Below are positions 1 through 64,000 of a stretch of DNA of 64,000 nucleotides, in pieces; within the stretch, counting starts at the first letter, position 1, and the number at the start of each line of letters is the position of its first letter. The notes under the pieces were generated by a model. The model saw only the letters and a list, made by a program, of their open reading frames with translations, had not been told where the DNA came from and did not search any database. Source of the stretch: Vibrio hyugaensis (GTDB lineage Bacteria; Pseudomonadota; Gammaproteobacteria; Enterobacterales; Vibrionaceae); assembly GCF_002906655.1 (NCBI RefSeq), contig NZ_CP025794.1:496001-560000 (forward strand), given 5' to 3'. A program made the position numbers and the translations under genes.

Positions 1-440
1 TCTCTTAAGTGGATTCTATTACGCGCGGTTTCCGAGACATCGTTGATTTGAATGGCTATGTGGCTCACCTCCCCTGATAACGAGCGTAAAGGCGTGATAA
101 CAATATCTTGGAACATCAAATGACTGCTGTTGGAAACCGGCGAAAAGTTGTTGAATTTAAAAAGGTATGGACGGTTTTCCCAACTTGAAAATGAACGAGT
201 TTCTAAATCCGCGGACGTTTTGAGCTTGGTCTCTAGCCACGTTCGGGGTAAATCTTGGAAATGGTCAAACAAACATTCACCGAGGATATTCTGCGATAGT
301 ATGCCACTGTAAGACTGCATAAAACTGTTCCACACGCAGACTTTATAGTCTTCATCTAAAACGATGAGCCCTGAGTCCATGGTATCGAGTATTTGGGTAA
401 CCCAATGAAAGTCTGCTATATCCAGCGTAATTTCGGACAT
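1..440 (-). CDS. PAS-domain signalling protein, N-terminal part (cut by window edge)
   Basis: I translated this by hand from the ATG at 440; it stays open to base 1, so about 146 residues are visible and the C-terminus is missing. The fragment reads like a PAS sensor domain: 'ILDTMDSGLIVLDEDYKV' followed by 'VWNSFMQSYSG' and a later 'ISGEVSHIAI'-type region ending in 'QINDVSE'. No signal peptide or membrane segment precedes it, so it is probably cytoplasmic. Its ATG shares one base with the TAA stop of the upstream response-regulator gene (TAATG), which indicates translational coupling and a shared operon. The missing part could be a GGDEF domain or a histidine kinase; the window does not decide. 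Confidence 0.8.
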   Translation of the reverse strand, partial: MSEITLDIADFHWVTQILDTMDSGLIVLDEDYKVCVWNSFMQSYSGILSQNILGECLFDHFQDLPRTWLETKLKTSADLETRSFSSWENRPYLFKFNNFSPVSNSSHLMFQDIVITPLRSLSGEVSHIAIQINDVSETARNRIHLR

Positions 441-1408
441 TAGATTAGCTCCATAATTTCATAGATGATTTCTACGGATGATTTATCTATCAAAAACAGA
501 ACTTCACACTCAAAATCGAGCGCCTCTGCCATGTAGGTGTATTCGATGGTAAAGAGTTCACCAGATTCACTCTTCTCTTCATTGTATGGAATGACGTTTT
601 CTATAATGGCAGGCTGGCGCAACGAAAATTGCTTATCCAACTGTGTACCCAGAGACGTTAAGAATGAAGATACCAAGAGATTCGACACATTTAGGATGAT
701 CTCGTTGTGCCGCGTGAACTCAAGCAAATAACCAAGGCGCTCTCCGATTTGATTGATGTCTTTGCCACGCAAACAAACTAGAGCTTCACCATGGATACCA
801 CCACCAACAAATCGCTGAGCAACGGCAACTGAACTGTCTCGACCGATCACGTCCACTAACGTCATATGCAGTTCTCCATACGACAATGGACCAACGTGGG
901 GCACTGGCAGTTGAATGAACTCATGAAGATGGTCGGCCATAATCGCAGCCCCCTTACCTAACGCGATGTTGGCAACTTCACGAAATTTCGCCAGAGGGGT
1001 AATCTCAATTTCGGGGGCTGGCACTGCATTTCCACTCGAGCTAAATGCGTATTGCAACCCTAACGTTTCATATAGCGGGATAACCTGTTCTTCTGACAGA
1101 GGCTTGGCGATAAAGTCGATTGCGCCAAGATCTAAACAACGTTGTTTAGCCTCTTGCTGAACGTCACCAGAAATGATGACAACTTGAGTGGGATAATTGC
1201 TGACCGGTAGAGACTCTAGTACCTCGAACCCGTCCATAATCGGCATCGTTAAATCGAGAAACAAAACGTCAATATTTTGTTCCGCTAGAATCGTCAACGC
1301 TTCGTAACCGTCTTGGGCTTCGATCAGGTGCAATGATGTTTCGTGTACGATGGAACGGGATATCAACTTTCGTGCTACCGCCGAATCATCACAAATCAGT
1401 ATTTTCAT
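440..1408 (-). CDS. response regulator with C-terminal CheC-like domain
   Basis: Residues 1-120 form a receiver domain: 'MKILICDDSAVARKLI' with the acidic pocket, phospho-acceptor Asp52 in 'LFLDLTMPIMDGFE', and the conserved Lys in 'IDFIAKPLS'. The remaining ~200 residues resemble the CheC/CheX phosphatase fold, with two helices of the type 'REVANIALGKGAAIMADHL' and 'NEIILNVSNLLVSSFLTSLG'. There is no DNA-binding or GGDEF output, so it probably works by dephosphorylating or binding a partner. I prefer the ATG at 1408 over the ATG at 1468 because the receiver fold begins exactly there; the ribosome site before it is weak. It is coupled to the PAS protein through TAATG, suggesting that the two work together. 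Confidence 0.85.
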   Translation of the reverse strand: MKILICDDSAVARKLISRSIVHETSLHLIEAQDGYEALTILAEQNIDVLFLDLTMPIMDGFEVLESLPVSNYPTQVVIISGDVQQEAKQRCLDLGAIDFIAKPLSEEQVIPLYETLGLQYAFSSSGNAVPAPEIEITPLAKFREVANIALGKGAAIMADHLHEFIQLPVPHVGPLSYGELHMTLVDVIGRDSSVAVAQRFVGGGIHGEALVCLRGKDINQIGERLGYLLEFTRHNEIILNVSNLLVSSFLTSLGTQLDKQFSLRQPAIIENVIPYNEEKSESGELFTIEYTYMAEALDFECEVLFLIDKSSVEIIYEIMELI

Positions 1409-1632
1409 GCCACCAATGGAACTAAAGTCAAAAAAATAATAATACTCGTTGTATACCAATAGCTCCATATGTTAAGTCCATAAATCATAGGGTTATAGGC
1501 GACATGATTCACACTTATGCACATTTTCTACTATATGCAGCAGTTTTATTGTCGAAGTTTGCTCAACTGCGCGTCAATCTTCCGCCGTTTATCCTAAACT
1601 ATTGTTGGTCAAATAGATAAGCGAGGTTTTGT

Positions 1633-2499
1633 ATGTGGCAAGCAATATCGCAACAGCTTTCTGATACCTTGATGTTCGAATATCAAATCACTGAGAAGAC
1701 ACGCCTCTCTGGTGGAGACATCAGTGAGAGTTACATGATCAATGACGGAGAACAGCGCTATTTCGTCAAACTCAATGATCGAGACTTTTTATCTAAGTTC
1801 GAAGTTGAAGTAGAAAGCCTTCACTTGTTACGTGAAACCTCGACGGTGTTTGTCCCTGAAGTCGTGTTAGCGGGCAAAACCAAAACCCACTCATTCTTGA
1901 TCCTGAATTACCTACCAACCAAACCGCTTGAAGATGTAAAGCACAGCTTTAAGTTTGGCCAGCAACTGGCGCGTTTACATTTGTGGGGAGAACAGAAAGA
2001 GTTCGGATTTGATTCCGATAATTACATCGGCTCTACCCTTCAACCAAATCAATGGCATAAAAAGTGGTGTGTCTTTTTTTCTGAGCAACGAATAGGTTGG
2101 CAGTTGCAGTTGCTGAAAGAAAAAGGTGTGACCCTCGTCGATATCGATGACTTTATTGATGTTGTGAAACAGCTTTTAGCCAATCACGCTCCAGAGCCAT
2201 CATTGCTTCACGGTGATTTGTGGAATGGGAACACGGCATTGACGCCATTTGGCCCTATCTGCTTTGACCCAGCTTGCTATTGGGGAGATCGTGAATGTGA
2301 TATCGCGATGACTGAGCTGTTTGGTGGGTTCCAACCTGAGTTTTATAAAGGATATGAATCCGTTGCGCCATTACCCGCAGGTTATGACGAACGAAAAGAC
2401 ATCTACAACCTTTATCACATCCTCAATCATTGTAACTTATTCGGAGGTCACTATCTTGAACAGGCCCAATCGATAATTAAGAAGATTATTTGTTATTGA
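1633..2499 (+). CDS. fructosamine kinase family protein
   Basis: At 288 residues it matches the bacterial fructosamine-3-kinase/ketosamine kinase family, which phosphorylates sugar-amine adducts on glycated proteins or small amines and so promotes deglycation. The aminoglycoside-phosphotransferase-like catalytic loop 'HGDLWNGN' is at residues 193-200 (His193, Asp195), and the metal-binding Asp follows in 'ICFDPACYWGDRECDIAM'. The N-lobe carries the family's 'SGGDISESY' and 'YFVKLN' (ATP lysine). The ATG at 1633 is preceded by GCGAGG. The gene is monocistronic by spacing, and the product is probably cytoplasmic. The physiological substrate cannot be read from the sequence. Confidence 0.9.
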   Translation: MWQAISQQLSDTLMFEYQITEKTRLSGGDISESYMINDGEQRYFVKLNDRDFLSKFEVEVESLHLLRETSTVFVPEVVLAGKTKTHSFLILNYLPTKPLEDVKHSFKFGQQLARLHLWGEQKEFGFDSDNYIGSTLQPNQWHKKWCVFFSEQRIGWQLQLLKEKGVTLVDIDDFIDVVKQLLANHAPEPSLLHGDLWNGNTALTPFGPICFDPACYWGDRECDIAMTELFGGFQPEFYKGYESVAPLPAGYDERKDIYNLYHILNHCNLFGGHYLEQAQSIIKKIICY

Positions 2500-2750
2500 T
2501 CTGGAAGGGAAAGATCATTGCCGAATGTAAAAATTCGACGCACATCACCCTAGTTTAAGGCCTCAAGCTCAATCATGAGTTTGGGGTCAACTTTTGTACT
2601 TATTTCGACTCAATTAGCAACAACAGCACCTAATATTCAAAGTAACTCGACTTAATTTGTATCTCTGCACCAGAGAGAAGACGAGTGTTCAAGGGCTGAA
2701 TTTTCGAGACAACAAAGTATTAAAAGCCCTGCAATACTAGGAGTTTTTGT

Positions 2751-2945
2751 ATGCAAAATTACACTGAAAGACATGTTAAATGCCCTCACTGTGGGCACTC
2801 TATCGGCATCACTTTAGATGCAAGTAATGGTAACCAAGAATTTTATGACGACTGCCCTGCGTGCTGCCACGCTATCCACCTCAACATGAAAGTGGATGAG
2901 TTGCACGAAAAGGTAGAATTGTTCATTGACGATAACTACGAATAG
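2751..2945 (+). CDS. small CPXCG-type zinc-ribbon protein
   Basis: This is a 64-residue protein with two Cys pairs, 'CPHCGHSIGI' (residues 11-20) and 'CPACCHAIHL', spaced as in a one-zinc ribbon, followed by an acidic tail. The family is annotated as CPXCG motif-containing cysteine-rich proteins and has no established function; DNA, RNA or protein binding are all possible. An AGGAG precedes the ATG by about 7 bases, and a strong terminator follows at 3005-3030. It stands alone between the fructosamine kinase and ribE. Confidence 0.85.
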   Translation: MQNYTERHVKCPHCGHSIGITLDASNGNQEFYDDCPACCHAIHLNMKVDELHEKVELFIDDNYE

Positions 2946-3004
2946 AGAGCTTTAATCCCCCCGAGTAATCATCTACATAAAGTAAACATCCAAACAAAAT
3001 ATAA

Positions 3005-3030
3005 AAAGGAGCGGTTAAGCTCCTTTCTTG
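3005..3030. terminator. bidirectional Rho-independent terminator
   Basis: An 8-bp stem AAAGGAGC/GCTCCTTT with a 6-base loop is followed by a T-rich run on the plus strand and by TTTTTAT on the minus strand. It serves the zinc-ribbon gene and the convergent ribE. Confidence 0.85.
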
Positions 3031-3051
3031 TTTCTGGTCATAAGTAAACGT

Positions 3052-3663
3052 TTACAACTGCTTTGCTGCTAATATACGTTCAACCGTATCGACGATAGCT
3101 TGAGTTTGCGGGTCAAATTCAATGTTTATTTTTTCTCCAATCTGACGCGTACCAAATAAGGTTCTTTGCAGGGTTTCCGGAATCAAATGCACCGAGAATC
3201 GATTCTCTTCGACTTCGCCGATGGTCAGTGAGCAACCGTCCAAACCGATGTACCCCTTCGCCAGTACATATTTCATCGACTCTTGCGGCAGTGCGAACCA
3301 AATGGTGCGGTTGTTTGGCGTATCAATCACATCAACAATCTCGCCCATTAAACTGATGTGCCCAGACATACTGTGGCCACCAATCTCATCACCAAATTTG
3401 GCTGCTCGCTCAATATTTACGCTGTCGCCTTCTACCAATTCACCTAGGTTTGTCAGAGCTAAGGTCGCTTGCATAAGATCGAAACTGATGTGCGTTCCTT
3501 CAATTTTAGTGACGGTTAGACAACAACCATTGTGTGCGACCGAGGCTCCAATCTCTAGCCCTTCACTTAACGAGCCTTCAAGTTCGATAACGTGAGTTTG
3601 AAAGCGCTCTTTTTTTTCGATTTGAACGACTTTAGCCGTACCCTGAACTATTCCTGTAAACAT
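3052..3663 (-). CDS. ribE: riboflavin synthase alpha chain
   Basis: This enzyme dismutates two 6,7-dimethyl-8-ribityllumazine molecules to riboflavin and 5-amino-6-ribitylaminouracil, the last step of riboflavin synthesis. The 203 residues show the internal duplication typical of the enzyme: the first lumazine-binding barrel starts 'MFTGIVQGTAKV' and carries 'HNGCCLTV', and the second (from about residue 97) carries 'GHSMSGH' and 'LDGCSLTIGEV'. The length is slightly short of the usual 210-220. It is transcribed away from norM, as in other vibrios as far as I recall. No FMN riboswitch is recognisable in the upstream 280 bp. Confidence 0.95.
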   Translation of the reverse strand: MFTGIVQGTAKVVQIEKKERFQTHVIELEGSLSEGLEIGASVAHNGCCLTVTKIEGTHISFDLMQATLALTNLGELVEGDSVNIERAAKFGDEIGGHSMSGHISLMGEIVDVIDTPNNRTIWFALPQESMKYVLAKGYIGLDGCSLTIGEVEENRFSVHLIPETLQRTLFGTRQIGEKINIEFDPQTQAIVDTVERILAAKQL

Positions 3664-3801
3664 TCTCTTTACCTATTTGTTAGAAGCGACTGATAGCCAG
3701 AACGAACATTCGCAAGCTGTTTTTACTATTGTCTATCAATTAACCAAAAATCCCTATCTTGTGGGTATGGCATCTGGGCATACAATTGTTTATCATCTGC
3801 G

Positions 3802-3826
3802 CGGAGTTCCTCCGAGGCATTTTTTC
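3802..3826 (+). terminator. terminator-like hairpin in the norM upstream region
   Basis: A short stem CGGAG-TTC-CTCCG (3802-3814) is followed after five bases by six T's and then C. It lies 120 bp upstream of the norM start on the same strand and not at the end of any gene. It could be an attenuator, the end of a short leader RNA or small RNA, or chance. Confidence 0.4.
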
Positions 3827-3943
3827 ACCTTATAGTGACTAAAATCAACCATCAGATCAGTTCATCACATCTTTTGTCCTCGAACACTCCCTATCTTTTC
3901 AACTTATTTTTATTCTATCTATTGTTCCGCTCTGGAGTATTTC

Positions 3944-5314
3944 GTGCATCGTTATAAAGAAGAAGCATCGAGTCTTATTAAGCTGGCGACCCCTGTGTTG
4001 ATCGCATCTGTCGCGCAAACCGGGATGGGGTTTGTCGATACGGTCATGGCTGGTGGCGTGAGTGCGACTGACATGGCAGCGGTATCTGTCGCCGCAAGTA
4101 TTTGGTTACCGTCAATCCTGTTTGGCGTTGGCTTATTGATGGCCCTTGTACCTGTTGTCGCTCAATTAAATGGTTCTGGCCGTCGAGTAAAAATTCCTTT
4201 TGAGATCCAACAAGGCATCGTTTTGGCATTGTTGATCAGCATCCCTATTATCGGCGTTTTGTTCCAAACTAAGTTCATACTTGGATTGATGGATGTAGAA
4301 GCGGCGATGACCGAGAAAACCGTTGGTTACATCCACGCGGTTATTTTTGCGGTACCCGCTTTCTTGTTGTTCCAAACGTTACGCAGCTTTACTGATGGCA
4401 TGTCGCTAACCAAGCCCGCCATGGTGATTGGTTTTATCGGCCTAATGTTGAACATCCCGCTGAACTGGATTTTCGTTTACGGTAAATTTGGTATGCCTGC
4501 CCTTGGTGGTGTTGGTTGTGGCGTCGCAACCGCCATCGTTTATTGGGTGATGTTTGGGCTGCTTTTCCTTTATGTGACTACGTCTGCTCGTCTAAAAAGC
4601 ATCAATCTGTTTGGCGAGTTTCATAAGCCACAACTGAAAGCTCAGATTCGTCTGTTTAAGCTCGGCTTCCCTGTTGCCGCTGCATTGTTCTTTGAAGTGA
4701 CACTGTTTGCAGTCGTGGCACTGTTGGTTTCCCCATTGGGTTCAATCATCGTAGCCGCGCACCAAGTCGCCATTAACTTCTCTTCATTGGTGTTTATGCT
4801 GCCGATGAGTGTGGGTGCCGCAGTAAGTATTCGTGTTGGTCATCGTCTTGGGGAAGAAAACGTCGATGGCGCACGCGTCGCTTCTCGCGTTGGCGTCATG
4901 GTCGGTTTAGCGTTAGCAATGATGACGGCAATTCTTACGGTTCTGTTCCGTGAGCAAATTGCCTTGCTTTACACGAATAACCCAGAAGTTATCGAATTAG
5001 CGATGGTGCTATTGCTGTTTGCTGCAATCTACCAATGCACTGATGCGGTTCAAGTTATCGCTGCTGGTGCACTACGTGGCTATAAAGACATGCGTGCAAT
5101 CTTCAACCGTACCTTTGTTGCGTACTGGTTATTGGGACTTCCAATTGGTTACATTCTTGGTCGCACAGATTGGATTGTTGAACCAATGGGCGCGCAAGGT
5201 TTCTGGTTAGGATTCATTATTGGCCTATCTGCGGCCGCCTTCCTATTGGGTATCCGACTTCGTTGGATGCATCACCAAGAACCTGCGATTCAGTTGAATT
5301 TTTCTCAACAGTAA
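3944..5314 (+). CDS. norM: MATE-family multidrug efflux pump NorM
   Basis: NorM is an inner-membrane Na+-coupled exporter of cationic drugs and dyes such as norfloxacin and ethidium. The 456-residue sequence closely follows V. parahaemolyticus NorM as I remember it, starting 'MHRYKEEASSLIKLATPVL' and containing the MATE signature 'QTGMGFVDTVMAG' with its conserved Asp. Twelve hydrophobic segments are visible in two six-helix halves, the second beginning near 'LFKLGFPVAAALFFEV'. The start is GTG at 3944, preceded by GGAG at a good distance. It is divergent from ribE; a terminator-like hairpin lies in the shared upstream region. Confidence 0.95.
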   Translation: MHRYKEEASSLIKLATPVLIASVAQTGMGFVDTVMAGGVSATDMAAVSVAASIWLPSILFGVGLLMALVPVVAQLNGSGRRVKIPFEIQQGIVLALLISIPIIGVLFQTKFILGLMDVEAAMTEKTVGYIHAVIFAVPAFLLFQTLRSFTDGMSLTKPAMVIGFIGLMLNIPLNWIFVYGKFGMPALGGVGCGVATAIVYWVMFGLLFLYVTTSARLKSINLFGEFHKPQLKAQIRLFKLGFPVAAALFFEVTLFAVVALLVSPLGSIIVAAHQVAINFSSLVFMLPMSVGAAVSIRVGHRLGEENVDGARVASRVGVMVGLALAMMTAILTVLFREQIALLYTNNPEVIELAMVLLLFAAIYQCTDAVQVIAAGALRGYKDMRAIFNRTFVAYWLLGLPIGYILGRTDWIVEPMGAQGFWLGFIIGLSAAAFLLGIRLRWMHHQEPAIQLNFSQQ

Positions 5315-5331
5315 TTCAACCTAAACCTAAA

Positions 5332-5357
5332 AAGAGCGATACCAATGTATCGCTCTT
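5332..5357. terminator. terminator between norM and the HD-GYP gene
   Basis: The perfect 11-bp stem AAGAGCGATAC/GTATCGCTCTT has a four-base loop. The T-run (TTTTTAGG) lies on the minus-strand side, so it best terminates the HD-GYP gene; it can also form at the end of norM. Confidence 0.8.
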
Positions 5358-5398
5358 AACAAAGTCATTTGGTGAAGGTTTAGTTTGGGCCTGTATTT

Positions 5399-8300
5399 TC
5401 AGTTAGAGAGATACTTCTGAACATCGACCTCATCCACTTGCGTTTCTGGTATAAACTTCTTCGCATAATCCAGGTACACCCCACTTTCCACAAACAAGAT
5501 GAACAGATCCATATCTAAATGCTCATCCAGCGCCATTTTGTGCATGATATCGATCGCAACGCTGACAGGCTTCGCTTTTTTATAAGGGCGATCGCCTGCG
5601 GTTAAAGCTTCAAAAATATCGGCAATCACCAAAATACGCTCAGGGATCGACAAATCTTCGGCACTCAATTTACGGGGATAACCAGTTCCTTTCAGCGTCT
5701 CGTGGTGAGTCGAAGCATAACGCGGTACATTACTTAGCTCAGGTGGGAACGGCAATGCCTCTAGCATCTTGATGCCGCTGATCATGTGTTCATTGATTTT
5801 AAAGCGGTCTTCCGGTGTCAGCGTTCCACGAGAAATTGTCAGGTTGTACACTTCTCCCATGTTGTACTGATGCTCCGGCACTTGCATTTGAATACCATGC
5901 TCAGGTGCAAACTCAACAGGACGAATACGCTTAATAATGTGCTCTGGTTTGTCTTCCAATAGCTTTTCCATGACCGGCAGTTGCGTGTTCGACGCAGGCT
6001 TGTTCATTTCTTCAAATGGCGACAAACCCAAGCGATCATCGAAGTAACGTAGCCAAGTCTGTTCCGATATTTTCTTAATACGCGCAACTTTGTCGTCGCT
6101 CATAAACTCACCACCAATATTGGCGCTCGCCACAAACTCGAAGTCCTGATTCAGTTGCGCGACTTTATTGTCAAACGCAGCTTTTGCTTCTTCTGGATTG
6201 ACGCCACCCTCCAGTAAAGCGGTTAAGTATTTAATTTCAGCATCACGTCTTAACACTTCAAATCGAGTTCGTATTTCATTAATGCGGTTGTAGTTGGCCT
6301 CAAGCTTGGTACCTTTATCAACAATATGTTCTGGCGTCGTGATCTTACCGCAGTCGTGCAACCAAGCAGCAATTCGGAATTCTCTTCGCTCCGCGTCATT
6401 TTGGAAGGCGAAGTTTTTGAATTTGCCGCTTTGACATTTTTCAGCCGCTTCCGCCAGCATCATGCCGATTTCTGGTACTCGGTTACAATGCCCTGCGGTG
6501 TATGGTGACTTGTCATCGATCGCTTGTGCAATAAGGCGAATGAAGGCTTCAACAAACTCTTCTTGCTGCTGCTCATGACTTTGTATCACACTCACCATAT
6601 CCATCATCGAATCTGACAACTCGCTGATTTCTTTTACTTGAGTCTCTACCGGTTTTACTTTGTCGAACCTTCTTTCTCGAATCGCAGTGGTTCTTGCTTT
6701 CAAAGCATATATGGATCGAGTCATTGGTGTACCAAGACGCCACGCTAACGGAAACAACGCAATCAATACCACAGCAGTAAAAACCAAAGAATTCACCAGC
6801 CGTTTGATAACGGCTTCAGTAACCACTTCTTTGGGGATCACTACAGCAAAATAATCATCACCACCGCGAGAGGTTGAAATAGGCGTCACATAAACATAAC
6901 TCGGCTTACCTTCTATTATTCTCCTAGTCATCAAGTTATGTGCAGAAGCGTCTTTTGCTAACTGATATACCTTAGGGTAAGGGACAAACGTCCCTCGCCA
7001 CTGGTTTGAAGTCAGCCATTTATCTTTAAGTGCCTGATGCTGTTCTGGTGTAATAGCTTTCAAAGCAAGGTTAATAATATCCAACAAGCTCTCATGAGTG
7101 TGGTTCAAGTAAAGGTGAAACGGAATTGGCTTCTCTTCTAGCTTGTTGACATTAATTGATGAAACGCGCTCCAAGCCATTGAGCTCATCCAATGTCAAAA
7201 AGGTATCAACGAGATAAGGAACCATCTCTTTCTGCAATGCGTCTTTTGCGTCGCTTAAGCTTTCAAACTCGACAATATTAAGCTCAGGATATTGAGCAAG
7301 CAGCCACTCCTTCATCCCAAATCCAGCGACGACACCAATTGACTCTTGATTGGCATCCTTTAGCGATTTAGGAAATGGATGATTCACTTTTACCGCAATG
7401 GCAAGGTCTGCACTGTACATCGGGTCGCTGTGTTCACCATATTGGCGACGTTCACCAGAAACAGAATGCAATAGATCAATAGTACCATTGATGTATTTGT
7501 GGGCTAATACAGAAGATTCGAAGCCATTAACAAAATCAAACTTTAGTCCGGTCTTCTTCTGAATCAATCTCAACATGTCGATAGCGTAACCTTGGGGTTC
7601 GCCTGCTTGTGAGAAGTCATAAGGGCCCCAATCATTCTGGTTAGACACAATGAGAGCCGGCGCATTCATCACTACGGCTTTTTGTGCCTCGTTGAGTTCA
7701 AGTGGGGCTGAAGAAGGAATTTCGACATCTCGATGCAAATCGATATTGGAAGCAATGACCTCGCCTTTATGATTAAAGATGAACGATTCTGCACCACTAT
7801 CCAAAGACATACCGAGCGCGGTAGGCATGATCTTTTGATTTAACGTAGAAAGTTCAATATCGATGCCAATCACATCATCGCCATTGCGTATCGAATAACT
7901 CTGCCCCGTCACTTTCATGTTCTTAAACAGATACGGTTCAGTTTTGAAAACACCGGTATTTTTCGCACTGATAAACCAAGGTCGACGCGTCGGGTAAAAG
8001 CTGCTTTTGCTTACAACGGTTCTGTTTACCTCAAAGTTTTCGGTAACATAAGAGACCACCATCTGACGCTCTGCTCCTACTCCAGAAGCTTTAGCGATTG
8101 CCCAACGGTCTGGCACCTCTGCATCCATTTTGTCACGAATAGTCTCCGATGTTCTTAGATTGATAATTTGGAAAAAGTCATCGTTCTCATTCCCTACATA
8201 CAAGCTTTGTATAAAGGGATTTTCTTCCAAGACCTGTGCAAACAAAGTGAGGATTTCTTTTTCGGAGAAGTCATGATCCGCCATAGAAAGAAAGTTCTTT

Positions 8301-8530
8301 AGCATTTTGGTGCTGTTTGTCGCGTTTGTGTCAACCTGATGAATGTACTCACTGACATCAGCAGCTGCAGAGCTCAATTTGGAAATGACGTGTTCTTGGG
8401 ACATCTTTTGTCCGAAGTAATACTGCATTCCCATAGCAAAGATAGCCGTAAACGCTGTTACGAACATAAACATGCTACTTACAATGAACTTGATTGAGTA
8501 TTTACTATTTAGCTCAACACTCTCTTTCAT
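5399..8530 (-). CDS. Cache/SBP-domain HD-GYP phosphodiesterase-type receptor
   Basis: This is a 1043-residue membrane receptor. TM1 is at about 13-35. A periplasmic Cache-like region ('PTRRPWFISAKNTG', 'GQSYSIRNGDDVIGIDIELS') follows, then a bacterial solute-binding-protein-3 domain (about 290-520: 'NDWGPYDFSQAGEPQGYAID', 'INGTIDLLHS'). TM2 is near 580-600. The C-terminal HD-GYP domain would hydrolyse c-di-GMP: His in 'YTAGHCNRVPEIG', HD pair near residue 724 in 'AAWLHDCGKITTPEHI', and 'HHETLKGTGYP' near 949. About 215 residues separate HD from the GYP motif, far more than in minimal HD-GYP domains, so a large insertion is present. The metal and GYP residues look intact, so it is probably active. 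Its ligand may be an amino acid or a similar small molecule. Confidence 0.9.
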   Translation of the reverse strand: MKESVELNSKYSIKFIVSSMFMFVTAFTAIFAMGMQYYFGQKMSQEHVISKLSSAAADVSEYIHQVDTNATNSTKMLKNFLSMADHDFSEKEILTLFAQVLEENPFIQSLYVGNENDDFFQIINLRTSETIRDKMDAEVPDRWAIAKASGVGAERQMVVSYVTENFEVNRTVVSKSSFYPTRRPWFISAKNTGVFKTEPYLFKNMKVTGQSYSIRNGDDVIGIDIELSTLNQKIMPTALGMSLDSGAESFIFNHKGEVIASNIDLHRDVEIPSSAPLELNEAQKAVVMNAPALIVSNQNDWGPYDFSQAGEPQGYAIDMLRLIQKKTGLKFDFVNGFESSVLAHKYINGTIDLLHSVSGERRQYGEHSDPMYSADLAIAVKVNHPFPKSLKDANQESIGVVAGFGMKEWLLAQYPELNIVEFESLSDAKDALQKEMVPYLVDTFLTLDELNGLERVSSINVNKLEEKPIPFHLYLNHTHESLLDIINLALKAITPEQHQALKDKWLTSNQWRGTFVPYPKVYQLAKDASAHNLMTRRIIEGKPSYVYVTPISTSRGGDDYFAVVIPKEVVTEAVIKRLVNSLVFTAVVLIALFPLAWRLGTPMTRSIYALKARTTAIRERRFDKVKPVETQVKEISELSDSMMDMVSVIQSHEQQQEEFVEAFIRLIAQAIDDKSPYTAGHCNRVPEIGMMLAEAAEKCQSGKFKNFAFQNDAERREFRIAAWLHDCGKITTPEHIVDKGTKLEANYNRINEIRTRFEVLRRDAEIKYLTALLEGGVNPEEAKAAFDNKVAQLNQDFEFVASANIGGEFMSDDKVARIKKISEQTWLRYFDDRLGLSPFEEMNKPASNTQLPVMEKLLEDKPEHIIKRIRPVEFAPEHGIQMQVPEHQYNMGEVYNLTISRGTLTPEDRFKINEHMISGIKMLEALPFPPELSNVPRYASTHHETLKGTGYPRKLSAEDLSIPERILVIADIFEALTAGDRPYKKAKPVSVAIDIMHKMALDEHLDMDLFILFVESGVYLDYAKKFIPETQVDEVDVQKYLSN

Positions 8531-8994
8531 TCTCGAGCCCCAATATCACCGAAAAGTACAAAATTGTTCGGAATTACATCACCATTAAATATCAAAATAC
8601 TAAATTAACCCATACATAAGCGTAGACTGATACAACGTAATGTTTGCTATCAATTTTGCAAAATCTACGTATAAAACGATCTAACAAATAAGACAGTCAT
8701 TCACAGAAATGAATTTTCTAGTTATTAATTCGGTCAGAAAAGAAATGAGAAGATAACCAATATGCGATGCATATCACGATAAAATTAACCCAATCCATTA
8801 CATTCATGAAAATTCTTTATCTTGTCAATCTGTTACTTTTCTATATAGCTCAAGCTTTGGTGTTTAAATGAGCTTTATCGTTCATTGATAGGCTTCAACT
8901 GTTGAAATAATCGTTCATCTCAAATTTATACCGAGCACCTCGCTCGCTACTATGACGCCTCTTTTGTGTTACTCCCCATTTATAAGAAATCGCT
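8531..8994. other. AT-rich intergenic region between divergent genes
   Basis: These 464 bp lie between the divergent HD-GYP receptor and pilin-like genes and should hold both promoters. A direct repeat ATCGTTCAT occurs at 8877-8885 and 8910-8918, 33 bp apart. I see no further gene. Confidence 0.6.
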
Positions 8995-9483
8995 ATGAAA
9001 CAAAAAGGATTCTCCCTAACGGAAGTGGTGGTTGCGGTTGTGGTACTGGCGATCATTGGACTGTTTTCTGCACCTAAGATGATGCAAATGCAACGCGAGG
9101 CTCGAATCAATACCCTAGAAGCTTTCGTTGGTGCTTTTCATGCCACCAATGAGGTCGTGATGACCAAAGCCAAAATACAAGGGGTTGAAAAGGAACCGTT
9201 GGCAAAACTGTCAGACCATGACATTTATATTCGAATGGGTTCACTCGCGTTGGATGATTTTAACGTGGTGAATGCAATGGAAATCGATGGGTTCAATCTT
9301 GCCAATATGGGCTCGACGGAAACACCCTCATTGCTGGTCTATTTAGGTAAGGAAAAATCCCTACAACAAATCCGAGATTCAGGCTGTTTTGTCAATATTC
9401 ATCGTCCCTTCACGGCTTTCGATGTAGAAGGCATTGTGGCCATGGATGAGCTGAAAGTGAGTAAATTCTACAACTATTGCTAG
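8995..9483 (+). CDS. type IV pilin-like (prepilin) protein
   Basis: The 162-residue product has a short basic leader and a class III prepilin signal: 'MKQKG|FSLTEVVVAVVVLAI', cleavage after Gly5 and the conserved Glu at +5, followed by a hydrophobic helix. It would be processed by prepilin peptidase and assembled into a type IV pilus or type II secretion pseudopilus. Two Cys residues near the C-terminus ('SGCFVNI' and the final 'NYC') could form the D-loop disulphide. No other pilus gene is adjacent, so it is an orphan minor pilin or pseudopilin. The Shine-Dalgarno sequence is weak (AAGAAA). Confidence 0.85.
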   Translation: MKQKGFSLTEVVVAVVVLAIIGLFSAPKMMQMQREARINTLEAFVGAFHATNEVVMTKAKIQGVEKEPLAKLSDHDIYIRMGSLALDDFNVVNAMEIDGFNLANMGSTETPSLLVYLGKEKSLQQIRDSGCFVNIHRPFTAFDVEGIVAMDELKVSKFYNYC

Positions 9484-9575
9484 CTCATCATTTTAGAGAG
9501 ATTAGATTACCGGAAAGCCTCCCAGCGCATTAGGCGTATGCTTGCTAACATCCTGTATGCCTTTGAGGTTTTATT

Positions 9576-10025
9576 ATGATCGTTGTGAAAAAAGCAAACG
9601 CCAATGACGTTGCGAAAATTGCCCCTCTTTACCTGAAGTATCTTGAGTTCTACCAAGTCGATGTTTCAGGTAAAGACCCCGAGGCTTTTATCAAAGCTCG
9701 TATTGAGAATGAAGAATCAGTCGTGTACTACGCGACTGATGAAAGTGGGCAGACGCTTGGTTTTGCGCAGCTTTATCCACTCTTCTGTTCGTTAGAAATG
9801 AAAAAGATTTGGCTTCTCTACGATTTGTATGTGGATTCATCCCAGAGAAAACGAGGGATTGGTGAACGCTTATTGGAACAAGCAGACCAACTGGCGAAAG
9901 AGACCGACTCTGCCTTTGTTATGTTAAGCACAGGCATAGACAACGAAGCCGCTCAATCTGTGTATGAGAAACACGGTTACGTACGCGATGTCGAGTTTTA
10001 TAACTATGTACATATGATCAAGTGA
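9576..10025 (+). CDS. GNAT-family N-acetyltransferase
   Basis: This 149-residue protein has the GNAT fold: 'LYDLYVDSSQRKRGIGERLL' contains motif A (R-x-x-G-I-G, acetyl-CoA pyrophosphate binding), followed by 'NEAAQSVYEKHGYVRDVEFY' (motif B and the typical Tyr). Acetyl-CoA-dependent acetylation of a small amine or protein is expected, but the substrate is not evident. The protein is cytoplasmic. GAGG lies seven bases before the ATG, and a strong terminator follows at 10075. Confidence 0.88.
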   Translation: MIVVKKANANDVAKIAPLYLKYLEFYQVDVSGKDPEAFIKARIENEESVVYYATDESGQTLGFAQLYPLFCSLEMKKIWLLYDLYVDSSQRKRGIGERLLEQADQLAKETDSAFVMLSTGIDNEAAQSVYEKHGYVRDVEFYNYVHMIK

Positions 10026-10074
10026 CCAAAAGTACACATGCTCAAATAAACAACGTACATATAAAATAAAGAAG

Positions 10075-10098
10075 AAGCCGAGCGAGTCTCGGCTTTTG
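10075..10098 (+). terminator. Rho-independent terminator after the GNAT gene
   Basis: The perfect 8-bp stem AAGCCGAG/CTCGGCTT with a five-base loop runs into TTTTG. It sits between the GNAT gene and the convergent 31-residue ORF and may act in both directions. Confidence 0.85.
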
Positions 10099-10103
10099 TG
10101 TGA

Positions 10104-10199
10104 CTAGCTCACACCACTTTGTACTTGCTCATACACAATCAAAAACAAGCCTGCGAACACCACCACCGTCAGCAATACCTTTAACCACATAAACTTCAT
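10104..10199 (-). CDS. 31-residue single-pass membrane microprotein
   Basis: I found this small ORF by reading the minus strand. It begins 'MKFMWLKVLLTVVVFAGL' and ends 'YEQVQSGVS', giving one transmembrane helix of about 19 residues with basic residues at the N-terminus and a short polar tail (N-in, C-out expected). A textbook AGGAGAG ribosome site lies seven bases before the ATG. It lies between a terminator and the tctC upstream region. I do not recognise the family. Small membrane proteins of this kind often modulate larger membrane complexes, but no partner is evident here. Confidence 0.6.
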   Translation of the reverse strand: MKFMWLKVLLTVVVFAGLFLIVYEQVQSGVS

Positions 10200-10402
10200 T
10201 CTTCTCTCCTGTTTCTTGTTATTACCCATCAGTATCGCTCATTTAGAAAGTTTACCGCTGTGAGCAAGGTTCAATTCATCCGGATACCACAACATAAAAG
10301 TGCGCGTGAACTTTATGAACAAAACGTCGTTTATACTCAATATTCTCTTTATCTACGCATTAGAGACATCACGTTAACACCTTATTAACCTTTAGCTCAT
10401 CA

Positions 10403-10464
10403 CTAACGAGTCACCCTACCTCGTTAGGAGAACAAATAATAAGACTCTTCAAAACAAGAGAGTC
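10403..10464 (+). promoter_or_regulatory. two stem-loops in the tctC leader
   Basis: Stem 1 is a perfect 8-bp inverted repeat CTAACGAG/CTCGTTAG (10403-10410 and 10420-10427, 9-base loop). Stem 2 is GACTCT/AGAGTC (10443-10448 and 10459-10464). The octamer GAGTCACC occurs in the loop of stem 1 and again overlapping stem 2, so the two may compete or be bound by the same factor. The region ends 22 bases before the tctC ATG. Confidence 0.45.
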
Positions 10465-10486
10465 ACCAACATAAGGAACGTGAAAC

Positions 10487-11464
10487 ATGTTAAAGGTACT
10501 CAAACCAACGCTCGCCGCATCCATCATTGCAGCCTCATTTTCTTTCCACGCTTTTGCTGCTGATGTTGAAAAACTCCATTTCCTAATCCCTGGTGGTGCT
10601 GGTGGCGGTTGGGATATGACCGCTCGTGGCACGGGTGATGTTCTGGTTAAATCAGACATCGTTGAGAATGTCTCTTTCCAAAACCTCTCTGGTGGAGGTG
10701 GTGGTAAAGCCATTGCACACCTCATCGAAACCGCTGAGCGCCAACCTGATACGTTGATGGTGAACTCAACCCCAATCGTTGTTCGTTCACTGACTGGCAT
10801 CTTCCCGCAATCTTTCCGCGATCTAACACCCGTTGCCGCAACCATTGCTGACTACGGCGCTATCGTGACTTCCGCGGATTCGAAGTACAACACATGGGAA
10901 GATGTGGTGAAAGAGTTTGAATCTAACCCACGTAAAGTAAAAATTGCGGGCGGTTCTGCTCGTGGCTCGATGGATCACTTAGTGGTTGCTGCAGCATTTA
11001 AAGGCGAAGGTTTCGATGCTCGTAAAGTTCGCTACATCGCGTACGATGCTGGTGGCAAAGCAATGGCAGCACTGCTATCTGGCGAAACCCAACTGCTTTC
11101 AACAGGTCTTGGCGAAGTATTAGAGATGTCGAAATCTGGTCAGGTAAAAGTACTGGCAATTACGGCACCAAAACGTCTGGACGCTGCTCCAAATATCCCA
11201 ACTCTCAAAGAATATGGCAATGAGACTGTGTTCGCGAACTGGCGTGGGTTCTTTGCCGCTCCTGGCACTAGCCAAGCCAAGCTCGATGAATGGAACGCAG
11301 CTCTGACCAAGATGTACAAAACGGACGAATGGCAAGTTGTTCGTGACCGTAATGGTTGGATTGACAACTACAAAGCGGATAAAGAGTTCTTCGCGTTCCT
11401 AGAAGAGCAAGAGCAGCAAATGGGCGATCTAATGCGCGAATTAGGTTTCCTTAAGAAGCAATAA
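10487..11464 (+). CDS. tctC: tripartite tricarboxylate transporter substrate-binding protein TctC
   Basis: This periplasmic receptor of a TTT system captures a carboxylate (citrate or another organic acid) and delivers it to TctA/TctB. Its 325 residues include a signal peptide ending 'SFHAFAA' near residue 25 and the Bug-family features 'LIPGGAGGGWDMTARG' and 'YDAGGKAMAALLSGETQL'. It heads the tctC-tctB-tctA cluster, separated from tctB by 228 bp containing structured repeats. Such spacing commonly allows more receptor than permease to be made. A good Shine-Dalgarno (AAGGAA) precedes the ATG. No tctDE two-component pair is next to it. Confidence 0.92.
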   Translation: MLKVLKPTLAASIIAASFSFHAFAADVEKLHFLIPGGAGGGWDMTARGTGDVLVKSDIVENVSFQNLSGGGGGKAIAHLIETAERQPDTLMVNSTPIVVRSLTGIFPQSFRDLTPVAATIADYGAIVTSADSKYNTWEDVVKEFESNPRKVKIAGGSARGSMDHLVVAAAFKGEGFDARKVRYIAYDAGGKAMAALLSGETQLLSTGLGEVLEMSKSGQVKVLAITAPKRLDAAPNIPTLKEYGNETVFANWRGFFAAPGTSQAKLDEWNAALTKMYKTDEWQVVRDRNGWIDNYKADKEFFAFLEEQEQQMGDLMRELGFLKKQ

Positions 11465-11477
11465 CTCCCATCCGAGT

Positions 11478-11506
11478 TTATGGGGTTAGCTATCTCTAGC
11501 CCCAGT
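11478..11506 (+). promoter_or_regulatory. intercistronic hairpin after tctC
   Basis: GGGGTTAGC and TCTAGCCCC form a hairpin (one G-U pair) directly after the tctC stop. No T-run follows, so it looks more like an mRNA-stabilising 3' structure than a terminator. Confidence 0.45.
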
Positions 11507-11526
11507 TGTATTTGCACTCTAATTTC

Positions 11527-11665
11527 ACCGTATATGGGCATTGTCGATATTCGACAAATAAAAACTCCTTTGTTTATTGATTGGTAAACACTAAGTAAGT
11601 CGACTAGCAGCGATGCGCTTAATTGTTAATGACTTGGTCCTTCTTCATTAACGCCCATATACGGT
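11527..11665. repeat. 139-bp element bounded by a perfect 13-bp inverted repeat
   Basis: ACCGTATATGGGC (11527-11539) recurs exactly as its reverse complement GCCCATATACGGT (11653-11665), enclosing 113 bp. Just inside the left arm lies a second perfect inverted repeat, TTGTCGA-TAT-TCGACAA (11541-11557). The right arm is followed by CTTTTCC. The element sits between tctC and tctB and could form a branched RNA fold in the transcript, or be a pair of operator half-sites or a relic of a small insertion. Confidence 0.6.
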
Positions 11666-11692
11666 CTTTTCCTGTTGTTCTAGGAGTTGGAT

Positions 11693-12187
11693 ATGTCTCA
11701 TTCAACCAATATTTTTACCAAAGAGAATTTGCTGTGCCGCGATCGTGTCGGTGCAATGATCTTTTTGTTGTTTTGTTTATGCTATGGCTACCAAACCACG
11801 CAAATCCCCCTCTTTCCCGGGGATGAATACGAACCCTTCACCGCTCGCACCTTACCGACCATTCTGACCTATGTGGGCATTGGCTTGGCTTTGATGCTAC
11901 TGGTGACAGGTCAGCCAGATAAACAAAGTGGCGCGGTCTTATCATTCAATTGGAAGCTGCTCGCTGCCTTTATTATTTTGATGGCGCTTTACGGCCTTGG
12001 CTTAACTTACCTTGGCTTTGTTTTGGCGACAGGCTTTTTCTTACTCGCTGGGTTTTATCTACTTGGTGAACGACGCAAATCGGTGCTGCTTGGTGCCTCT
12101 TTTCCGTTCGTTATCGCCTTTTACTTGTTGCTTACTCAAGGTCTGGATATCTACCTTGAGCCCGGCTTGATTTTCACCATCTGGTAG
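11693..12187 (+). CDS. tctB: tripartite tricarboxylate transporter small membrane subunit TctB
   Basis: This is the small four-helix inner-membrane subunit of the TTT transporter, 164 residues from the ATG at 11693. That ATG has TAGGAG seven bases upstream; a TTG at 11687 would add only two residues. The hydrophobic segments are near 25-40, 58-75, 90-125 (two helices) and 135-160, and the family's 'FPGDEYEPFTARTLP' patch is present. Sequence conservation in TctB is low, so the call leans on size, topology and position between tctC and tctA. Confidence 0.88.
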   Translation: MSHSTNIFTKENLLCRDRVGAMIFLLFCLCYGYQTTQIPLFPGDEYEPFTARTLPTILTYVGIGLALMLLVTGQPDKQSGAVLSFNWKLLAAFIILMALYGLGLTYLGFVLATGFFLLAGFYLLGERRKSVLLGASFPFVIAFYLLLTQGLDIYLEPGLIFTIW

Positions 12188-12207
12188 TCAAAAGAAAGGA
12201 CTGAATT

Positions 12208-13734
12208 ATGTTAGATGGAATTCTACAAGGATTATCCACCGCCGTGATGCCAATGAACATCATGATGGTGATTGTTGGCTGTTTTGTCGGCACGTTTATC
12301 GGCATGTTGCCAGGGCTTGGTCCTATTTCTGCTATCGCACTGATGATCCCAATCACCTATGGATTAGATCCGTCGTCAGGTTTGATTCTGATGGCAGGTG
12401 TTTACTATGGTGCGGTGTTTGGCGGCTCAACGTCTTCTATCCTTATCAACGCGCCGGGTTGTTCTTCAACGGTAGTCACCGCGTTTGATGGCTACCCAAT
12501 GGCACAGAAAGGACAAGCAGGTAAAGCGCTTGCGCTGGCGGCTTACTCTTCTTTCACTGGCGGTACGCTTTCAGCAATCATGCTGCTTGTTGCGGCGCCA
12601 GCGCTGGCTAACGTCTCGTTAAGCTTCCAATCTTCTGACTACTTTGCGCTAATGCTACTTGGCTTATCCGCAGTGGCTGCTTTCGCAGGTAAAGGACAAG
12701 TGATCAAAGCATGGATGATGACCATTCTGGGTTTGATGCTATCTACCGTCGGTATCGATAAAGGTGTCGGTGTCGAACGTTTCACCTTTGGTCTAACAGA
12801 TTTGATGGATGGTTTCAGCTTCCTATTGTTGGCGATGGCGACCTTTGCGTTGGGTGAAACTTTGATGGGCATTTTGAAGCCTTCTGAAGATACGCGTGAT
12901 GAGGAACAAGATAAGCTGAGCAACATTGGCTCGATGAAAGTCACCAAGGAAGAAATCAAAGAAGTAGCACCGGTTTCTATTCGCTCTTCAATCCTTGGCT
13001 TCTTTACTGGTGTTCTTCCGGGCGCAGGCGCAACCATCGCCGCCTTCTTAAGTTACGGCATGGAACGTAACCTAGCTCCAAAAGATAAAAAAGAGCAGTT
13101 TGGTAAAGGCAGCATTCGAGGTTTGGTCGCTCCGGAGTCAGCGAACAACGCAGCATCAAGTGGTTCTTTCGTTCCTCTTTTGACCCTTGGTATTCCGGGC
13201 TCTGGTACAACCGCAATCATGCTAGGAGCGTTAATCGCTTACGGTATTCAACCAGGTCCTCGTCTGTTCGTTGAGCACCCAGATGTATTTTGGTCGGTAA
13301 TTATCTCCATGTACTTCGGCAACATTGTGTTGGTGATTCTCAACCTACCGCTGATTCCATACATCTCAAAGCTGTTGGCAGTACCAAGAACCGTGTTGTT
13401 GCCGATGATTCTGTTCTTCTCCATCACGGGTGTGTATCTGGTTTCTTTCAACACCATGGACGTGTTTGTGATGTTACTTGTGGCAATGGCTGCCATCGCA
13501 CTAAGGTTGGCAAACTTCCCTCTCGCACCGCTGTTGCTTGGCTTTATCCTTGGTGGATTAATGGAAGAAAACCTCCGCCGTGCATTGATGATTTCCGACG
13601 GTGAACTGAGCTTCCTATGGGAACGCCCAATCACACTGACATTCACGGTGCTTGCAGTATTGGTACTTGGCAGCCCACTGTTTGTAAAACTCTTTCAAAA
13701 GCTTAAAGCGCAGCCAGTGAAAGTTGAGCAATAA
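12208..13734 (+). CDS. tctA: tripartite tricarboxylate transporter large permease TctA
   Basis: This is the main permease, 508 residues with about 11-12 transmembrane helices. The TctA signatures are clear: 'GMLPGLGPISAIALMIPITY', 'GGSTSSILINAPG', and in the second half 'GVLPGAGATIAAFLSYG' with 'ESANNAASSGSFVPLLTLG' and 'GIPGSGTTAIMLG', showing the internal duplication of the family. Substrate uptake is driven by the ion gradient and depends on TctC. It starts 20 bases after tctB, and a strong terminator follows. Confidence 0.95.
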   Translation: MLDGILQGLSTAVMPMNIMMVIVGCFVGTFIGMLPGLGPISAIALMIPITYGLDPSSGLILMAGVYYGAVFGGSTSSILINAPGCSSTVVTAFDGYPMAQKGQAGKALALAAYSSFTGGTLSAIMLLVAAPALANVSLSFQSSDYFALMLLGLSAVAAFAGKGQVIKAWMMTILGLMLSTVGIDKGVGVERFTFGLTDLMDGFSFLLLAMATFALGETLMGILKPSEDTRDEEQDKLSNIGSMKVTKEEIKEVAPVSIRSSILGFFTGVLPGAGATIAAFLSYGMERNLAPKDKKEQFGKGSIRGLVAPESANNAASSGSFVPLLTLGIPGSGTTAIMLGALIAYGIQPGPRLFVEHPDVFWSVIISMYFGNIVLVILNLPLIPYISKLLAVPRTVLLPMILFFSITGVYLVSFNTMDVFVMLLVAMAAIALRLANFPLAPLLLGFILGGLMEENLRRALMISDGELSFLWERPITLTFTVLAVLVLGSPLFVKLFQKLKAQPVKVEQ

Positions 13735-13773
13735 GCATTCTATCTCTCCCTCAAGATAGACCTTTGAAACCAA

Positions 13774-13797
13774 GCCACCCTCTGCGGTGGCTTTTTT
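13774..13797 (+). terminator. terminator of the tct operon
   Basis: Stem GCCACC/GGTGGC with a six-base loop, followed by a run of six T's. Confidence 0.88.
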
Positions 13798-13887
13798 CTT
13801 GGACTAATCGCTACTTTATTTCTTTGGGTGAGTTGCGTAGTGTTAACCGTTCAGAAACAAAACTATAAGAACAAAAAAGGACTTTTT

Positions 13888-14658
13888 ATGCTGCTGGAAT
13901 TTGCTCTCTTGTTTGCTGCAGGCGTCGTGGGTGGGATCATGAACTCCGTCGCCGGTGGTGGTAGCTTCATTACCTTCCCTGCATTGATGGCGGTTGGCGT
14001 GCCTCCTATCATCGCAAACGCAACGAATACCTATGCTTCTTGCGCAGGCTACATCAGTGGTGCAATCGGCTTTCGCGAAGAAATCATGAAGAACAAGCAA
14101 GAGCTGGCTTTCACTATCTCTTTCAGTTTGATTGGTGGCGCTGTCGGTGCTTACCTTCTGCTGAATACGCCAGAATCTGTTTTTCTTGAAGCGATTCCAT
14201 GGCTACTATTATTCGCAACCGTGCTCTTTTTAACTGGCTCACACATAACTGCATTGATTAAGTCACTGACCAAAGAGACCAAACACGCCGGCATTCTGGG
14301 TGTGATTGCACTGAGTCTTCTTTTGATTGGCGTCTCTGCTTACGGTGGGTTCTTCAATGCCGGATTGGGCGTAATCGTGTTGAGTTATTTAGTGGTTGCA
14401 GGACACCAAGATATCAACTTAATGAACGGGCTTAAGCTGCTCGTTTCGACCTGCGTTTCCCTGATTGCCATCGTGATTTTTGTTGCCAACGGTTCAATCG
14501 ATTGGACCAAAGGTAGCGTTGTCATGGTTGGTACATTAGTCGGCGGTTACTTGGCAGCGCGTGTGTCTCGTCAGCTGAATCCAAGCCACGTAAAAGGCTT
14601 TGTAGCCCTCTCTTCTATTGCCATTACTGTTTACTTCTTTATTGATGTTTATTTTTAG
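13888..14658 (+). CDS. TSUP-family membrane transporter (TauE/SafE type)
   Basis: This 256-residue protein has about eight hydrophobic helices in two halves. The first half carries the family's 'GGIMNSVAGGGSFITFPAL' and 'ATNTYASCAGYISG', and the second 'GGFFNAGLGVIVL'. TSUP proteins export or import sulfite, sulfoacetate or related organosulfur anions, but the substrate here is unknown. I use the ATG at 13888 (AAAGG seven bases before) rather than the GTG at 13828, because the extra 20 residues are polar and not conserved-looking. It follows the tct terminator, so it has its own promoter. Confidence 0.88.
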   Translation: MLLEFALLFAAGVVGGIMNSVAGGGSFITFPALMAVGVPPIIANATNTYASCAGYISGAIGFREEIMKNKQELAFTISFSLIGGAVGAYLLLNTPESVFLEAIPWLLLFATVLFLTGSHITALIKSLTKETKHAGILGVIALSLLLIGVSAYGGFFNAGLGVIVLSYLVVAGHQDINLMNGLKLLVSTCVSLIAIVIFVANGSIDWTKGSVVMVGTLVGGYLAARVSRQLNPSHVKGFVALSSIAITVYFFIDVYF

Positions 14659-14710
14659 CTCACAGTCCAAATATTTGCCTAACTGAGGGCTCACTCTAAA
14701 CAAACTAAAA

Positions 14711-14736
14711 CGCCATCGCAAAATACGATGGCGTTT
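14711..14736. terminator. terminator between the TSUP and TAXI genes
   Basis: The perfect 8-bp stem CGCCATCG/CGATGGCG with a 7-base loop is followed by six T's on the plus strand. The minus side has TTTTAG, so it can serve both convergent genes. Confidence 0.88.
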
Positions 14737-14770
14737 TTTCATGGTTTGAAGCTTCTATTTTAAAACAAGG

Positions 14771-15742
14771 TTACTTAATCAAACCCACTTCTTTGTAGTA
14801 CTTCTCAGCACCTGGGTGAAGCGGCGCTGATAGACCGTCTTTCACCATCTCTTCTTTCTTCAAGTTAGCGAACGCTGGGTGTAGACGGCGGAAATCATCA
14901 AAGTTCTCAAATACCGCTTTTACTACGTTGTACACCACTTCATCTGGCACTGCGGTTGAAGAGACAAACGTTGCACCTACACCAAAGGTCTGCACATCAC
15001 TTTCAGAACCGCGGTACATGCCGCCTGGTACATTTGCGATGCGGTAGAAGCTGTTGTCTGCCACCAATTTGTCCACTTGTGGGCCTGCAACCGTGACGAT
15101 ATTGCTGTCACAAGATGTAGTCGCTTCTTTGATGGCACCGCTTGGATGGCCTACGGTGTAGATCATTGCGTCAATCTTGTTATCACACAACGCTTTTGAC
15201 TGTTCTGATGCTTTTAGCTCAGACACCAGTTTGAAATCGTCATTGCTCCAACCGTACTCTTTCATCAGCACTTCCATCGTTCCGCGCTGGCCAGAGCCCG
15301 GGTTACCAATGTTGACACGCTTACCTTTTAGGTCATCAAACGATTGGATGTTGGCGTCTTTACGAGCCACAACCGTAAATGGTTCTGGGTGAACGGAGAA
15401 AACCGCTCGCAGCTCTTTAAATGGTCCTTTATCTTCAAACTTGCTGGTTCCGTTGTAAGCATGATACTGCCAATCTGATTGAGCGATACCGAGATCCAAC
15501 TCGCCTGCTCGAATGGTATTAATGTTGTAGATAGAGCCACCGGTACTCTCTACCGAACAACGAATGCCATGATCAGCACGTGACTTGTTCACCAAACGAC
15601 AAATTGCACCACCCGTTGGGTAGTACACGCCAGTTACACCGCCCGTACCGATCGTCACGAACGTGTCTTTTGCAGAAACTGCAAAACTTGTACTTAATGC
15701 AGCCAGAGAAGCCGCGACAGCAATTTGCTTGAGCTTTAACAT
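14771..15742 (-). CDS. TAXI-family TRAP transporter solute receptor
   Basis: This 323-residue periplasmic binding protein has a signal peptide ending '[10 protein letters not shown]' near residue 25. The mature start '[18 protein letters not shown]' is characteristic of TAXI receptors, and '[12 protein letters not shown]' is part of the ligand cleft. TAXI proteins deliver glutamate-like or dicarboxylate ligands to a fused DctQM permease. No such permease lies next to this gene, so it must use one encoded elsewhere. It converges on the TSUP gene. Confidence 0.92.
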
Positions 15743-15902
15743 TGAACGTCCTTATTATTTCCTTTGTTTATGGCCAGATAAGTATAGCAAGCGTTAACAA
15801 GCTGATAACGTTCAAGATCACATACTGGAAATAAGACCCAGACTCTGGAAGGCATTGATCAGTAAGAAAATATGAATACTCTTTCACCCCACCACACAAT
15901 AA

Positions 15903-15930
15903 ACAGAACCTCGAACTGTTCGAGGCTCTG
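15903..15930 (-). terminator. probable terminator of the aldehyde dehydrogenase gene
   Basis: On the minus strand a long hairpin (arms around CCTCGAAC/TTCGAGG, extended by CAGA/TCTG) is followed by TTTATT. The T-run is short. Confidence 0.6.
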
Positions 15931-15970
15931 TTATTGCTGCTTTTTCTTGTTGCCTTGAAAATACCGATTT

Positions 15971-17491
15971 TTAAAAGAACCCTAGCGGATTAACGTCGTA
16001 GCTGATTAATAGGTTTTTCGTGTTCTGATAATGATCGAGCATCATCTTGTGAGTCTCACGGCCGATGCCTGATTTCTTGTAACCACCAAATGCCGCGTGC
16101 GCTGGATATGCGTGGTAACAGTTGATCCAAATACGCCCTGCTTCGATGTTGCGTCCCATGCGATAAGCAAGGTTCTGATCACGCGTCCATACGCCTGCCC
16201 CTAAGCCATATTCGGTATCATTGGCAATCGCTAAAGCTTCTGCTTCGTCTTTAAAAGAAGTCACAGCGATAACTGGACCAAAGATCTCTTCTTGAAAAAC
16301 ACGCATCTTATTGTGGCCTTGTAGAAGCGTTGGTTGGATGTAGTACCCCTGCTCCAAATCGTCTTCTTGTTTGGCGACCTCACCACCGAACACCACTTTT
16401 GCTCCTTCTTGGCGGCCGATTTCTAGGTAGCTTAGAATCTTATCGAACTGCTCTTGCGAGGCTTGAGCGCCCACCTGAGTATCAGTATCTAGTGGGTTAC
16501 CTTGTTTGATGGTCTTGGCACGTTCTGCGACTTTCTCGATAAACTTGTCGTACACAGATTCATGCACCAACACACGAGATGGACAGGTACAGACTTCACC
16601 TTGGTTAAAGAACGCAAGCAGTGTCCCTTCAATGCACTTATCTAGGTATTCGTCTTCGTGATCGAACACATCAGGGAAGTAGATGTTAGGCGATTTACCG
16701 CCTAACTCAACAGTGGATGGAATGAGATTTTCTGCCGCACATTTGAGGATATGGTTACCCACCTCGGTGGAGCCAGTAAAGGCCAATTTTGCAATGCGAT
16801 TGCTGGTTGCTAATGCTTGCCCAGCCTCTGAGCCAAAGCCATTCACCACATTCAATACACCCGCAGGAATCAAATCACCAATTTTTTCCATCAAAACAAG
16901 AATCGATGTTGGAGTCTGTTCCGCTGGCTTTAAAACAATACAGCAACCCGCGGCAAGGGCTGGTGCAATCTTCCAAGCCGCCATCAACATTGGGAAGTTC
17001 CATGGGATGATTTGACCAACCACACCAATTGGCTCGGGAAAGTGGTAACTTGCGGTATGTTCATCTAACTCGGCTGCACTGCCTTCTTGAGCGCGGATAC
17101 AACCTGCGAAGTAGCGGAAATGGTCCACAACCAAAGGCAAGTCCGCCGCTAACGTTTCACGAACGGGTTTGCCGTTTTCCCACGTTTCAGCCACTGCGAG
17201 CTCTTCAAGGTTTTGTTCAATACGGTCTGCAATTTTCAGGAGGATGTTCGCACGTTCAGTGACACTGGTTTTCGCCCATTGCGCTCTTACGCCGTGCGCG
17301 GCATCCAATGCGAGGTTAATGTCTTCCTCACCAGAACGAGCAACCTGACAATACGCTTGGCCGTTGATTGGCGATGTATTGTCAAAATATTCGCCACCCG
17401 CCGGTTTCACCCATTCGCCACCGATGTAGTTGTCGTAATGCGATTTGAAGTTAACGATGGCATTTTCACTACCTGGCTGTGCATAGATCAT
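15971..17491 (-). CDS. NAD(P)-dependent aldehyde dehydrogenase (AldB/ExaC type)
   Basis: It oxidises an aldehyde to the acid with NAD(P)+. The 506 residues show the family landmarks: '[20 protein letters not shown]' (cofactor fold), 'FTGSTEVG', general-base Glu in '[12 protein letters not shown]' and nucleophile Cys near residue 301 in '[11 protein letters not shown]'. The paired CTC motif and overall length resemble AldB, ExaC and AcoD-type acetaldehyde dehydrogenases. It is divergent from an AcoR-like sigma54 activator and has a fair -24/-12 promoter at 17569-17584, so induction by an alcohol- or aldehyde-derived signal is likely. Confidence 0.93.
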
Positions 17492-17568
17492 AGCTCTTCC
17501 TTTTGTTCTCGTTCAGTTTTTGTTTTAAACAACCGAGTGTTTAACGCGGTCTTGTTGTAAGAACAACA

Positions 17569-17584
17569 CTCAAGTCACATGCCA
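17569..17584 (-). promoter_or_regulatory. sigma54 promoter of the aldehyde dehydrogenase gene
   Basis: Read on the minus strand this is TGGCATGTGACTTGAG: GG at -24, TTG at -12 with A in place of the final C. It lies 78 bp upstream of the start codon at 17491 and opposite a sigma54 activator gene. Confidence 0.55.
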
Positions 17585-17670
17585 ACAACGCACGTCTTGT
17601 TGTTAATTAAATGTAAAACTATGATTACCAAGCGATAACAAACCAAGTGAGTGACGTTTGAGCGGATGTA

Positions 17671-17735
17671 TGGTGTGAACACCAGTGTTCAAGTGTTCCA
17701 AAATGGCACACCCTCACTGTGACAAAATGGTACAG
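17671..17735. promoter_or_regulatory. candidate activator binding sites (overlapping palindromes)
   Basis: Two palindromes overlap: TGGTGTGAACACCA (17671-17684) and GAACACCAGTGTTC (17677-17690), followed by a second GTGTTC. Further on, CAAAATGGCAC and CAAAATGGTAC form a direct repeat close to the activator start. The cluster lies about 90-150 bp upstream of the ald sigma54 promoter, where an enhancer site would be expected. Confidence 0.5.
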
Positions 17736-17737
17736 TC

Positions 17738-19501
17738 ATGGAACTTCAACACATTACCAACAACAATTGGCTTTCAACGTCTTGGGATAGAAGTGAGCAA
17801 GCCGGTTTAAAACAGCGACGTCAACCTGATGATATTCGCGTGACTTCCGCATTCCTTGAGGGCCGACGCCACCAGCTCAGCTTCTTAATCGATGCAGTCA
17901 AGCAATTCGCCCTACCTTTGTTTAATCAACTGTTCGCCCACAGCGATAGCAGACTGATATTGACTGATGCCGAAGGCGTGATCATTGGTAGCTGGGGGCA
18001 ACCCAAATTCCGTGAAAAACTCACTGAGATAGCGCTCAGCTCTGGTGCTTGTTGGCAAGAAAAACTCAAAGGGACCAACGCTATTGGCACGGCATTAGTA
18101 GAGGCGAAACCCATTTCTGTGATTGGTGATCAGCACTTTATCCAGCAACATCGCTTTATTAGTTGCTCTGCCAGCCCTCTTTTCGATCATCTGGGAAATT
18201 TGATTGGTGTATTGGACATCACCAGTGAGCAGAAGAAACATGACTTTTCAACGCAGGTATTGGTTCAAAACATGGTTCAGAAAGTGGAAAATCAGCTTCT
18301 AAACCAAATCCCTCAAGGACACATTCGAGTTGATTTAGCCTGTGAGCAAGGACTACTGAATAGTGGTTGGCAAGGCATTATTATCGCCAATGAAGAAGGT
18401 CAGATACTGGCTCATAACCAAGTTGCCTCACAGCTTTTAGATCAAACCAACGTTGTTGGACGGTCATTAGCATCAATACTCGACGACTCTGCCAACAACC
18501 AATCTTTAGTATTTAAAACTCAACCACTGTCAGACAAGAAAATTCAATCTCGTTCAATTTCTGCTTCTAACGATCTTCATTACGGCGATACCAATGTCGA
18601 ACATTGCTGGCAACAAGCGAATCGCATTATCGACAAAGACATTAGCTTGTTGATCCTCGGCGAAACAGGCGTAGGTAAGAATGAGTTTGTCAAAGCACTA
18701 CACAAAAACAGCCAACGAAAAAATGGTCCTTTGGTATCAGTGAACTGTGGCGCACTCCCAAAAGATTTAGTCGAATCAGAGCTGTTTGGTTACGTCGCGG
18801 GCGCATTCACAGGTGCAAACAACAAAGGCTACCAGGGTAAGATTCGCCAAGCGCACAAAGGCATCTTGTTCTTAGATGAAATTGCAGACCTTCCGCTTGA
18901 AGCACAAAGCCGCTTGCTGCATGTACTCCAAGACAAGACCGTATTGCCTGTCGGCTCTAACCAGACCATCCAAGTCGATACACAAATCATCGCTGCGACA
19001 CACAAGGATTTAGAACAGCTTGTTGCGATGGGTGATTTTCGCCAAGATCTTTATTACCGACTCAATGGCCTGATTGTTGAATTGCCCCGCTTTGAAGAAC
19101 GCAGCGATAAACAAGCCCTGATTGAGAACATTCATCGCCGTCACTCTGAGACTGAACAAAGCATATGCCCTCACTTACTGTCGTTGATGCTGAGCTATGG
19201 TTGGCCGGGGAATCTCCGTGAGCTCGACAGCTTAATAAAAGTCTCTGCATTGATGGCACAAGGAGAACCGCAACTCGATCTCAGTCATGTTCCTAACCAT
19301 TTAGCGAGGAAGCTAAGCCAAACAAACGTTGTTGGAGATGTAGGCACGTTCAAAGCGAAAGATATGCGCTCTACTGTAGAAGATAAGTTGGTGAAAACCT
19401 ACCAAGCGAACCAAGGCAACATCAGCAAAACCTCCCGTATGTTAGGTTTGAGCCGCAACACGATTTATCGCAAGTTAAAAACCCTCGGCGTATTGAAATA
19501 A
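17738..19501 (+). CDS. AcoR-like sigma54-dependent transcriptional activator
   Basis: This 587-residue enhancer-binding protein has an N-terminal GAF-like sensory region (about 50-190: 'GSWGQPKFREKLTEIALSSG', 'GTNAIGTAL' as in AcoR), then a PAS-like linker ('GIIIANEEGQILAHN'). The AAA+ domain has Walker A 'GETGVGKNE' near 308, the sigma54-contacting 'GAFTGA' near 355 and 'FLDEIADLP'. A Fis-type helix-turn-helix ends the protein ('NISKTSRMLGLSRNTIYRKL'). There is no receiver domain, so it senses a small molecule directly. Its divergent position makes the aldehyde dehydrogenase its obvious target. AcoR homologues respond to acetoin, acetaldehyde or alcohols. Confidence 0.9.
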   Translation: MELQHITNNNWLSTSWDRSEQAGLKQRRQPDDIRVTSAFLEGRRHQLSFLIDAVKQFALPLFNQLFAHSDSRLILTDAEGVIIGSWGQPKFREKLTEIALSSGACWQEKLKGTNAIGTALVEAKPISVIGDQHFIQQHRFISCSASPLFDHLGNLIGVLDITSEQKKHDFSTQVLVQNMVQKVENQLLNQIPQGHIRVDLACEQGLLNSGWQGIIIANEEGQILAHNQVASQLLDQTNVVGRSLASILDDSANNQSLVFKTQPLSDKKIQSRSISASNDLHYGDTNVEHCWQQANRIIDKDISLLILGETGVGKNEFVKALHKNSQRKNGPLVSVNCGALPKDLVESELFGYVAGAFTGANNKGYQGKIRQAHKGILFLDEIADLPLEAQSRLLHVLQDKTVLPVGSNQTIQVDTQIIAATHKDLEQLVAMGDFRQDLYYRLNGLIVELPRFEERSDKQALIENIHRRHSETEQSICPHLLSLMLSYGWPGNLRELDSLIKVSALMAQGEPQLDLSHVPNHLARKLSQTNVVGDVGTFKAKDMRSTVEDKLVKTYQANQGNISKTSRMLGLSRNTIYRKLKTLGVLK

Positions 19502-19614
19502 AGTGACTTATCAATGGGTTCTTGGAGTAAAAAATAGCGAGAGCAAACGCTGGTTTTTTGATCGTTGTAACGCCCTCGGAGGTATACGTACTAGATGATT
19601 TAAAAGGAAATGCT

Positions 19615-20631
19615 GTGAGAAAACGGGTCATTGCTTCGGCTGTACTACTGTCAACATCGCTGCTTAGTGGGTGTAACAAATGGTTCGCCCCAGAGAAAGC
19701 AGTGTTCGAAAAATACAATCAGCGCCTTGCGAACGTGCTGGATGTCTCTGCTTCCGATGTTAACGACCCCCCTTCTATCACCATCCCAGACAAAAGAGAA
19801 CTCTTGCAAGAGTTGCCTCGTCTTTCATTAGGATTACTAGAAAGCTATCAACTCCGTCAGTGCGGTTTATTCAATTTGCTTGCAGAGAAAAACTCTCAGC
19901 TCGGTAAGATTCAAGATGCTTTTTACGATTTTGACTACCAAACCAGTTTGCTACGAACGATGAACGACTGCTTAACCCAATTTCCTTTAAGCGATGAGGA
20001 GAGCATCAAGCTCAACGGGTTGTACGACCAAAAGTGGCATCACCTCGCCGTACATCTAGACAATGTTCTGCTCACCAGTGACGCAATGCGAAAACAACTC
20101 ACGGGGTCAAGTTGGCTCTCCCATGACAGCAAAGATCACGTTGCTCATGTGAGAGATGCTTTTTTGGTGTTCAATGAAATGTACCAAACGCCCTATCGCA
20201 CGATCTCTCGCTTGCCAGATATCACCTTGGTGAACTATCAGGAAGAGATCGAAAAAACTCGCCTTGTCGGTCGACTCTATTACACGTTGGTTGATGCTTC
20301 TAATTGGTTACGTCATACCACACAGATACTTGAAGCGAATCAAGACCGCCTTCAATGTGGTGCGAATCGCGATTCCACACAATTTCGTTATTTGAGAAAC
20401 GTCTTCCAATCGATTTACGTTGCTGAGGTACAACCATATATGGCATACCTCGACAGCACCTATCAGCAACTCGACGGCGGGATCAGCCTTATTGAGCAAA
20501 GAATGCAGGCACATGGCACTAGTTATGGTATTGAAAAAGCACATGAAGAGTTTCGCCAAGAAACAATGAAGCATGTGCAATTTTGGAAAGGCTTATTTAA
20601 GCGCTGTGGAGTGAAAGTTGGAAATCGCTAA
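19615..20631 (+). CDS. DUF3080-family lipoprotein
   Basis: From the GTG at 19615 the protein is 338 residues and starts with a lipoprotein signal whose lipobox is 'LLSGC' (Cys about residue 20), so it should be lipid-anchored in the envelope. AAGGAAA lies before this GTG. An upstream start at 19558 would add 19 residues that spoil the signal peptide. The rest is predicted helical with scattered Cys residues. It resembles the DUF3080 family of gammaproteobacteria, which has no known function. It converges on the DNA ligase gene. Confidence 0.8.
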   Translation: MRKRVIASAVLLSTSLLSGCNKWFAPEKAVFEKYNQRLANVLDVSASDVNDPPSITIPDKRELLQELPRLSLGLLESYQLRQCGLFNLLAEKNSQLGKIQDAFYDFDYQTSLLRTMNDCLTQFPLSDEESIKLNGLYDQKWHHLAVHLDNVLLTSDAMRKQLTGSSWLSHDSKDHVAHVRDAFLVFNEMYQTPYRTISRLPDITLVNYQEEIEKTRLVGRLYYTLVDASNWLRHTTQILEANQDRLQCGANRDSTQFRYLRNVFQSIYVAEVQPYMAYLDSTYQQLDGGISLIEQRMQAHGTSYGIEKAHEEFRQETMKHVQFWKGLFKRCGVKVGNR

Positions 20632-20680
20632 TGCTCTTTAGTTTTATGCTTGTTGGATCAAAACTCATTGCCATTCAGAC

Positions 20681-21523
20681 TTACAGCGACATCCGTTCTC
20701 TTAGGAATCGAGCGAACCTTGGTTTGCCATTGTGAGTAAACCCGTTGTAGCGGAAGGTAACTGTAGAACCAATCCTAGGCGGAGACTTACGAACATCATC
20801 GGTAAAGCCGCTACCGATGTAAAACTCGGTACCGTCCGCTAACCTCACCAGCAATGCGCCCATCATACCTAATAAGCGGCCTGTCCCTGGCTTGTAGCCT
20901 ACCACTAAGGCTTCAGCATCTTCATAACGCTTAAGCTTGAGTAAATCACTGCCTCTGCCTGCTTGGTATCGGCTTGATACCTTACGCAACATCACACCTT
21001 CACCGTCAGATTGCGAAATTCGGTCCAATTGGATAAACAAATGGTTCTCATCTTGAATCGCACGATGCTCAACATATTTAATATGAGGAGCGTCAATCGT
21101 AAACACCAAATCTTGAATGTTGTAGTAACGCTTTCGGTAATCGCCTGCAGAATAAGGCATGTCAAACACCATAAAATCGATCTGTCGCCACGCTCTTTCT
21201 ACCGGCGTTTTATCTAGTACTGTTTGCTGTACAATATGAAAATTGCCTCGACCTGCCCATAACTCACCATCCAACGGGTAATCCGGTAATACCTTAACAA
21301 ACCACTCCGGCGCGTAAATTCGGTTGCCATTACGTGTTACGAGGTGTTGGCCTGTCCAGTACGCTCGAATCCCATCGAGCTTCTCGCTATACCAATATTG
21401 AGAGACGTCGATACCATCTTGGTACGATTCAGCTAAAGAGACAGGTGGAAGTAAATTTGGATCAGCGTGTGGCTGAGCGGAAGCAATTACAGCGAGGGCA
21501 ATCAATGTCATTCTTAATGGCAT
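20681..21523 (-). CDS. ATP-dependent DNA ligase with signal peptide (LigE type)
   Basis: This 280-residue minimal ligase has the adenylation-site lysine at about residue 48 in 'YSEKLDGIRAYW' (motif I), followed by 'LDGELW' (motif III/IIIa region), 'EGVMLRK' (motif IV) and 'DLLKLKRY' (motif V), then a small OB-fold. An N-terminal signal peptide ('LIALAVIASAQPHA') implies export to the periplasm. Known periplasmic Lig E enzymes seal nicks with ATP; where ATP would come from outside the cytoplasm is unsettled, and a role in handling extracellular or incoming DNA has been proposed. It is convergent with the DUF3080 gene. Confidence 0.9.
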   Translation of the reverse strand: MPLRMTLIALAVIASAQPHADPNLLPPVSLAESYQDGIDVSQYWYSEKLDGIRAYWTGQHLVTRNGNRIYAPEWFVKVLPDYPLDGELWAGRGNFHIVQQTVLDKTPVERAWRQIDFMVFDMPYSAGDYRKRYYNIQDLVFTIDAPHIKYVEHRAIQDENHLFIQLDRISQSDGEGVMLRKVSSRYQAGRGSDLLKLKRYEDAEALVVGYKPGTGRLLGMMGALLVRLADGTEFYIGSGFTDDVRKSPPRIGSTVTFRYNGFTHNGKPRFARFLRERMSL

Positions 21524-21700
21524 GTGGGGACCTTGTACAAAAAAGCATCTCTATTGAACCGTAACTCGATCAAATCACCTAACCCACATTTCACTTTCTA
21601 CGACCCACAGCAACACCCATAAGCAAACAAATGCAAATAGACACATAAAGATCAGATCGAAATAGCATTTATAAATCATTCAATCCATTCACTTTTTTGA

Positions 21701-21715
21701 TTCTCAAATTGAGTG
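21701..21715 (+). promoter_or_regulatory. SypG-type binding box upstream of sypA
   Basis: TTCTCAAATTGAGTG fits the V. fischeri SypG element TTCTCAnnnTG. Its centre is 78 bp before the first base of the -24 element. A second near-match, TTCTCAATTTAAA, starts at 21724. Confidence 0.75.
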
Positions 21716-21785
21716 CGCCTTAATTCTCAATTTAAAAATTACGAATCTAAAACAATAAACGACTGTTTTTAAATAAATTTATTAT

Positions 21786-21801
21786 TGGCATGTTACGTGC
21801 T
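21786..21801 (+). promoter_or_regulatory. sigma54 promoter of sypA
   Basis: TGGCATGTTACGTGCT matches the -24/-12 consensus TGGCACGnnnnTTGCW at the GG and GC positions with exact spacing. It lies 39 bp upstream of the sypA ATG. Confidence 0.8.
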
Positions 21802-21839
21802 CTACCTCAATCAGACAGATTTTTAATGGAGAATACACT

Positions 21840-22160
21840 ATGGAACTGCGAAAACTAGAAACCGATCAAAACACATTGACCATCGAGTTTTTTGGCGATT
21901 TAGACGCGAAAGGCTGCCGTCAAGCTCAACATCATATTGATGAGGTAATTCACAGTGATGATCACAAGGAAGTCGAAATCAACCTCAAACACGTCCAATT
22001 TCTTGATTCTTCAGGGATTGGTGCCATTGTTTATTTATATAAGCGCCTAGTTGAACGTGAACGCAGTATGATAATCGAAAACGTATCGGGACAACCCTTA
22101 GAGATAATGAGTCTGCTACGTATCAATCATGCTATTCCCGTGAATTCAAAGGGCCACTAA
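21840..22160 (+). CDS. sypA: STAS-domain protein SypA (anti-sigma-factor-antagonist type)
   Basis: This is a 106-residue single STAS domain. The phosphorylation-site motif 'FLDSSGIGAIVYL' is intact (Asp56, Ser57, Ser58). In V. fischeri the unphosphorylated form of SypA is needed for biofilm formation, and its serine is switched by the kinase/phosphatase SypE. No SypE homologue is encoded in this locus, so the switch must be controlled from elsewhere or work differently. GGAG precedes the ATG, and a sigma54 promoter plus SypG box lie upstream. It is the first gene of the sypABCD-hpt unit. Confidence 0.9.
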   Translation: MELRKLETDQNTLTIEFFGDLDAKGCRQAQHHIDEVIHSDDHKEVEINLKHVQFLDSSGIGAIVYLYKRLVERERSMIIENVSGQPLEIMSLLRINHAIPVNSKGH

Positions 22161-22186
22161 AAATACCGGTTAATACGGAGGTTGGC

Positions 22187-23035
22187 ATGGTGAATCTAAT
22201 ACGACAAAGTGTAATGAGCAGTCTCGTTGTCGGCGTTGTTGGTTGCTCAACGTTTAACTACCCCGAGCATGGTCAGGGTGGCATGGCAGAAAGCTACCAA
22301 GATATTTCTATTGAGAATTATCAGTTTTCACCCGTTATGCCTGATGAGCCTCTTGGTCCGGAACATGGTCTTCGCTTCGATTGGCAGCTTACTAAACTGC
22401 ATTTGGACGCATTGATTAAGGAAGGGGCAAGATGGTGTTTCCCTGCAGCAGTCGTTCAGGCATTGGAAAAACAAAACCGAATTGCACGTGAACTCGAAGG
22501 CGGGCTGTTGCTTGATGCCGCTAACGATATTGTGATTCAGCGTCGTCGATTGAGCCAACTAGAACAACAACTTGATTACGTACTTTCTCAAACCACGTGT
22601 ACGCCACCGCAAGATATTGAAGCACTGCGCAGCGATTTAAGTATTGTCGCAAACGTCTATGATCTCCTTAACATTGATAATCAGTTTGCCGTCAATTCCG
22701 CAGAAATCAATCCAAAGTACATGGGGCACCTAGCAGAAGCGGCCTATATTCTGCGAGAGCACCCTTCTCTCTCCCTTGTTGTCACCGGCCATGCCGACGT
22801 TACTGGCGAACCTGAATACAACCAAAAACTGGCGCAAGAGCGTGCTGAGCAAGTGAAACGATACCTCAATGTATTTGGTATCACCTCAGACCGGGTCCAG
22901 ACCAAATCCGTGGGCGAAACGCTCCCCCTCTACGAAGGACAAACGCCAGCGGTCCGCCTAACCAACCGACGAGTAAGCATTGAAGTACTTAATTCAAATT
23001 CAGACAGCACGACTGACATGGGAGAGATGTTATGA
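22187..23035 (+). CDS. sypB: OmpA-domain lipoprotein SypB
   Basis: The 282-residue product has a lipoprotein signal with lipobox 'VVGC' (Cys20). The middle part is helical, and a C-terminal OmpA peptidoglycan-binding domain (about 165-275) carries 'LVVTGHADVTGEPEYNQKLA' and 'ERAEQVKRYL'. It is probably lipid-anchored in the outer membrane and holds or positions the export machinery of the polysaccharide. GGAGG lies eight bases before the ATG. Its stop overlaps the sypC start (ATGA), so translation is coupled. Confidence 0.9.
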   Translation: MVNLIRQSVMSSLVVGVVGCSTFNYPEHGQGGMAESYQDISIENYQFSPVMPDEPLGPEHGLRFDWQLTKLHLDALIKEGARWCFPAAVVQALEKQNRIARELEGGLLLDAANDIVIQRRRLSQLEQQLDYVLSQTTCTPPQDIEALRSDLSIVANVYDLLNIDNQFAVNSAEINPKYMGHLAEAAYILREHPSLSLVVTGHADVTGEPEYNQKLAQERAEQVKRYLNVFGITSDRVQTKSVGETLPLYEGQTPAVRLTNRRVSIEVLNSNSDSTTDMGEML

Positions 23036-25131
23036 GAATACTCAAATCTGTTGTCACCCTTTTCTTGTTCTGTCTAATCAACATCAACGTGAGTTGGGCT
23101 GCTGAAGACGAAGTCGTCAAAGTGGGCGATTTAGTTCAAATCAACCTGCCTGGTGAAGCCTCTCTAAACAAAGGGTTCCAAGTTGATAAACGTGGCCGTA
23201 TTAGTCTGCCTGAAATCGGGCCTGTGTTTGTTGCTGGGTACAATGAAGAGCAGCTCCAAAGCGTTATTATCGATAATCTTAAATCCGTTTATCGAGACGT
23301 CAATAATGCTCGCGTGTTCATCAAGCAGCAGCAATTGCTTATTTCCGTTCAAGGTTATGTGGTCAAGCCTGGCGAGTACACATTGCAAGCCGGTTCTAAT
23401 ATACAGATGTTTCTCTACGAAGCCGGTGGACTGCGTGCTGGTGCGCAATTAGATAAAATCATCGTCAAACGTGGCAACAAGAACATCGAATTTGACTACA
23501 AACGCTTTCTCGATACCGGTGATGACACCCAGTTACCGCAGCTCGAATCTCTGGATGTTCTCTTCGTCCCTGCTTCACCGCTCGTTGGCAACATCGAACA
23601 AGAGTTTGATGCAGCTAAACTGGCGAACTCTGGCGACAGCGCTGATGCTTCCAAAGCAATCAAAGTGTTTGGAGAGGTAAACGCGCCGGGTTCATTTACT
23701 TACAAACCTAATACAACGCTTGTCGATGTCGTCATGCGAGCTGGAGGTGTCACTCGCTACGCTAGCGTCGAACAAATCCGTGTGATCACAAATAACACGC
23801 CTAGCCTGTTCAATTTGAAACGTTATTTAGATACGGGCGACCAAAGCCTGTTACCTGAGATTTTGCCTGGAGCAACCATCTTTGTTCCTAAGCAAGAGGA
23901 GGAAATAAAAGCGGGTTCAAACGTCGTTTATGTGATGGGCGAAGTGGATAACCCTGGCGCTTTCGAAGGCAAGAAAGGCGCGACATTTATGGACATTTTA
24001 GCTAACGCAGGTGGCCCAACTCGCTACGCAGAGTCACGTCAGATTCGAGTTCTTAAGGCGAACGGCCAAGTCATCAAGTTTGATTTAACGGCGCATACCG
24101 AAGGGCTAACATCAATAAAGCCGCCGAAAATTGAATCTGGTGACGCAATATTCGTCCCTGAAAAGACGGACATGAATGAAAAATCATGGCTCAAAGTGGC
24201 TCCAAACCGTGCCGTTGCCGTTATGGGTGAGGTTGTTCGTCCTGGACGTATCGAATGGTCAGATGAAATGGACTTGATTGACTTACTGGCTCATGTAGGA
24301 GGCCCAACTCGTCGAGCGGACACCAGTAAAATTGAGGTAGCAAACAACGGGAAAATGGCGAAGTTTGACCTAGACAAGTTCATCTTAGATGGTTCACCAA
24401 ATTCAAAGCTTCCAAATGTGAGTGCGGGTACGGTGGTCAGGGTTCATGCATTGCCCGATGACCCGTCGGACAACAAATCACAATGGGTGAGTCAGAGCTC
24501 AGATGCCTCTATCTATGTCTTTGGTCAAATCAACTCTCCTGGTCGCTATCGTTTTACCAACGAGATGCACTTCCTTGATATTCTTTCTGCGGCGGACGGT
24601 CCAACCAAAGACGCCGATATTCATAATATTCGGGTGACGCATCGTGGCCTTGGTTACGCCAAAGTCAGTAAACTGAATCTTTCGATGTATTTTGAAACCG
24701 GCGACGAAAACATCCTACCGAATGTTCGACCGGGCGATACCATCTACATACCTGAAAAGAACAAGAACTGGCTCGACCGCTCGAAAGAATCTACAGTGCG
24801 AGTTCTGGGTGAAGTAAGAGACCCCGGGCGTTACGTCTTCAATGACAATATGACTATCCTCGATTTACTGGCTGAAGCCGGAGGCCCGAGTGACAACGCT
24901 TACGTAGAGAAAATTAGCGTGGTCAATATGTCTTGTTGCCAAGGGCAAGCCCGTACCTTCGACTTAACTGAATTCAGTAAAACCGCCAACATTTACGACC
25001 TTCCGGTTATTCGAGCCGGCGACACTATCTATATTCCACACAAAGATGAAAGTTTTGCGGAGAAAGCGCGAGCTGGTTTGCGAGACCTTCTGCAAATCAC
25101 CACCACCATTGTGTTAATAGGAGCGCTGTAA
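23032..25131 (+). CDS. sypC: polysaccharide export protein SypC (poly-SLBB)
   Basis: This 699-residue envelope protein has a signal peptide ('FLFCLININVSWAAE'), then a polysaccharide-export domain ('VGDLVQINLPGEASLNKGFQ'). About six SLBB repeats follow, each of the form 'VxGEVxxPGxF...LLxxAGGPTxxA', near residues 100, 215, 305, 395, 485 and 580. The C-terminus has a final hydrophobic stretch ('LLQITTTIVLIGAL') that may span the outer membrane. It would be the outer-membrane exit route for the Syp polysaccharide, like Wza but longer. Its stop overlaps the sypD ATG (TAATG). Confidence 0.93.
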   Translation: MRILKSVVTLFLFCLININVSWAAEDEVVKVGDLVQINLPGEASLNKGFQVDKRGRISLPEIGPVFVAGYNEEQLQSVIIDNLKSVYRDVNNARVFIKQQQLLISVQGYVVKPGEYTLQAGSNIQMFLYEAGGLRAGAQLDKIIVKRGNKNIEFDYKRFLDTGDDTQLPQLESLDVLFVPASPLVGNIEQEFDAAKLANSGDSADASKAIKVFGEVNAPGSFTYKPNTTLVDVVMRAGGVTRYASVEQIRVITNNTPSLFNLKRYLDTGDQSLLPEILPGATIFVPKQEEEIKAGSNVVYVMGEVDNPGAFEGKKGATFMDILANAGGPTRYAESRQIRVLKANGQVIKFDLTAHTEGLTSIKPPKIESGDAIFVPEKTDMNEKSWLKVAPNRAVAVMGEVVRPGRIEWSDEMDLIDLLAHVGGPTRRADTSKIEVANNGKMAKFDLDKFILDGSPNSKLPNVSAGTVVRVHALPDDPSDNKSQWVSQSSDASIYVFGQINSPGRYRFTNEMHFLDILSAADGPTKDADIHNIRVTHRGLGYAKVSKLNLSMYFETGDENILPNVRPGDTIYIPEKNKNWLDRSKESTVRVLGEVRDPGRYVFNDNMTILDLLAEAGGPSDNAYVEKISVVNMSCCQGQARTFDLTEFSKTANIYDLPVIRAGDTIYIPHKDESFAEKARAGLRDLLQITTTIVLIGAL

Positions 25132-25817
25132 TGACTATTCCTGCGACTCATGCTGAAATCGAGCAAATTTACTTATTGGGCGAATTAAAAGGCCACCGAT
25201 CTTTGTGCGTCGTCGCTTGTCAATCAGAAGACGGGGTGACATCCGTGGCTTCAGCACTCGCTGAACGCTTGATTCTCGCAGGACATAACACGTTGTACGT
25301 GGATTTGAACTTGTTTAAACCTGCGTACAATACCGTGCATCAATTCTCTAGCCAAGAAGGCGTCGGGCAACTCATCGCGAGAGAAGAAGATCATCAAACG
25401 TTAGTGGGCTTAACCGTCCCTTCAATGGCGAGCACACAACTCGCGTATCGTGACCCAACCATGCTCAAAAAAGCCATAGACGATTGGTTAGAACAATACG
25501 ACCGTGTCGTCATCGATACCTCCCCCTTGTTGAGCTTAAATCGAAATAATATTCCTGCTCAAGTTGTCGCAGGCGTCTGTGATGCCAGTATATTAATAGC
25601 CAGTTATGGATCGACTACCACCACACAGATTGACCAAGCCAAAAAACTACTGGAGAGCAGTAACGCGAACCTACTCGGCGCTGTGCTGAACATGAAACAC
25701 AATGCTGGTTTAAAAGACGAATTGCTTCGTCAGGTAAAAAAAATGCGCTTTATGCCAGAAAAGCTAAAAGCAAAAATATCAGAACAAATTAGAAACAGTG
25801 AGTTATTTACATTATAG
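25131..25817 (+). CDS. sypD: SypD, CpsD/Wzc-like P-loop protein with degenerate Walker A
   Basis: The 228 residues match the cytoplasmic ATPase half of polysaccharide co-polymerases (CpsD/CapB/Wzc C-terminal domain). The A' and B motifs are recognisable: 'LYVDLNLFKPAYN' and 'YDRVVIDTSPLLS'. The Walker A position reads 'ACQSEDGVTSVASALA': the usual Gly-Lys-Ser/Thr is Gly-Val-Thr, so the ATP-binding lysine is missing. There is also no C-terminal tyrosine cluster. It is therefore unlikely to be an active BY-kinase and may act structurally with the Wzz-like SypO. It is coupled to sypC by overlap. Confidence 0.85.
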   Translation: MTIPATHAEIEQIYLLGELKGHRSLCVVACQSEDGVTSVASALAERLILAGHNTLYVDLNLFKPAYNTVHQFSSQEGVGQLIAREEDHQTLVGLTVPSMASTQLAYRDPTMLKKAIDDWLEQYDRVVIDTSPLLSLNRNNIPAQVVAGVCDASILIASYGSTTTTQIDQAKKLLESSNANLLGAVLNMKHNAGLKDELLRQVKKMRFMPEKLKAKISEQIRNSELFTL

Positions 25818-25829
25818 GGAGCGCATCCA

Positions 25830-26213
25830 ATGAGCAATTACACAAACGTGGCCATAGAGCCGGAACTGGTCGACGAATTGATTCTTCAGCAAATGATCAA
25901 AGATACGTGCGCCGAGATAATGCCCACGCTCATTGAGCACTACATTGAAGAATCTCGCGAACGTGTAGAAAAGATCAAGCAAGCCTTAGAGACCAGCAAT
26001 ATCGATACCCTGGAGTTTGAGGTGCACACACTAGGCAGCTCCGCTCTAGCACTTGGAAATCGTCCCCTTTCTCGGCATGCACGAACCATAGAGAAACACT
26101 GTGTTGAAGGTGAAACTCAACAAGCCCTACTTCTATGCCAATCATTACCAGAACTCGCCGAAAATTCATTTGTTGCTTTGAATCAGAGAAAAGAACAAGG
26201 ATTTGAGGATTAG
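25830..26213 (+). CDS. stand-alone histidine phosphotransfer (Hpt) protein in the syp locus
   Basis: This 127-residue, mostly helical protein has an Hpt motif at residues 65-80, 'VHTLGSSALALGNRPLSRHA', with probable phospho-acceptor His66 and the downstream 'LGNRPL' typical of the family. The usual Lys at His+3 is Gly. There is no receiver, kinase or membrane segment. It sits exactly where V. fischeri has sypE and the hybrid kinase sypF, whose Hpt domain alone is known to be enough for biofilm control there. It should relay phosphate from an unlinked hybrid kinase to SypG. GGGAG precedes the ATG; the gene is 13 bases after sypD. Confidence 0.85.
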   Translation: MSNYTNVAIEPELVDELILQQMIKDTCAEIMPTLIEHYIEESRERVEKIKQALETSNIDTLEFEVHTLGSSALALGNRPLSRHARTIEKHCVEGETQQALLLCQSLPELAENSFVALNQRKEQGFED

Positions 26214-26327
26214 CGTGTATACGCAAATGACTTCAACATACTTGGATATATTGAGTTATTTAATTAGCTAAAAAATAAAGAATTTTCTGCAAGACTCCCA
26301 ACCTGTGCTAATACTTAAATATAAAGA

Positions 26328-26342
26328 TTCTCAAAATGAGAA
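26328..26342. promoter_or_regulatory. perfectly palindromic SypG-type box upstream of sypG
   Basis: TTCTCAAAATGAGAA reads as a SypG box on both strands. Unlike the other boxes, no TGGCA-N-GC promoter is visible 65-85 bp downstream or up to the sypG ATG. A long-spaced inverted repeat TATCTGCT/AGCAGATA flanks part of the leader (about 26355-26411). Confidence 0.55.
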
Positions 26343-26489
26343 TAGAAAAGAAGCTATCTGCTTGAGAGTACGACAACTATTCATTCTCACGAACTGACTC
26401 CCCAGCAGATAACGCATCGTTAGAGCAAAGACAGCGTTAGAACTGATTCTACGTTAGAACAGAAAACGAATAAAAGTTGGGAAAGGACT

Positions 26490-28016
26490 ATGAGACCAAG
26501 GGTGTTATTGGTAGAGGACTCTACCTCACTAGCCATACTTTACAAACAGTATGTCAAGGACGAGCCTTACGACATCTTTCACGTTGAAACTGGGCGTGAG
26601 GCAATCCAATTCATTGAGAGAAGCAAACCACAACTTATAATTCTTGATTTAAAATTGCCTGACATGTCCGGGGAAGACGTGCTGGATTGGATCAATGAAA
26701 ACGAAATCCCAACATCAGTGATCATCGCGACCGCACACGGTAGCGTTGATATTGCCGTCGGCTTGATTCAAAAAGGCGCAGAAGACTTCCTTGAAAAGCC
26801 CATCAACGCAGACCGACTAAAAACTTCCGTTGCGCTCCATCTCAAGCGTGCCAAGTTAGAGAACCTGGTCGAGAACATTCAATCCACCTTCGACCGACAC
26901 AATTACCACGGATTCATCGGTTCTAGTCTACCGATGCAAGCCGTTTACAAAACCATTGATGCTGTTGCTTCAACGACTGCGAGCGTATTTATCGTTGGCG
27001 AAAGTGGTACGGGTAAAGAAGTCTGTGCCGAAGCGATACATCGTCAAAGTGATCGTCGCAACAAACCTTTTATTGCCATTAACTGTGGCGCAATTCCTCG
27101 AGACTTAATGGAGAGCGAAATTTTTGGTCACGTCAAAGGGGCGTTTACCGGTGCGACGACTGACCGTAAAGGTGCAGCCACCGTTGCTCATGGTGGCACG
27201 CTCTTCCTCGACGAACTGTGTGAAATGGAATTGGAGATGCAGAAAAAACTGCTGCGCTTCCTACAAACTGGCACATACACGCCGCTCGGTGCAACTAAAG
27301 AGATGAAGGTTGATGTTCGCATCATTTGTGCAACTAACCGCGACCCTCTGACCGAAGTGGAAGAAGGCCGCTTCCGAGAAGATTTATACTATCGCGTCCA
27401 TGTTGTGCCAATCGATATGCCTCCGCTTAGAGAACGAGGTAGTGACATTGTCACGCTCGCTAAGCACTTCCTGACCGTTTACTCCAAGCAGGACAAGAAG
27501 AAGTTCAACAATATCGACAACGAAGCGCAGTACGTGATTAAACATTACGATTGGCCAGGCAACGTCCGCCAATTACAAAACATCATTCGTAACATCGTGG
27601 TGTTGAATAATGAAGACAAAGTGACCTTGGCCCACTTACCAGCTCAATTGACTCGTAAGCCATCAAAAGCCCGCACAGTAGCTCAACCCGTGGAATTAAC
27701 CCCTGCAATTGTATCTGAGCCATCGCCAACACAATCCATTGAAAACATCGCTACCGAAATGCCGATGCAAGAATCCGTCATCGTACCAGAGCCAGTTCCG
27801 ATGAGTGCGTCTGCACAAGTGGCTTCACCGTACTTTAATTCGGACGGTACGATTCGCCCAATGTGGAAAGTGGAACGCGAAGCGATACAAAATGCGATTG
27901 CCTACTGTGACGGCAACGTACTTAACGCCGCAGTGATGTTAGAGCTGAGCCCTTCTACGGTTTACCGTAAAAAACAAGCGTGGGAAGCAGATGAGGCTAA
28001 TCTCGAACAATCATGA
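26490..28016 (+). CDS. sypG: sigma54-dependent response regulator SypG
   Basis: This 508-residue NtrC-type regulator is the direct activator of syp promoters in V. fischeri. The receiver domain has phospho-acceptor Asp53 in 'LIILDLKLPDMSGED'. The AAA+ domain has Walker A 'GESGTGKEV' near 170 and 'GAFTGA' near 217. A long Pro/Ala/Glu-rich linker (about 390-455) leads to the C-terminal Fis-type helix-turn-helix ('NVLNAAVMLELSPSTVYRKK'). The domain plan is LuxO-like. GGGAAAGGA lies before the ATG. The ORF overlaps the sypH start by 26 bases, so the two are co-translated. Confidence 0.93.
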   Translation: MRPRVLLVEDSTSLAILYKQYVKDEPYDIFHVETGREAIQFIERSKPQLIILDLKLPDMSGEDVLDWINENEIPTSVIIATAHGSVDIAVGLIQKGAEDFLEKPINADRLKTSVALHLKRAKLENLVENIQSTFDRHNYHGFIGSSLPMQAVYKTIDAVASTTASVFIVGESGTGKEVCAEAIHRQSDRRNKPFIAINCGAIPRDLMESEIFGHVKGAFTGATTDRKGAATVAHGGTLFLDELCEMELEMQKKLLRFLQTGTYTPLGATKEMKVDVRIICATNRDPLTEVEEGRFREDLYYRVHVVPIDMPPLRERGSDIVTLAKHFLTVYSKQDKKKFNNIDNEAQYVIKHYDWPGNVRQLQNIIRNIVVLNNEDKVTLAHLPAQLTRKPSKARTVAQPVELTPAIVSEPSPTQSIENIATEMPMQESVIVPEPVPMSASAQVASPYFNSDGTIRPMWKVEREAIQNAIAYCDGNVLNAAVMLELSPSTVYRKKQAWEADEANLEQS

Positions 28017-29064
28017 TATACCCATCGCGGGCGAGGTTTGGATTCTACTCGACAGCCGCATCTTTGGCGGCATAGAAAGTCACGTCCTTGAGCTCGCCAG
28101 AGGATTACAGGCGTTCCATGTGTACGTTAGAGTGGTGTTGGTGGTTGAATACCATCCACCTGCGCCGCTTATTTCGAAGTTGAGTCATTCCGATATTCCT
28201 GTTAGCTACTTACATCAGCTTTGCCCCAAAGGTAACGACTCACATTCATCCATTGCCGTAAAACAAATCACAAGTGCTGTCGCGGAACATCAACCTAGCG
28301 TCATTCATACTCACGGTTACAAAGCCGCGTTACTTGCCCGTAGCGCGGAGCTGTTTACGCGGACCTTCCCTCGCCTTATATCGACCTACCACGCAGGAGA
28401 AACTCCGACCGGAATAGTTTGGCTTTACGATTGGCTTGATCGTTACAGTGGCCGTCTATCGGACCATTGCTTTGCGGTCAGCCAAAGTATTCAGAACAAG
28501 CTGCCCATCAAAGCAGAACTATTGAATAACTTTGTATCGCTTCCAGAACTTAACAGCAACTACAAAGAAATCGCGTTTGTGGGTCGATTGAGCCATGAAA
28601 AGGGCGCGGATCGCTTTATCGACATAGCAAAGCATTTACCTGACCGCCAGTTCTCGATTTATGGCGACGGTCCAGAAAGAGAAACACTTTCCCAACAAGC
28701 ACCAAAAAATGTCGTGTTTCATGGTCATCAAAGCAATATGAACGAGGTATGGAACAATATCGGCGTATTGATCATATCTTCTCGTTATGAAGGCCTTCCA
28801 ATGGCAGCATTAGAGGCAATGTCGCGTGGAATTGTCGTATTTACCCTAAACGTTGGCCGTATGTCAGACCTTATCGAGGACGGCAACAATGGGTTTATTG
28901 CTCAAGACATTCTCAATTTGATAGAAAAGCTCAACCATTGGATAACCATGAGCGTCTATACTCAATCTCTTATTCGCAAAAAGGCCATTAAGACCATCTC
29001 TGAGCAATATTCTTCGCAAAGCGTCATTCCTATTTTGATTGAACGCTATCAAATTGAGAGTTAA
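27991..29064 (+). CDS. sypH: GT4-type glycosyltransferase SypH
   Basis: The 357-residue GT-B glycosyltransferase is soluble or peripheral at the inner membrane. The N-domain shows 'IFGGIESHVLELARGL', and the C-domain 'IAFVGRLSHEKGADRFI' and 'SSRYEGLPMAALEAMSRG', the GT4 EX7E nucleotide-sugar-binding region. It adds one sugar to the lipid-linked Syp repeat unit; the sugar is unknown. The start codon lies within the end of sypG (26-base overlap), preceded by GGGAAG. Confidence 0.88.
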   Translation: MRLISNNHDIPIAGEVWILLDSRIFGGIESHVLELARGLQAFHVYVRVVLVVEYHPPAPLISKLSHSDIPVSYLHQLCPKGNDSHSSIAVKQITSAVAEHQPSVIHTHGYKAALLARSAELFTRTFPRLISTYHAGETPTGIVWLYDWLDRYSGRLSDHCFAVSQSIQNKLPIKAELLNNFVSLPELNSNYKEIAFVGRLSHEKGADRFIDIAKHLPDRQFSIYGDGPERETLSQQAPKNVVFHGHQSNMNEVWNNIGVLIISSRYEGLPMAALEAMSRGIVVFTLNVGRMSDLIEDGNNGFIAQDILNLIEKLNHWITMSVYTQSLIRKKAIKTISEQYSSQSVIPILIERYQIES

Positions 29065-29080
29065 TCTTGATGCATATGCA

Positions 29081-29095
29081 TTCTCATTATGATAA
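29081..29095 (+). promoter_or_regulatory. SypG-type box upstream of sypI
   Basis: TTCTCATTATGATAA fits TTCTCAnnnTG. Its centre is 79 bp before the first base of the -24 element, the same spacing as at sypA and sypP. Confidence 0.8.
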
Positions 29096-29166
29096 AGAAT
29101 CGTCACCCCTCTACCTTACATCCATTTTGTCCTTATGAATCAGTGAGTTAAATAATTAACAAAGTT

Positions 29167-29182
29167 TGGCATCTCGGTTGCA
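29167..29182 (+). promoter_or_regulatory. sigma54 promoter of the sypIJKL unit
   Basis: TGGCATCTCGGTTGCA is a near-perfect -24/-12 element (TGGCA and TTGCA with correct spacing), 40 bp upstream of the sypI start. Confidence 0.88.
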
Positions 29183-29221
29183 ATACCCCATTAAACAAAT
29201 GGGCAAACCGAGGTGACGACG

Positions 29222-30406
29222 ATGACTACTCCAAAACGCATTCTTTATGTTCATTATGGCGACAACTGGATTCGCCACAGCGAAGTCGTATTGCTTGACC
29301 TTTTGTCTCGCATTGATCGTGACCAATTCCAACCTTATGTATGGACAAATTGTGAGCCTTTGATTGAGAAATGCCATGAAATGGGCATCGAAACTCAATA
29401 TTCCGCCTTCAAATTAGTTGGTGGGTGGAGTACACATCGTTGGGACATCAGCGCTTGGAACCGCCTTATCAAGCAAGGTTCTGAGCTTATCGACAAGCAC
29501 AATATTGACCTAGTCCACGTCAACAATGGCGCAACTTGTCAGTGGATGTGTTTGGCAGCGAGAATGAACCATGTTCCGTTGGTTACACAACTGCATTGTC
29601 ATTACGGCGTCCGCGCTCGATTTTCACTTGATATACACATGTCGCCAAAACTGATTTGTGTTAGCCAAGGCATGGGGCAAGAGCTGATTCGAGATGGCTA
29701 TCCGGAAGAAAACTTACATGTGGTGCACAATGGCGTCTCATTAGATCGAAGTGAAAAATCGGTTGATGTGAAAGACTATCTTGGTATCCCAAAGAACGCA
29801 TTCACATTCCTATCTGTCGGCTCTCTGATTAAAAGTAAAGGTTTTGATCGTCTGATTCGCGCTATTCATATGCACAATTATCATCAGAATAATCCGCACC
29901 TTGTCATTGTTGGGGATGGCGAAGAGAGAGAGTCATTAAAACAACTCACATTGGATTTAGGTGTTGAAGACCGGGTACATTTTGTTGGACAACAGAATAA
30001 CAAAGACGCATGGATGACGGGGAACGTCGATGCCTTCATCAGTGGTGTTTACGAAGAAGACTATGGTTTGGCGGTCGGGGAAGCAGCGTTAGCAAAACTG
30101 CCTATCGTGGCACCAAAAATCGGTGTCATTCCTGAGTTGGTCGAACACAATCACAGCGCTCTGCTTTATCCAAATCATGGCATGGCCGGCCTGCTCAACT
30201 CAATGCAGCGCATGCTTAATGACGCGCCACTGCGCAATCAACTCGTTCACAATGCCTATCAATACGCGACACAACACCTCACTATTTCCGCTTCAGTGAA
30301 CGCTTTAGAGTCAATTTATCATAGTGAACTGGCACAAGAGCCTGCGCTTTCAATACCTCCTTCGCACAGCAAGAAACCAATGCCTCATTGGCTAAAGCAC
30401 AACTGA
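29222..30406 (+). CDS. sypI: GT4-type glycosyltransferase SypI
   Basis: From the ATG at 29222 the protein is 394 residues; GAGG lies eight bases upstream, which favours this start over the GTG at 29213. It is a GT-B enzyme with 'LSVGSLIKSKGFDRLIRA' and the EX7E region 'YEEDYGLAVGEAALAKLPIV'. It should transfer a sugar from a nucleotide donor to the Syp precursor at the inner face of the membrane. It is the first gene after an internal sigma54 promoter. sypJ follows after 10 bases. Confidence 0.88.
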   Translation: MTTPKRILYVHYGDNWIRHSEVVLLDLLSRIDRDQFQPYVWTNCEPLIEKCHEMGIETQYSAFKLVGGWSTHRWDISAWNRLIKQGSELIDKHNIDLVHVNNGATCQWMCLAARMNHVPLVTQLHCHYGVRARFSLDIHMSPKLICVSQGMGQELIRDGYPEENLHVVHNGVSLDRSEKSVDVKDYLGIPKNAFTFLSVGSLIKSKGFDRLIRAIHMHNYHQNNPHLVIVGDGEERESLKQLTLDLGVEDRVHFVGQQNNKDAWMTGNVDAFISGVYEEDYGLAVGEAALAKLPIVAPKIGVIPELVEHNHSALLYPNHGMAGLLNSMQRMLNDAPLRNQLVHNAYQYATQHLTISASVNALESIYHSELAQEPALSIPPSHSKKPMPHWLKHN

Positions 30407-30416
30407 GGAGCGGCTC

Positions 30417-31589
30417 ATGAAACACGTACTGATGTTGGATACCAACCCTCTACAAAGCGGATCTAAAGTAGCAAATGCTGAGCTATTAAAACAATGTAAT
30501 CAACGCGATGTGGTCGGCTATGTCGCGACCACTCATCCAGAACACTGGAATAAGTTACTGGGAGATAACGAACGCATTCAAGTAGTTAAGATCCCTTGCT
30601 CTCCGGTTACCTCCCAAAACGGACTGGCTTATTGGGTTATGAGCTTCTTTTACCTTTTCCAGTTGCTATTCGTCTTGATCAGATTGCCTAAGGTTGACTG
30701 GCTCCTCGGTCTCTCTAATCCAAACAACGATATGCCTTTGTACTTATTACGCCTATTGAATCGAAGACCAGTGGTTCAAATTGTCAGCCAATCCGTGGGT
30801 AAATCAAGATCTGCTGGCTACTGCCTTGTGAAAGCAACCAGCATTTATTACTTGGCAAATTGCCGCGAATCCATGATTCACGCGCTGCAAGCTTATCTAA
30901 ACCTGCCCACCGCTGCGGTTAGACGTTACTGGACGACCTTAAACACCTCATCATTCGTTAACGGTCTTTCTTCAGAGCGTTGGCCAAAGCAAGCGAACCC
31001 AATGTCTTCTCGCGTGTTTTGGGCAGCGACTCTCCTAAAACGCAAAAACGTCAATTTGCTTTTAGAGGCGATTCAGTTAGAAAACGGCATAAACCTCAAA
31101 ACAACCGTGTGTTACATCCAACCAAACCTGATTAATGATGAAGGCTTATCCCCTGATTTCACAGCAAAAGGCGTCGATTGGTACGAGTCCCCAGAGAATT
31201 TAGATGACCTTAGAGCACAATGTGGTGTGTTTGTTGCAACAGCAGAGAATGAGCCGTTTGGTCTTGCAATACTGGAATCGTTAGCCGCAGGAATGTGTGT
31301 AGTGATTCCACATGATGACAGCTACTGGGATCGCATTCTTACTGATGGAAAAAACTGCATCAAGTACACACCAAACGACGCGGCTTCGCTGCACAACGCG
31401 ATTCGCTTACTCAATGAGTCTCCTTGGTTGAAGGTGACAATGGGAATAGAAGCGCTAAATGTCGCTCGACTTTACACTGCTGAACGTTGTTATTTCCCAA
31501 TTACTCAGCACTTGTGCGCAGGGCCAGAACAACAAAACGAATCCAGCGCGAAAAAGCGCAACAACGTCAAAGGATATGACCATGTCTAG
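30417..31589 (+). CDS. sypJ: glycosyltransferase SypJ
   Basis: This 390-residue enzyme is related to GT4, but the N-domain includes a long hydrophobic stretch ('LAYWVMSFFYLFQLLFVLI') that probably anchors it to the membrane. The C-domain shows 'VFWAATLLKRKNVNLLLEAI' and the acidic EX7E site 'ENEPFGLAILESLAAG'. It is expected to extend the Syp repeat unit; donor and linkage are unknown. GAGGAG precedes the ATG. It overlaps the start of sypK by 8 bases. Confidence 0.85.
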   Translation: MKHVLMLDTNPLQSGSKVANAELLKQCNQRDVVGYVATTHPEHWNKLLGDNERIQVVKIPCSPVTSQNGLAYWVMSFFYLFQLLFVLIRLPKVDWLLGLSNPNNDMPLYLLRLLNRRPVVQIVSQSVGKSRSAGYCLVKATSIYYLANCRESMIHALQAYLNLPTAAVRRYWTTLNTSSFVNGLSSERWPKQANPMSSRVFWAATLLKRKNVNLLLEAIQLENGINLKTTVCYIQPNLINDEGLSPDFTAKGVDWYESPENLDDLRAQCGVFVATAENEPFGLAILESLAAGMCVVIPHDDSYWDRILTDGKNCIKYTPNDAASLHNAIRLLNESPWLKVTMGIEALNVARLYTAERCYFPITQHLCAGPEQQNESSAKKRNNVKGYDHV

Positions 31590-33012
31590 AGCAATGACCA
31601 ACATGTCACTCTTTGCCATTGCACTGGTGATCAATAAAAGCATTAGCTTGATTATGCTGCCAATACTCCCGCAGTATTTGACGCCAGAGCAAATCGGTAA
31701 AATGGAGATCATTGCCTCTGTTGGTATCGTGATTGCGTTAACCATTAGTTTGGCCTTGCATGAAGCATTAAACCGCTTTGCAGGTGTGGAAGATGATCCG
31801 CACAAAAGAAAATCCTTACTTAACCAAATCTACTCCCTTTCTCTTCTTATCTCGATTCCTGTCGCTTTGATACTGACTGCGGTAATAAGGTTCACTCCTA
31901 CTCCTGAACCTTTTACCAAGATCGAATGGATGGTTGCCTTAGTCGCCATCGCCTTAGAAGGTGCAATAGCCATCGGGACCGCATGGCTGAGACTGCAAGA
32001 TGACAAAGCCAAAACCTTGTTAAGCATCATGGTGACAACCACAGCACTTCAGGCTGCTTTTATTATCATTGCGCTTCAATTTAGCCAAACGGTGTTGTCT
32101 GTTTTACTTGGTGGATTGATCGCAGCCTTGGCACAGTTGGTCTGGTTGCACGTGACCAATCGCTACCAATTGGTTCTGCCGAGTTTTATCTCATCAAAGC
32201 AATTCTTCAAGTACTGCTACCCCATCATGTGTTCAGGCTTAATCATGTTTTGTTTAAACGGCGCGGAGCGTTGGTTTATTGGGGCGAATGCATCGTTAGC
32301 AACGCTTGGGGTTTATACCATTGCATTTAAGTTCGCAATTGGCATGTGCTTTTTGGCGCAACCGTTCGCAATGTGGTGGTCGCCAAGACGCTTCTCGATT
32401 TTAGAAAAAAAAGGCTCCAACGAAGCAACACGAATCACTCACCTAGGAATGATTTACCTGACTTTTTTAACCGTGGTAGTTGGTTCCATGGCCGTAATTA
32501 TCATCAATAATTTCTTGCCTGAAGCGTACCGAGAAGCGTCACTTTACGTGCTGTTTCTTCTGCCGATAGCATTACTCAAAGAGTGGAGTGAATTACTGTG
32601 CATTAGCATTCTTTATAAACGAAAGACCCACTGGTTAATGGGCATTAATGCGATACCGGCAGCGATTGGTCTTGCGATGCTGTTTAGCTTGTCTTCTTTG
32701 GGCATCTACGGCGTATTCATCGCGCTTTACTACGCTCAGCTTTGTCGATTGGCGTTAACCTTTAGCGTCGGCCAGCAATGCATGAAGCTTCCTTTCCATC
32801 TGAGTTTGATGGTCACACTGCATATCCTTGCTGGAGCAACGTTATTCTTGGTTCATTCAGCCAACTCAATCCCACTCATCATGTTGGTGTGTTTTACAAG
32901 CTGCATACTCATCGCAACCATTGCCTTTCGTTACCTTGATTCACAGGCTAAAAGCGGCATACATCACTTGTGGTTAAAGTGGCGCGGCCAAATGAAGAGA
33001 ACACCACTATGA
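31582..33012 (+). CDS. sypK: polysaccharide flippase SypK (Wzx type)
   Basis: It flips lipid-linked repeat units across the inner membrane. From the ATG at 31582 (AAGGATATGACC before it) it is 476 residues with about 12-14 hydrophobic helices and the MATE/MVF-like start 'MSLFAIALVINKSISLIMLP'. An upstream in-frame start at 31459 would add 41 polar residues lying inside sypJ and is not supported by a ribosome site. It overlaps sypJ by 8 bases and sypL by 4 (ATGA). Confidence 0.9.
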   Translation: MSRAMTNMSLFAIALVINKSISLIMLPILPQYLTPEQIGKMEIIASVGIVIALTISLALHEALNRFAGVEDDPHKRKSLLNQIYSLSLLISIPVALILTAVIRFTPTPEPFTKIEWMVALVAIALEGAIAIGTAWLRLQDDKAKTLLSIMVTTTALQAAFIIIALQFSQTVLSVLLGGLIAALAQLVWLHVTNRYQLVLPSFISSKQFFKYCYPIMCSGLIMFCLNGAERWFIGANASLATLGVYTIAFKFAIGMCFLAQPFAMWWSPRRFSILEKKGSNEATRITHLGMIYLTFLTVVVGSMAVIIINNFLPEAYREASLYVLFLLPIALLKEWSELLCISILYKRKTHWLMGINAIPAAIGLAMLFSLSSLGIYGVFIALYYAQLCRLALTFSVGQQCMKLPFHLSLMVTLHILAGATLFLVHSANSIPLIMLVCFTSCILIATIAFRYLDSQAKSGIHHLWLKWRGQMKRTPL

Positions 33013-34373
33013 ACCCAGCAGAATTAAGAATGAAGCAATCCATCATCGCCATAACGTTCACTATGTGTGTCGCGTTATTGTGGTTGGTGATGCCTAGTCC
33101 AATTCTGATCCTAGTGCTGTGTTTTGCGCCATTGGCCATTTTATTTGTTCTTAACCAGACCTTTTGGTTTGTTACTCTGTTTGTGATCTTCTCTTTCTTT
33201 CGAATTCACGAAACTTTCCCGGTGATTTACAGCTTCAAAATTCCCTTATTGCTTTCGCTTGGTGCCCTCATGGCGTTGTCTTACCATTTGTTTATCAGCC
33301 GCCAAATCATTGCGTTTTGGCACCCTTGTTTAAAATGGTTATCGATATTTTGGGTACTGGTTACGCTCGGTGTGGCGTTTGCTTCGAATCGCCCCGTTGC
33401 GATTGAGGAATTCACCAGTGTTTATTGGAAAATCATTGTGATGACACTTGCGATTACTTGGCTAATCACCACGCCAAAACAAGTTGCTCAAATGTCTAAA
33501 GCTATCATGTTGGCGGGCTTGCTGGTCGGTTTAACTGCGCTTTATAACGCCAACAATGACATTGGATTAGTCGAAGGCTCACGCGTCACCATCAGCCGCG
33601 ATTTAGGCTCAGTACTTGGCGACCCAAATGATCTATCTTTGGTACTCATGTTCCCGCTTGCATTTACCGTCAGCCAATTGCTAGAGAAACGGGCTAGCCT
33701 CACGCTTCGCCTATTCGCATTAATCACCTGTCTTGTATTGTTCTCCGCGATTTTAGAAACACAAAGCCGTGGCGGCCTACTTGGTGCGCTTTCTGTCTTT
33801 GCGTATTTCGCGTTTAAACACATTAAAAGCAAGGCACTTGTTGTCTCACTTGGATTAGTCGGCGCACTCGTGCTCTATGCCGTTGCTGGGATTTCTGGTC
33901 GTTCTTCTGGCGGTGCCGCGGAAGAAGGGATAGATGAATCCGCAATGGGACGAATTTATGCATGGGAAGCCGCAATAAAGATGGCGCTAGAAAATCCATT
34001 CACTGGTATCGGGATCGACAATTTCTACAATAACTACTTCTTCTACAGTTCCCATTGGGACGGGCTCAATCACGCCGTACACAGTACTTGGTTTGGTGTG
34101 CTTGCAGAAACAGGGTTTGTTGGCCTGTTTGTATTTATCGCACTCATTGTGTCTTTGATTCGGACCTCACGTGCGACAATCCGACTTCTGACACCCACCA
34201 GCGACCATACATTATCCATTGGAGCAAACGCGGTATTAGGTGGACTTATCGGTACGATTGTTTCTGGTACTTTCCTAACGCAAGGGTTTACTTGGCCGAT
34301 TTATATTCTTGCTGCGCTCACCATTGTGATACATCGTATTGTTCAATCTGATTGTCAAAATGAGAAATCTTAG
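33009..34373 (+). CDS. sypL: O-antigen ligase/polymerase-like membrane protein SypL
   Basis: This 454-residue protein has about ten transmembrane helices and the Wzy/WaaL-type periplasmic loop near 330-380 with 'GIGIDNFYNNYFF' and 'AVHSTWFGVLAETGFVGLF', including the His/Glu typical of the family. It most likely polymerises the Syp repeat units in the periplasm; ligation to a carrier is the alternative. The start ATG overlaps the sypK stop. The ORF could begin at a GTG at 32970, but the ATGA overlap is the better-supported start. The SypG box for the next unit lies inside its last codons. Confidence 0.88.
   Translation: MNPAELRMKQSIIAITFTMCVALLWLVMPSPILILVLCFAPLAILFVLNQTFWFVTLFVIFSFFRIHETFPVIYSFKIPLLLSLGALMALSYHLFISRQIIAFWHPCLKWLSIFWVLVTLGVAFASNRPVAIEEFTSVYWKIIVMTLAITWLITTPKQVAQMSKAIMLAGLLVGLTALYNANNDIGLVEGSRVTISRDLGSVLGDPNDLSLVLMFPLAFTVSQLLEKRASLTLRLFALITCLVLFSAILETQSRGGLLGALSVFAYFAFKHIKSKALVVSLGLVGALVLYAVAGISGRSSGGAAEEGIDESAMGRIYAWEAAIKMALENPFTGIGIDNFYNNYFFYSSHWDGLNHAVHSTWFGVLAETGFVGLFVFIALIVSLIRTSRATIRLLTPTSDHTLSIGANAVLGGLIGTIVSGTFLTQGFTWPIYILAALTIVIHRIVQSDCQNEKS
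34352..34366 (-). promoter_or_regulatory. SypG-type box upstream of sypN, inside the end of sypL
   Basis: On the minus strand this reads TTCTCATTTTGACAA. Its centre is 68 bp from the -24 element, about one helical turn closer than the boxes before sypA, sypI and sypP. It overlaps the last codons of sypL. Confidence 0.7.
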
Positions 34374-34426
34374 AGCTTCGTTATCTCATCTATCCTAACT
34401 CAATGTTTATATTGAATTTTTTTCCT

Positions 34427-34442
34427 TGGCACGTATTGTGAT
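34427..34442 (+). promoter_or_regulatory. sigma54 promoter of the sypNO unit
   Basis: TGGCACGTATTGTGAT has a perfect -24 half (TGGCACG) and a weaker -12 half (GTGAT, with A where C is usual). It lies 48 bp upstream of the sypN ATG. Confidence 0.65.
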
Positions 34443-34489
34443 AACTCTACTTATTAGAACAATCATAAAGTTGGCTCAAGGAGAGAAAA

Positions 34490-35620
34490 ATGAAGGATAT
34501 CGTAGTGTTTGGCGAAGATTTTGGCGGATTGCCTTCTTCCACTCAACATATCATTAAACATTTAGCGAATAACCACCGCATACTGTGGGTCAACTCCATT
34601 GGTTTAAGACAACCCAAGTGGGCCGCAAAGGACACAAAGCGCATTTTGAATAAACTCACACGTTCCTTTAACGCGGATGCGCGCAGCAATGCAGCGTTCA
34701 AACAAGACTCTACTGTTTACGACAACATTCAGACGATTGACCTACTTACCATCCCTGCACCACGTGCTCACTGGGCTCGGAAAGCCGCTTCGAAAATAAT
34801 GCAACGTCAACTGAATCGAAAATTAACCAAGCTTGGCTTTGATAAACCAATATTCTGGACGTCTCTACCGACGGCGGTTGATGTGTGTAAGGCCATGAGT
34901 AACACAGGCATTATTTATTACTGTGGTGACGATTTTGGCGCGCTTGCGGGAGTCGATCACCAAACCGTTTTGGAACATGAAGCAGATTTGATTGATTGTT
35001 GCAACGTCATTTTGGCGGCAAGTGACAAACTGACAGCAAAATTCCCAGAAAATAAAACCGTCACACTGCCTCACGGTGTGGATTTCCCCCTGTTCTCCAC
35101 CCCATCAAGCAAAGCCAAAGACCTGCCAGATAACGGGCGAAAGGTTCTCGGTTTTTACGGCAGTTTGTCTGAATGGTTAGATTACTCTTTGATTGAACAA
35201 GTTGCCGAACAAGCACCCGATTGGGATCTTGTTTTCATTGGGCCGAACGAATTCCCTCATAACCCGTTGCCACAACGAAATAACGTCCATTACCTTGGCC
35301 CTAGAGCACACCATGATTTGCCAAGCTACTCACAACATTGGGACGCAAGTTGGTTGCCCTTTATCGACAACGCCCAAATTAAAGCGTGTAATCCACTCAA
35401 GCTTTTGGAGTATTTAGCGACAGGCACGCCCGTTATCAGCACCTCTTTCCCAGCGCTTACACCTTATAAGCAGATGCTACATGTCGTGACGGATATCGAT
35501 GATGTTTGTGCCAGCTTGAAGCATTTACTGCCTCCCCCAAATGGCACTATGGCACTGATTGAAAAACAAAGCTGGGCATCGAGAGCCTTTCAAGTTGAAC
35601 AACTAGTGAGGTCACTATGA
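34490..35620 (+). CDS. sypN: glycosyltransferase SypN
   Basis: This 376-residue GT-B-like protein starts 'MKDIVVFGEDFGGLPSSTQH'. Features of exopolysaccharide glycosyltransferases include 'VLGFYGSLSEWLDYSLI' and the C-domain site 'ACNPLKLLEYLATGTPVIS'. It would add a sugar to the Syp unit. In V. fischeri an acetyltransferase, sypM, precedes sypN; it is absent here and the sigma54 promoter sits directly before sypN. GGAGAG lies before the ATG, and the stop overlaps sypO (ATGA). Confidence 0.87.
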   Translation: MKDIVVFGEDFGGLPSSTQHIIKHLANNHRILWVNSIGLRQPKWAAKDTKRILNKLTRSFNADARSNAAFKQDSTVYDNIQTIDLLTIPAPRAHWARKAASKIMQRQLNRKLTKLGFDKPIFWTSLPTAVDVCKAMSNTGIIYYCGDDFGALAGVDHQTVLEHEADLIDCCNVILAASDKLTAKFPENKTVTLPHGVDFPLFSTPSSKAKDLPDNGRKVLGFYGSLSEWLDYSLIEQVAEQAPDWDLVFIGPNEFPHNPLPQRNNVHYLGPRAHHDLPSYSQHWDASWLPFIDNAQIKACNPLKLLEYLATGTPVISTSFPALTPYKQMLHVVTDIDDVCASLKHLLPPPNGTMALIEKQSWASRAFQVEQLVRSL

Positions 35621-37044
35621 ACGATTTAAGAGAAAACTTATCTGTGTTACTTCATGGAGCATGGCGTCGACGTTACCTCATTGTCGTACCAATGTTGGTG
35701 TTGCCGATTCTTGGTTTTATCGTCAGTAAAATCCTGCCTACCAATTACGTTGCCCATACCAGTATGTTGGTGCAAGAAACCGCAAAAATGAATCCGTTTC
35801 TTGAAGATCTGGCCGTTTCCACTCAATTAAAAGACCGTATCAACGCGTTGAGTACATTATTAAAAAGCCGACATGTGCTCTTCTCTGTCGCTCAAGAACA
35901 AGAATTGATTAACGATGAAATGACCCCAAAAGAGCAAGAATTCATTATTAAAGATCTCGCCAGTCGTCTCTCCGTCAAGCAACTTGGTAAAGACTTCATT
36001 CAAATCGAACTTACCAACGACACTCCTGCTGGTATGGAAGAGATACTCACGTCAGTCAGTAATCATTTCGTTGAGCAATTGCTTGCACCAGAGCGTTCAT
36101 CTATCAAAGATTCCAGTCATTTCTTGACGATTCATATCGATAAACGACGCACAGAACTGGACGCAGCAGAGCAGGCATTTGCCGAATATAAAAACACGTA
36201 TGCCCATGCCACACCCGAGATGCAGGCACAAAGCCTGTCTCGATTGGCCAGCCTCAAACAAACCTTGGCAGAAAAAGAGGCTGAGTTGGCGGGTGTAAAA
36301 CGCAGCTTGGGTAGCTTGGACCAACAGCTTTCTAAAACAAATCCTGTTATCGGTAAGATTGAAGAACAGATCATTGAGATCCGTAGTGAACTCACCTTAC
36401 TTCGCGCTAGATACACGGACGCGCACAGTCTGGTCCAAGGTAAAGTTAGGGAACTTAATCGACTTGAGCAAGAACGTACTGTTCTGATCAACTCTAAACA
36501 GCCAGAAATGAACAGCAATCAGCTATGGGATATTGCCAGCACTGCAACGGTAAGCAATATTGGTGATGCGCAGCCCTTGCTTGTCTCTCAGCTTCATCAG
36601 TTACAAATCATGCGTGGTCGATACGAATCGCTAGAAGAAGAAACCGATAGCCTTTACAACATGATTCAAGATCTGGAAAACAACGCCAATCGTTTTGGTA
36701 GTACCGCTACCGAGATCAACCGACTAGCAAGAGACGTCGCGGTAAAAAGAGAATTGTACGACGATCTGGTCGAACGTTATGAAATGGCACAATTAACCGG
36801 TTCCCTTGGCGTATTCGAAGAAAACAAACGTGTGAAAATTATTGATGAGCCCTACACACCAACTCTGCCTTCAAACCTACCAAGCATCGTATTCATTATT
36901 CTTGGTCTACTCGGCGGTGCTGGATTAGGCGTTGGTATCGCAACCATTATCGAACTGGCCGACAACTCCATCCGTTCACGTAAGACACTAGAAAACCACT
37001 TAGGTGTCGCTGTGATCACGACGATTCCTAAGGTGACGTATTAG
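35617..37044 (+). CDS. sypO: chain-length determinant protein SypO (Wzz/GumC type)
   Basis: This 475-residue polysaccharide co-polymerase has a short N-terminal cytoplasmic segment, TM1 at about 21-40 ('YLIVVPMLVLPILGFIVSKI'), a long periplasmic coiled-coil region (about 170-370, rich in Leu/Glu/Lys), and TM2 near 425-447 after the Pro-rich 'IDEPYTPTLPSNLPSI'. It would set chain length and connect inner-membrane synthesis to the SypC/SypB exit. It has no kinase domain of its own; SypD is the corresponding separate partner. It is translationally coupled to sypN. Confidence 0.92.
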   Translation: MNDLRENLSVLLHGAWRRRYLIVVPMLVLPILGFIVSKILPTNYVAHTSMLVQETAKMNPFLEDLAVSTQLKDRINALSTLLKSRHVLFSVAQEQELINDEMTPKEQEFIIKDLASRLSVKQLGKDFIQIELTNDTPAGMEEILTSVSNHFVEQLLAPERSSIKDSSHFLTIHIDKRRTELDAAEQAFAEYKNTYAHATPEMQAQSLSRLASLKQTLAEKEAELAGVKRSLGSLDQQLSKTNPVIGKIEEQIIEIRSELTLLRARYTDAHSLVQGKVRELNRLEQERTVLINSKQPEMNSNQLWDIASTATVSNIGDAQPLLVSQLHQLQIMRGRYESLEEETDSLYNMIQDLENNANRFGSTATEINRLARDVAVKRELYDDLVERYEMAQLTGSLGVFEENKRVKIIDEPYTPTLPSNLPSIVFIILGLLGGAGLGVGIATIIELADNSIRSRKTLENHLGVAVITTIPKVTY

Positions 37045-37074
37045 CACGTAGTTGGCTCGTCATTCTGTTGAATC

Positions 37075-37102
37075 AAAGCACTCGCGCTGGGGTGCTTTTT
37101 TC
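37075..37102 (+). terminator. terminator after sypO
   Basis: Stem AAGCAC/GTGCTT with a ten-base loop, followed by TTTTTC. It separates sypNO from the sypPQR unit, which has its own promoter. Confidence 0.7.
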
Positions 37103-37148
37103 TATTTTATCAACACGTTGCCCCTTTAAAATCCACTATCGAATATGA

Positions 37149-37163
37149 ATCTCAAATTGAGAA
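37149..37163. promoter_or_regulatory. SypG-type box upstream of sypP
   Basis: ATCTCAAATTGAGAA fits TTCTCAnnnTG on the minus strand and nearly so on the plus strand. It shares the core CTCAAATTGAG with the sypA box. The centre is 79 bp from the -24 element. Confidence 0.8.
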
Positions 37164-37234
37164 CGCCTTGGTGTCATTTTAAATAACGCATGAAAGCACT
37201 AATTTAAGGCATTGTTTTAAAACGATTTAATGAT

Positions 37235-37250
37235 TGGCACGTACCGTGCA
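37235..37250 (+). promoter_or_regulatory. sigma54 promoter of the sypPQR unit
   Basis: TGGCACGTACCGTGCA matches the -24/-12 consensus at all key bases, 37 bp upstream of the sypP ATG. Confidence 0.88.
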
Positions 37251-37286
37251 ATGTTGATTATAACAACTAACGTCGAGGGCTAAGGA

Positions 37287-38396
37287 ATGCAAAACGTTAA
37301 GACCCGAGAAAACAAAGGCAAAGTGATCGTCCATGTCGTACAGCATCTCGCACCCGGCGGGTTGGAAACCTTGGTGTTGGAGATGTTGCGCTTTGCTAAG
37401 CCCGAAGACTCTGTTTTTGTCATCAGCCTAGAGGGAAACAGATTCACTGCGCTAAACCATTGGGAAAAGTTGGCAGACTTTAAAGACCAACTCCACTTTC
37501 TGAACAAACAATCTGGCTTAGATTTTTGCACAATAAAAGCACTGAAAAAAACCTTGAAACTGCTGCGTGCCAATGTGGTACATACCCATCATATTGGACC
37601 TTTACTTTATGGCGGTATCGCCGCTCGACTCCATGGTGTGCAAACCTTGATCCATACTGAGCACGATGCTTGGCATCTTAACAATAGAAAAGCCGCACGA
37701 TTGCAAACCGCCCTGCTCAAACTGCTTCATCCACAGGTTGTCGCAGACGCCGATTTTGTCGCGAAGCAAATCATCAATAACTTGGGTTACGAACGGGTGA
37801 AAACGATCCACAACGGTATCGACTGCGAAAAATTCAAAGACGGCAATGGACTGTTAGCCAAACAAACATTCTCGCTACCAATTGACAAATTCATCATCGG
37901 AACTGCTGGCCGCTTAGAGGCCGTGAAAGGGCAAGAAATCCTAATCAAAGCTTTTTCGCAGTTACCAGCAAACACACATTTAGCACTTGCTGGTTGCGGC
38001 AGTCAACGAGACTTGTTGGAGTCTCAAGTAAGAACGCTCGGATTAGAAGATAGAGTGTCGTTCCTTGGCTTAGTCAACGACATGCCAAGCTTTTATCAGA
38101 GCCTCGATTTGTTCTGCTTACCATCACTGCAAGAAGGCTTTCCGCTTTCGACTCTGGAAGCACAGGCATGCGGCGTACCGTGTATCGCCAGTGATGTCGG
38201 CGCGGTAAAAGAAACATTGTGCCCGCATACCAGTGCACTGGTAGAACCAAACCGAGTTCCAATGCTGACGGAAGCATTAACTAACCAGTTGTCACGACAA
38301 TCTCGTTCACCACGAAGACACATTCTTAAGCACTTTGATATTCGCGATATGGTTAATCGCTACGCGGCTCTATCTGGGGAGGCTTCTTATGAGTGA
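37287..38396 (+). CDS. sypP: GT4-type glycosyltransferase SypP
   Basis: This 369-residue GT-B enzyme starts with the classic acceptor-domain motif 'HVVQHLAPGGLETLVLEML'. It has 'IIGTAGRLEAVKGQEILIKA' at the start of the nucleotide-sugar domain and 'SLQEGFPLSTLEAQACGVP' as the EX7E site. It transfers a sugar onto the growing Syp unit at the cytoplasmic face. It is the first gene of the third internal transcription unit. Its end overlaps sypQ by 8 bases. Confidence 0.9.
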   Translation: MQNVKTRENKGKVIVHVVQHLAPGGLETLVLEMLRFAKPEDSVFVISLEGNRFTALNHWEKLADFKDQLHFLNKQSGLDFCTIKALKKTLKLLRANVVHTHHIGPLLYGGIAARLHGVQTLIHTEHDAWHLNNRKAARLQTALLKLLHPQVVADADFVAKQIINNLGYERVKTIHNGIDCEKFKDGNGLLAKQTFSLPIDKFIIGTAGRLEAVKGQEILIKAFSQLPANTHLALAGCGSQRDLLESQVRTLGLEDRVSFLGLVNDMPSFYQSLDLFCLPSLQEGFPLSTLEAQACGVPCIASDVGAVKETLCPHTSALVEPNRVPMLTEALTNQLSRQSRSPRRHILKHFDIRDMVNRYAALSGEASYE

Positions 38397-39582
38397 TTTA
38401 CTTTGGACAGCTAGTTTTGTTTTGTCTGCGCTACTGATTGTTTACCACCATGTTGGCTACCCTTTGGTACTCAGCTGGCTCTCTGCACGTAGGCGAAAAA
38501 GTAAAGCATCGCCGAAACGCAGCGAACGTAACTACAAAGCTTCAAAAAGCGACTGTACTTTGCCAACCATGACGGTGATTGTTCCCGCTTACAACGAAGA
38601 ACAATGGATAGCAGAGAAAATTCGCAACCTTGCGAGTTTAGATTATCCGAGAGACAAACTTACCGTGGTTATTGCTTGCGATGGGTGCTCTGATAACACC
38701 GCAGATATCGCACAAGACACCATTCAGGAAGCCATTTGTGCTGATACCTTATTCATCATCCACGATCATCAAATCAATCGAGGTAAGGTCGCACTTCTTA
38801 ATGCAGAAATGGAAAGCGTCATTTCAGACATCACGGCTTTAAGTGACGTTTCCGCTTTGGTGTCTTGTGATTCATTGTTACTAGCCAGCCAACACTATCA
38901 AAATGAGAACGTCGGTGTCGTTAATGCGACCTACCAAATCATGACCACGCAAAACCAAGGTGAAGCGGCTTATTGGCACTATCAATCTCAAGTGAAGTAC
39001 AAAGAGTCGTTGATTGGCTCAACGATTGGCTCTCACGGTGCTTTTTATACCTTTAGAACCGCGTTGTTCACACCTTTAGAGCCAGAAATCATCAACGACG
39101 ACTTCATCTTACCGATGCGCATCGTGCTCCAAGGTTATGCTTCTATCTACGAACCCAAGATGCTCGCCATCGAGCTAGAAGAAAGCTCAGACGAATCAGA
39201 CTTCAAACGCCGTCTGCGCATTTCTGCCGGTAATATGCAGCAATTCTTAAAGCTGAAAAAACTGCTTCTCCCTCGTTATCGTGGCACCGCATTTGCATTT
39301 CTATCAGGAAAGGTACTGCGTCTCGCGACACCTTACCTGATGATCATATGCTTGGTGAGTTCATTGCTGCTTGATCACTATCCAGCATTTCAGTTTTTAA
39401 TGCTTGGACAGTTAGCCGTCTATCTGGTGGCACTGATCACCTACTTTGTTCCGGTATTCAATATATTCAAACCGTTCAAGTTAATCAGTTACATGGTCGT
39501 AGGACACATCGCTAATTTTGCAGGTGGATTACGTTACCTACTAGGTATGAAAAATGGGCGTTGGAAGCGCATTAATCAATAA
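38389..39582 (+). CDS. sypQ: GT2-type membrane glycosyltransferase SypQ
   Basis: From the ATG at 38389 (GGGGAGG seven bases upstream) it is 397 residues. An N-terminal TM segment is followed by a GT-A domain with 'MTVIVPAYNEEQWIAEKI' and 'VVIACDGCSDNTADIA'. Two or three C-terminal helices start near 'LMIICLVSSLLLDHY'. The layout is that of processive or membrane-bound GT2 enzymes related to poly-N-acetylglucosamine and hyaluronan synthases. The catalytic region has 'INDDFILPMRI' and 'KRRLRISAGNMQQFLKLK' (a QxxRW-like position without Trp). It may add the last sugar or polymerise. The TTG-type start upstream at 38335 lies inside sypP and is rejected. Confidence 0.88.
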   Translation: MSDLLWTASFVLSALLIVYHHVGYPLVLSWLSARRRKSKASPKRSERNYKASKSDCTLPTMTVIVPAYNEEQWIAEKIRNLASLDYPRDKLTVVIACDGCSDNTADIAQDTIQEAICADTLFIIHDHQINRGKVALLNAEMESVISDITALSDVSALVSCDSLLLASQHYQNENVGVVNATYQIMTTQNQGEAAYWHYQSQVKYKESLIGSTIGSHGAFYTFRTALFTPLEPEIINDDFILPMRIVLQGYASIYEPKMLAIELEESSDESDFKRRLRISAGNMQQFLKLKKLLLPRYRGTAFAFLSGKVLRLATPYLMIICLVSSLLLDHYPAFQFLMLGQLAVYLVALITYFVPVFNIFKPFKLISYMVVGHIANFAGGLRYLLGMKNGRWKRINQ

Positions 39583-39592
39583 GGAAATCACC

Positions 39593-40231
39593 ATGAAGAC
39601 ATCACGCTACGACTCAAACATTCATCTAGCAAAGCGAACTTTCGATGTTCTCATCTCGCTATTGATCTTAATCGTGACCGCGCCAATCATGCCTTTGATT
39701 GCTTTAGCGATTGTCATTGATTCAAAAGGCCCTATTATTTATCGCCAACTACGCGTGGGGCGTTGTACCCCGGAAAAAATGGATTTATTCGAAATTATGA
39801 AGTTTCGCACCATGTATGTTGATGCCGAGCAACGCTCTGGTGCGGTATGGGCTTCTGCAAATGATCCACGTATTACGCCGGTTGGCCGCTTCTTACGTAA
39901 AACACGATTGGACGAATTACCACAGTTATTTAATGTATTGAAAGGTGAAATGTCTCTGATTGGTCCTCGTCCTGAACGCCCTGCTTTTTACCAAAAACTG
40001 GAAGATGAAATCCCCTTCTTTGTCGAACGCACCTACGGCGTATTGCCTGGGATTACGGGGTTGGCTCAGGTGAATCAAGGATATGATTCGTGCATTGAAG
40101 ATGTGAGACGCAAAGTTGGTTTTGACCACAGTTACGCACTCAGCCTGAGTTCTTTCTACTCTTGGATTTCAATGGATATCGCCATCATGAGCAAAACGCT
40201 GATTGTGATGATCGATGGCCGAGGTCAATAA
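39593..40231 (+). CDS. sypR: initiating sugar-1-phosphate transferase SypR
   Basis: This 212-residue bacterial sugar transferase puts the first sugar-phosphate on undecaprenyl phosphate. It has one re-entrant or TM helix ('[20 protein letters not shown]') followed by the conserved catalytic core: '[11 protein letters not shown]', 'FEIMKFRTM', '[20 protein letters not shown]' and 'GPRPERP'. AAGGAAA precedes the ATG at 39593; the earlier in-frame start at 39554 lies within sypQ. It is the last gene of the locus, and no clear terminator follows before the convergent gene. Confidence 0.93.
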
Positions 40232-40254
40232 CTATGACACCAAATCTAGAAACT

Positions 40255-40644
40255 TTACTCTTGCCACTGGCGACGCATGTTTTCAATCGTTGCTGGTGGC
40301 ACATCATGAACACTTGAAAACTCTCCGCAACAGACCTGCACTTCCACTTCAATGCCCTTTTTCTCACAATACTTGACGTAACGTTTCATTTCCCATTGAC
40401 GTACAAACGTATTACTCACAATCACCGTCTTTCCCTTACTCAACCATTTGCGAGTTTGTTGAAAGCACCACTCATGCGCTTGTGCCAACTTCGTACCGTC
40501 AAAAACATATTCGCCATTTTCATTCTCAAAATACATGTCAGCTTCAAAATGTTTTGCTTTGAGCTGTTTGGACAATTGCTTTGCTAGTGTTGTTTTACCG
40601 GAACCCGGTAAGCCGCGAATAAGAAGGAGTTTAGCGTTGGACAT
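40255..40644 (-). CDS. small P-loop kinase-like ATPase
   Basis: The 129-residue protein begins with a perfect Walker A, 'LLIRGLPGSGKTTLAKQL' (Gly-Ser-Gly-Lys-Thr), and contains 'KTVIVSNTFVRQWEMKRYV', as in the T4 polynucleotide-kinase/zeta-toxin-like group of small kinases. A nucleotide- or RNA-modifying kinase role is possible; no substrate can be read. It converges on sypR and does not look like part of the syp locus. Confidence 0.8.
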   Translation of the reverse strand: MSNAKLLLIRGLPGSGKTTLAKQLSKQLKAKHFEADMYFENENGEYVFDGTKLAQAHEWCFQQTRKWLSKGKTVIVSNTFVRQWEMKRYVKYCEKKGIEVEVQVCCGEFSSVHDVPPATIENMRRQWQE

Positions 40645-40957
40645 AATGAAATGATTTCAGTGAAAAACCACCAAACTCTACGCTATTTTTTAAGAAAAGA
40701 AAGTTAAAGTACCCAAGAGAATCACTCGTCATCGGAACCCTCCTCTCATAAGCGTAAATAATTGAGATCGAGCGTTAATTTTTGTTCCCTCCGGTCGCAT
40801 TTAAATCTAGAATGCGCGCGCATTTATTGAGCTCAAAAAAGTCACTAAAACTTAAATACTTACTTAGCATCAATCAATAAATGTGAGCTTTAAAATAAAG
40901 TTTATCTTAACCAACTCACCATCTATTATTCGATGGTATTTCATAAGGGTTTAGTCT
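40645..40957. promoter_or_regulatory. upstream region of the M60 lipoprotein gene with a GC palindrome
   Basis: These 313 bp lie between divergent genes. The 14-bp perfect palindrome AATGCGCGCGCATT at 40811-40824 stands out from an AT-rich background and is a candidate operator. The remainder is AT-rich with no visible ORF. Confidence 0.4.
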
Positions 40958-43900
40958 TTGAAAAGAAGTCTTCTTTCAATCCTTGTCGCGTCGCTGCTGT
41001 TTGGCTGCGGAGGCGATGAAAACAAGCACTCAACAAACACCACACCACCTACTGTTGAACCCGAATTACCGCCTGATCAACCAGATATTTGCGTGACAAC
41101 CTACCAAGGTAAGCTGTTTATCAATGGCAAACAGGTGACGGGCGATATTCAGTGTGACGGTCAAGACATCAGCGAATCTGCTTACTTCACTTATGCAGCA
41201 CCTGAAGGTCGCTTTAGCTGTCAATTTGGTGGCATTACACTCGGTGAATTTAATTACCAGATTCCGGAGCAAACACGTAACGGCTCTCAACCGTCAGAAT
41301 TAACCCAAGCGTATGATTTGAAAGACGTGCTTGGCGCACATACAAGTAATGCCGCAAACCTGCTGAATAAAATTTCGACTTGTCCGACTCAAGAATCACA
41401 ACTGTGCTTGGATGAACTCAACAGTTACGACATTCTAGACCTTTACCAAAGTGACGACCAAGCGGCGATTGATGAGTTCCTAAACCCAAGTGTTGTAAAT
41501 GAGGGCGAACAACCTAGCGCACACGTCGACCCAGAGTTGCAGCCAGAAGTTACGCAAGGTGCAAGTAATAACCTAACTGGTTCATTTGTTTCTGCAAACG
41601 CGGAAGCAACCTATGAGTACAAGCCAAGTGCAGCAAACAAGCCACTCACCAAAAGCCGATTGACCGATTCCCAAGGAAATGCACTTGCAGGTATCGAGTT
41701 CTTTAGCCAGTCGGCACGTGGTATTACTGATGCAAATGGTGAGTTTGAATACCTTTGGGGCGAAAACCTGATCTTTGGTATCGATACGTTTACACTAGGT
41801 CAAGTTAAAGGTAACAAGGTCAACTATTTTCTTGAAGACCTGAGTGACAATGCATTAGTAAAGCAAAACTTAACATCGTTTGTGCAGCGCTACGGTCAAC
41901 ACTCGGGCAGTCAAATCGAAATTAGCGACAACGTTCGTCAGGTATTCGCCCAATACCCAAACGTAATCAACGAGCTGATCAATTTGAGCTTACCTAACGG
42001 TGCAATCATTGAAGGGACTAACTTTGCGACGCCAAATGAGTTTGAAGCACAGTTCAGCCAAGGCTTAACGCAAATCATTGATGCTCAGTTAAAACAACCT
42101 ACACCGTTATCAACATACGCCGCGCCAATGCAGCGTATTGTGCGTGCAACTGGCAACAACTATGTGACGCAATCTCTGCAACAGATCTATGCGGGGGTTG
42201 ATGCAATACATATCTTCCATGATAACCACGGTTGGGGCGGTTCAGGCTATGCACGTGCAATGCGCAACTTCAATCTAACGAATGAAGCCTTCCCTGTTTT
42301 AATGCCACGCAATGACAACAGCTACTGGTTGCCGTTTGATCAAGAAGCTGCATGGACTCGTGGATCAGGCAAAGATCAAAAAGCCTATATTGTTGACGCC
42401 ACCACGATCGATGAGAGCTCAAGCGTTGTTATGCAGCGACCAGAAGTTATCTCTAAGAAAACGGCAACGTTTAACTTACCATCGATGGCCGCAGGTATGA
42501 TTGGCTCTGGCAAAGTGGTGTTCTTAGGTAACGCGATGTACACCTCGATCTTCTCTTGCCCCGAAAACTACTGGGCTGGCGCGGATCTCGGTATTGATGC
42601 AGCAGAGCAATCTTGTCGCTATACCACGCCACACAATGCAGAAGCGCAAGAGACCGATAGCCGAAACGATCACGGCAGCATGCAAGTCATGTTCGGCAAC
42701 CTCATTGATTGGTTAGCCCCGAATGCCTCGCAAGAGTCTGTGGCAATTGCTACCAACATCGCAAAGGGTCACGCCTTCCGTTGGGATCGCAAAGAAGGCC
42801 AAATCTACGACTTTTTTGTTAACCCGAGTTACCAACTGGGAGAAATGGAGCGTTTGACCAGTGGCCAATTTGATTCTCTCGATGCTAAATCTACGCCATT
42901 GTTGCTGCTTCAGTCCTACGAAATCAAAACTGACGGGTATGATACTAAATCTGTCGTGTCTGATATTAACCAACCTAAATTGGACGCAGATGACGTCACG
43001 GCATTGATTGAGTACGTGAATAACGGCGGCAGCATTATCTTCTTTGATGCGTTAGAAGAAAGTAACCCGGAGCCAATTGCACGTCTAGCAGACGCCGCTG
43101 GTGTCTCCGTGGGCGGAGCGAACGTAGCCAAAACGTTCCAGTCATTGTGTAGCGACAGTTATTGGTGTCACAGTACATCAGGCCCGAACGTCCCTAACCT
43201 ACATACCGTAGCAGAATACGATTTGGTGGTTTATGAACGTTATGACGACACAAGCAAAATCGTCATTAACGACGACGGCAGTGTGACTTGGCCGGGTAAC
43301 ATCGATATGCCAACTCTGGAAATTCCGTTGTATAAAGTCTCAATTGATGGACAAGAACATCAACGCTACGCTTTCCACATCGTGAAAACAGAGCAAGAAA
43401 AGCAAGCTGCGATAGCCGAACTACAAAACGAGTTCGTCGGTGTACCAATGTGTAAAGACGACTATCAATACGAAGTAAACTGTATTGAAGTCCGTGAAGG
43501 TCATGGTATTCCAAGCCGAGGCAATCATCACCGTCCTGACTTTACTCGTTATGAAATGAGCCCAGAAGTCGTCGACAGTATGGTAAAAGCGGCAAACTTG
43601 GGTGCGAATATCGACCGCTTACTCTCGCATGAGCTTTACTACCGCAGTAAAGGCGAAATCGGTGAACGCTTATCTCAGGCCGAGCTAACTTCAACGTATG
43701 ACAATCTGTCCGTTTGGTTGTGGAATGATGAGCAATACGAATTCAATCCAGCGATGCAAGACGAGCTTGGTTTTGAACGTGCAGTAGAGATGCTCAACTG
43801 TTACACCAAGGATACTCACGCAGGCGGCAATCATTGTGGTGATGAAACACAATCGCAATTAGCCAAATGGTCGATGATCACCGATTCTGGCGAACTTAAC

Positions 43901-45358
43901 CCGTCTTATCCACTTAACTGGATGGAAAAGCCGTTAACTCGTATGATGCTCGGTCGCTCTTACTGGGACGTCGATATCCGTGTTGACACCAATGCCTACC
44001 CTGGTCGCCCTAGCGAAGCAAGCTCCACCGCAAGTGTGAACATTCATACTGACAACAAGACGGTTGTTGGCACAGCAGGCAACATGCAATCTACGGGGTT
44101 ATGGGCTCCTCAGCTTGAGGAAGTCACCATTACGGGCGGTGTAAAAGCAGCGATCAGCGTTGCTCTAGTCGATGACTTAACAGGACGTGCAAACCATGAA
44201 CTGAGTTTGAAACGTCCACCACGTGTTCAAAAGACGTACCAATACGACGGCGACTCACTCACGTTTAAAGTCCCTTACGGTGGCTTGATTTATGTTCAAC
44301 CTTTGGAAGTGGATTCACGTGACGTTGTGACGTTCAATTTCAATGGTGTACTTCGTGCCTCTTGGTGGAAAGACGGCAGATGGGTCAACCCTATCAATAC
44401 TGACGTCCCTCTTGCCGAAATCGACACTGGCCACTTCATCTATACGACGCCTGTAAATAACGTACTTGACGCTGATATCACTCAGTTTGCTGATGAGATG
44501 AATGCATTCGCAAATCACGCGAGCGATTTTTATGGCCGTGATCAAAAGGTCGATGAAGGATCACACCGTCGATTCACTTACGATGCGCTGCTAGCAAACC
44601 GCCATCGCTTTGTGAATGACGTACAAATCTCGATTGGTGCTGCTCATTCTGGCTATCCCGTACAAAGCAACAGCTATCGTCCAACTTGGACAGTCATGCC
44701 AACCAATCCTACCAATGATTGGCTACTATGGCACGAAGTCGGACATAACTTAGCATCCGCACCATTCATGATGGCAGGTTCAACCGAGGTGACAAACAAC
44801 ATTCTTGCTCTTTACATGCAGGAACAGCGTGAGACAAAACCTTACATGGACCGAATCGCCAGTGACCTTTCTAAGTCACCTACATGGGTTGACCGCTTTG
44901 AGGGTCATGCATGGAGCGAAGCGGATGTGGGTATGCGCCTTGCGATGTTTGGTCAGTTAAAACTGTGGGCTGAAGAACATTTCGATATCAATAACTGGTA
45001 TGAAAACAACGCTGAAAAACCAAGTATTTTTGGTGAAGACCAAGGTTGGAACTTCTTCAAATTGGCACATCGCAAAGCACGCGGTGACAATACTGGTGAT
45101 CAAGGCATTAACTACTGTTCTGCACAAAGCAGCCACCTAAACCAGGGTGACTTGATGATGGCGTGTACCTCATACCTAACGGGATATGACTTAAGCGACT
45201 ACTTCCGTACTTGGAACCCATCAGAAACCAAAGCTAACTTGCCAGATGGTACGGTTGATTACTCTGGCGGTTTAACATCAGATGGTTACAACGCAGTGTC
45301 CTCGATGAGACTACCAAAACCAGATAAGTCCCCTTCTGATTACTTGTTGGTTAAATAG
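40958..45358 (+). CDS. acfD: AcfD/SslE-like M60 metallopeptidase lipoprotein
   Basis: This very large (1466 residues) surface or secreted lipoprotein has the lipobox 'LLFGC' (Cys17), then an acidic Pro-rich linker. The catalytic zinc motif of peptidase family M60 is near residue 1259, 'LLWHEVGHNLASAPF', with a downstream Glu in 'STEVTNN' about 15 residues on. Size and plan match V. cholerae AcfD and E. coli SslE/YghJ, which are exported by type II secretion and cleave mucin-type glycoproteins. The start is TTG at 40958 with AAGGG eight bases upstream; no ATG fits. It is monocistronic, with a strong terminator. It may help penetrate host mucus or degrade glycoproteins. Confidence 0.9.
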   Translation: MKRSLLSILVASLLFGCGGDENKHSTNTTPPTVEPELPPDQPDICVTTYQGKLFINGKQVTGDIQCDGQDISESAYFTYAAPEGRFSCQFGGITLGEFNYQIPEQTRNGSQPSELTQAYDLKDVLGAHTSNAANLLNKISTCPTQESQLCLDELNSYDILDLYQSDDQAAIDEFLNPSVVNEGEQPSAHVDPELQPEVTQGASNNLTGSFVSANAEATYEYKPSAANKPLTKSRLTDSQGNALAGIEFFSQSARGITDANGEFEYLWGENLIFGIDTFTLGQVKGNKVNYFLEDLSDNALVKQNLTSFVQRYGQHSGSQIEISDNVRQVFAQYPNVINELINLSLPNGAIIEGTNFATPNEFEAQFSQGLTQIIDAQLKQPTPLSTYAAPMQRIVRATGNNYVTQSLQQIYAGVDAIHIFHDNHGWGGSGYARAMRNFNLTNEAFPVLMPRNDNSYWLPFDQEAAWTRGSGKDQKAYIVDATTIDESSSVVMQRPEVISKKTATFNLPSMAAGMIGSGKVVFLGNAMYTSIFSCPENYWAGADLGIDAAEQSCRYTTPHNAEAQETDSRNDHGSMQVMFGNLIDWLAPNASQESVAIATNIAKGHAFRWDRKEGQIYDFFVNPSYQLGEMERLTSGQFDSLDAKSTPLLLLQSYEIKTDGYDTKSVVSDINQPKLDADDVTALIEYVNNGGSIIFFDALEESNPEPIARLADAAGVSVGGANVAKTFQSLCSDSYWCHSTSGPNVPNLHTVAEYDLVVYERYDDTSKIVINDDGSVTWPGNIDMPTLEIPLYKVSIDGQEHQRYAFHIVKTEQEKQAAIAELQNEFVGVPMCKDDYQYEVNCIEVREGHGIPSRGNHHRPDFTRYEMSPEVVDSMVKAANLGANIDRLLSHELYYRSKGEIGERLSQAELTSTYDNLSVWLWNDEQYEFNPAMQDELGFERAVEMLNCYTKDTHAGGNHCGDETQSQLAKWSMITDSGELNPSYPLNWMEKPLTRMMLGRSYWDVDIRVDTNAYPGRPSEASSTASVNIHTDNKTVVGTAGNMQSTGLWAPQLEEVTITGGVKAAISVALVDDLTGRANHELSLKRPPRVQKTYQYDGDSLTFKVPYGGLIYVQPLEVDSRDVVTFNFNGVLRASWWKDGRWVNPINTDVPLAEIDTGHFIYTTPVNNVLDADITQFADEMNAFANHASDFYGRDQKVDEGSHRRFTYDALLANRHRFVNDVQISIGAAHSGYPVQSNSYRPTWTVMPTNPTNDWLLWHEVGHNLASAPFMMAGSTEVTNNILALYMQEQRETKPYMDRIASDLSKSPTWVDRFEGHAWSEADVGMRLAMFGQLKLWAEEHFDINNWYENNAEKPSIFGEDQGWNFFKLAHRKARGDNTGDQGINYCSAQSSHLNQGDLMMACTSYLTGYDLSDYFRTWNPSETKANLPDGTVDYSGGLTSDGYNAVSSMRLPKPDKSPSDYLLVK

Positions 45359-45390
45359 CGCTCAATAGTCTTTAGCCTTCAATAAAACAA

Positions 45391-45422
45391 AAGCCGACAG
45401 AATTTGATTCTGTCGGCTTTTT
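45391..45422. terminator. strong bidirectional terminator
   Basis: A perfect 13-bp stem from AAGCCGACAGAAT with a three-base loop is followed by a T-run. On the minus strand it is followed by TTTGTTTT, serving the convergent AlkD-like gene. Confidence 0.92.
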
Positions 45423-45454
45423 TCATTCATGCTTAAGTGCTAGTGCGATCTAGT

Positions 45455-46117
45455 TTAAAGCGCCATCAGGCGTTGCTTGGTTTGCTTGTCGAGTTTTTCA
45501 ATTGCATACCGAAAGGCCGTTCTTGGCATTCTACTGTGATTACACTTTAAATACTCAATCACGCTGTTTGGCTCTTTCTGTGCCAATACTTTAAGCATCC
45601 ATCCGTAGCCTTTCTGAACTAAGTCGTGCTCATCTTCTAATAAGCGGTTCGCCACTTTAAACGGCTCAGTCCCGCCATACATCCCTTTATTAATAGGATA
45701 AATAAGCGAGACCGCTGCTGCTCTTCTCACTGCAAAATTATCGCTTTTGGTCCACTTCAACGTTCGTTCAAACAAACTATTATCTTGAGCTATCAAAGCA
45801 CCTAAAGCATGTGTGCAGAAATCATCGCAGTCGTTCCAATCGGTAATGTACTGGTGGAGCCATGATTCGAATCGAGAGTACGTTTCTTTGTCATAATATT
45901 TTTTCAGTCGAAAAGCCCAATCAAAAGCAATTAAACTCAACGCCCAGTCTCGTTTTGACAACAAGATTTCGCATTGCTCAAATACATCATCTGGAACCTT
46001 ACTTTCCAACGAGCGAAAGCCGTTTGCAGAAATAGTACGAACCAAACCTGTACGAACACGTTTTTCTGGATAACCAATGCCGCTCAATTGTTGTGTCAAT
46101 CTTGTTGCTATACACAT
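45455..46117 (-). CDS. DNA alkylation repair (AlkD-like) HEAT-repeat protein
   Basis: From the ATG at 46117 the protein is 220 residues, all helical, with the family's C-terminal signature 'QKGYGWMLKVLAQKEPNSV' and 'MPRTAFRYAIEKL'. AlkD-type glycosylases remove bulky or cationic N3/N7-alkylpurines by trapping a flipped-out base opposite. I prefer 46117 to the ATG at 46147, because the latter lies inside the preceding gene and adds ten poorly conserved residues. The preceding gene ends two bases upstream (TGATATG), so it is the third gene of a tight operon. Confidence 0.82.
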   Translation of the reverse strand: MCIATRLTQQLSGIGYPEKRVRTGLVRTISANGFRSLESKVPDDVFEQCEILLSKRDWALSLIAFDWAFRLKKYYDKETYSRFESWLHQYITDWNDCDDFCTHALGALIAQDNSLFERTLKWTKSDNFAVRRAAAVSLIYPINKGMYGGTEPFKVANRLLEDEHDLVQKGYGWMLKVLAQKEPNSVIEYLKCNHSRMPRTAFRYAIEKLDKQTKQRLMAL

Positions 46118-46118
46118 A

Positions 46119-46477
46119 TCAATGTTTCTCGTTACGTTTTCGAGCATGAATCAACCACCAAGGCCTTCCATCAAATAGACCTGAGCCGACTTGTTTGACT
46201 TCTAACATAAGTCCGTTAACCACTTCATTGGGGAATTCTTGCCGTAATCGGGTTTCATTTTCTGTCCATTGCTGATAAATCGATTGCCAGAATTCGGAAA
46301 CGCCCTCTCGCTCAATCGCTTCAATAAGTTCAAAACCATTTCGCTCAAGCACTGAGCACCATGCTCGACCAAGCTTGGTTGATTTTGGCGACCCAGCAAG
46401 AGGCTCTCTCGTGGTAAAAATCAGGTCTCCAGAAGAGTAAAGTAAGTGTTAGGAAATCGATATTGATAGATGTCCAT
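46119..46477 (-). pseudogene. 119-residue hypothetical gene with a one-base frameshift
   Basis: Reading from the ATG at 46477 gives 'MDIYQYRFPNTYF', then the frame is lost at a TGA. The -1 frame continues as 'YSSGDLIFTTREPLAG' through to the TGA at 46119 without interruption. One extra base in the A-run at 46439-46441 (plus strand) would restore a continuous 119-residue protein. The ATG is seven bases after the preceding gene, and the stop is one base before the next start, as expected for an operon member. The GTG-initiated ORF at 46352 is therefore only a fragment. I do not recognise the family. It is either a true pseudogene or a sequencing error. Confidence 0.75.
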
Positions 46478-46484
46478 GTAGAGC

Positions 46485-46700
46485 CTATTTCTGCTCTTGG
46501 CGTTGCAACCACTCTTGAGCCGCGTCTCTCATGGTCAGCCCTTCAGAATCTTGCATCCACTGCATAAAGTCACGATCGAATTTGAAATCTTCGCCACACT
46601 TAGCTTTAAAGTAACGACGTACATTCTGTGTATTCTTATAGGTCGCAGTAATTAACGTACTGTCTTCAATAGTATTTTTATGCCAATCCACATTGCTCAT
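46485..46700 (-). CDS. small DUF6434-like protein
   Basis: This 71-residue basic/acidic protein includes 'DWHKNTIEDSTLITATYKNT', 'NVRRYFKAKCGEDFKFDRDF' and 'MRDAAQEWL'. The pattern resembles the DUF6434 domain often found next to SAP domains, as I recall it; a nucleic-acid role is conceivable but unproven. The ATG is preceded by AAGGAGA. It leads a three-gene operon with the frameshifted gene and the AlkD-like protein. Confidence 0.7.
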   Translation of the reverse strand: MSNVDWHKNTIEDSTLITATYKNTQNVRRYFKAKCGEDFKFDRDFMQWMQDSEGLTMRDAAQEWLQRQEQK

Positions 46701-46954
46701 GAAACCATCTCCTTTTTACTGAGTAAGCAAATCCTTGCCTATAGAAAGATGACATCATTTTGGTTGTCCATCTAGAAACTTTTATCTAGACGGTCAATTT
46801 TGCAATCTAGCCCAAATTTTGAGTAATGAGAGTTGCAGCCCTCTTCGAACTGAAATTGAGAACGAGTCACGAATATTTACATATGGATTTGTAAGTCGCA
46901 GCGGCTTTGGTCGGTCTTGAAATGAGAACCTTCATAACACCAAAAGGAATAGAA

Positions 46955-47386
46955 ATGAAAGATGTAGAAACATCAACGCTTAACTGTAAATTGGCTTGGG
47001 GATTATTGGTACTAAGACTAACGATCGCCATCGTTTTTATCATGTGGGCTTTAGACAAGGTGTTTGTACCCGAGCACGCGATGAAAGTTTTCTCCGGGTT
47101 TTATGGCCTCAGTATTTCCAATGGTGTATCTGTTGCGATAGGAATGGCTCAGTTGGTCTTTTTAGCTGTATTTGTTGCGGGACTGTGGAAGAGCGTCACA
47201 TACCTTGCCATTTTAATCTTGCATGCCGGGTCCACCTTCTCAGCGTTTGCCAAGTACTTCGACCCATTCAACAATCTATTGTTCTTTGCGGCATGGCCAA
47301 TGCTTGGGGCGTGTTTCGTTCTTTATTTACTGCGTGACTATGACGTGCACGTGTTACGTATGAAACCAAAAACGGCGTTAACTTAA
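46955..47386 (+). CDS. DoxX-like inner-membrane protein
   Basis: From the ATG at 46955 (AAGGAAT seven bases upstream) this is a 143-residue protein with four transmembrane helices: near 12-30 ('LLVLRLTIAIVFIMWALDKV'), 52-70, 75-95 and 102-120. The first helix and the 'FSGFYGLSISNGVSVAIG' loop fit the DoxX family. Members are linked loosely to redox or membrane stress, but the exact activity is unknown. A TTG start at 46907 would add 16 residues and has no ribosome site. Two nearby TCTAG-type repeats lie upstream (46770-46810). Confidence 0.75.
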   Translation: MKDVETSTLNCKLAWGLLVLRLTIAIVFIMWALDKVFVPEHAMKVFSGFYGLSISNGVSVAIGMAQLVFLAVFVAGLWKSVTYLAILILHAGSTFSAFAKYFDPFNNLLFFAAWPMLGACFVLYLLRDYDVHVLRMKPKTALT

Positions 47387-47404
47387 ATAAGAAGAGGAAT
47401 GAAG

Positions 47405-47428
47405 AAGGGAGACATGATGCCTCCCTTT
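47405..47428 (+). terminator. terminator after the DoxX-like gene
   Basis: Stem AAGGGAG/CTCCCTT with a nine-base loop, followed by a short TTTAAT. It is close to the convergent GGDEF gene end. Confidence 0.55.
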
Positions 47429-47446
47429 AATCTACAGTGAAGTCTG

Positions 47447-48982
47447 TTATGAGAAGATTGGGATCTCCACCATCGATGGGTGGTAAAACGTGTAGCGCCC
47501 TTTTCCTAATTGCTTGCTGCGATACACCGCCATATCCGAGCAGTGCAGCAAGGTTTCAATATCTCGGCTGGCTCGATCGGTAAGCACGACACCGATTGAT
47601 GCTGACAAATCAATATTAAGATCCAGTCGTTCAACCGTCGTTTGCAGCTTGTTCAAGAATTGTTCTAGCTTTCTTTCCAGATCCCTTCTGTTTTCATATT
47701 CCTGCGTTAGCACCACGAACTCATCGCCACCAAAACGTCCGATAATGTCACGCTTATGGTTGAACGTTTCTCTCAACACAGCGACAAACAGAGCAATCAC
47801 CTTATCACCAGCGAGATGGCCGTAAGTGTCATTAATGTACTTCAAATCATCCATATCAAAGAAGATACAAGCTTTAGGGTTGTTGCTTAACGCAAGAGAC
47901 TTCTCAGCACCACGCAGAAAGTATTCTCGAGTTAATAAGCCACTTCGAGAGCAAAACACGCCATTGCGGCTTGCTTGCAGCACCAATTCAAAATGCTCTT
48001 TCAATTCCATAGAACTGTCGTTAAGCACCACTTGGCTCTCTTCTAAGAATCGGTCCAGAGGCTGAGTCAACCCAACAACTTGCTTACCCATCAAGCGTGT
48101 TATGACGAGATAAATGGCGATAATAAGCAAGACATTGACGCCGAACATCGTCGTCCCTTCACTTAATAAGCTGCTGAACTTGGCTTTTGAAAGCAAGATC
48201 CAAGGCGTACCCTCAACCTTTCGGAACTCAATGTATGACAGGTCAAATGGTGAAGAATAAGTAAAGAAGCCTCCAGATGAGGAATGAGACAAAGCATGTA
48301 GATTGGTTTTACGGTCAAAGAGCTTTTCATATCCATAGTTAAACAGATTCACGCCTACATACTGCGTGTCTTTAGAGTGGCTGATGACATTCAGTTCGTC
48401 ATCCAGTAGGACGCTGTAAATCTCATTCTCACTGTCTGTTTTTAGCGCGTGTTGTATCTCACTAAAGTGAATCGACGCTGATATGGTGCCTTGCAAATCC
48501 CCTAAGATATCGAACATTGGACGACATAATACATAGACGATATTACCATTACTGATGTCAGTCAGAACATCGGTCATGACGGTCTTTTGCGTTCGAATCA
48601 CTTGGTGGAAGTAATCTCGATGCGCGATAGAATGCACTTTGTTGTTATGGGTACTTACCATGTTCCCAACGCCATCACTAAATCCAATGCCTGCCAGTTC
48701 AAAAGCTTCTTGATATGGCACGGCACGAGTGGCCCGTTCTTTGAGTGAGAGTTGAGATTCGGTGAAATGCTCGTCATGACTCATGGCTCGTAGCAAATCG
48801 CGATACCCATTAACAATGGTTCCAAGGTTCACTTCAGCAGACTTCACATGATAACGAGCAAGGCTCTTGGCTTCATCAACCTGTTGATAGGCCCAATAGG
48901 TAAAGTTAGTAAATAAGGCCATAAAGACGATTGGGACAGTGTAACGGAGTGTTACGTTTTGAAGACTTCGAGATACATTCAT
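47447..48982 (-). CDS. Cache-domain diguanylate cyclase (GGDEF)
   Basis: The 511-residue receptor has TM1 at about 12-30, a periplasmic dCache-like sensor (about 35-270, 'HRDYFHQVIRTQKTVMTDVL'), TM2 near 275-297 and a cytoplasmic GGDEF domain with 'IFFDMDDLKYINDTYGHLAG' and active-site 'GRFGGDEFVVL' near residue 416. All catalytic residues for c-di-GMP synthesis are present. The inhibitory I-site, normally RxxD five residues before GGDEF, reads HKRD here, so product inhibition may be weak or absent. It is divergent from the hybrid kinase. Confidence 0.92.
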   Translation of the reverse strand: MNVSRSLQNVTLRYTVPIVFMALFTNFTYWAYQQVDEAKSLARYHVKSAEVNLGTIVNGYRDLLRAMSHDEHFTESQLSLKERATRAVPYQEAFELAGIGFSDGVGNMVSTHNNKVHSIAHRDYFHQVIRTQKTVMTDVLTDISNGNIVYVLCRPMFDILGDLQGTISASIHFSEIQHALKTDSENEIYSVLLDDELNVISHSKDTQYVGVNLFNYGYEKLFDRKTNLHALSHSSSGGFFTYSSPFDLSYIEFRKVEGTPWILLSKAKFSSLLSEGTTMFGVNVLLIIAIYLVITRLMGKQVVGLTQPLDRFLEESQVVLNDSSMELKEHFELVLQASRNGVFCSRSGLLTREYFLRGAEKSLALSNNPKACIFFDMDDLKYINDTYGHLAGDKVIALFVAVLRETFNHKRDIIGRFGGDEFVVLTQEYENRRDLERKLEQFLNKLQTTVERLDLNIDLSASIGVVLTDRASRDIETLLHCSDMAVYRSKQLGKGRYTFYHPSMVEIPIFS

Positions 48983-49437
48983 GACTTAATTATTGTTGTG
49001 GTATTGTCGTACTTTAAATACGTATTTTAATCGTTGAACGGCACGTTTTGCTTACGCCCTTTGACTTTAATCGGCGTACAAATTAAAGAAAATGCAAGCA
49101 CTGACGTTTAGCAATCTCATTAACAAGAAAGCGAACAAATTATACCTACCCCTATATATCGAAACAGCAACTTTATCCTTCGTTGCGACAAAACATTTTC
49201 CATATACAACAAATGGTTTTTATCGATAAGTTTTATGACGTTAAATAGGCACAAAAAATGTAACATTTTCCTTTTTATTGATGTTTTTAAAGCTTAATAC
49301 TCTTATCAAAATGCACTTTTGTCACAAAAGTCACAGTTTTCAGATAGCCAAAGTATGAATTTTTGTACGTAATCTCTAACAAATGAGACGCATACACTAC
49401 ACTTTTCATATTAATCTCTCGGATATGGACGTGCACT
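48983..49437. promoter_or_regulatory. divergent intergenic region with a candidate operator
   Basis: These 455 bp lie between the GGDEF and kinase genes and are strongly AT-rich. A perfect inverted repeat ACTTTTG-TCA-CAAAAGT lies at 49315-49331, about 107 bp before the kinase start, and is a candidate regulator site. No ORF is convincing. Confidence 0.45.
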
Positions 49438-52400
49438 GTGGCTAGATCGCTTTCATGGAATAACCTATCTGTAAAACATAAGCTGTTTTGCTTAGTTTTC
49501 TTACCCATCGTTTTATTGCTCTTTCTCGCGGGACAGCAAGTAGCTAGGCTCTCTACTCAGGCTCACGATCTTGAAAAAGCACATTTGTTCTCTAACTACA
49601 TGGATCAGGTATCGTATCTCTACAATCTGCCCAATAATCCTGATGTGACCGATAAAGCGGTAATGATCAAGACCACGACTGAGACACTGAATACCAACGC
49701 CAGTCGTATTTTTGCCGACAAAGGGGTTGAGATGGCTGACTTATTGACCAGCCTTGAAGAAGCGAGCATATCTTTAGCCACCAACACCGATATGGACGAA
49801 CGTTTAGATTTGTCTGAATGGCGTGCTGACACCTATAAACAGATTCTTTTGGCTTTAGAGAAAGTTCCTTTTAACAATGCCACGTTTGAAATTCAAAACC
49901 ATCTGTCTGCCTTAATGCAAATCGAGTGGTTAATGTTCTGGTCGAAAGAAGAAAACCGCTTAAGCCAATATCTGATTTATTCTGTAGAGCAAAACCAGTA
50001 TTACGACACAGACATCGGTAGCGAGATCGAATCCCTCGTTAAGAACCAACAGCTGTTTCTAGAACGCTTTGTAACGCTGAACGCCAATCAACAACAAGTT
50101 GAGTTATTGATTGAGACCTTTACGAATGACGTGTTTGTTCTGAGCCAGGAATTTCGCACTTACCTACTCAACCAAGAAGAACTCAGTTCTCTTGCTTCAC
50201 AAGAGGTTTCCGCGGGTTTAACCGCGCTCAATGGTCGCCTTGAACTGTTGCAAAGCGTCGATAACAAAATGACAGTTCAACTCAATGCGGACGTTGATCA
50301 TGCAATCTCCATTGCTAATCAACAGCGATTACTGTTCATTGGTGTGATGTCGTTAATCACCATCTTAGTCATCAGCTTAGCAATACGCTTGGTGCGTAAA
50401 GTGACAGGTAACCTAAACCTTGTGCTCGAGTTCTTACGTCGCGACAGCTACAGCGAAGAGTCACCACTTAAAGAATTGGTCAAAGGCAAAGACGAATTAA
50501 GCAAATTCGCCCAAGAAGTAGAACGATTGAGCTACGAGCGTGAACAAGCGAAAGTGAAGCTGACTCAAGCCAAAGAAGATGCCGAACGCGCCAAAGACGA
50601 TGCGATTAAGGCCAGCAAAGCGAAGAGTAGTTTTTTGGCCAACATGTCGCATGAAATACGCACGCCACTAAATGGAGTTATCGGTATCTCAGAAGTCCTT
50701 TCCGACACGTCATTAACCGCCACTCAACGTGATTACGTCGACACCATCGAGACCTCTTCTCAGTTACTATTGAGTCTGATTAACGACATTTTGGATTTCT
50801 CTAAGATTGAATCAGGCATGCTGCTGATCAGCCCACATTCAACTTGCGTGCGTGAATCCATTTATGACATTGCCTCTATTGTATCTCCCAAAGCCAAAGA
50901 GAAAGGCATCGACCTTCAAGTAAGTATTAGCCGTAATACCCCTTTCCGCTTGATGATTGATGATCACCGTTTGCGCCAAGTAATAATGAATTTTATGTCG
51001 AATGCAGTGAAGTTCACTGAGAGTGGCACAGTCTGTCTGTCTGTTTCGACTCATTCAGTATCGGGTTCTAGTGCCGTGATGGAGTTCTCGGTGCAAGATT
51101 CAGGCATCGGCATCGATGAACAACAACAGAAGAAGATTTTCGAACCCTTCGCTCAAGAAGACGACTCCACTACGCGTCAATTTGGTGGCACTGGGCTTGG
51201 CTTGGCGATCAGTACTCAACTTGTCGAACTGATGGGTGGCAAAATTCAACTAGAGTCTGAAAAAGGTCAAGGCAGCCGATTCTTTTTCCAACTGACGACG
51301 CCTATTGTACAACTCGACTTTGACTCAAAACGCTTAACCCATAACAGCCAAATTTGGTTGGTGTGTGACGATACGGATATGGAAAGCACCCTGCGTGATG
51401 AACTCAATTTCTATCGTATTGCGATGCATCAATCCGTGACGTCATTGGACGGTTTACCAACGTGGATTAACGAAAAAGAACAAATAGTCGTGATTTATGC
51501 GGAGACACGCCCGAATGCAGCCAAAGCCAATGAAGACACTTTCTACAAACTGGAAACGCAGAATGTACGCGTGTGCTTAGTGAAACATTTACACAGTGAC
51601 CAATTTGATTTCGGCCAAACCGTAAGCGCCATGATTACCCAGCCGCTCCTTGGTCAACGCTTGGTGAAAGCATTGGAGAGTTGTGAAGCGAAGTGCAGTC
51701 AAAAAGCCCAGCAAGTCGTAACCAATGTCGCTAACAGCAAGAGCAAAATCCTGGTGGTTGATGACAATACCGTAAATCAAAAAATTGCCGGCCTACACGT
51801 GACTAAAGCAGGCTTCCCTTTCGATTTAGCAGCAAACGGTGCAGAAGCCGTTGAAATGTTCAAAAAGAACCAATATGCCTTGATCTTAATGGATTGCATG
51901 ATGCCAGTGATGGACGGTTTTGAAGCAACAGAGAAAATTCGCCAAGTAGAACAAGAGGAAAATCGTCGCTACCGCATCCCTATTATTGCCTTGACTGCAA
52001 GCGTAGTGGATGACGATATTCAGAAGTGTTTTGATGTCGGCATGGACGATTACGTTCCTAAACCATTCAAAGCCAATGTTTTGAAAGAAAAATTGGCAAA
52101 AGCAGTCGATGTCCCCGTGGGTGGTGATGCCGTTAACAACATTAACCCGATGTCTGTCAGCCATGTCGACAACCATCAAGCCACCGCTCTAAAAGAAGAG
52201 CCCGCCCTCAATACCATACCGAATCGCTCTGAGCGTATCCTTTTGGTTGAGGATAATACCGTCAACCAAAAAGTTGCATCATTATTACTGAGTAAAGCCG
52301 GTTACGAGTTCGAGATTGCTGAAAACGGCCAAATTGCCCTTAATATGTTCCAACAAGATAATGGATTCGACATCATTTTGATGGATTGCATGATGCCGGT

Positions 52401-52599
52401 GATGGATGGCTTCCAAGCAACCAAAGAAATCCGCGCGTATGAAAGAAGCTCAGGCCTACCGAAAACCCCAATCATTGCCTTAACTGCAAGTGTCGTAGAT
52501 GACGATATTCAACGCTGCTACGACTCTGGTATGGATGCCTACGTGCCAAAACCGGTGCGAAAAGAGAAGCTTCTTCATCAAATTGAAAGTGTGATTTAA
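49438..52599 (+). CDS. hybrid sensor histidine kinase with two receiver domains
   Basis: This 1053-residue protein has TM1 near 15-33, a helical periplasmic sensor of about 250 residues, TM2 near 297-318 ('[19 protein letters not shown]'), a HAMP/coiled-coil linker, and dimerisation motif '[15 protein letters not shown]' with phospho-acceptor His405. The ATPase domain has '[13 protein letters not shown]' and '[11 protein letters not shown]'. Two closely similar receivers follow (phospho-acceptors near Asp819 and Asp983), both with the sequence '[12 protein letters not shown]'. No Hpt domain is present, so it needs a separate phosphotransfer protein. The start is GTG at 49438. It leads an operon with a periplasmic binding protein and a barrel. 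Confidence 0.92.
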
Positions 52600-52610
52600 C
52601 GGAAAGGTTC

Positions 52611-53096
52611 ATGGATATGCATACCCATTTCTTGATTTCCAAAAGCAGCGTGGTGAGAGGGTTTACTACCGCACTGATTGCCTTCGCATTACTCATGTCA
52701 TTCGATAGCGAAGCACTGGCCGCGGATCAATACGCGATATTCTCACTCAATTCAGAGTTTAGTGAGTTAAACATTACTAAGGCAAGAAAGCTCTATCGGG
52801 GCAAGACAAAACGCTTGCAAGGTAAACGTATTGAGCTGTCAGACTGGCCGGATACCTCTTCCGAACGCTCTGAATTTTATCGCTATTTACTGAACAAAAA
52901 CGTGGCTCAAATGAATGCCCATTGGGCTAGCTTGTCTTTCTCAGGTAAAGCTCGCCCTCCTAAGGTCATCGACAGTTCGGACATGAATGCCCTACTGGAA
53001 TGGATGAAAGAAAAACCCAATCGCATAGGTTATGCGCCAGTGAACAGTTTGCCTTCTAATGCTCAGATCCTCTACGTAGTCAGTTCGGAGAAATAA
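52611..53096 (+). CDS. PstS-like small periplasmic binding-domain protein
   Basis: This is a 161-residue exported protein with a signal peptide ('TTALIAFALLMSFDSEALAAD'-type region cleaved near residue 38). The mature part corresponds to half of a phosphate-binding-protein-like fold: 'LNITKARKLYRGKTKRLQGK', 'SSERSEFYRYLLNK' and 'KPNRIGYAPV'. It is too short to be a full ABC receptor and has no permease nearby. Placed 12 bases after a hybrid kinase gene, it may be a ligand-presenting partner of the kinase sensor. The start could be the ATG at 52611 or 52617. Confidence 0.75.
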   Translation: MDMHTHFLISKSSVVRGFTTALIAFALLMSFDSEALAADQYAIFSLNSEFSELNITKARKLYRGKTKRLQGKRIELSDWPDTSSERSEFYRYLLNKNVAQMNAHWASLSFSGKARPPKVIDSSDMNALLEWMKEKPNRIGYAPVNSLPSNAQILYVVSSEK

Positions 53097-53097
53097 T

Positions 53098-54189
53098 ATG
53101 AAGAAATCACTCATCGCAATTGCACTTAGCGGTCTGGCTTTTCCGAGCTTCGCAACCATAGAAATCACTGATAACTTGTCGCTCAGCGGCTTTGGTTCAA
53201 CCTCTTGGGCAACATCAGATAATGAGACGCCACTGCTGGTAAACCGGTTTATCGATGATGAAAACTGTTACGACTGTGACACCACTTTTGGCGTTCAACT
53301 CGACTTTTTTTACGATGCCTTTAAAGCCTCAGCGCAAGTGGTAAAACGACCACAGGATCACTGGAGTGAGCCTCAATTAGAATGGGCGTATTTAGCTTAC
53401 ACCTACGGTAACTTTGAGTTCCGAGGCGGCCGTTTGAGAATGCCTGTGTTTCTCGCTTCTGAATACTATTATGTGGGGCATGCGTTTACCCCAGCTCGCC
53501 CACCAAATGAGGTTTACGACAGTATATTAGGCATCACTGCATACAATGGTTTATCCGTGCTTTGGAACTACGATCTGAACGACAGCATGACCCTAACCAC
53601 CATACCTTTCATCGGTTTTAAAGATAAGAGCACTGTAGACTTTAACGCCAACACCGAACTAACATTTGAGACTAGCGAGATGTTTGGTGTGAACTTAATA
53701 TTGAGTGGTGATTACTACCGTTGGAACTTCACTTACTTGGACTCCAATTACGACCAAGAAACCAAGCTGACCAATTTAACCACCAACATCCCAGGAATGG
53801 GCGTCGTGCTGATTCCCGACCAAACCATTAAAACAAAAGACCAAAGCATCCAGTTATTCTCGTTAGGTGCAGAATATGAGTTTGATGCCCTAACCCTAAC
53901 CGTTGAAGGTCAAACTAACGACATTGCTTCTGCTTGGTACGTTCAAGGAGAATACAATCTTAATCGGTTCACACCTTACGCAGTCTACGGTCAACAATTT
54001 GATGACCACGAGCATCGAGTCGGTGACAGTTACCTGTTTGGGGTGAGGTACGATATACATTACAACGTATCACTCAATGCAGAATGGCAACACTTCAAGG
54101 CTTATCGCAACGCCTCTGGCGCGTTTGTTTCCACCCCATCTGATGACGACGCCAATCTGTATACCATCATGGTTAACTTCGTTTTCTAG
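53098..54189 (+). CDS. outer-membrane beta-barrel (porin-like) protein
   Basis: This 363-residue protein has a clear signal peptide ending 'LAFPSFA' (cleavage near 19), then many amphipathic strands rich in Tyr/Trp/Phe. It ends in 'YTIMVNFVF' with the terminal Phe typical of Omp85-assembled barrels. The start also has a Cys pair ('ENCYDCDT'). It resembles the porin-like proteins that follow PstS-like genes in Vibrio sensory operons. Substrate is unknown. It follows the binding-protein gene by one base, so the three genes form one operon, ended by a strong hairpin. Confidence 0.85.
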   Translation: MKKSLIAIALSGLAFPSFATIEITDNLSLSGFGSTSWATSDNETPLLVNRFIDDENCYDCDTTFGVQLDFFYDAFKASAQVVKRPQDHWSEPQLEWAYLAYTYGNFEFRGGRLRMPVFLASEYYYVGHAFTPARPPNEVYDSILGITAYNGLSVLWNYDLNDSMTLTTIPFIGFKDKSTVDFNANTELTFETSEMFGVNLILSGDYYRWNFTYLDSNYDQETKLTNLTTNIPGMGVVLIPDQTIKTKDQSIQLFSLGAEYEFDALTLTVEGQTNDIASAWYVQGEYNLNRFTPYAVYGQQFDDHEHRVGDSYLFGVRYDIHYNVSLNAEWQHFKAYRNASGAFVSTPSDDDANLYTIMVNFVF

Positions 54190-54210
54190 TCTTAGTTGAT
54201 AAGCGAACTT

Positions 54211-54234
54211 GCAGGTCGAGAATTCTCGGCCTGC
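54211..54234 (+). terminator. terminator of the kinase operon
   Basis: A 10-bp stem GCAGGTCGAG/CTCGGCCTGC (one G-U pair) with a minimal AATT loop is followed by TCTTCCCTTTTC. Confidence 0.7.
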
Positions 54235-54315
54235 TCTTCCCTTTTCAACCTACCGGCTGCTTGGCATAGGAAGGAGGAACCAAAGGTTAGTTGTGTGTAA
54301 AATCACTGTGTATTC

Positions 54316-54951
54316 TTAAGGATGTGAATGTTCAAACTGACCATTGAACATATTTTGTTCAAGCTTACGGTTCTTAAAATAGTACTCTTTATCGTGTTGT
54401 CCGATCTCTCTAAGAACGCGGCAAGGATTACCAACCGCCACCACATTGGCTGGAATATCTTTAGTTACTACACTGCCCGCACCAATCACCGAGTTCTCAC
54501 CAATCGTCACTCCTGGCAGTACAACTGAGTTCGCTCCAATCCAAACGTTGTCACCTATCCGTACTGGAATATTGAATTGTGCAACTTCGCGCCTCAAATC
54601 AGGATCAACAGGATGGCCCGCCGTTGCGATGGTTACATTTGGCCCGATCATCACATGGTTGCCAATATAGATGTACGTATCATCAACCAAGGTTAAGTTG
54701 AAGTTCGCATAGACATTGTCACCAACGTATGTATGACATCCCCAATTGGCACGCAGTGGCGGCTCGATATAGCAATTATTACCAACAGATGCGAGCAAAC
54801 GTTCAAGGAGCTCACCTCGCTTTTCTGATTCTGAAGGCCGACTAAGGTTGTAGTCATAAAGCGTTTCTAAACATTGAGTCTGCATCGCTGCCAGTTCTTC
54901 ATCGTCACAGAAGTACATCTTTTGGCTGTGCAGCATGGTTTTCTTATCCAT
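54316..54951 (-). CDS. maltose/galactoside O-acetyltransferase-like protein
   Basis: This 211-residue protein has the left-handed beta-helix (hexapeptide-repeat) fold of Maa/LacA enzymes. The N-terminal Mac domain precedes '[20 protein letters not shown]' and the catalytic His in '[14 protein letters not shown]', and later '[20 protein letters not shown]'. It transfers acetyl from acetyl-CoA to sugars. It is a monocistronic gene, separated by more than 14 kb from syp, which lacks its own acetyltransferase sypM; no link is implied by the sequence. Confidence 0.9.
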
Positions 54952-55176
54952 TATTTTTCCTATTGAGGGGATGTTCTAAGCTGGAATTTAACAAAATGCA
55001 TCAGCTAAAAACTTGCCAAAAATCATGAAAACTGAGTCTTGTAGAAAAGAGGAATAGAGAAATCGTAGCAGCGCACGATTTACCATGCTAACGGGCAATA
55101 AATATTGAGAAAATAGAAGCGGTAGCGAATCGACACAATAAAAAATGCCGCAGATGTTGAATTGAGCGTCCCCTTT

Positions 55177-55506
55177 CTAAATGCGCTTTTTTGGATTTTT
55201 GCGATTCTCTAACCGAGCTTTGAACTTCCTATTACGGCGTTTCAATGCTCGGAAAAATTTGGACTCTTCGTGATACCAACCTATTACGCTAATCGGGATT
55301 CCCACCAACATCATAATAAACAAATCGACGGGTAGCTGTTCTGTCACGTCTTTTAACGTTTGGAGTTCACCAAAGATAAACAAGCCAATCACCTTGCCAA
55401 CCAACAAAGCACAGCAGATCATCAAGAAAGACTTCACAATATAGTGCCATTTGCCTTTCTTACGCTCTTCTCGCCAATACACGTATTTGTGCTCGCGGTT
55501 GTACAT
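55177..55506 (-). CDS. hypothetical two-helix membrane protein
   Basis: The 109-residue protein has a strongly basic N-terminus ('KYVYWREERKKGKWH') and two hydrophobic segments, about 27-49 ('SFLMICCALLVGKVIGLFIF') and 63-80 ('LFIMMLVGIPISVIGWY'). A very basic C-terminal tail ('ALKRRNRKFKARLENRKNPK') probably lies in the cytoplasm and could contact phospholipid or nucleic acid. I do not recognise the family. AGGAAGAA precedes the ATG. Codon use is like its neighbours. Confidence 0.7.
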   Translation of the reverse strand: MYNREHKYVYWREERKKGKWHYIVKSFLMICCALLVGKVIGLFIFGELQTLKDVTEQLPVDLFIMMLVGIPISVIGWYHEESKFFRALKRRNRKFKARLENRKNPKKRI

Positions 55507-55643
55507 TTCTTCCTCCGAATAAGTGACGTAGTCACAAATAACACGGTTAACATGCGTAACGCTGTTTCAGTGCTTCTCACTATTTTAATCATAGTGTGAT
55601 TGTAGGAAGTTGCTTGTCAGACCAATAAGAAATGACGTGGAAT

Positions 55644-56192
55644 TTACTGAGATGTCCAAATTTGTTTATAGGAGCGTAACTCTCTATTTGATTCATCCAA
55701 ACCAAACATTGCAGCAAGGGCTTCTAGCTTCTGCTTGTAACGTCCAAGGGCACTTTCGTCATCGGTCATAATCGCGAACTCAGCGAAATAACCAACACCT
55801 TCAAGATGGTCGAGTGTGATATGGAACTCGCCGACAAAGTAAATACTGCGCACTTTCTTGGTATGGAGCACAACTTCGTACCCCATGTTCTCTAACATAC
55901 TTTTGGCAGCGTGAGACTTCGTGATGTCTGTGGCTTCACAACGATCTTCTTCAGGGCCCTTCACAATCCAAAGCTTGATGCCAGAAGGTTCGATTTCTCG
56001 AATCACTAAGCTTTTGTTCTCGCTGGTAAGCTTTCGTTCAGGCGTGTCATAAAACCAATCGGACTCTTGGTTCTCTTCAAACATGACTTCGTGCTTTAAG
56101 CTGCTGAGCGCGGTTAAAAATGCTCGCTTGTCTTGCACATGGTATTTTAGTTCAACTTCAAACTGGCCTTGAAAATGTTGTTCTGCACTCAT
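55644..56192 (-). CDS. cyaB: class IV adenylate cyclase / CYTH-domain protein
   Basis: This 182-residue single CYTH domain has the signature 'FEVELKYHV' (ExExK) near residue 11, then charged strand residues 'KLWIVKGP' and 'KKVRSIYFVGEFHITLDHL', and 'FAEFAIMT' with the metal-ligand Glu. Such CyaB proteins make cAMP in Aeromonas; close relatives are thiamine-triphosphatase-like or triphosphatases, so activity on ATP is not certain. It is monocistronic. Confidence 0.85.
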   Translation of the reverse strand: MSAEQHFQGQFEVELKYHVQDKRAFLTALSSLKHEVMFEENQESDWFYDTPERKLTSENKSLVIREIEPSGIKLWIVKGPEEDRCEATDITKSHAAKSMLENMGYEVVLHTKKVRSIYFVGEFHITLDHLEGVGYFAEFAIMTDDESALGRYKQKLEALAAMFGLDESNRELRSYKQIWTSQ

Positions 56193-56333
56193 ACGACTAC
56201 CTCATTACAACAGTACGTTTCAACTGTTCACTTTTACTCTACTTTTAAACATGGGAACGATAAAAGCAGCACGATAGTAGCATAGGCTAAATCACGAAAC
56301 TGATGCACAAGCTAACTTTGTGGAAACGTAGCA

Positions 56334-56726
56334 CTAAACCGAAAACGCTAGAGAAATCATGTAAACACAGCTCGCCAAGCCAATGATAACGACAAGAGTA
56401 CGACCTATTGCAATATCAGCAATGTACATAACTGGATGGAGCATTCGAGTAAAGGCGAAAACCATCGCTGGCATAGATAAGTCTGACCATGGAACGCCAC
56501 TCAAGCTCACAGTAAGAATCGTTGCGGTATAGAAAGCCAGCGCTTCCCAGGCATTAGATTGCGCGGCAATAATTCTGGCCGCACGACCACTGAGCTTTTT
56601 TTCTTGTAAACGAGGATGATGATTGTCGAGGTGACCGAGTTGTTGGACTTTGGCATAACCGCCAAAGCCAGCAAGTGCATAAGGAATTAAGCTAACAAAA
56701 ACTAAAACAAACAGTGCGGTTGGCAT
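56334..56726 (-). CDS. MAPEG-family membrane protein
   Basis: This 130-residue protein has four transmembrane helices and the MAPEG pattern 'RAARIIAAQSNAWEALAFYT' and 'FAFTRMLHPVMYIADI', as in microsomal glutathione-transferase-like proteins. It sits in the inner membrane. Substrates of bacterial MAPEG proteins are poorly known; a detoxifying or lipid-related role is possible. Confidence 0.88.
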   Translation of the reverse strand: MPTALFVLVFVSLIPYALAGFGGYAKVQQLGHLDNHHPRLQEKKLSGRAARIIAAQSNAWEALAFYTATILTVSLSGVPWSDLSMPAMVFAFTRMLHPVMYIADIAIGRTLVVIIGLASCVYMISLAFSV

Positions 56727-56800
56727 AATTAGGTAGCATGATAATGACTAATACCCTGAGTTTAGCAACTCCTCCTTTCTACGACTTCCTTCCTGTTCTA

Positions 56801-57235
56801 TTAATGCTTACGAAACACCCAAATTGGACCAATAAATAAGAACTGAACGTCTTCAAAAAAGGACGGTTTCTTCCCTTCGATCTTATGTCCAATAAACTGA
56901 AATACCCAAAGCACACCGAAGAGCAGCATCGAGATTTGCAGTACTGGCCAGCCAAGAATGTCCATCGACCAAATTAAGCCAATACACGCCAAGGTATAGC
57001 CAATCATCATCATGAAGACGCTCAATGAAAGCCGAAAGTAAAACACCCATGCAGGTAGCGCAGCTAACCACACCCAATTAAGATTGAAACCAAGTACAGG
57101 AATTTGCGGAATGGACCAAATCAATCCGACAACCGACAAAAATATACCGGGTACGGCAACTTTATGGATCTTCTGATTAATTGGGTTTTGATGGCTTTCA
57201 CCGTAGGCTTCTAACCATTCAGATAATGCTCGCAT
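56801..57235 (-). CDS. Mpo1-like (DUF962) membrane protein
   Basis: From the ATG at 57235 (AAGGTGA upstream) it is 144 residues, starting 'MRALSEWLEAYGESHQNPIN' with the family His in 'QNPINQKIHKVAVP' and several further conserved histidines. Four helices follow. Yeast Mpo1 is a membrane dioxygenase of 2-hydroxy fatty acids, and bacterial relatives may be similar. The start at 57343 would add 36 residues without a ribosome site and is rejected. Confidence 0.88.
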   Translation of the reverse strand: MRALSEWLEAYGESHQNPINQKIHKVAVPGIFLSVVGLIWSIPQIPVLGFNLNWVWLAALPAWVFYFRLSLSVFMMMIGYTLACIGLIWSMDILGWPVLQISMLLFGVLWVFQFIGHKIEGKKPSFFEDVQFLFIGPIWVFRKH

Positions 57236-57349
57236 AACTTCACCTTTAACATCGGTATAACATATGTAGTCTTTGAGAGTTAAAGGTGCGAATTTTTGCC
57301 TGAGGATATTGATAATAAGTAAAGTATCTGTGACCAAGGGCATACTATC

Positions 57350-57706
57350 TTACTGATACCCCAGTGAAATACGCCGCGCTTTGGTTAGTTTTGCCACTAC
57401 GAGTTCATATGAGCGTTCACATAAGTCCTGCACCAAACCATCTTCAACATCCCCATCGAAATAGACTGTAATCCAATGACGCTTATTGAGATGGTAACCC
57501 GGCGTGATATCGGTAAATTGTGAGGTCAGTACTTCTCCGTCTTCGGGTTTTACTTTCAGACTGACATATGCTCTTCCATCACGTTCCGCGAGAATCGCAA
57601 ATACCTTTCCTTTTATTTTGAAAACAAGCACTTCAGGGCCAAACGGAAAGTCACTTTCTGCACTCATAAATGTATTTAGGTATTGCTCTAACGCTTTAAT
57701 ATCCAT
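57350..57706 (-). CDS. YjbR/MmcQ-family DNA-binding-fold protein
   Basis: This 118-residue protein has the CyaY-like YjbR fold. Motifs are 'FPFGPEVLVFKIKGKVFAIL', 'VSLKVKPEDGE' and the C-terminal 'YHLNKRHWITVYFDGDVED' with its 'SYELVVAKL' tail. The family is thought to bind DNA or act as a chaperone, but the function is not established. It lies downstream of the MarR gene on the same strand, with 33 bp between them. Confidence 0.87.
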   Translation of the reverse strand: MDIKALEQYLNTFMSAESDFPFGPEVLVFKIKGKVFAILAERDGRAYVSLKVKPEDGEVLTSQFTDITPGYHLNKRHWITVYFDGDVEDGLVQDLCERSYELVVAKLTKARRISLGYQ

Positions 57707-57739
57707 GATGATTCCTTATCACAAACCGGCTTAACCTGA

Positions 57740-58222
57740 TTACTCATATTGTGGTAACAACAACTTTAATGCCTGGTTAACCTGCGCTTTCTCATCGTGA
57801 TTCAACGTCCCCATCAACTCATGTTGAGCTTGAAGGTGCAGTTCGATAAGCGAATCGATCAACTCAAACCCTGTTGAAGTCAGTTCAACAGTCACGCTAC
57901 GTCTGTCTTCTTTACTGTGTTCACGAGCAATCAAACCTTTCTTCTCAAGCTTATCGAGTCGATTGGTCATCGCACCAGAGGTGAGCATCATTGAGGAAAT
58001 CAGCTCTGAAGGTGTTAAGCGATAAGGCTGACCGCTGCGGCGTAGCGTTGCTAATACATCAAACTCGCCCATTTTAAGATCATAACGTTTGTGTAATTCC
58101 GCCACATGGTTTTCCATATGTTTCGCAATTCTCATCAAGCGCCCCATGATCGCCATCGGTTCAGTATCGAGTTCTGGCTTTTCCTTTGCCCACTGTCCTA
58201 CCACTCTATCAATTGCGTCCAT
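57740..58222 (-). CDS. MarR-family transcriptional regulator
   Basis: This 160-residue winged-helix repressor has the recognition region 'LTPSELISSMMLTSGAMTNR' and the wing 'ARE-HSKEDRRSVTVELTST' (residues about 105-125), flanked by dimerisation helices. It is divergent from an EamA transporter; two copies of an 18-bp palindrome in the 120-bp intergenic region are its likely operators. MarR proteins typically release DNA upon binding aromatic or phenolic compounds. YjbR may be co-transcribed with it. Confidence 0.92.
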   Translation of the reverse strand: MDAIDRVVGQWAKEKPELDTEPMAIMGRLMRIAKHMENHVAELHKRYDLKMGEFDVLATLRRSGQPYRLTPSELISSMMLTSGAMTNRLDKLEKKGLIAREHSKEDRRSVTVELTSTGFELIDSLIELHLQAQHELMGTLNHDEKAQVNQALKLLLPQYE

Positions 58223-58267
58223 TACCTGTTCATCTCCAAAGACATTTTGATTGACGAATTTATTTTA

Positions 58268-58285
58268 ACATAAAGATACTTTACA
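58268..58285. promoter_or_regulatory. MarR-type operator, copy 1
   Basis: ACATAAAGATACTTTACA contains the perfect inverted repeat TAAAG-ATA-CTTTA. It matches copy 2 at 58326 in 14 of 18 bases and lies 46 bp from the MarR gene start. Confidence 0.65.
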
Positions 58286-58325
58286 AGAAGCCACCACGCG
58301 CGTACCTTTACAATAAATTACCTCA

Positions 58326-58343
58326 ACGTAAAGATATTTAACA
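58326..58343. promoter_or_regulatory. MarR-type operator, copy 2, overlapping the EamA start
   Basis: ACGTAAAGATATTTAACA resembles copy 1 and ends on the first base of the EamA start codon, covering the position of its ribosome site. The two copies begin 58 bp apart. Confidence 0.6.
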
Positions 58344-59245
58344 TGAACATTTTACTCGCGATGATTCCGGCGTTCTTCTGGGGAACCACTTACGCCGTGA
58401 CACAATTTACTTTGCCCGACTGGCCGCCAGTGTTGCTTGGCGCACTGCGCGCGTTACCTGCTGGTCTTTTGCTACTAGCAATCAAACCATCATTACCAAA
58501 GAAGCAAGATTGGAAAATCCTACTGATACTAGGAACCATCAACATTGCCTTCTTCTTCGGGCTCATTTTCGTAATGGCATTGACGTTACCTTCTGCGATC
58601 TCTGGTGTTGGTATGATTTCCGTGCCTGTGTTCGCAATGCTGTTTAGTTGGACGGTCTATAAACGTCAGCCTAGTTCGATTCAAGCCATCAGCGGTGCCA
58701 CTCTTATCGCGCTAGCTTGGTTCTTATTTGATCCTAGCTCGATAACCCTAAACCCTGTTGGCTTAGTTGCAATGTTAGCGGCGATCACGTGCATCGTGAT
58801 TGGCAGTAGCGTGACCAAATCACTCGGCTCTCGAATGCACTGGTGGACGGTACTAACTTGGCAGCTCATCATAGGTGGTGTTGTCCTATCTATCGCTGCT
58901 GGTGTGCTTGCTGGCCTAAATCCAGAACCTTACATTCACGCTGTACAAAATACATCCTTGAGAAACGTTTGGGGTTTGTTATGGGTGATCTTACTGAATA
59001 CGGCATTAGGTTACGGCATGTATGTGTGGCTGCTACAACGTATGTCGGTGGTTGACTTCACGTTTGGTGGTATTGCTAACCCTATCGCCGGGATTGTTTC
59101 TGGTTTAATTCTTCTGGGTGAAAGCTATACGCCAATTCAATACAGCTTAATGATCGGCATGATAGTAATGTCGCTCATTCCACAATTGGTGATGTCGTTT
59201 AAGCAAAAGCGCAATACAACTCACGCTAAACCTTGCCAATCCTAA
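58343..59245 (+). CDS. EamA-family (DMT) transporter
   Basis: This 300-residue inner-membrane exporter has ten helices in two EamA halves, e.g. 'IPAFFWGTTYAVTQFTLPDW' and 'LIIGGVVLSIAAGVLAGLNP', ending with a basic tail. It likely exports a metabolite or toxic compound under control of the neighbouring MarR repressor. The ATG at 58343 lacks a canonical Shine-Dalgarno; the ribosome region is taken up by the operator copy 2, so repression and translation may be linked. The C-terminus is followed by a hairpin. Confidence 0.9.
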   Translation: MNILLAMIPAFFWGTTYAVTQFTLPDWPPVLLGALRALPAGLLLLAIKPSLPKKQDWKILLILGTINIAFFFGLIFVMALTLPSAISGVGMISVPVFAMLFSWTVYKRQPSSIQAISGATLIALAWFLFDPSSITLNPVGLVAMLAAITCIVIGSSVTKSLGSRMHWWTVLTWQLIIGGVVLSIAAGVLAGLNPEPYIHAVQNTSLRNVWGLLWVILLNTALGYGMYVWLLQRMSVVDFTFGGIANPIAGIVSGLILLGESYTPIQYSLMIGMIVMSLIPQLVMSFKQKRNTTHAKPCQS

Positions 59246-59271
59246 AGTCTGCTCCCCAAAAACTGAAAAAA

Positions 59272-59292
59272 TGCCCACCTAGATGGCGGGCA
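59272..59292. terminator. terminator between EamA and HdeD genes
   Basis: Arms TGCCCaCC/GGcGGGCA with a five-base loop, one internal mismatch. On the minus strand six T's follow, so it mainly serves the HdeD gene. Confidence 0.7.
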
Positions 59293-59332
59293 CTTTCAAT
59301 ATTTCAGAAATGTTTAGCGCTAGATTTATTCG

Positions 59333-59896
59333 TTACTGAGAAAGCTTCTTCATTTGCATCCCCATGAAGATGAAGCTAATACCTTCAATCAATAATGAAA
59401 TACCCACAAATGTGCCTAACAGAGTGGTTGAAAATGCAGGATCGTCGAGCAACATGAAGAAATAGCCACCAATCAGAACGGAAATCACGCCACTGAATAC
59501 GATCACATTGCTACTTGGCAGGCTGCGATTGCTCAAGCCAAAGAACACACGAGTCAAACCGTTTAAGATCATTACGATAACCATCAACATGGTAATCGTC
59601 ACCAAACCTGCAAGAGGTTTAAATAAGATGAACAAACCACCCACGATATATAACACCGCGCTCAATACGTACCAAAGTTTCTCTTTCCAAGCGTTAATAG
59701 AAAAAGTGTGATAAGCCTGAACCAAACCACTGAACAACAGCACAGCCCCTACGATGGTCGAGATCGTCACGCCAGCCAACACGGGTAAGCTCATTGCTCC
59801 AATTCCCATTAAAGAAATGATAACGCCAACGATAACGAAGTATTTCCAACCTTTAGATAAAAAAGTAGGTTGTTGTGATTGATTAGAATTTTCCAT
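59333..59896 (-). CDS. HdeD-family membrane protein
   Basis: This 187-residue protein has six transmembrane helices in three pairs, e.g. 'YFVIVGVIISLMGIGAMSLP', 'ISTIVGAVLLFSGLVQAYHT' and 'ISVLIGGYFFMLL'. It is homologous to E. coli HdeD, an acid-resistance membrane protein of unknown mechanism. The ATG is preceded by AGAGGCATTC. It is monocistronic. Confidence 0.85.
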   Translation of the reverse strand: MENSNQSQQPTFLSKGWKYFVIVGVIISLMGIGAMSLPVLAGVTISTIVGAVLLFSGLVQAYHTFSINAWKEKLWYVLSAVLYIVGGLFILFKPLAGLVTITMLMVIVMILNGLTRVFFGLSNRSLPSSNVIVFSGVISVLIGGYFFMLLDDPAFSTTLLGTFVGISLLIEGISFIFMGMQMKKLSQ

Positions 59897-60191
59897 TGAA
59901 TGCCTCTTGAATTAAACGCACGCCGCTTTTTCAGTCTAGTCTAATAAAATATTGAGAGTTCACAGACTTAACAGAAACACGTGTCCCGTTTGCAGAATTG
60001 GATGTTAAACCCGTATCACATCATCGCCTATACGCTATTTTTGAATAATAAGATTCAAGATTGTTGGATTAAAGCAGTGCAAAACAAGGAGATGGAGAGT
60101 AGGATTGGCGGCTTTCCAACGTCTGTTGCCTGACTCTCTACCTTGAGATTCTCAATCACTATCCATCAGGCCGCATTTTGAGGGTGACATT

Positions 60192-61472
60192 TTGCTCGAT
60201 CATCATATTCGCACTTTTATCGCAGAGAAACTAAGTACCGTAGGAATTAATAGCGATCCTTATGGCATAGAACTCACAAGCGTTTTTCTTTTGTCGAGCC
60301 TTGCGGCGGCGGCAATCAGTTATTTGATTGTCCATCACCTTATCGTTCGCTCAGTAAATAATGTCTTGCAAAAGACCAATAAACCCTTAGCGGATAGTCT
60401 TGCCAAATACGACGTTCTAGAAAAGCTATCCTTACTGATTCCAATCATGGTCTTGGACGTGTTTATTCCACTAGCCGTTGGACACTATGATTGGCTGGCC
60501 AATATATTCGACCGCATTCTAAGCATCTCTATTTTGGTCATCTTTATCTGGATGATATTCGCCCTACTTGATGCCATGAATGACATTGCGACGTTTAAAG
60601 GCATCACGAGAAAGATGCCAATTAAGAGCTTTGTGCAACTCATTAAGCTCTTTACCTTCTTTGTTGGTGTCGTGGTATCGATGTCGATATTGGCAAATGA
60701 ATCACCAGTTATCTTCCTATCTGGTTTAGGGGTTGCCACTGGTTTTGTCATGCTGGTGTTTAAGGACACGATATTAGGCTTTGTCGCTGGCATTCAACTT
60801 TCAGCGAACCGAATGATCAGTTTAAATGATTGGATCCAGATGGACTCTTATGGCGCCAACGGAACAGTAGAGGAAATCTCACTCACGACAGTAAAAGTAA
60901 GAAACTTCGATAATACAGTCAGCATGCTACCCGCTTATGCTCTGGTCCAAAATGCATTCATTAACTGGCAAGGCATGTCAGATTCTGGTGGTCGCCGCAT
61001 TAAACGATCGGTCAATATCGACGTCACATCGATTCGATTCTTATCTGATGAAGAAATTGAAAAGCTGAAAAGTATTCGAATTCTTCGCCAGTACATTTAT
61101 GAAAAATCGCGTGAAATCACCGAATACAACGAAGAGATGAGCGACGAACCAGCGTTTGGCAATCTTCGCCAGATGACCAATTTAGGCATGTTCCGCGCTT
61201 ACATCAATGCCTACCTGAAAGCGAACAAAGACATTCACCAGTACATGTTAATCATGGTGAGACAGCTAGAGCCGACCTCTGAGGGCATTCCAATTCAAGT
61301 TTACGCATTCACCAATAATACCGATTGGGCTTATTACGAAGGCGTTCAAGCGGATTTGTTTGATCACATCTACTCCATTATGCCACTCTTTGGTTTGCGA
61401 CCTTATCAAATGCTGACCAGCAATGACGCCACTCAGATAGCTTTAGAGTACACAAATAAAAACGCCAAATAA
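60192..61472 (+). CDS. ybdG: mechanosensitive channel of the YbdG (MscS) family
   Basis: This 426-residue inner-membrane channel has five or six helices and an MscS core. The pore-helix region is 'FLSGLGVATGFVMLVFKDTI' and 'GFVAGIQLSANRMISLNDWI'. The beta-domain carries 'GTVEEISLTTVKVRNFDNTV' and 'RRIKRSVNIDVTSIRFL', nearly identical to E. coli YbdG (MscM). It opens upon membrane tension or osmotic change. The start is TTG at 60192 with GAGGGTGA upstream; no ATG fits better. A minus-strand small gene begins shortly after its end. Confidence 0.93.
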   Translation: MLDHHIRTFIAEKLSTVGINSDPYGIELTSVFLLSSLAAAAISYLIVHHLIVRSVNNVLQKTNKPLADSLAKYDVLEKLSLLIPIMVLDVFIPLAVGHYDWLANIFDRILSISILVIFIWMIFALLDAMNDIATFKGITRKMPIKSFVQLIKLFTFFVGVVVSMSILANESPVIFLSGLGVATGFVMLVFKDTILGFVAGIQLSANRMISLNDWIQMDSYGANGTVEEISLTTVKVRNFDNTVSMLPAYALVQNAFINWQGMSDSGGRRIKRSVNIDVTSIRFLSDEEIEKLKSIRILRQYIYEKSREITEYNEEMSDEPAFGNLRQMTNLGMFRAYINAYLKANKDIHQYMLIMVRQLEPTSEGIPIQVYAFTNNTDWAYYEGVQADLFDHIYSIMPLFGLRPYQMLTSNDATQIALEYTNKNAK

Positions 61473-61478
61473 GCTTAC

Positions 61479-61694
61479 TTACGATGGTGAAGTTTCGCCT
61501 TCACCGTCAATATTGTTCACCAAGTTTTTACGGTTATAGCGATGCTCACTCAATACGCCTCCTTCCACCTTGTAACGTAATCCATACTTTCCGATACACC
61601 CTCTCAGCCTTGAGCGAGTCAAATCAGATAAATCAGATGCAGAACTTGCCTTATCAACAAGCTGAACCCAATACGTTTCCATTTTATCTTTCAC
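61479..61694 (-). CDS. hypothetical 71-residue protein
   Basis: The ORF starts with GTG at 61694 behind GAGGA, a good ribosome site. The sequence 'YWVQLVDKASSASDLSDLTR' and 'RLRGCIGKYGLRYKVEGGVL' is polar with no membrane segment or signal. I do not recognise a family. It overlaps no neighbour and converges on ybdG with six bases between the stops. It is probably real because of its ribosome site and gene spacing, but it could be a chance ORF. Confidence 0.5.
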   Translation of the reverse strand: MKDKMETYWVQLVDKASSASDLSDLTRSRLRGCIGKYGLRYKVEGGVLSEHRYNRKNLVNNIDGEGETSPS

Positions 61695-62212
61695 GATAAT
61701 TCCTCGGCCAACTTCTTTAATTGATTTGGCAGGAATTTTGGCAAATACCGCTTATGGTCGGGATAGCATACGACAGAACTTTTCTAGAGGAATGCCTACG
61801 AAAATCGCAATTTTAATGTTCAAAGAGTCTGTTATAGTTTGAAAACAAAGGTTTCCGTCTGATTTTTCCCCACAATAATCAGAATAATTAAATTCTATAC
61901 GTTTTGAGTGTCGTGATTTTTAACTATCAAAAAGCACTATCATAAATCGTAAATCAAAATGTCTTAGGGTTATTGATAGCGTAGAGTACGCACAAACCAA
62001 CCTTGCTGGTCAAAGTCCCCCCCCCCCCATCACTCAGGAAAAGCCTAGCTAGTTAGTCAGTGAGGCAGACAATAAATTCCTGCAATCAGATAAGAGCGCA
62101 ATTGAGTCTAGGTATCAGGATATCTAACGATGTTCAAAAGAAAAAGCCAGCAACTCGCATTACTGGCTTCTTAGATACTGTCAATGTATTTTAGGATGAA
62201 ACAGAAGACAGC
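61695..62212. other. 518-bp gene-free region with a 12-C tract
   Basis: No convincing ORF is visible. A homopolymer of 12 C's lies at 62017-62028. A minus-strand terminator for the alginate lyase ends the region. Confidence 0.6.
62141..62168 (-). terminator. terminator of the alginate lyase gene
   Basis: On the minus strand arms GCCAGTAA/TTGCTGGC (one G-U pair) with a six-base loop are followed by TTTTTC. Confidence 0.75.
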
Positions 62213-62977
62213 TTAGTTTGTGCTTTCAGAGTAGTAATTTAAAGACTCGAACTGAACCACTCCTGTACCTGAGGTCTGATTGTATACACCTGCTTTAAAG
62301 TGACTTTCTAATTCGCCCCAGTATGTCACGTCATATCCATTGATATCCGAATGTGTAACACCATCTCGCTTGATCGACAGTTCATTGTTTCCTAGTCGTA
62401 TCTCAAACTTGACCGCCGAGTCTCGATATTCTCCTAAGTCAATCTTGTCGTAGTTATTACAACTTTCACAAGCATCCGCTTTTATCACCGCCCAGTAGTG
62501 GTTTTCAACGCCTTGATATTCTCTCAACCAAACTAAGCGGACTAATGGTTTATTGATCGCATTTCCATTGTCTTTGACATCATGCACTTGCATGAACGTG
62601 ATTTCATCTACTGAGCCTGACTGTGGCTCCATGATGAGAGTATTGCCTATCATCTTGTTCACTTTTGAAGGCTCGGAAGTATACCACGTCGTTATTTGAC
62701 GCAACTCGGAACGGGCGTGGTCACCTGTTACTTCGAAGGTCATCCATGAGTGGCCAGAGTCAGGTACATAAAAATATTTGTTATGCTGCCCTTCAAACTC
62801 CCCTTGATTAATCAAGGTGCTGCTATCCGGGGCTTGCAATTTTGAATCATCAAGTACGGGCTGATACTTTCCTTGATCATATGGGGCTGAGGCAGCGAGA
62901 GTTGAGCTTGTAAATAAGAAGAAAAGAGAGGCGACGACGGTATGTATGCAAGAGAAACGGTGATGTAAGTTTATCAT
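62213..62977 (-). CDS. PL7-family alginate lyase (secreted)
   Basis: This 254-residue secreted enzyme has a signal peptide ending 'SSTLAASA' near residue 30. It carries the three family-7 polysaccharide-lyase motifs: 'ARSELRQ' (the R-S/T-E-L strand), 'MQVHD' (Q-I/V-H) and 'HFKAGVYNQ' (YFKAGxYxQ), including catalytic His and Tyr. It cleaves alginate by beta-elimination. In this family Val in the QxH motif is associated with preference for polymannuronate. It is monocistronic; no other alginate genes are visible in the window, though the next gene on this strand is cut. Confidence 0.92.
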   Translation of the reverse strand: MINLHHRFSCIHTVVASLFFLFTSSTLAASAPYDQGKYQPVLDDSKLQAPDSSTLINQGEFEGQHNKYFYVPDSGHSWMTFEVTGDHARSELRQITTWYTSEPSKVNKMIGNTLIMEPQSGSVDEITFMQVHDVKDNGNAINKPLVRLVWLREYQGVENHYWAVIKADACESCNNYDKIDLGEYRDSAVKFEIRLGNNELSIKRDGVTHSDINGYDVTYWGELESHFKAGVYNQTSGTGVVQFESLNYYSESTN

Positions 62978-63428
62978 TGTCTATTCCTTGTTCTACAGAT
63001 TGACTAAGGGGAGTCATGTGCGGAAGGTGTTTACGATAAATCACACATCTTCGCTTTGTATTCCGCTGCATGGTTTAAGAAACCGCCTAATTTTTGTGGC
63101 GACAACTTTACTAACTCTTAAATAACACAAGTAAACCTAAAATTATCGGCAATATTAAATTAGTGTGTAGGGTTCATACATTTATTGGAATTATTCACTA
63201 GCGAACAATGATAAGAATCATGTTATTAAACTACAACTTTGTTGACTCGCAACAATACATGTGAGTAGCCGTCGAATTATTGAGCGCACGCAGCGAGCCA
63301 GCTAAAATTCATATTAAAACTGAGTGATAATAGTGTGACCTAAGTCCATATTTTGACAGCATCTATTAATGCGCTTGATATTGTTTTGAAAACTTGAAGG
63401 CCAGATACCACAACGTGCTTAAACGTGT
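62978..63428. other. intergenic region upstream of the alginate lyase
   Basis: These about 450 bp are AT-rich, with the lyase promoter expected near 62980-63100. I see no ORF or strong repeat. A partial palindrome ATGAT-AAGA-ATCAT lies at 63206-63219. Confidence 0.5.
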
Positions 63429-63578
63429 CTATCCGTCGTTACGTTTGGCATTGATACTCGAATCACCGCTCCCAAATACCATCATCTCATCCGCCGCGCT
63501 GTTAGCAATTGGTGCCTTGTATTCTATTTGATACGGTAGTTCATAGTCACTAACAAAACCAAAGATCATTTCTTTCAT
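63429..63578 (-). CDS. possible 49-residue ORF
   Basis: An ORF starting 'MKEMIFGFVSDYELPYQIEY' reads to a TAG at 63429 with no clear ribosome site. It is polar with no signal. It may be a gene fragment or a chance ORF; the amino-acid make-up is plausible for a real protein. The surrounding sequence is otherwise non-coding. Confidence 0.25.
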   Translation of the reverse strand: MKEMIFGFVSDYELPYQIEYKAPIANSAADEMMVFGSGDSSINAKRNDG

Positions 63579-63802
63579 CGCTCACACAAAGGCCAAGCAA
63601 AGCCAAAAATATCATAATCTTATTTAAAATCACTGAGTAAAAACCCAATTAATAAAACAAGAAAGTATTGAGCAATAAATTTATTTAAATCGACGCAAAA
63701 AAGTCTTATACCCATAAAAGTTATCAGAATTTTACTACAAAGCTATTATTCTCGAACGATAAGAAAAGATACAGTGGCTTGTTAAATAGGATAGGTATAA
63801 AA

Positions 63803-63827
63803 AATGGAGAAAGTCATCTTCTCCATT
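63803..63827 (-). terminator. terminator of the right-edge gene
   Basis: On the minus strand arms AATGGAGAA/TTCTCCATT with a seven-base loop are followed by TTTTATACC. Confidence 0.78.
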
Positions 63828-63855
63828 CTTACTAACGTAATTTATAAACCTAGCG

Positions 63856-64000
63856 TTATAGCGAGACATCCGAGTAGGTGAATTTTCCATTGTCCAACTC
63901 ACGCTTCTGCTCTCGTTTTTGATTAAAGTCGACCTTGCTCAAGTCCACTTTCTTGATTCTGCTGTCATGCATGGTGGTGTAGTAAAGTGCACCATTGCCT
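63856..64000 (-). CDS. hypothetical protein, C-terminal end (cut by window edge)
   Basis: The last 47 or so codons of a minus-strand gene are visible, reading '...NGALYYTTMHDSRIKKVDLS' then a charged tail 'QKREQKRELDNGKFTYSD' and a TAA at 63856. The 'GALYYTTMHDSRI' part resembles a strand of a secreted or beta-propeller-like protein, but the fragment is too short for a family call. A terminator follows at 63803. The next alginate-related gene could lie here, given its neighbour on the same strand. Confidence 0.6.
   Translation of the reverse strand, partial: GNGALYYTTMHDSRIKKVDLSKVDFNQKREQKRELDNGKFTYSDVSL

Follow-up and report, generated by a model that had tools for sequence, protein, structure and literature searches.

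What passes phosphate to the activator SypG in a syp locus that carries a lone phosphotransfer (Hpt) gene where V. fischeri has sypE and sypF? The question is raised by a stretch of 64,000 nucleotides (the window, meaning the whole of the DNA analysed), in which the original prediction had read the gene order sypA-B-C-D-hpt-G, with hpt and sypG at 25830..28016. The ORF list and Pfam profiles bear out both the order and these coordinates. All of the following genes lie on the + strand: sypA (21840..22160) encodes a STAS protein with Ser57, sypB (22187..23035) an OmpA-type protein, sypC (23032..25131) a polysaccharide export protein (SLBB/Poly_export) and sypD (25131..25817) an AAA-type protein (AAA_26). 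The hpt gene (25830..26213) begins 12 bp past sypD and ends 276 bp ahead of sypG (26490..28016), which encodes a 508-aa receiver-sigma54-HTH_8 activator, the presumed target of the Hpt; in the ORF list sypH starts at 27991. By analogy with V. parahaemolyticus, where scvA-D form one operon and the remaining scv genes another (PMC8941931), hpt would close the first syp operon. The window's ORFs include no kinase gene between sypA and sypR, and SypE, with its RsbW-type, receiver and SpoIIE domains, is absent from the window's syp locus.

The predicted 127-residue Hpt protein with its phosphate-accepting position at His66 was confirmed by several lines of analysis. Against the Pfam Hpt profile (PF01627) the product scores 44.0 bits (cut-off 24.6), residue 66 of its translation is His and residue 69 is Gly, and neither varies among the 43 aligned sequences, one of which is the window's. 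AlphaFold2, run with this 43-sequence alignment, gave an all-helical model (pLDDT 90.9, pTM 0.82; pLDDT 86.9 when run without the alignment) with predicted helices at residues 16-25, 28-54, 58-74 (which holds His66), 78-92, 96-103 and 106-122. The Hpt fold, on which the original prediction depended, was recovered from this model by Foldseek, whose top solved structure is HptB of P. aeruginosa (TM 0.81 by query and 0.89 by target, 17% identity). HptB was the sole match at E < 0.001, the next in the PDB ranking being other Hpts, and a profile of the Hpt family also retrieves the LuxU structure (1y6d, E 1.5e-5). By profile, conserved histidine and predicted four-helix bundle, the product of 25830-26213 is thus an Hpt protein, with a presumed role in phosphotransfer. 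Relative to V. jasicida, hpt shows dN of 0.031 and dS of 0.641, which by this measure places it under purifying selection. The glycine three residues after the histidine had been read as a departure from lysine; the glycine stands, but the departure does not. Among 124 Hpts from the 120 loci described below, 113 have Gly at this position (53/59 fused, 60/65 free), the others Ala, Ser, Thr, Cys, Val or Ile, and none Lys, hence by alignment the residue is a SypF-type trait and the norm of its family, and no defect.

A complete sypE and sypF elsewhere in the same genome, feeding SypG, would have undermined the role proposed for the lone Hpt, and searches with both proteins found neither. The genome, presumably that of a Harveyi-clade Vibrio, consists of two contigs of 3.53 and 2.08 Mb; its nearest relative by this Hpt is V. 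jasicida (93%, among the best 80 of 103 named relatives). The SypE query returned 53 matches, all across the receiver region, of which one (26%) extends into the phosphatase part and none is a full-length SypE; the same query detects SypE in other loci. The SypF query returned 81 matches, in which the SypF Hpt region was matched at 54% by hpt, while the matches of three longer kinases with their own Hpts extend into it at 31-34%. No second SypF was found among these 81 matches or on comparing one candidate, a 789-aa kinase, with 59 SypF proteins. This kinase (L216:9640-12009) has a SypF-like layout with a receiver and an Hpt, but it was rejected as SypF: its best-scoring match among the 59 reaches 34.6%, and its Hpt has no significant match to the hpt product. 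A 642-aa CHASE5 hybrid kinase that has no Hpt (L204:7209-9137, - strand) gave the strongest match to the SypF query, but it was rejected as a relocated SypF: two genomes whose SypF is intact (G179 and G198) also encode it, at 50% identity, and at E 1e-110 it was detected in 20 of 44 genomes, which makes it a paralogue. The PF12974 binding protein that partners SypF in other loci, where the query detects it (the search had no separate positive control), had no match in this genome.

The hpt product itself has no HisKA, HATPase_c or receiver domain; as an Hpt alone, of 127 aa, it is therefore not a SypF, while its kinship and its place before sypG are those of a SypF-lineage Hpt. Eleven Hpt matches were found in the genome, three of them short stand-alone frames: hpt, LuxU beside LuxO (L212:7023-8719) and a third adjoining a receiver gene (L213:5175-5510). 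Neither orthology nor an adjoining luxO makes the hpt product a LuxU, which is a separate gene here. V. parahaemolyticus is likewise reported to possess three stand-alone Hpts, namely LuxU, VP1472 and VP2127 (PMC6759604).

We searched for relatives of the Hpt in 247 Vibrionaceae genomes, an even sample of a larger group, and found them in 128, the source genome included. From these, 120 loci were fetched, one per genome, leaving aside our own and the seven weakest (E > 1e-8), and their content was typed by BLAST; every locus contains an Hpt by construction, because the loci were found by it. Between sypD and sypG, 25 loci have a binding protein and SypF, 24 a lone Hpt, and another 24 glycine-betaine-type ABC genes and a lone Hpt (sypG being split in one). 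SypE accompanies SypF in 18, SypF stands alone in six, and in five a lone Hpt is combined with a hybrid kinase before sypA. Rarer arrangements are SypF together with a lone Hpt (n = 4), SypE with a short or membrane-anchored Hpt (n = 4), SypE with a split SypF (n = 2) and SypE with both binding protein and SypF (n = 2); the remaining six loci are cut, broken or without neighbours. The comparison of syp loci that had been proposed as a check found a free Hpt and no SypF in 39 of 80 named loci and SypF in 41 (best 80 of 103 relatives). Free-Hpt loci include those of V. jasicida, owensii, harveyi, rotiferianus, diabolicus, sagamiensis, tubiashii, aestuarianus and ordalii, with the ABC-gene type in V. 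splendidus and its kin. Fused SypF occurs in V. coralliilyticus, neptunius and proteolyticus, among others, and together with SypE in A. fischeri, Grimontia, Enterovibrio and V. penaeicida, among others.

The distribution of the two forms indicates that they have interchanged repeatedly. A tree of SypC, SypD and SypG (109 rows, comprising 108 of the 120 fetched loci and the window's, and 1412 columns; 12 loci without a usable SypC, D or G were omitted) requires at least 15 changes between free and fused states when loci with both are counted as free, and 16 when these form a state of their own. Shuffling the labels 200 times gave 35.4 changes on average and a minimum of 30. The tree was built by a quick method, with 69 of 106 inner branches starred and warnings of long branches that meet; with branches below 95 collapsed and two split genes omitted, 11 changes are left. 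The Hpt tree (102 rows and 130 columns after 23 near-duplicate or broken loci were removed by hand) is poorly resolved, with free and fused forms intermixed and 13 changes, and free and fused loci share the most frequent starting sequences of the SypG receiver. On these trees, therefore, free and fused states interchange repeatedly among vibrio lineages, at least 15 times, or 11 by the strictest count. Fused SypF is found in Aliivibrio, Grimontia, Enterovibrio and other gammaproteobacteria, hence cutting is likelier than repeated fusion to the same kinase, and the direction of change would be from fused to free.

The window's own clade comprises seven loci, all free, and its sister, inside a 100% branch, three fused loci (L045, L069, L089) in which the slot holds a PF12974 binding protein and SypF without SypE. 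The closest sequences to hpt are the free Hpts of its own clade (70-93%), followed by the C-terminal domains of SypF in syp loci, at 61% at best. By kinship and position, hpt is the orphaned C-terminal Hpt end of SypF. The original prediction had a lone Hpt replacing both sypE and sypF: it does stand in for SypF, but the SypE part came from comparison with V. fischeri, and the fused sister clade suggests that the lone Hpt took the place of a binding protein and SypF, SypE having probably been lost earlier in this lineage.

The reading we favour, with a probability of about 0.75, is that hpt is a remnant of SypF that acts as the last phosphate carrier before SypG and is fed by unlinked hybrid kinases. 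An ancestral SypF would have lost its sensor, kinase and receiver parts along with the neighbouring binding-protein gene, while the C-terminal Hpt stayed in place. His66 would then receive phosphate from one or more unlinked hybrid kinases that have a receiver but no Hpt, and the Hpt would hand it on to the SypG receiver; SypG, together with sigma54, would in turn activate the sypA, sypI and sypP units. The Hpt of V. fischeri SypF resembles the hpt product in its family, with an HTLGSS motif, in its place before sypG and in its presumed target, SypG; SypF differs in possessing the sensor, kinase and receiver parts that the window's hpt lacks, and in V. fischeri SypE adjoins it. In that species the Hpt of SypF receives phosphate from SypF itself, RscS and HahK, and a sypF mutant regains pellicles when given no more than this Hpt domain (PMC11841056; the strain also appears in PMC12369376). 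Repeated shortening of SypF could be a natural copy of the laboratory experiment, in which nothing of SypF but its Hpt was required: the shortened locus has lost its built-in sensor kinase and kept the phosphate-passing protein, and a distant sensor would turn the biofilm on.

Since the stretch from sypA to sypR contains no kinase gene and the genome search turned up no further SypF, the phosphate donor should be an unlinked kinase. The prediction that the relay begins at such a kinase is supported to this extent, and one or more hybrid kinases may converge on the hpt product. Hybrid kinases without an Hpt in this genome include the CHASE5 kinase, a 576-aa kinase, LuxQ, a 940-aa kinase, a Cache-type kinase, a 1128-aa kinase and a 1053-aa kinase in the window, with still more among the SypF-query matches; none is tied to the hpt product. 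The 1053-aa protein, with two receivers and no Hpt (49438..52599, + strand, 9.2 kb beyond sypR), is one candidate donor among several. In A. fischeri emors.2.1 (G024) sypA is preceded, at a distance of 4.7 kb, by a full-length relative (55%), and other Aliivibrio have a relative of 36-38% (865-911 aa) with a receiver-TPR gene before sypA (7/8 in one set, 2/2 in another). These Aliivibrio relatives are present whether SypF is intact or cut, so the 1053-aa kinase does not track the loss of SypF and was rejected as a dedicated donor. BLAST found no kinase or hnoX past the 3' end of syp in 20 fetched stretches (sypR visible in 15), and a 3'-end kinase was rejected as a general rule, V. ordalii alone among the examined loci having hnoX-hqsK there. 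No SypF-like kinase was found in the approximately 3 kb fetched before sypA in the 24 compact free loci other than the five, described below, with hnoX-hqsK at that place, a search that weaker kin could escape and in which one locus (L081) ends before sypA. BinK orthologues are listed in Aliivibrio-type species and Moritella (PMC5019070).

A more specific version would make the nitric-oxide sensor operon hnoX-hqsK (G000:C1:32301-34547) the main donor in this genome: HqsK would phosphorylate the syp Hpt when nitric oxide is absent, and nitric oxide would turn syp off, as through HahK and SypF in V. fischeri. In five Vibrio genomes (L142, L148, L151, L153, L156) hnoX-hqsK lies directly before sypA-B-C-D-hpt-G, both genes being broken in L151 (G201), and in V. 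ordalii (G098) a diverged pair, 39% and 46% identical to our own, lies just after the last syp gene (L306:13840-16079). All six linked loci have a free Hpt and no SypF, and the HqsK of the source genome aligns along its whole length with the linked HqsK of L142, at 51% identity. However, the pair is unlinked to syp in the source genome itself, and a close relative (G126) with the same free-Hpt locus has no match to hnoX or hqsK. All six linked genomes retain LuxU (34-65% identity), which may therefore remain a partner of HqsK there. The HqsK of V. parahaemolyticus phosphorylates LuxU, but VP1472 showed no band with it in vitro (PMC6759604), hence one expected donor failed in that assay. VP1472 is a stand-alone Hpt like ours, and by its locus tag, not by sequence, it should lie between sypD and sypG, because VP1476 is sypA (PMC4517449). 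It was purified and studied only as a possible HqsK partner, and the available text of that paper contains no occurrence of syp (PMC6759604). We consider it unlikely that HnoX-HqsK is the main donor here.

The linkage itself is new here: hnoX-hqsK adjoins syp loci with a free Hpt, on the 5' side in one clade and on the 3' side in V. ordalii. No positional link between hnoX-hqsK and syp was found in the literature searched (mostly open-access main text). The five 5'-linked genomes form one clade, so the linkage arose perhaps twice rather than six times, and in each of the six the linked hqsK is the only HqsK match at E 1e-100, suggesting that the gene moved and was not copied. We put forward tentatively, at somewhat less than even odds, the broader idea that SypF was repeatedly cut to an open Hpt hub that could be plugged into different sensors, with HnoX-HqsK attached at least twice, at opposite ends, as a nitric-oxide-gated syp switch in those loci and possibly acting unlinked here. 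Two such attachments suggest nitric oxide, a host signal, as one recurrent input.

Other explanations question whether the Hpt feeds SypG, or descends from SypF, at all. LuxU could be the working SypG donor, leaving the syp Hpt as a remnant or phosphate drain: luxO-luxU is present in this genome, and in V. fischeri LuxU affects SypG-dependent biofilm and carries HahK-driven biofilm without SypF (PMC12369376), so the Hpt might not be the sole or main donor. The LuxU-LuxO pair resembles hpt and sypG in setting a stand-alone Hpt, fed by several hybrid kinases, beside a receiver-sigma54 activator. LuxU differs in being a separate gene with Lys at His+3 (HALKSS in this genome), and its frame here ends earlier than those of its relatives (98 aa). 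Purifying selection on hpt and its invariant His66 make the drain or remnant reading quite improbable.

Alternatively the Hpt may serve a second target that stands in for SypE. HptB, its best fold match, is a free Hpt that receives phosphate from several orphan hybrid kinases; its target in the P. aeruginosa HptB-HsbR-HsbA pathway is HsbR and not a sigma54 activator. An unlinked 551-aa protein here (L206:5171-6826, - strand) joins receiver, SpoIIE phosphatase and RsbW-type parts and might act in the same manner on Ser57 of SypA. Of the RsbW-type matches in the genome it alone is clear (75 bits, against at most 31 for the other eight, one of which on inspection is a NarX-type kinase). No STAS gene is among its listed neighbours; PF01740 has five matches in the genome, SypA and one other being short stand-alone frames, and the SypA serine is kept in 55 of 63 loci without SypE. 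The protein, however, has no direct link to SypA, and although it has matches in 22 of 80 genomes (E 1e-50), the RsbW part is present in only four of the 22, all of the window's own clade, two further members of which (G175, G191) match it only across residues 1-400. We regard this SypE substitute as rather improbable. Recruitment of an unrelated free Hpt into the locus, for which the genome's other stand-alone Hpts would provide a source, is very improbable, the hpt product being closer to the Hpts of SypF than to the remaining Hpts examined and occupying the SypF C-terminal position before sypG.

Loci of the same type, designated scv, rbd or syp and lacking sypE or sypF, have been described before (PMC8941931, PMC4517449, PMC10820411), and the absence of these genes in related vibrios is already published. 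SypE is absent in V. vulnificus and V. parahaemolyticus (PMC4517449), sypE, F and M are absent in V. parahaemolyticus, and sypF is absent in 38 Vibrio species and present in 24 (PMC8941931). In V. harveyi ORM4, where sypE, F and M are missing, 16 locus tags hold 15 named syp genes (PMC10820411), and the unnamed 640015, between sypD and sypG, would be hpt. The available texts of these three papers leave the lone hpt gene unnamed, "Hpt" having no occurrence in those of PMC8941931 and PMC4517449, and no lone Hpt tied to syp was found in the literature searched, mostly open-access main text. The lone Hpt as a named part of the syp relay is apparently new. It is a candidate for the missing link to SypG in V. 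harveyi, V. parahaemolyticus and other vibrios without SypF, and the short list of donors makes the relay testable.

The output side of the proposed SypF-remnant relay has SypG-type sites in the window. For SypG binding, PMC10162802 cites the site motif TTCTCANNNTGMDWN from Ray et al. 2013; searched with N replacing M, it has nine matches in the window, a palindrome being counted on both strands, against 1.47 expected, and none of 100 shuffles reached nine. A motif TTCTCANNNTGNDW resembling an upstream activating site lies 139 bp before sypA (21701..21714, + strand), with a sigma54 -24/-12-like site (21786..21801, + strand, two mismatches) 85 bp after it. Before sypI, the motif at 29081..29094 (+ strand, 132 bp upstream) is followed 86 bp beyond by a sigma54-like site with one mismatch (29167-29182), and before sypP the motif at 37150..37163 (- strand, 137 bp upstream) has one 85 bp away, also with one mismatch (37235-37250). 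Sigma54-like sites alone are not enriched in the window (40 found versus 39.7 expected), and they count only through their 85-86 bp spacing to the SypG motifs, which was noticed post hoc. Another motif lies inside sypH (28910-28923), and three further matches are at 21045, 38896 and 57789.

A palindromic SypG site-like motif, TTCTCAAAATGAGAA, lies 162 bp before sypG itself (26328..26342, both strands); the window site search found no sigma54-like site after it. A motif upstream of sypG occurs in six of the eight nearest named loci (L218-L225), as a full palindrome in four. The motif precedes sypA in 62 of 73 named loci and sypG in nine of 77, all nine being compact free-Hpt loci (9/20 versus 0/57 of the others), while control windows within sypC contained it in 0 of 284. 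From this pattern, self-activation of sypG may be a feature of the window's own clade, in which SypG would perhaps switch on its own gene as well.

Among the 31 Vibrio-type loci that have SypF and lack both SypE and the free Hpt, 25 carry a gene for a phosphonate-type binding protein (PF12974; for example L045:5809-6627, in a fetched syp locus) ahead of sypF; its product is a likely ligand partner of the SypF sensor. Four loci (L065, L079, L087 and L104) carry a full SypF with this binding protein and also a free Hpt, the latter placed 3' of a glycine-betaine-type ABC operon. SypF may have been regained in these loci, or the pairing may reflect a duplicate of old date.

SypF is cut to 237–242 aa beside a retained SypE in Aliivibrio sifiae and Aliivibrio sp. 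1S175 (L097:7138-7851 and L106:7123-7851, respectively). This short protein is hydrophobic at its N-terminus and carries an Hpt domain at its C-terminus, and is apparently a membrane-anchored Hpt.

In five genomes of one clade (L142, L148, L151, L153 and L156), the NO-sensor operon hnoX-hqsK is joined to the 5' end of the syp locus; the L151 copy is broken. V. ordalii carries the operon at the 3' end of its syp locus (L306:13840-16079). In the window, the 1053-aa hybrid kinase is followed 3' by a small periplasmic substrate-binding-like protein and then a porin-like protein (52611-54189, assigned by reading), which are perhaps its sensing unit.

On contig 2 of the V. hyugaensis genome, a 551-aa receiver-SpoIIE-RsbW-type protein (L206:5171-6826) is a possible stand-in for SypE; no STAS gene is present among its listed neighbours. 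Its RsbW part is matched in four of 22 matching genomes plus the V. hyugaensis genome, exclusively within the latter's clade. The luxU frame of this genome (L212:8423-8719) spans 98 aa and is either a shortened LuxU or a sequence error, its final residues differing from those of relatives, with a match over residues 1–94 in the genome G234, where the frame is 120 aa.
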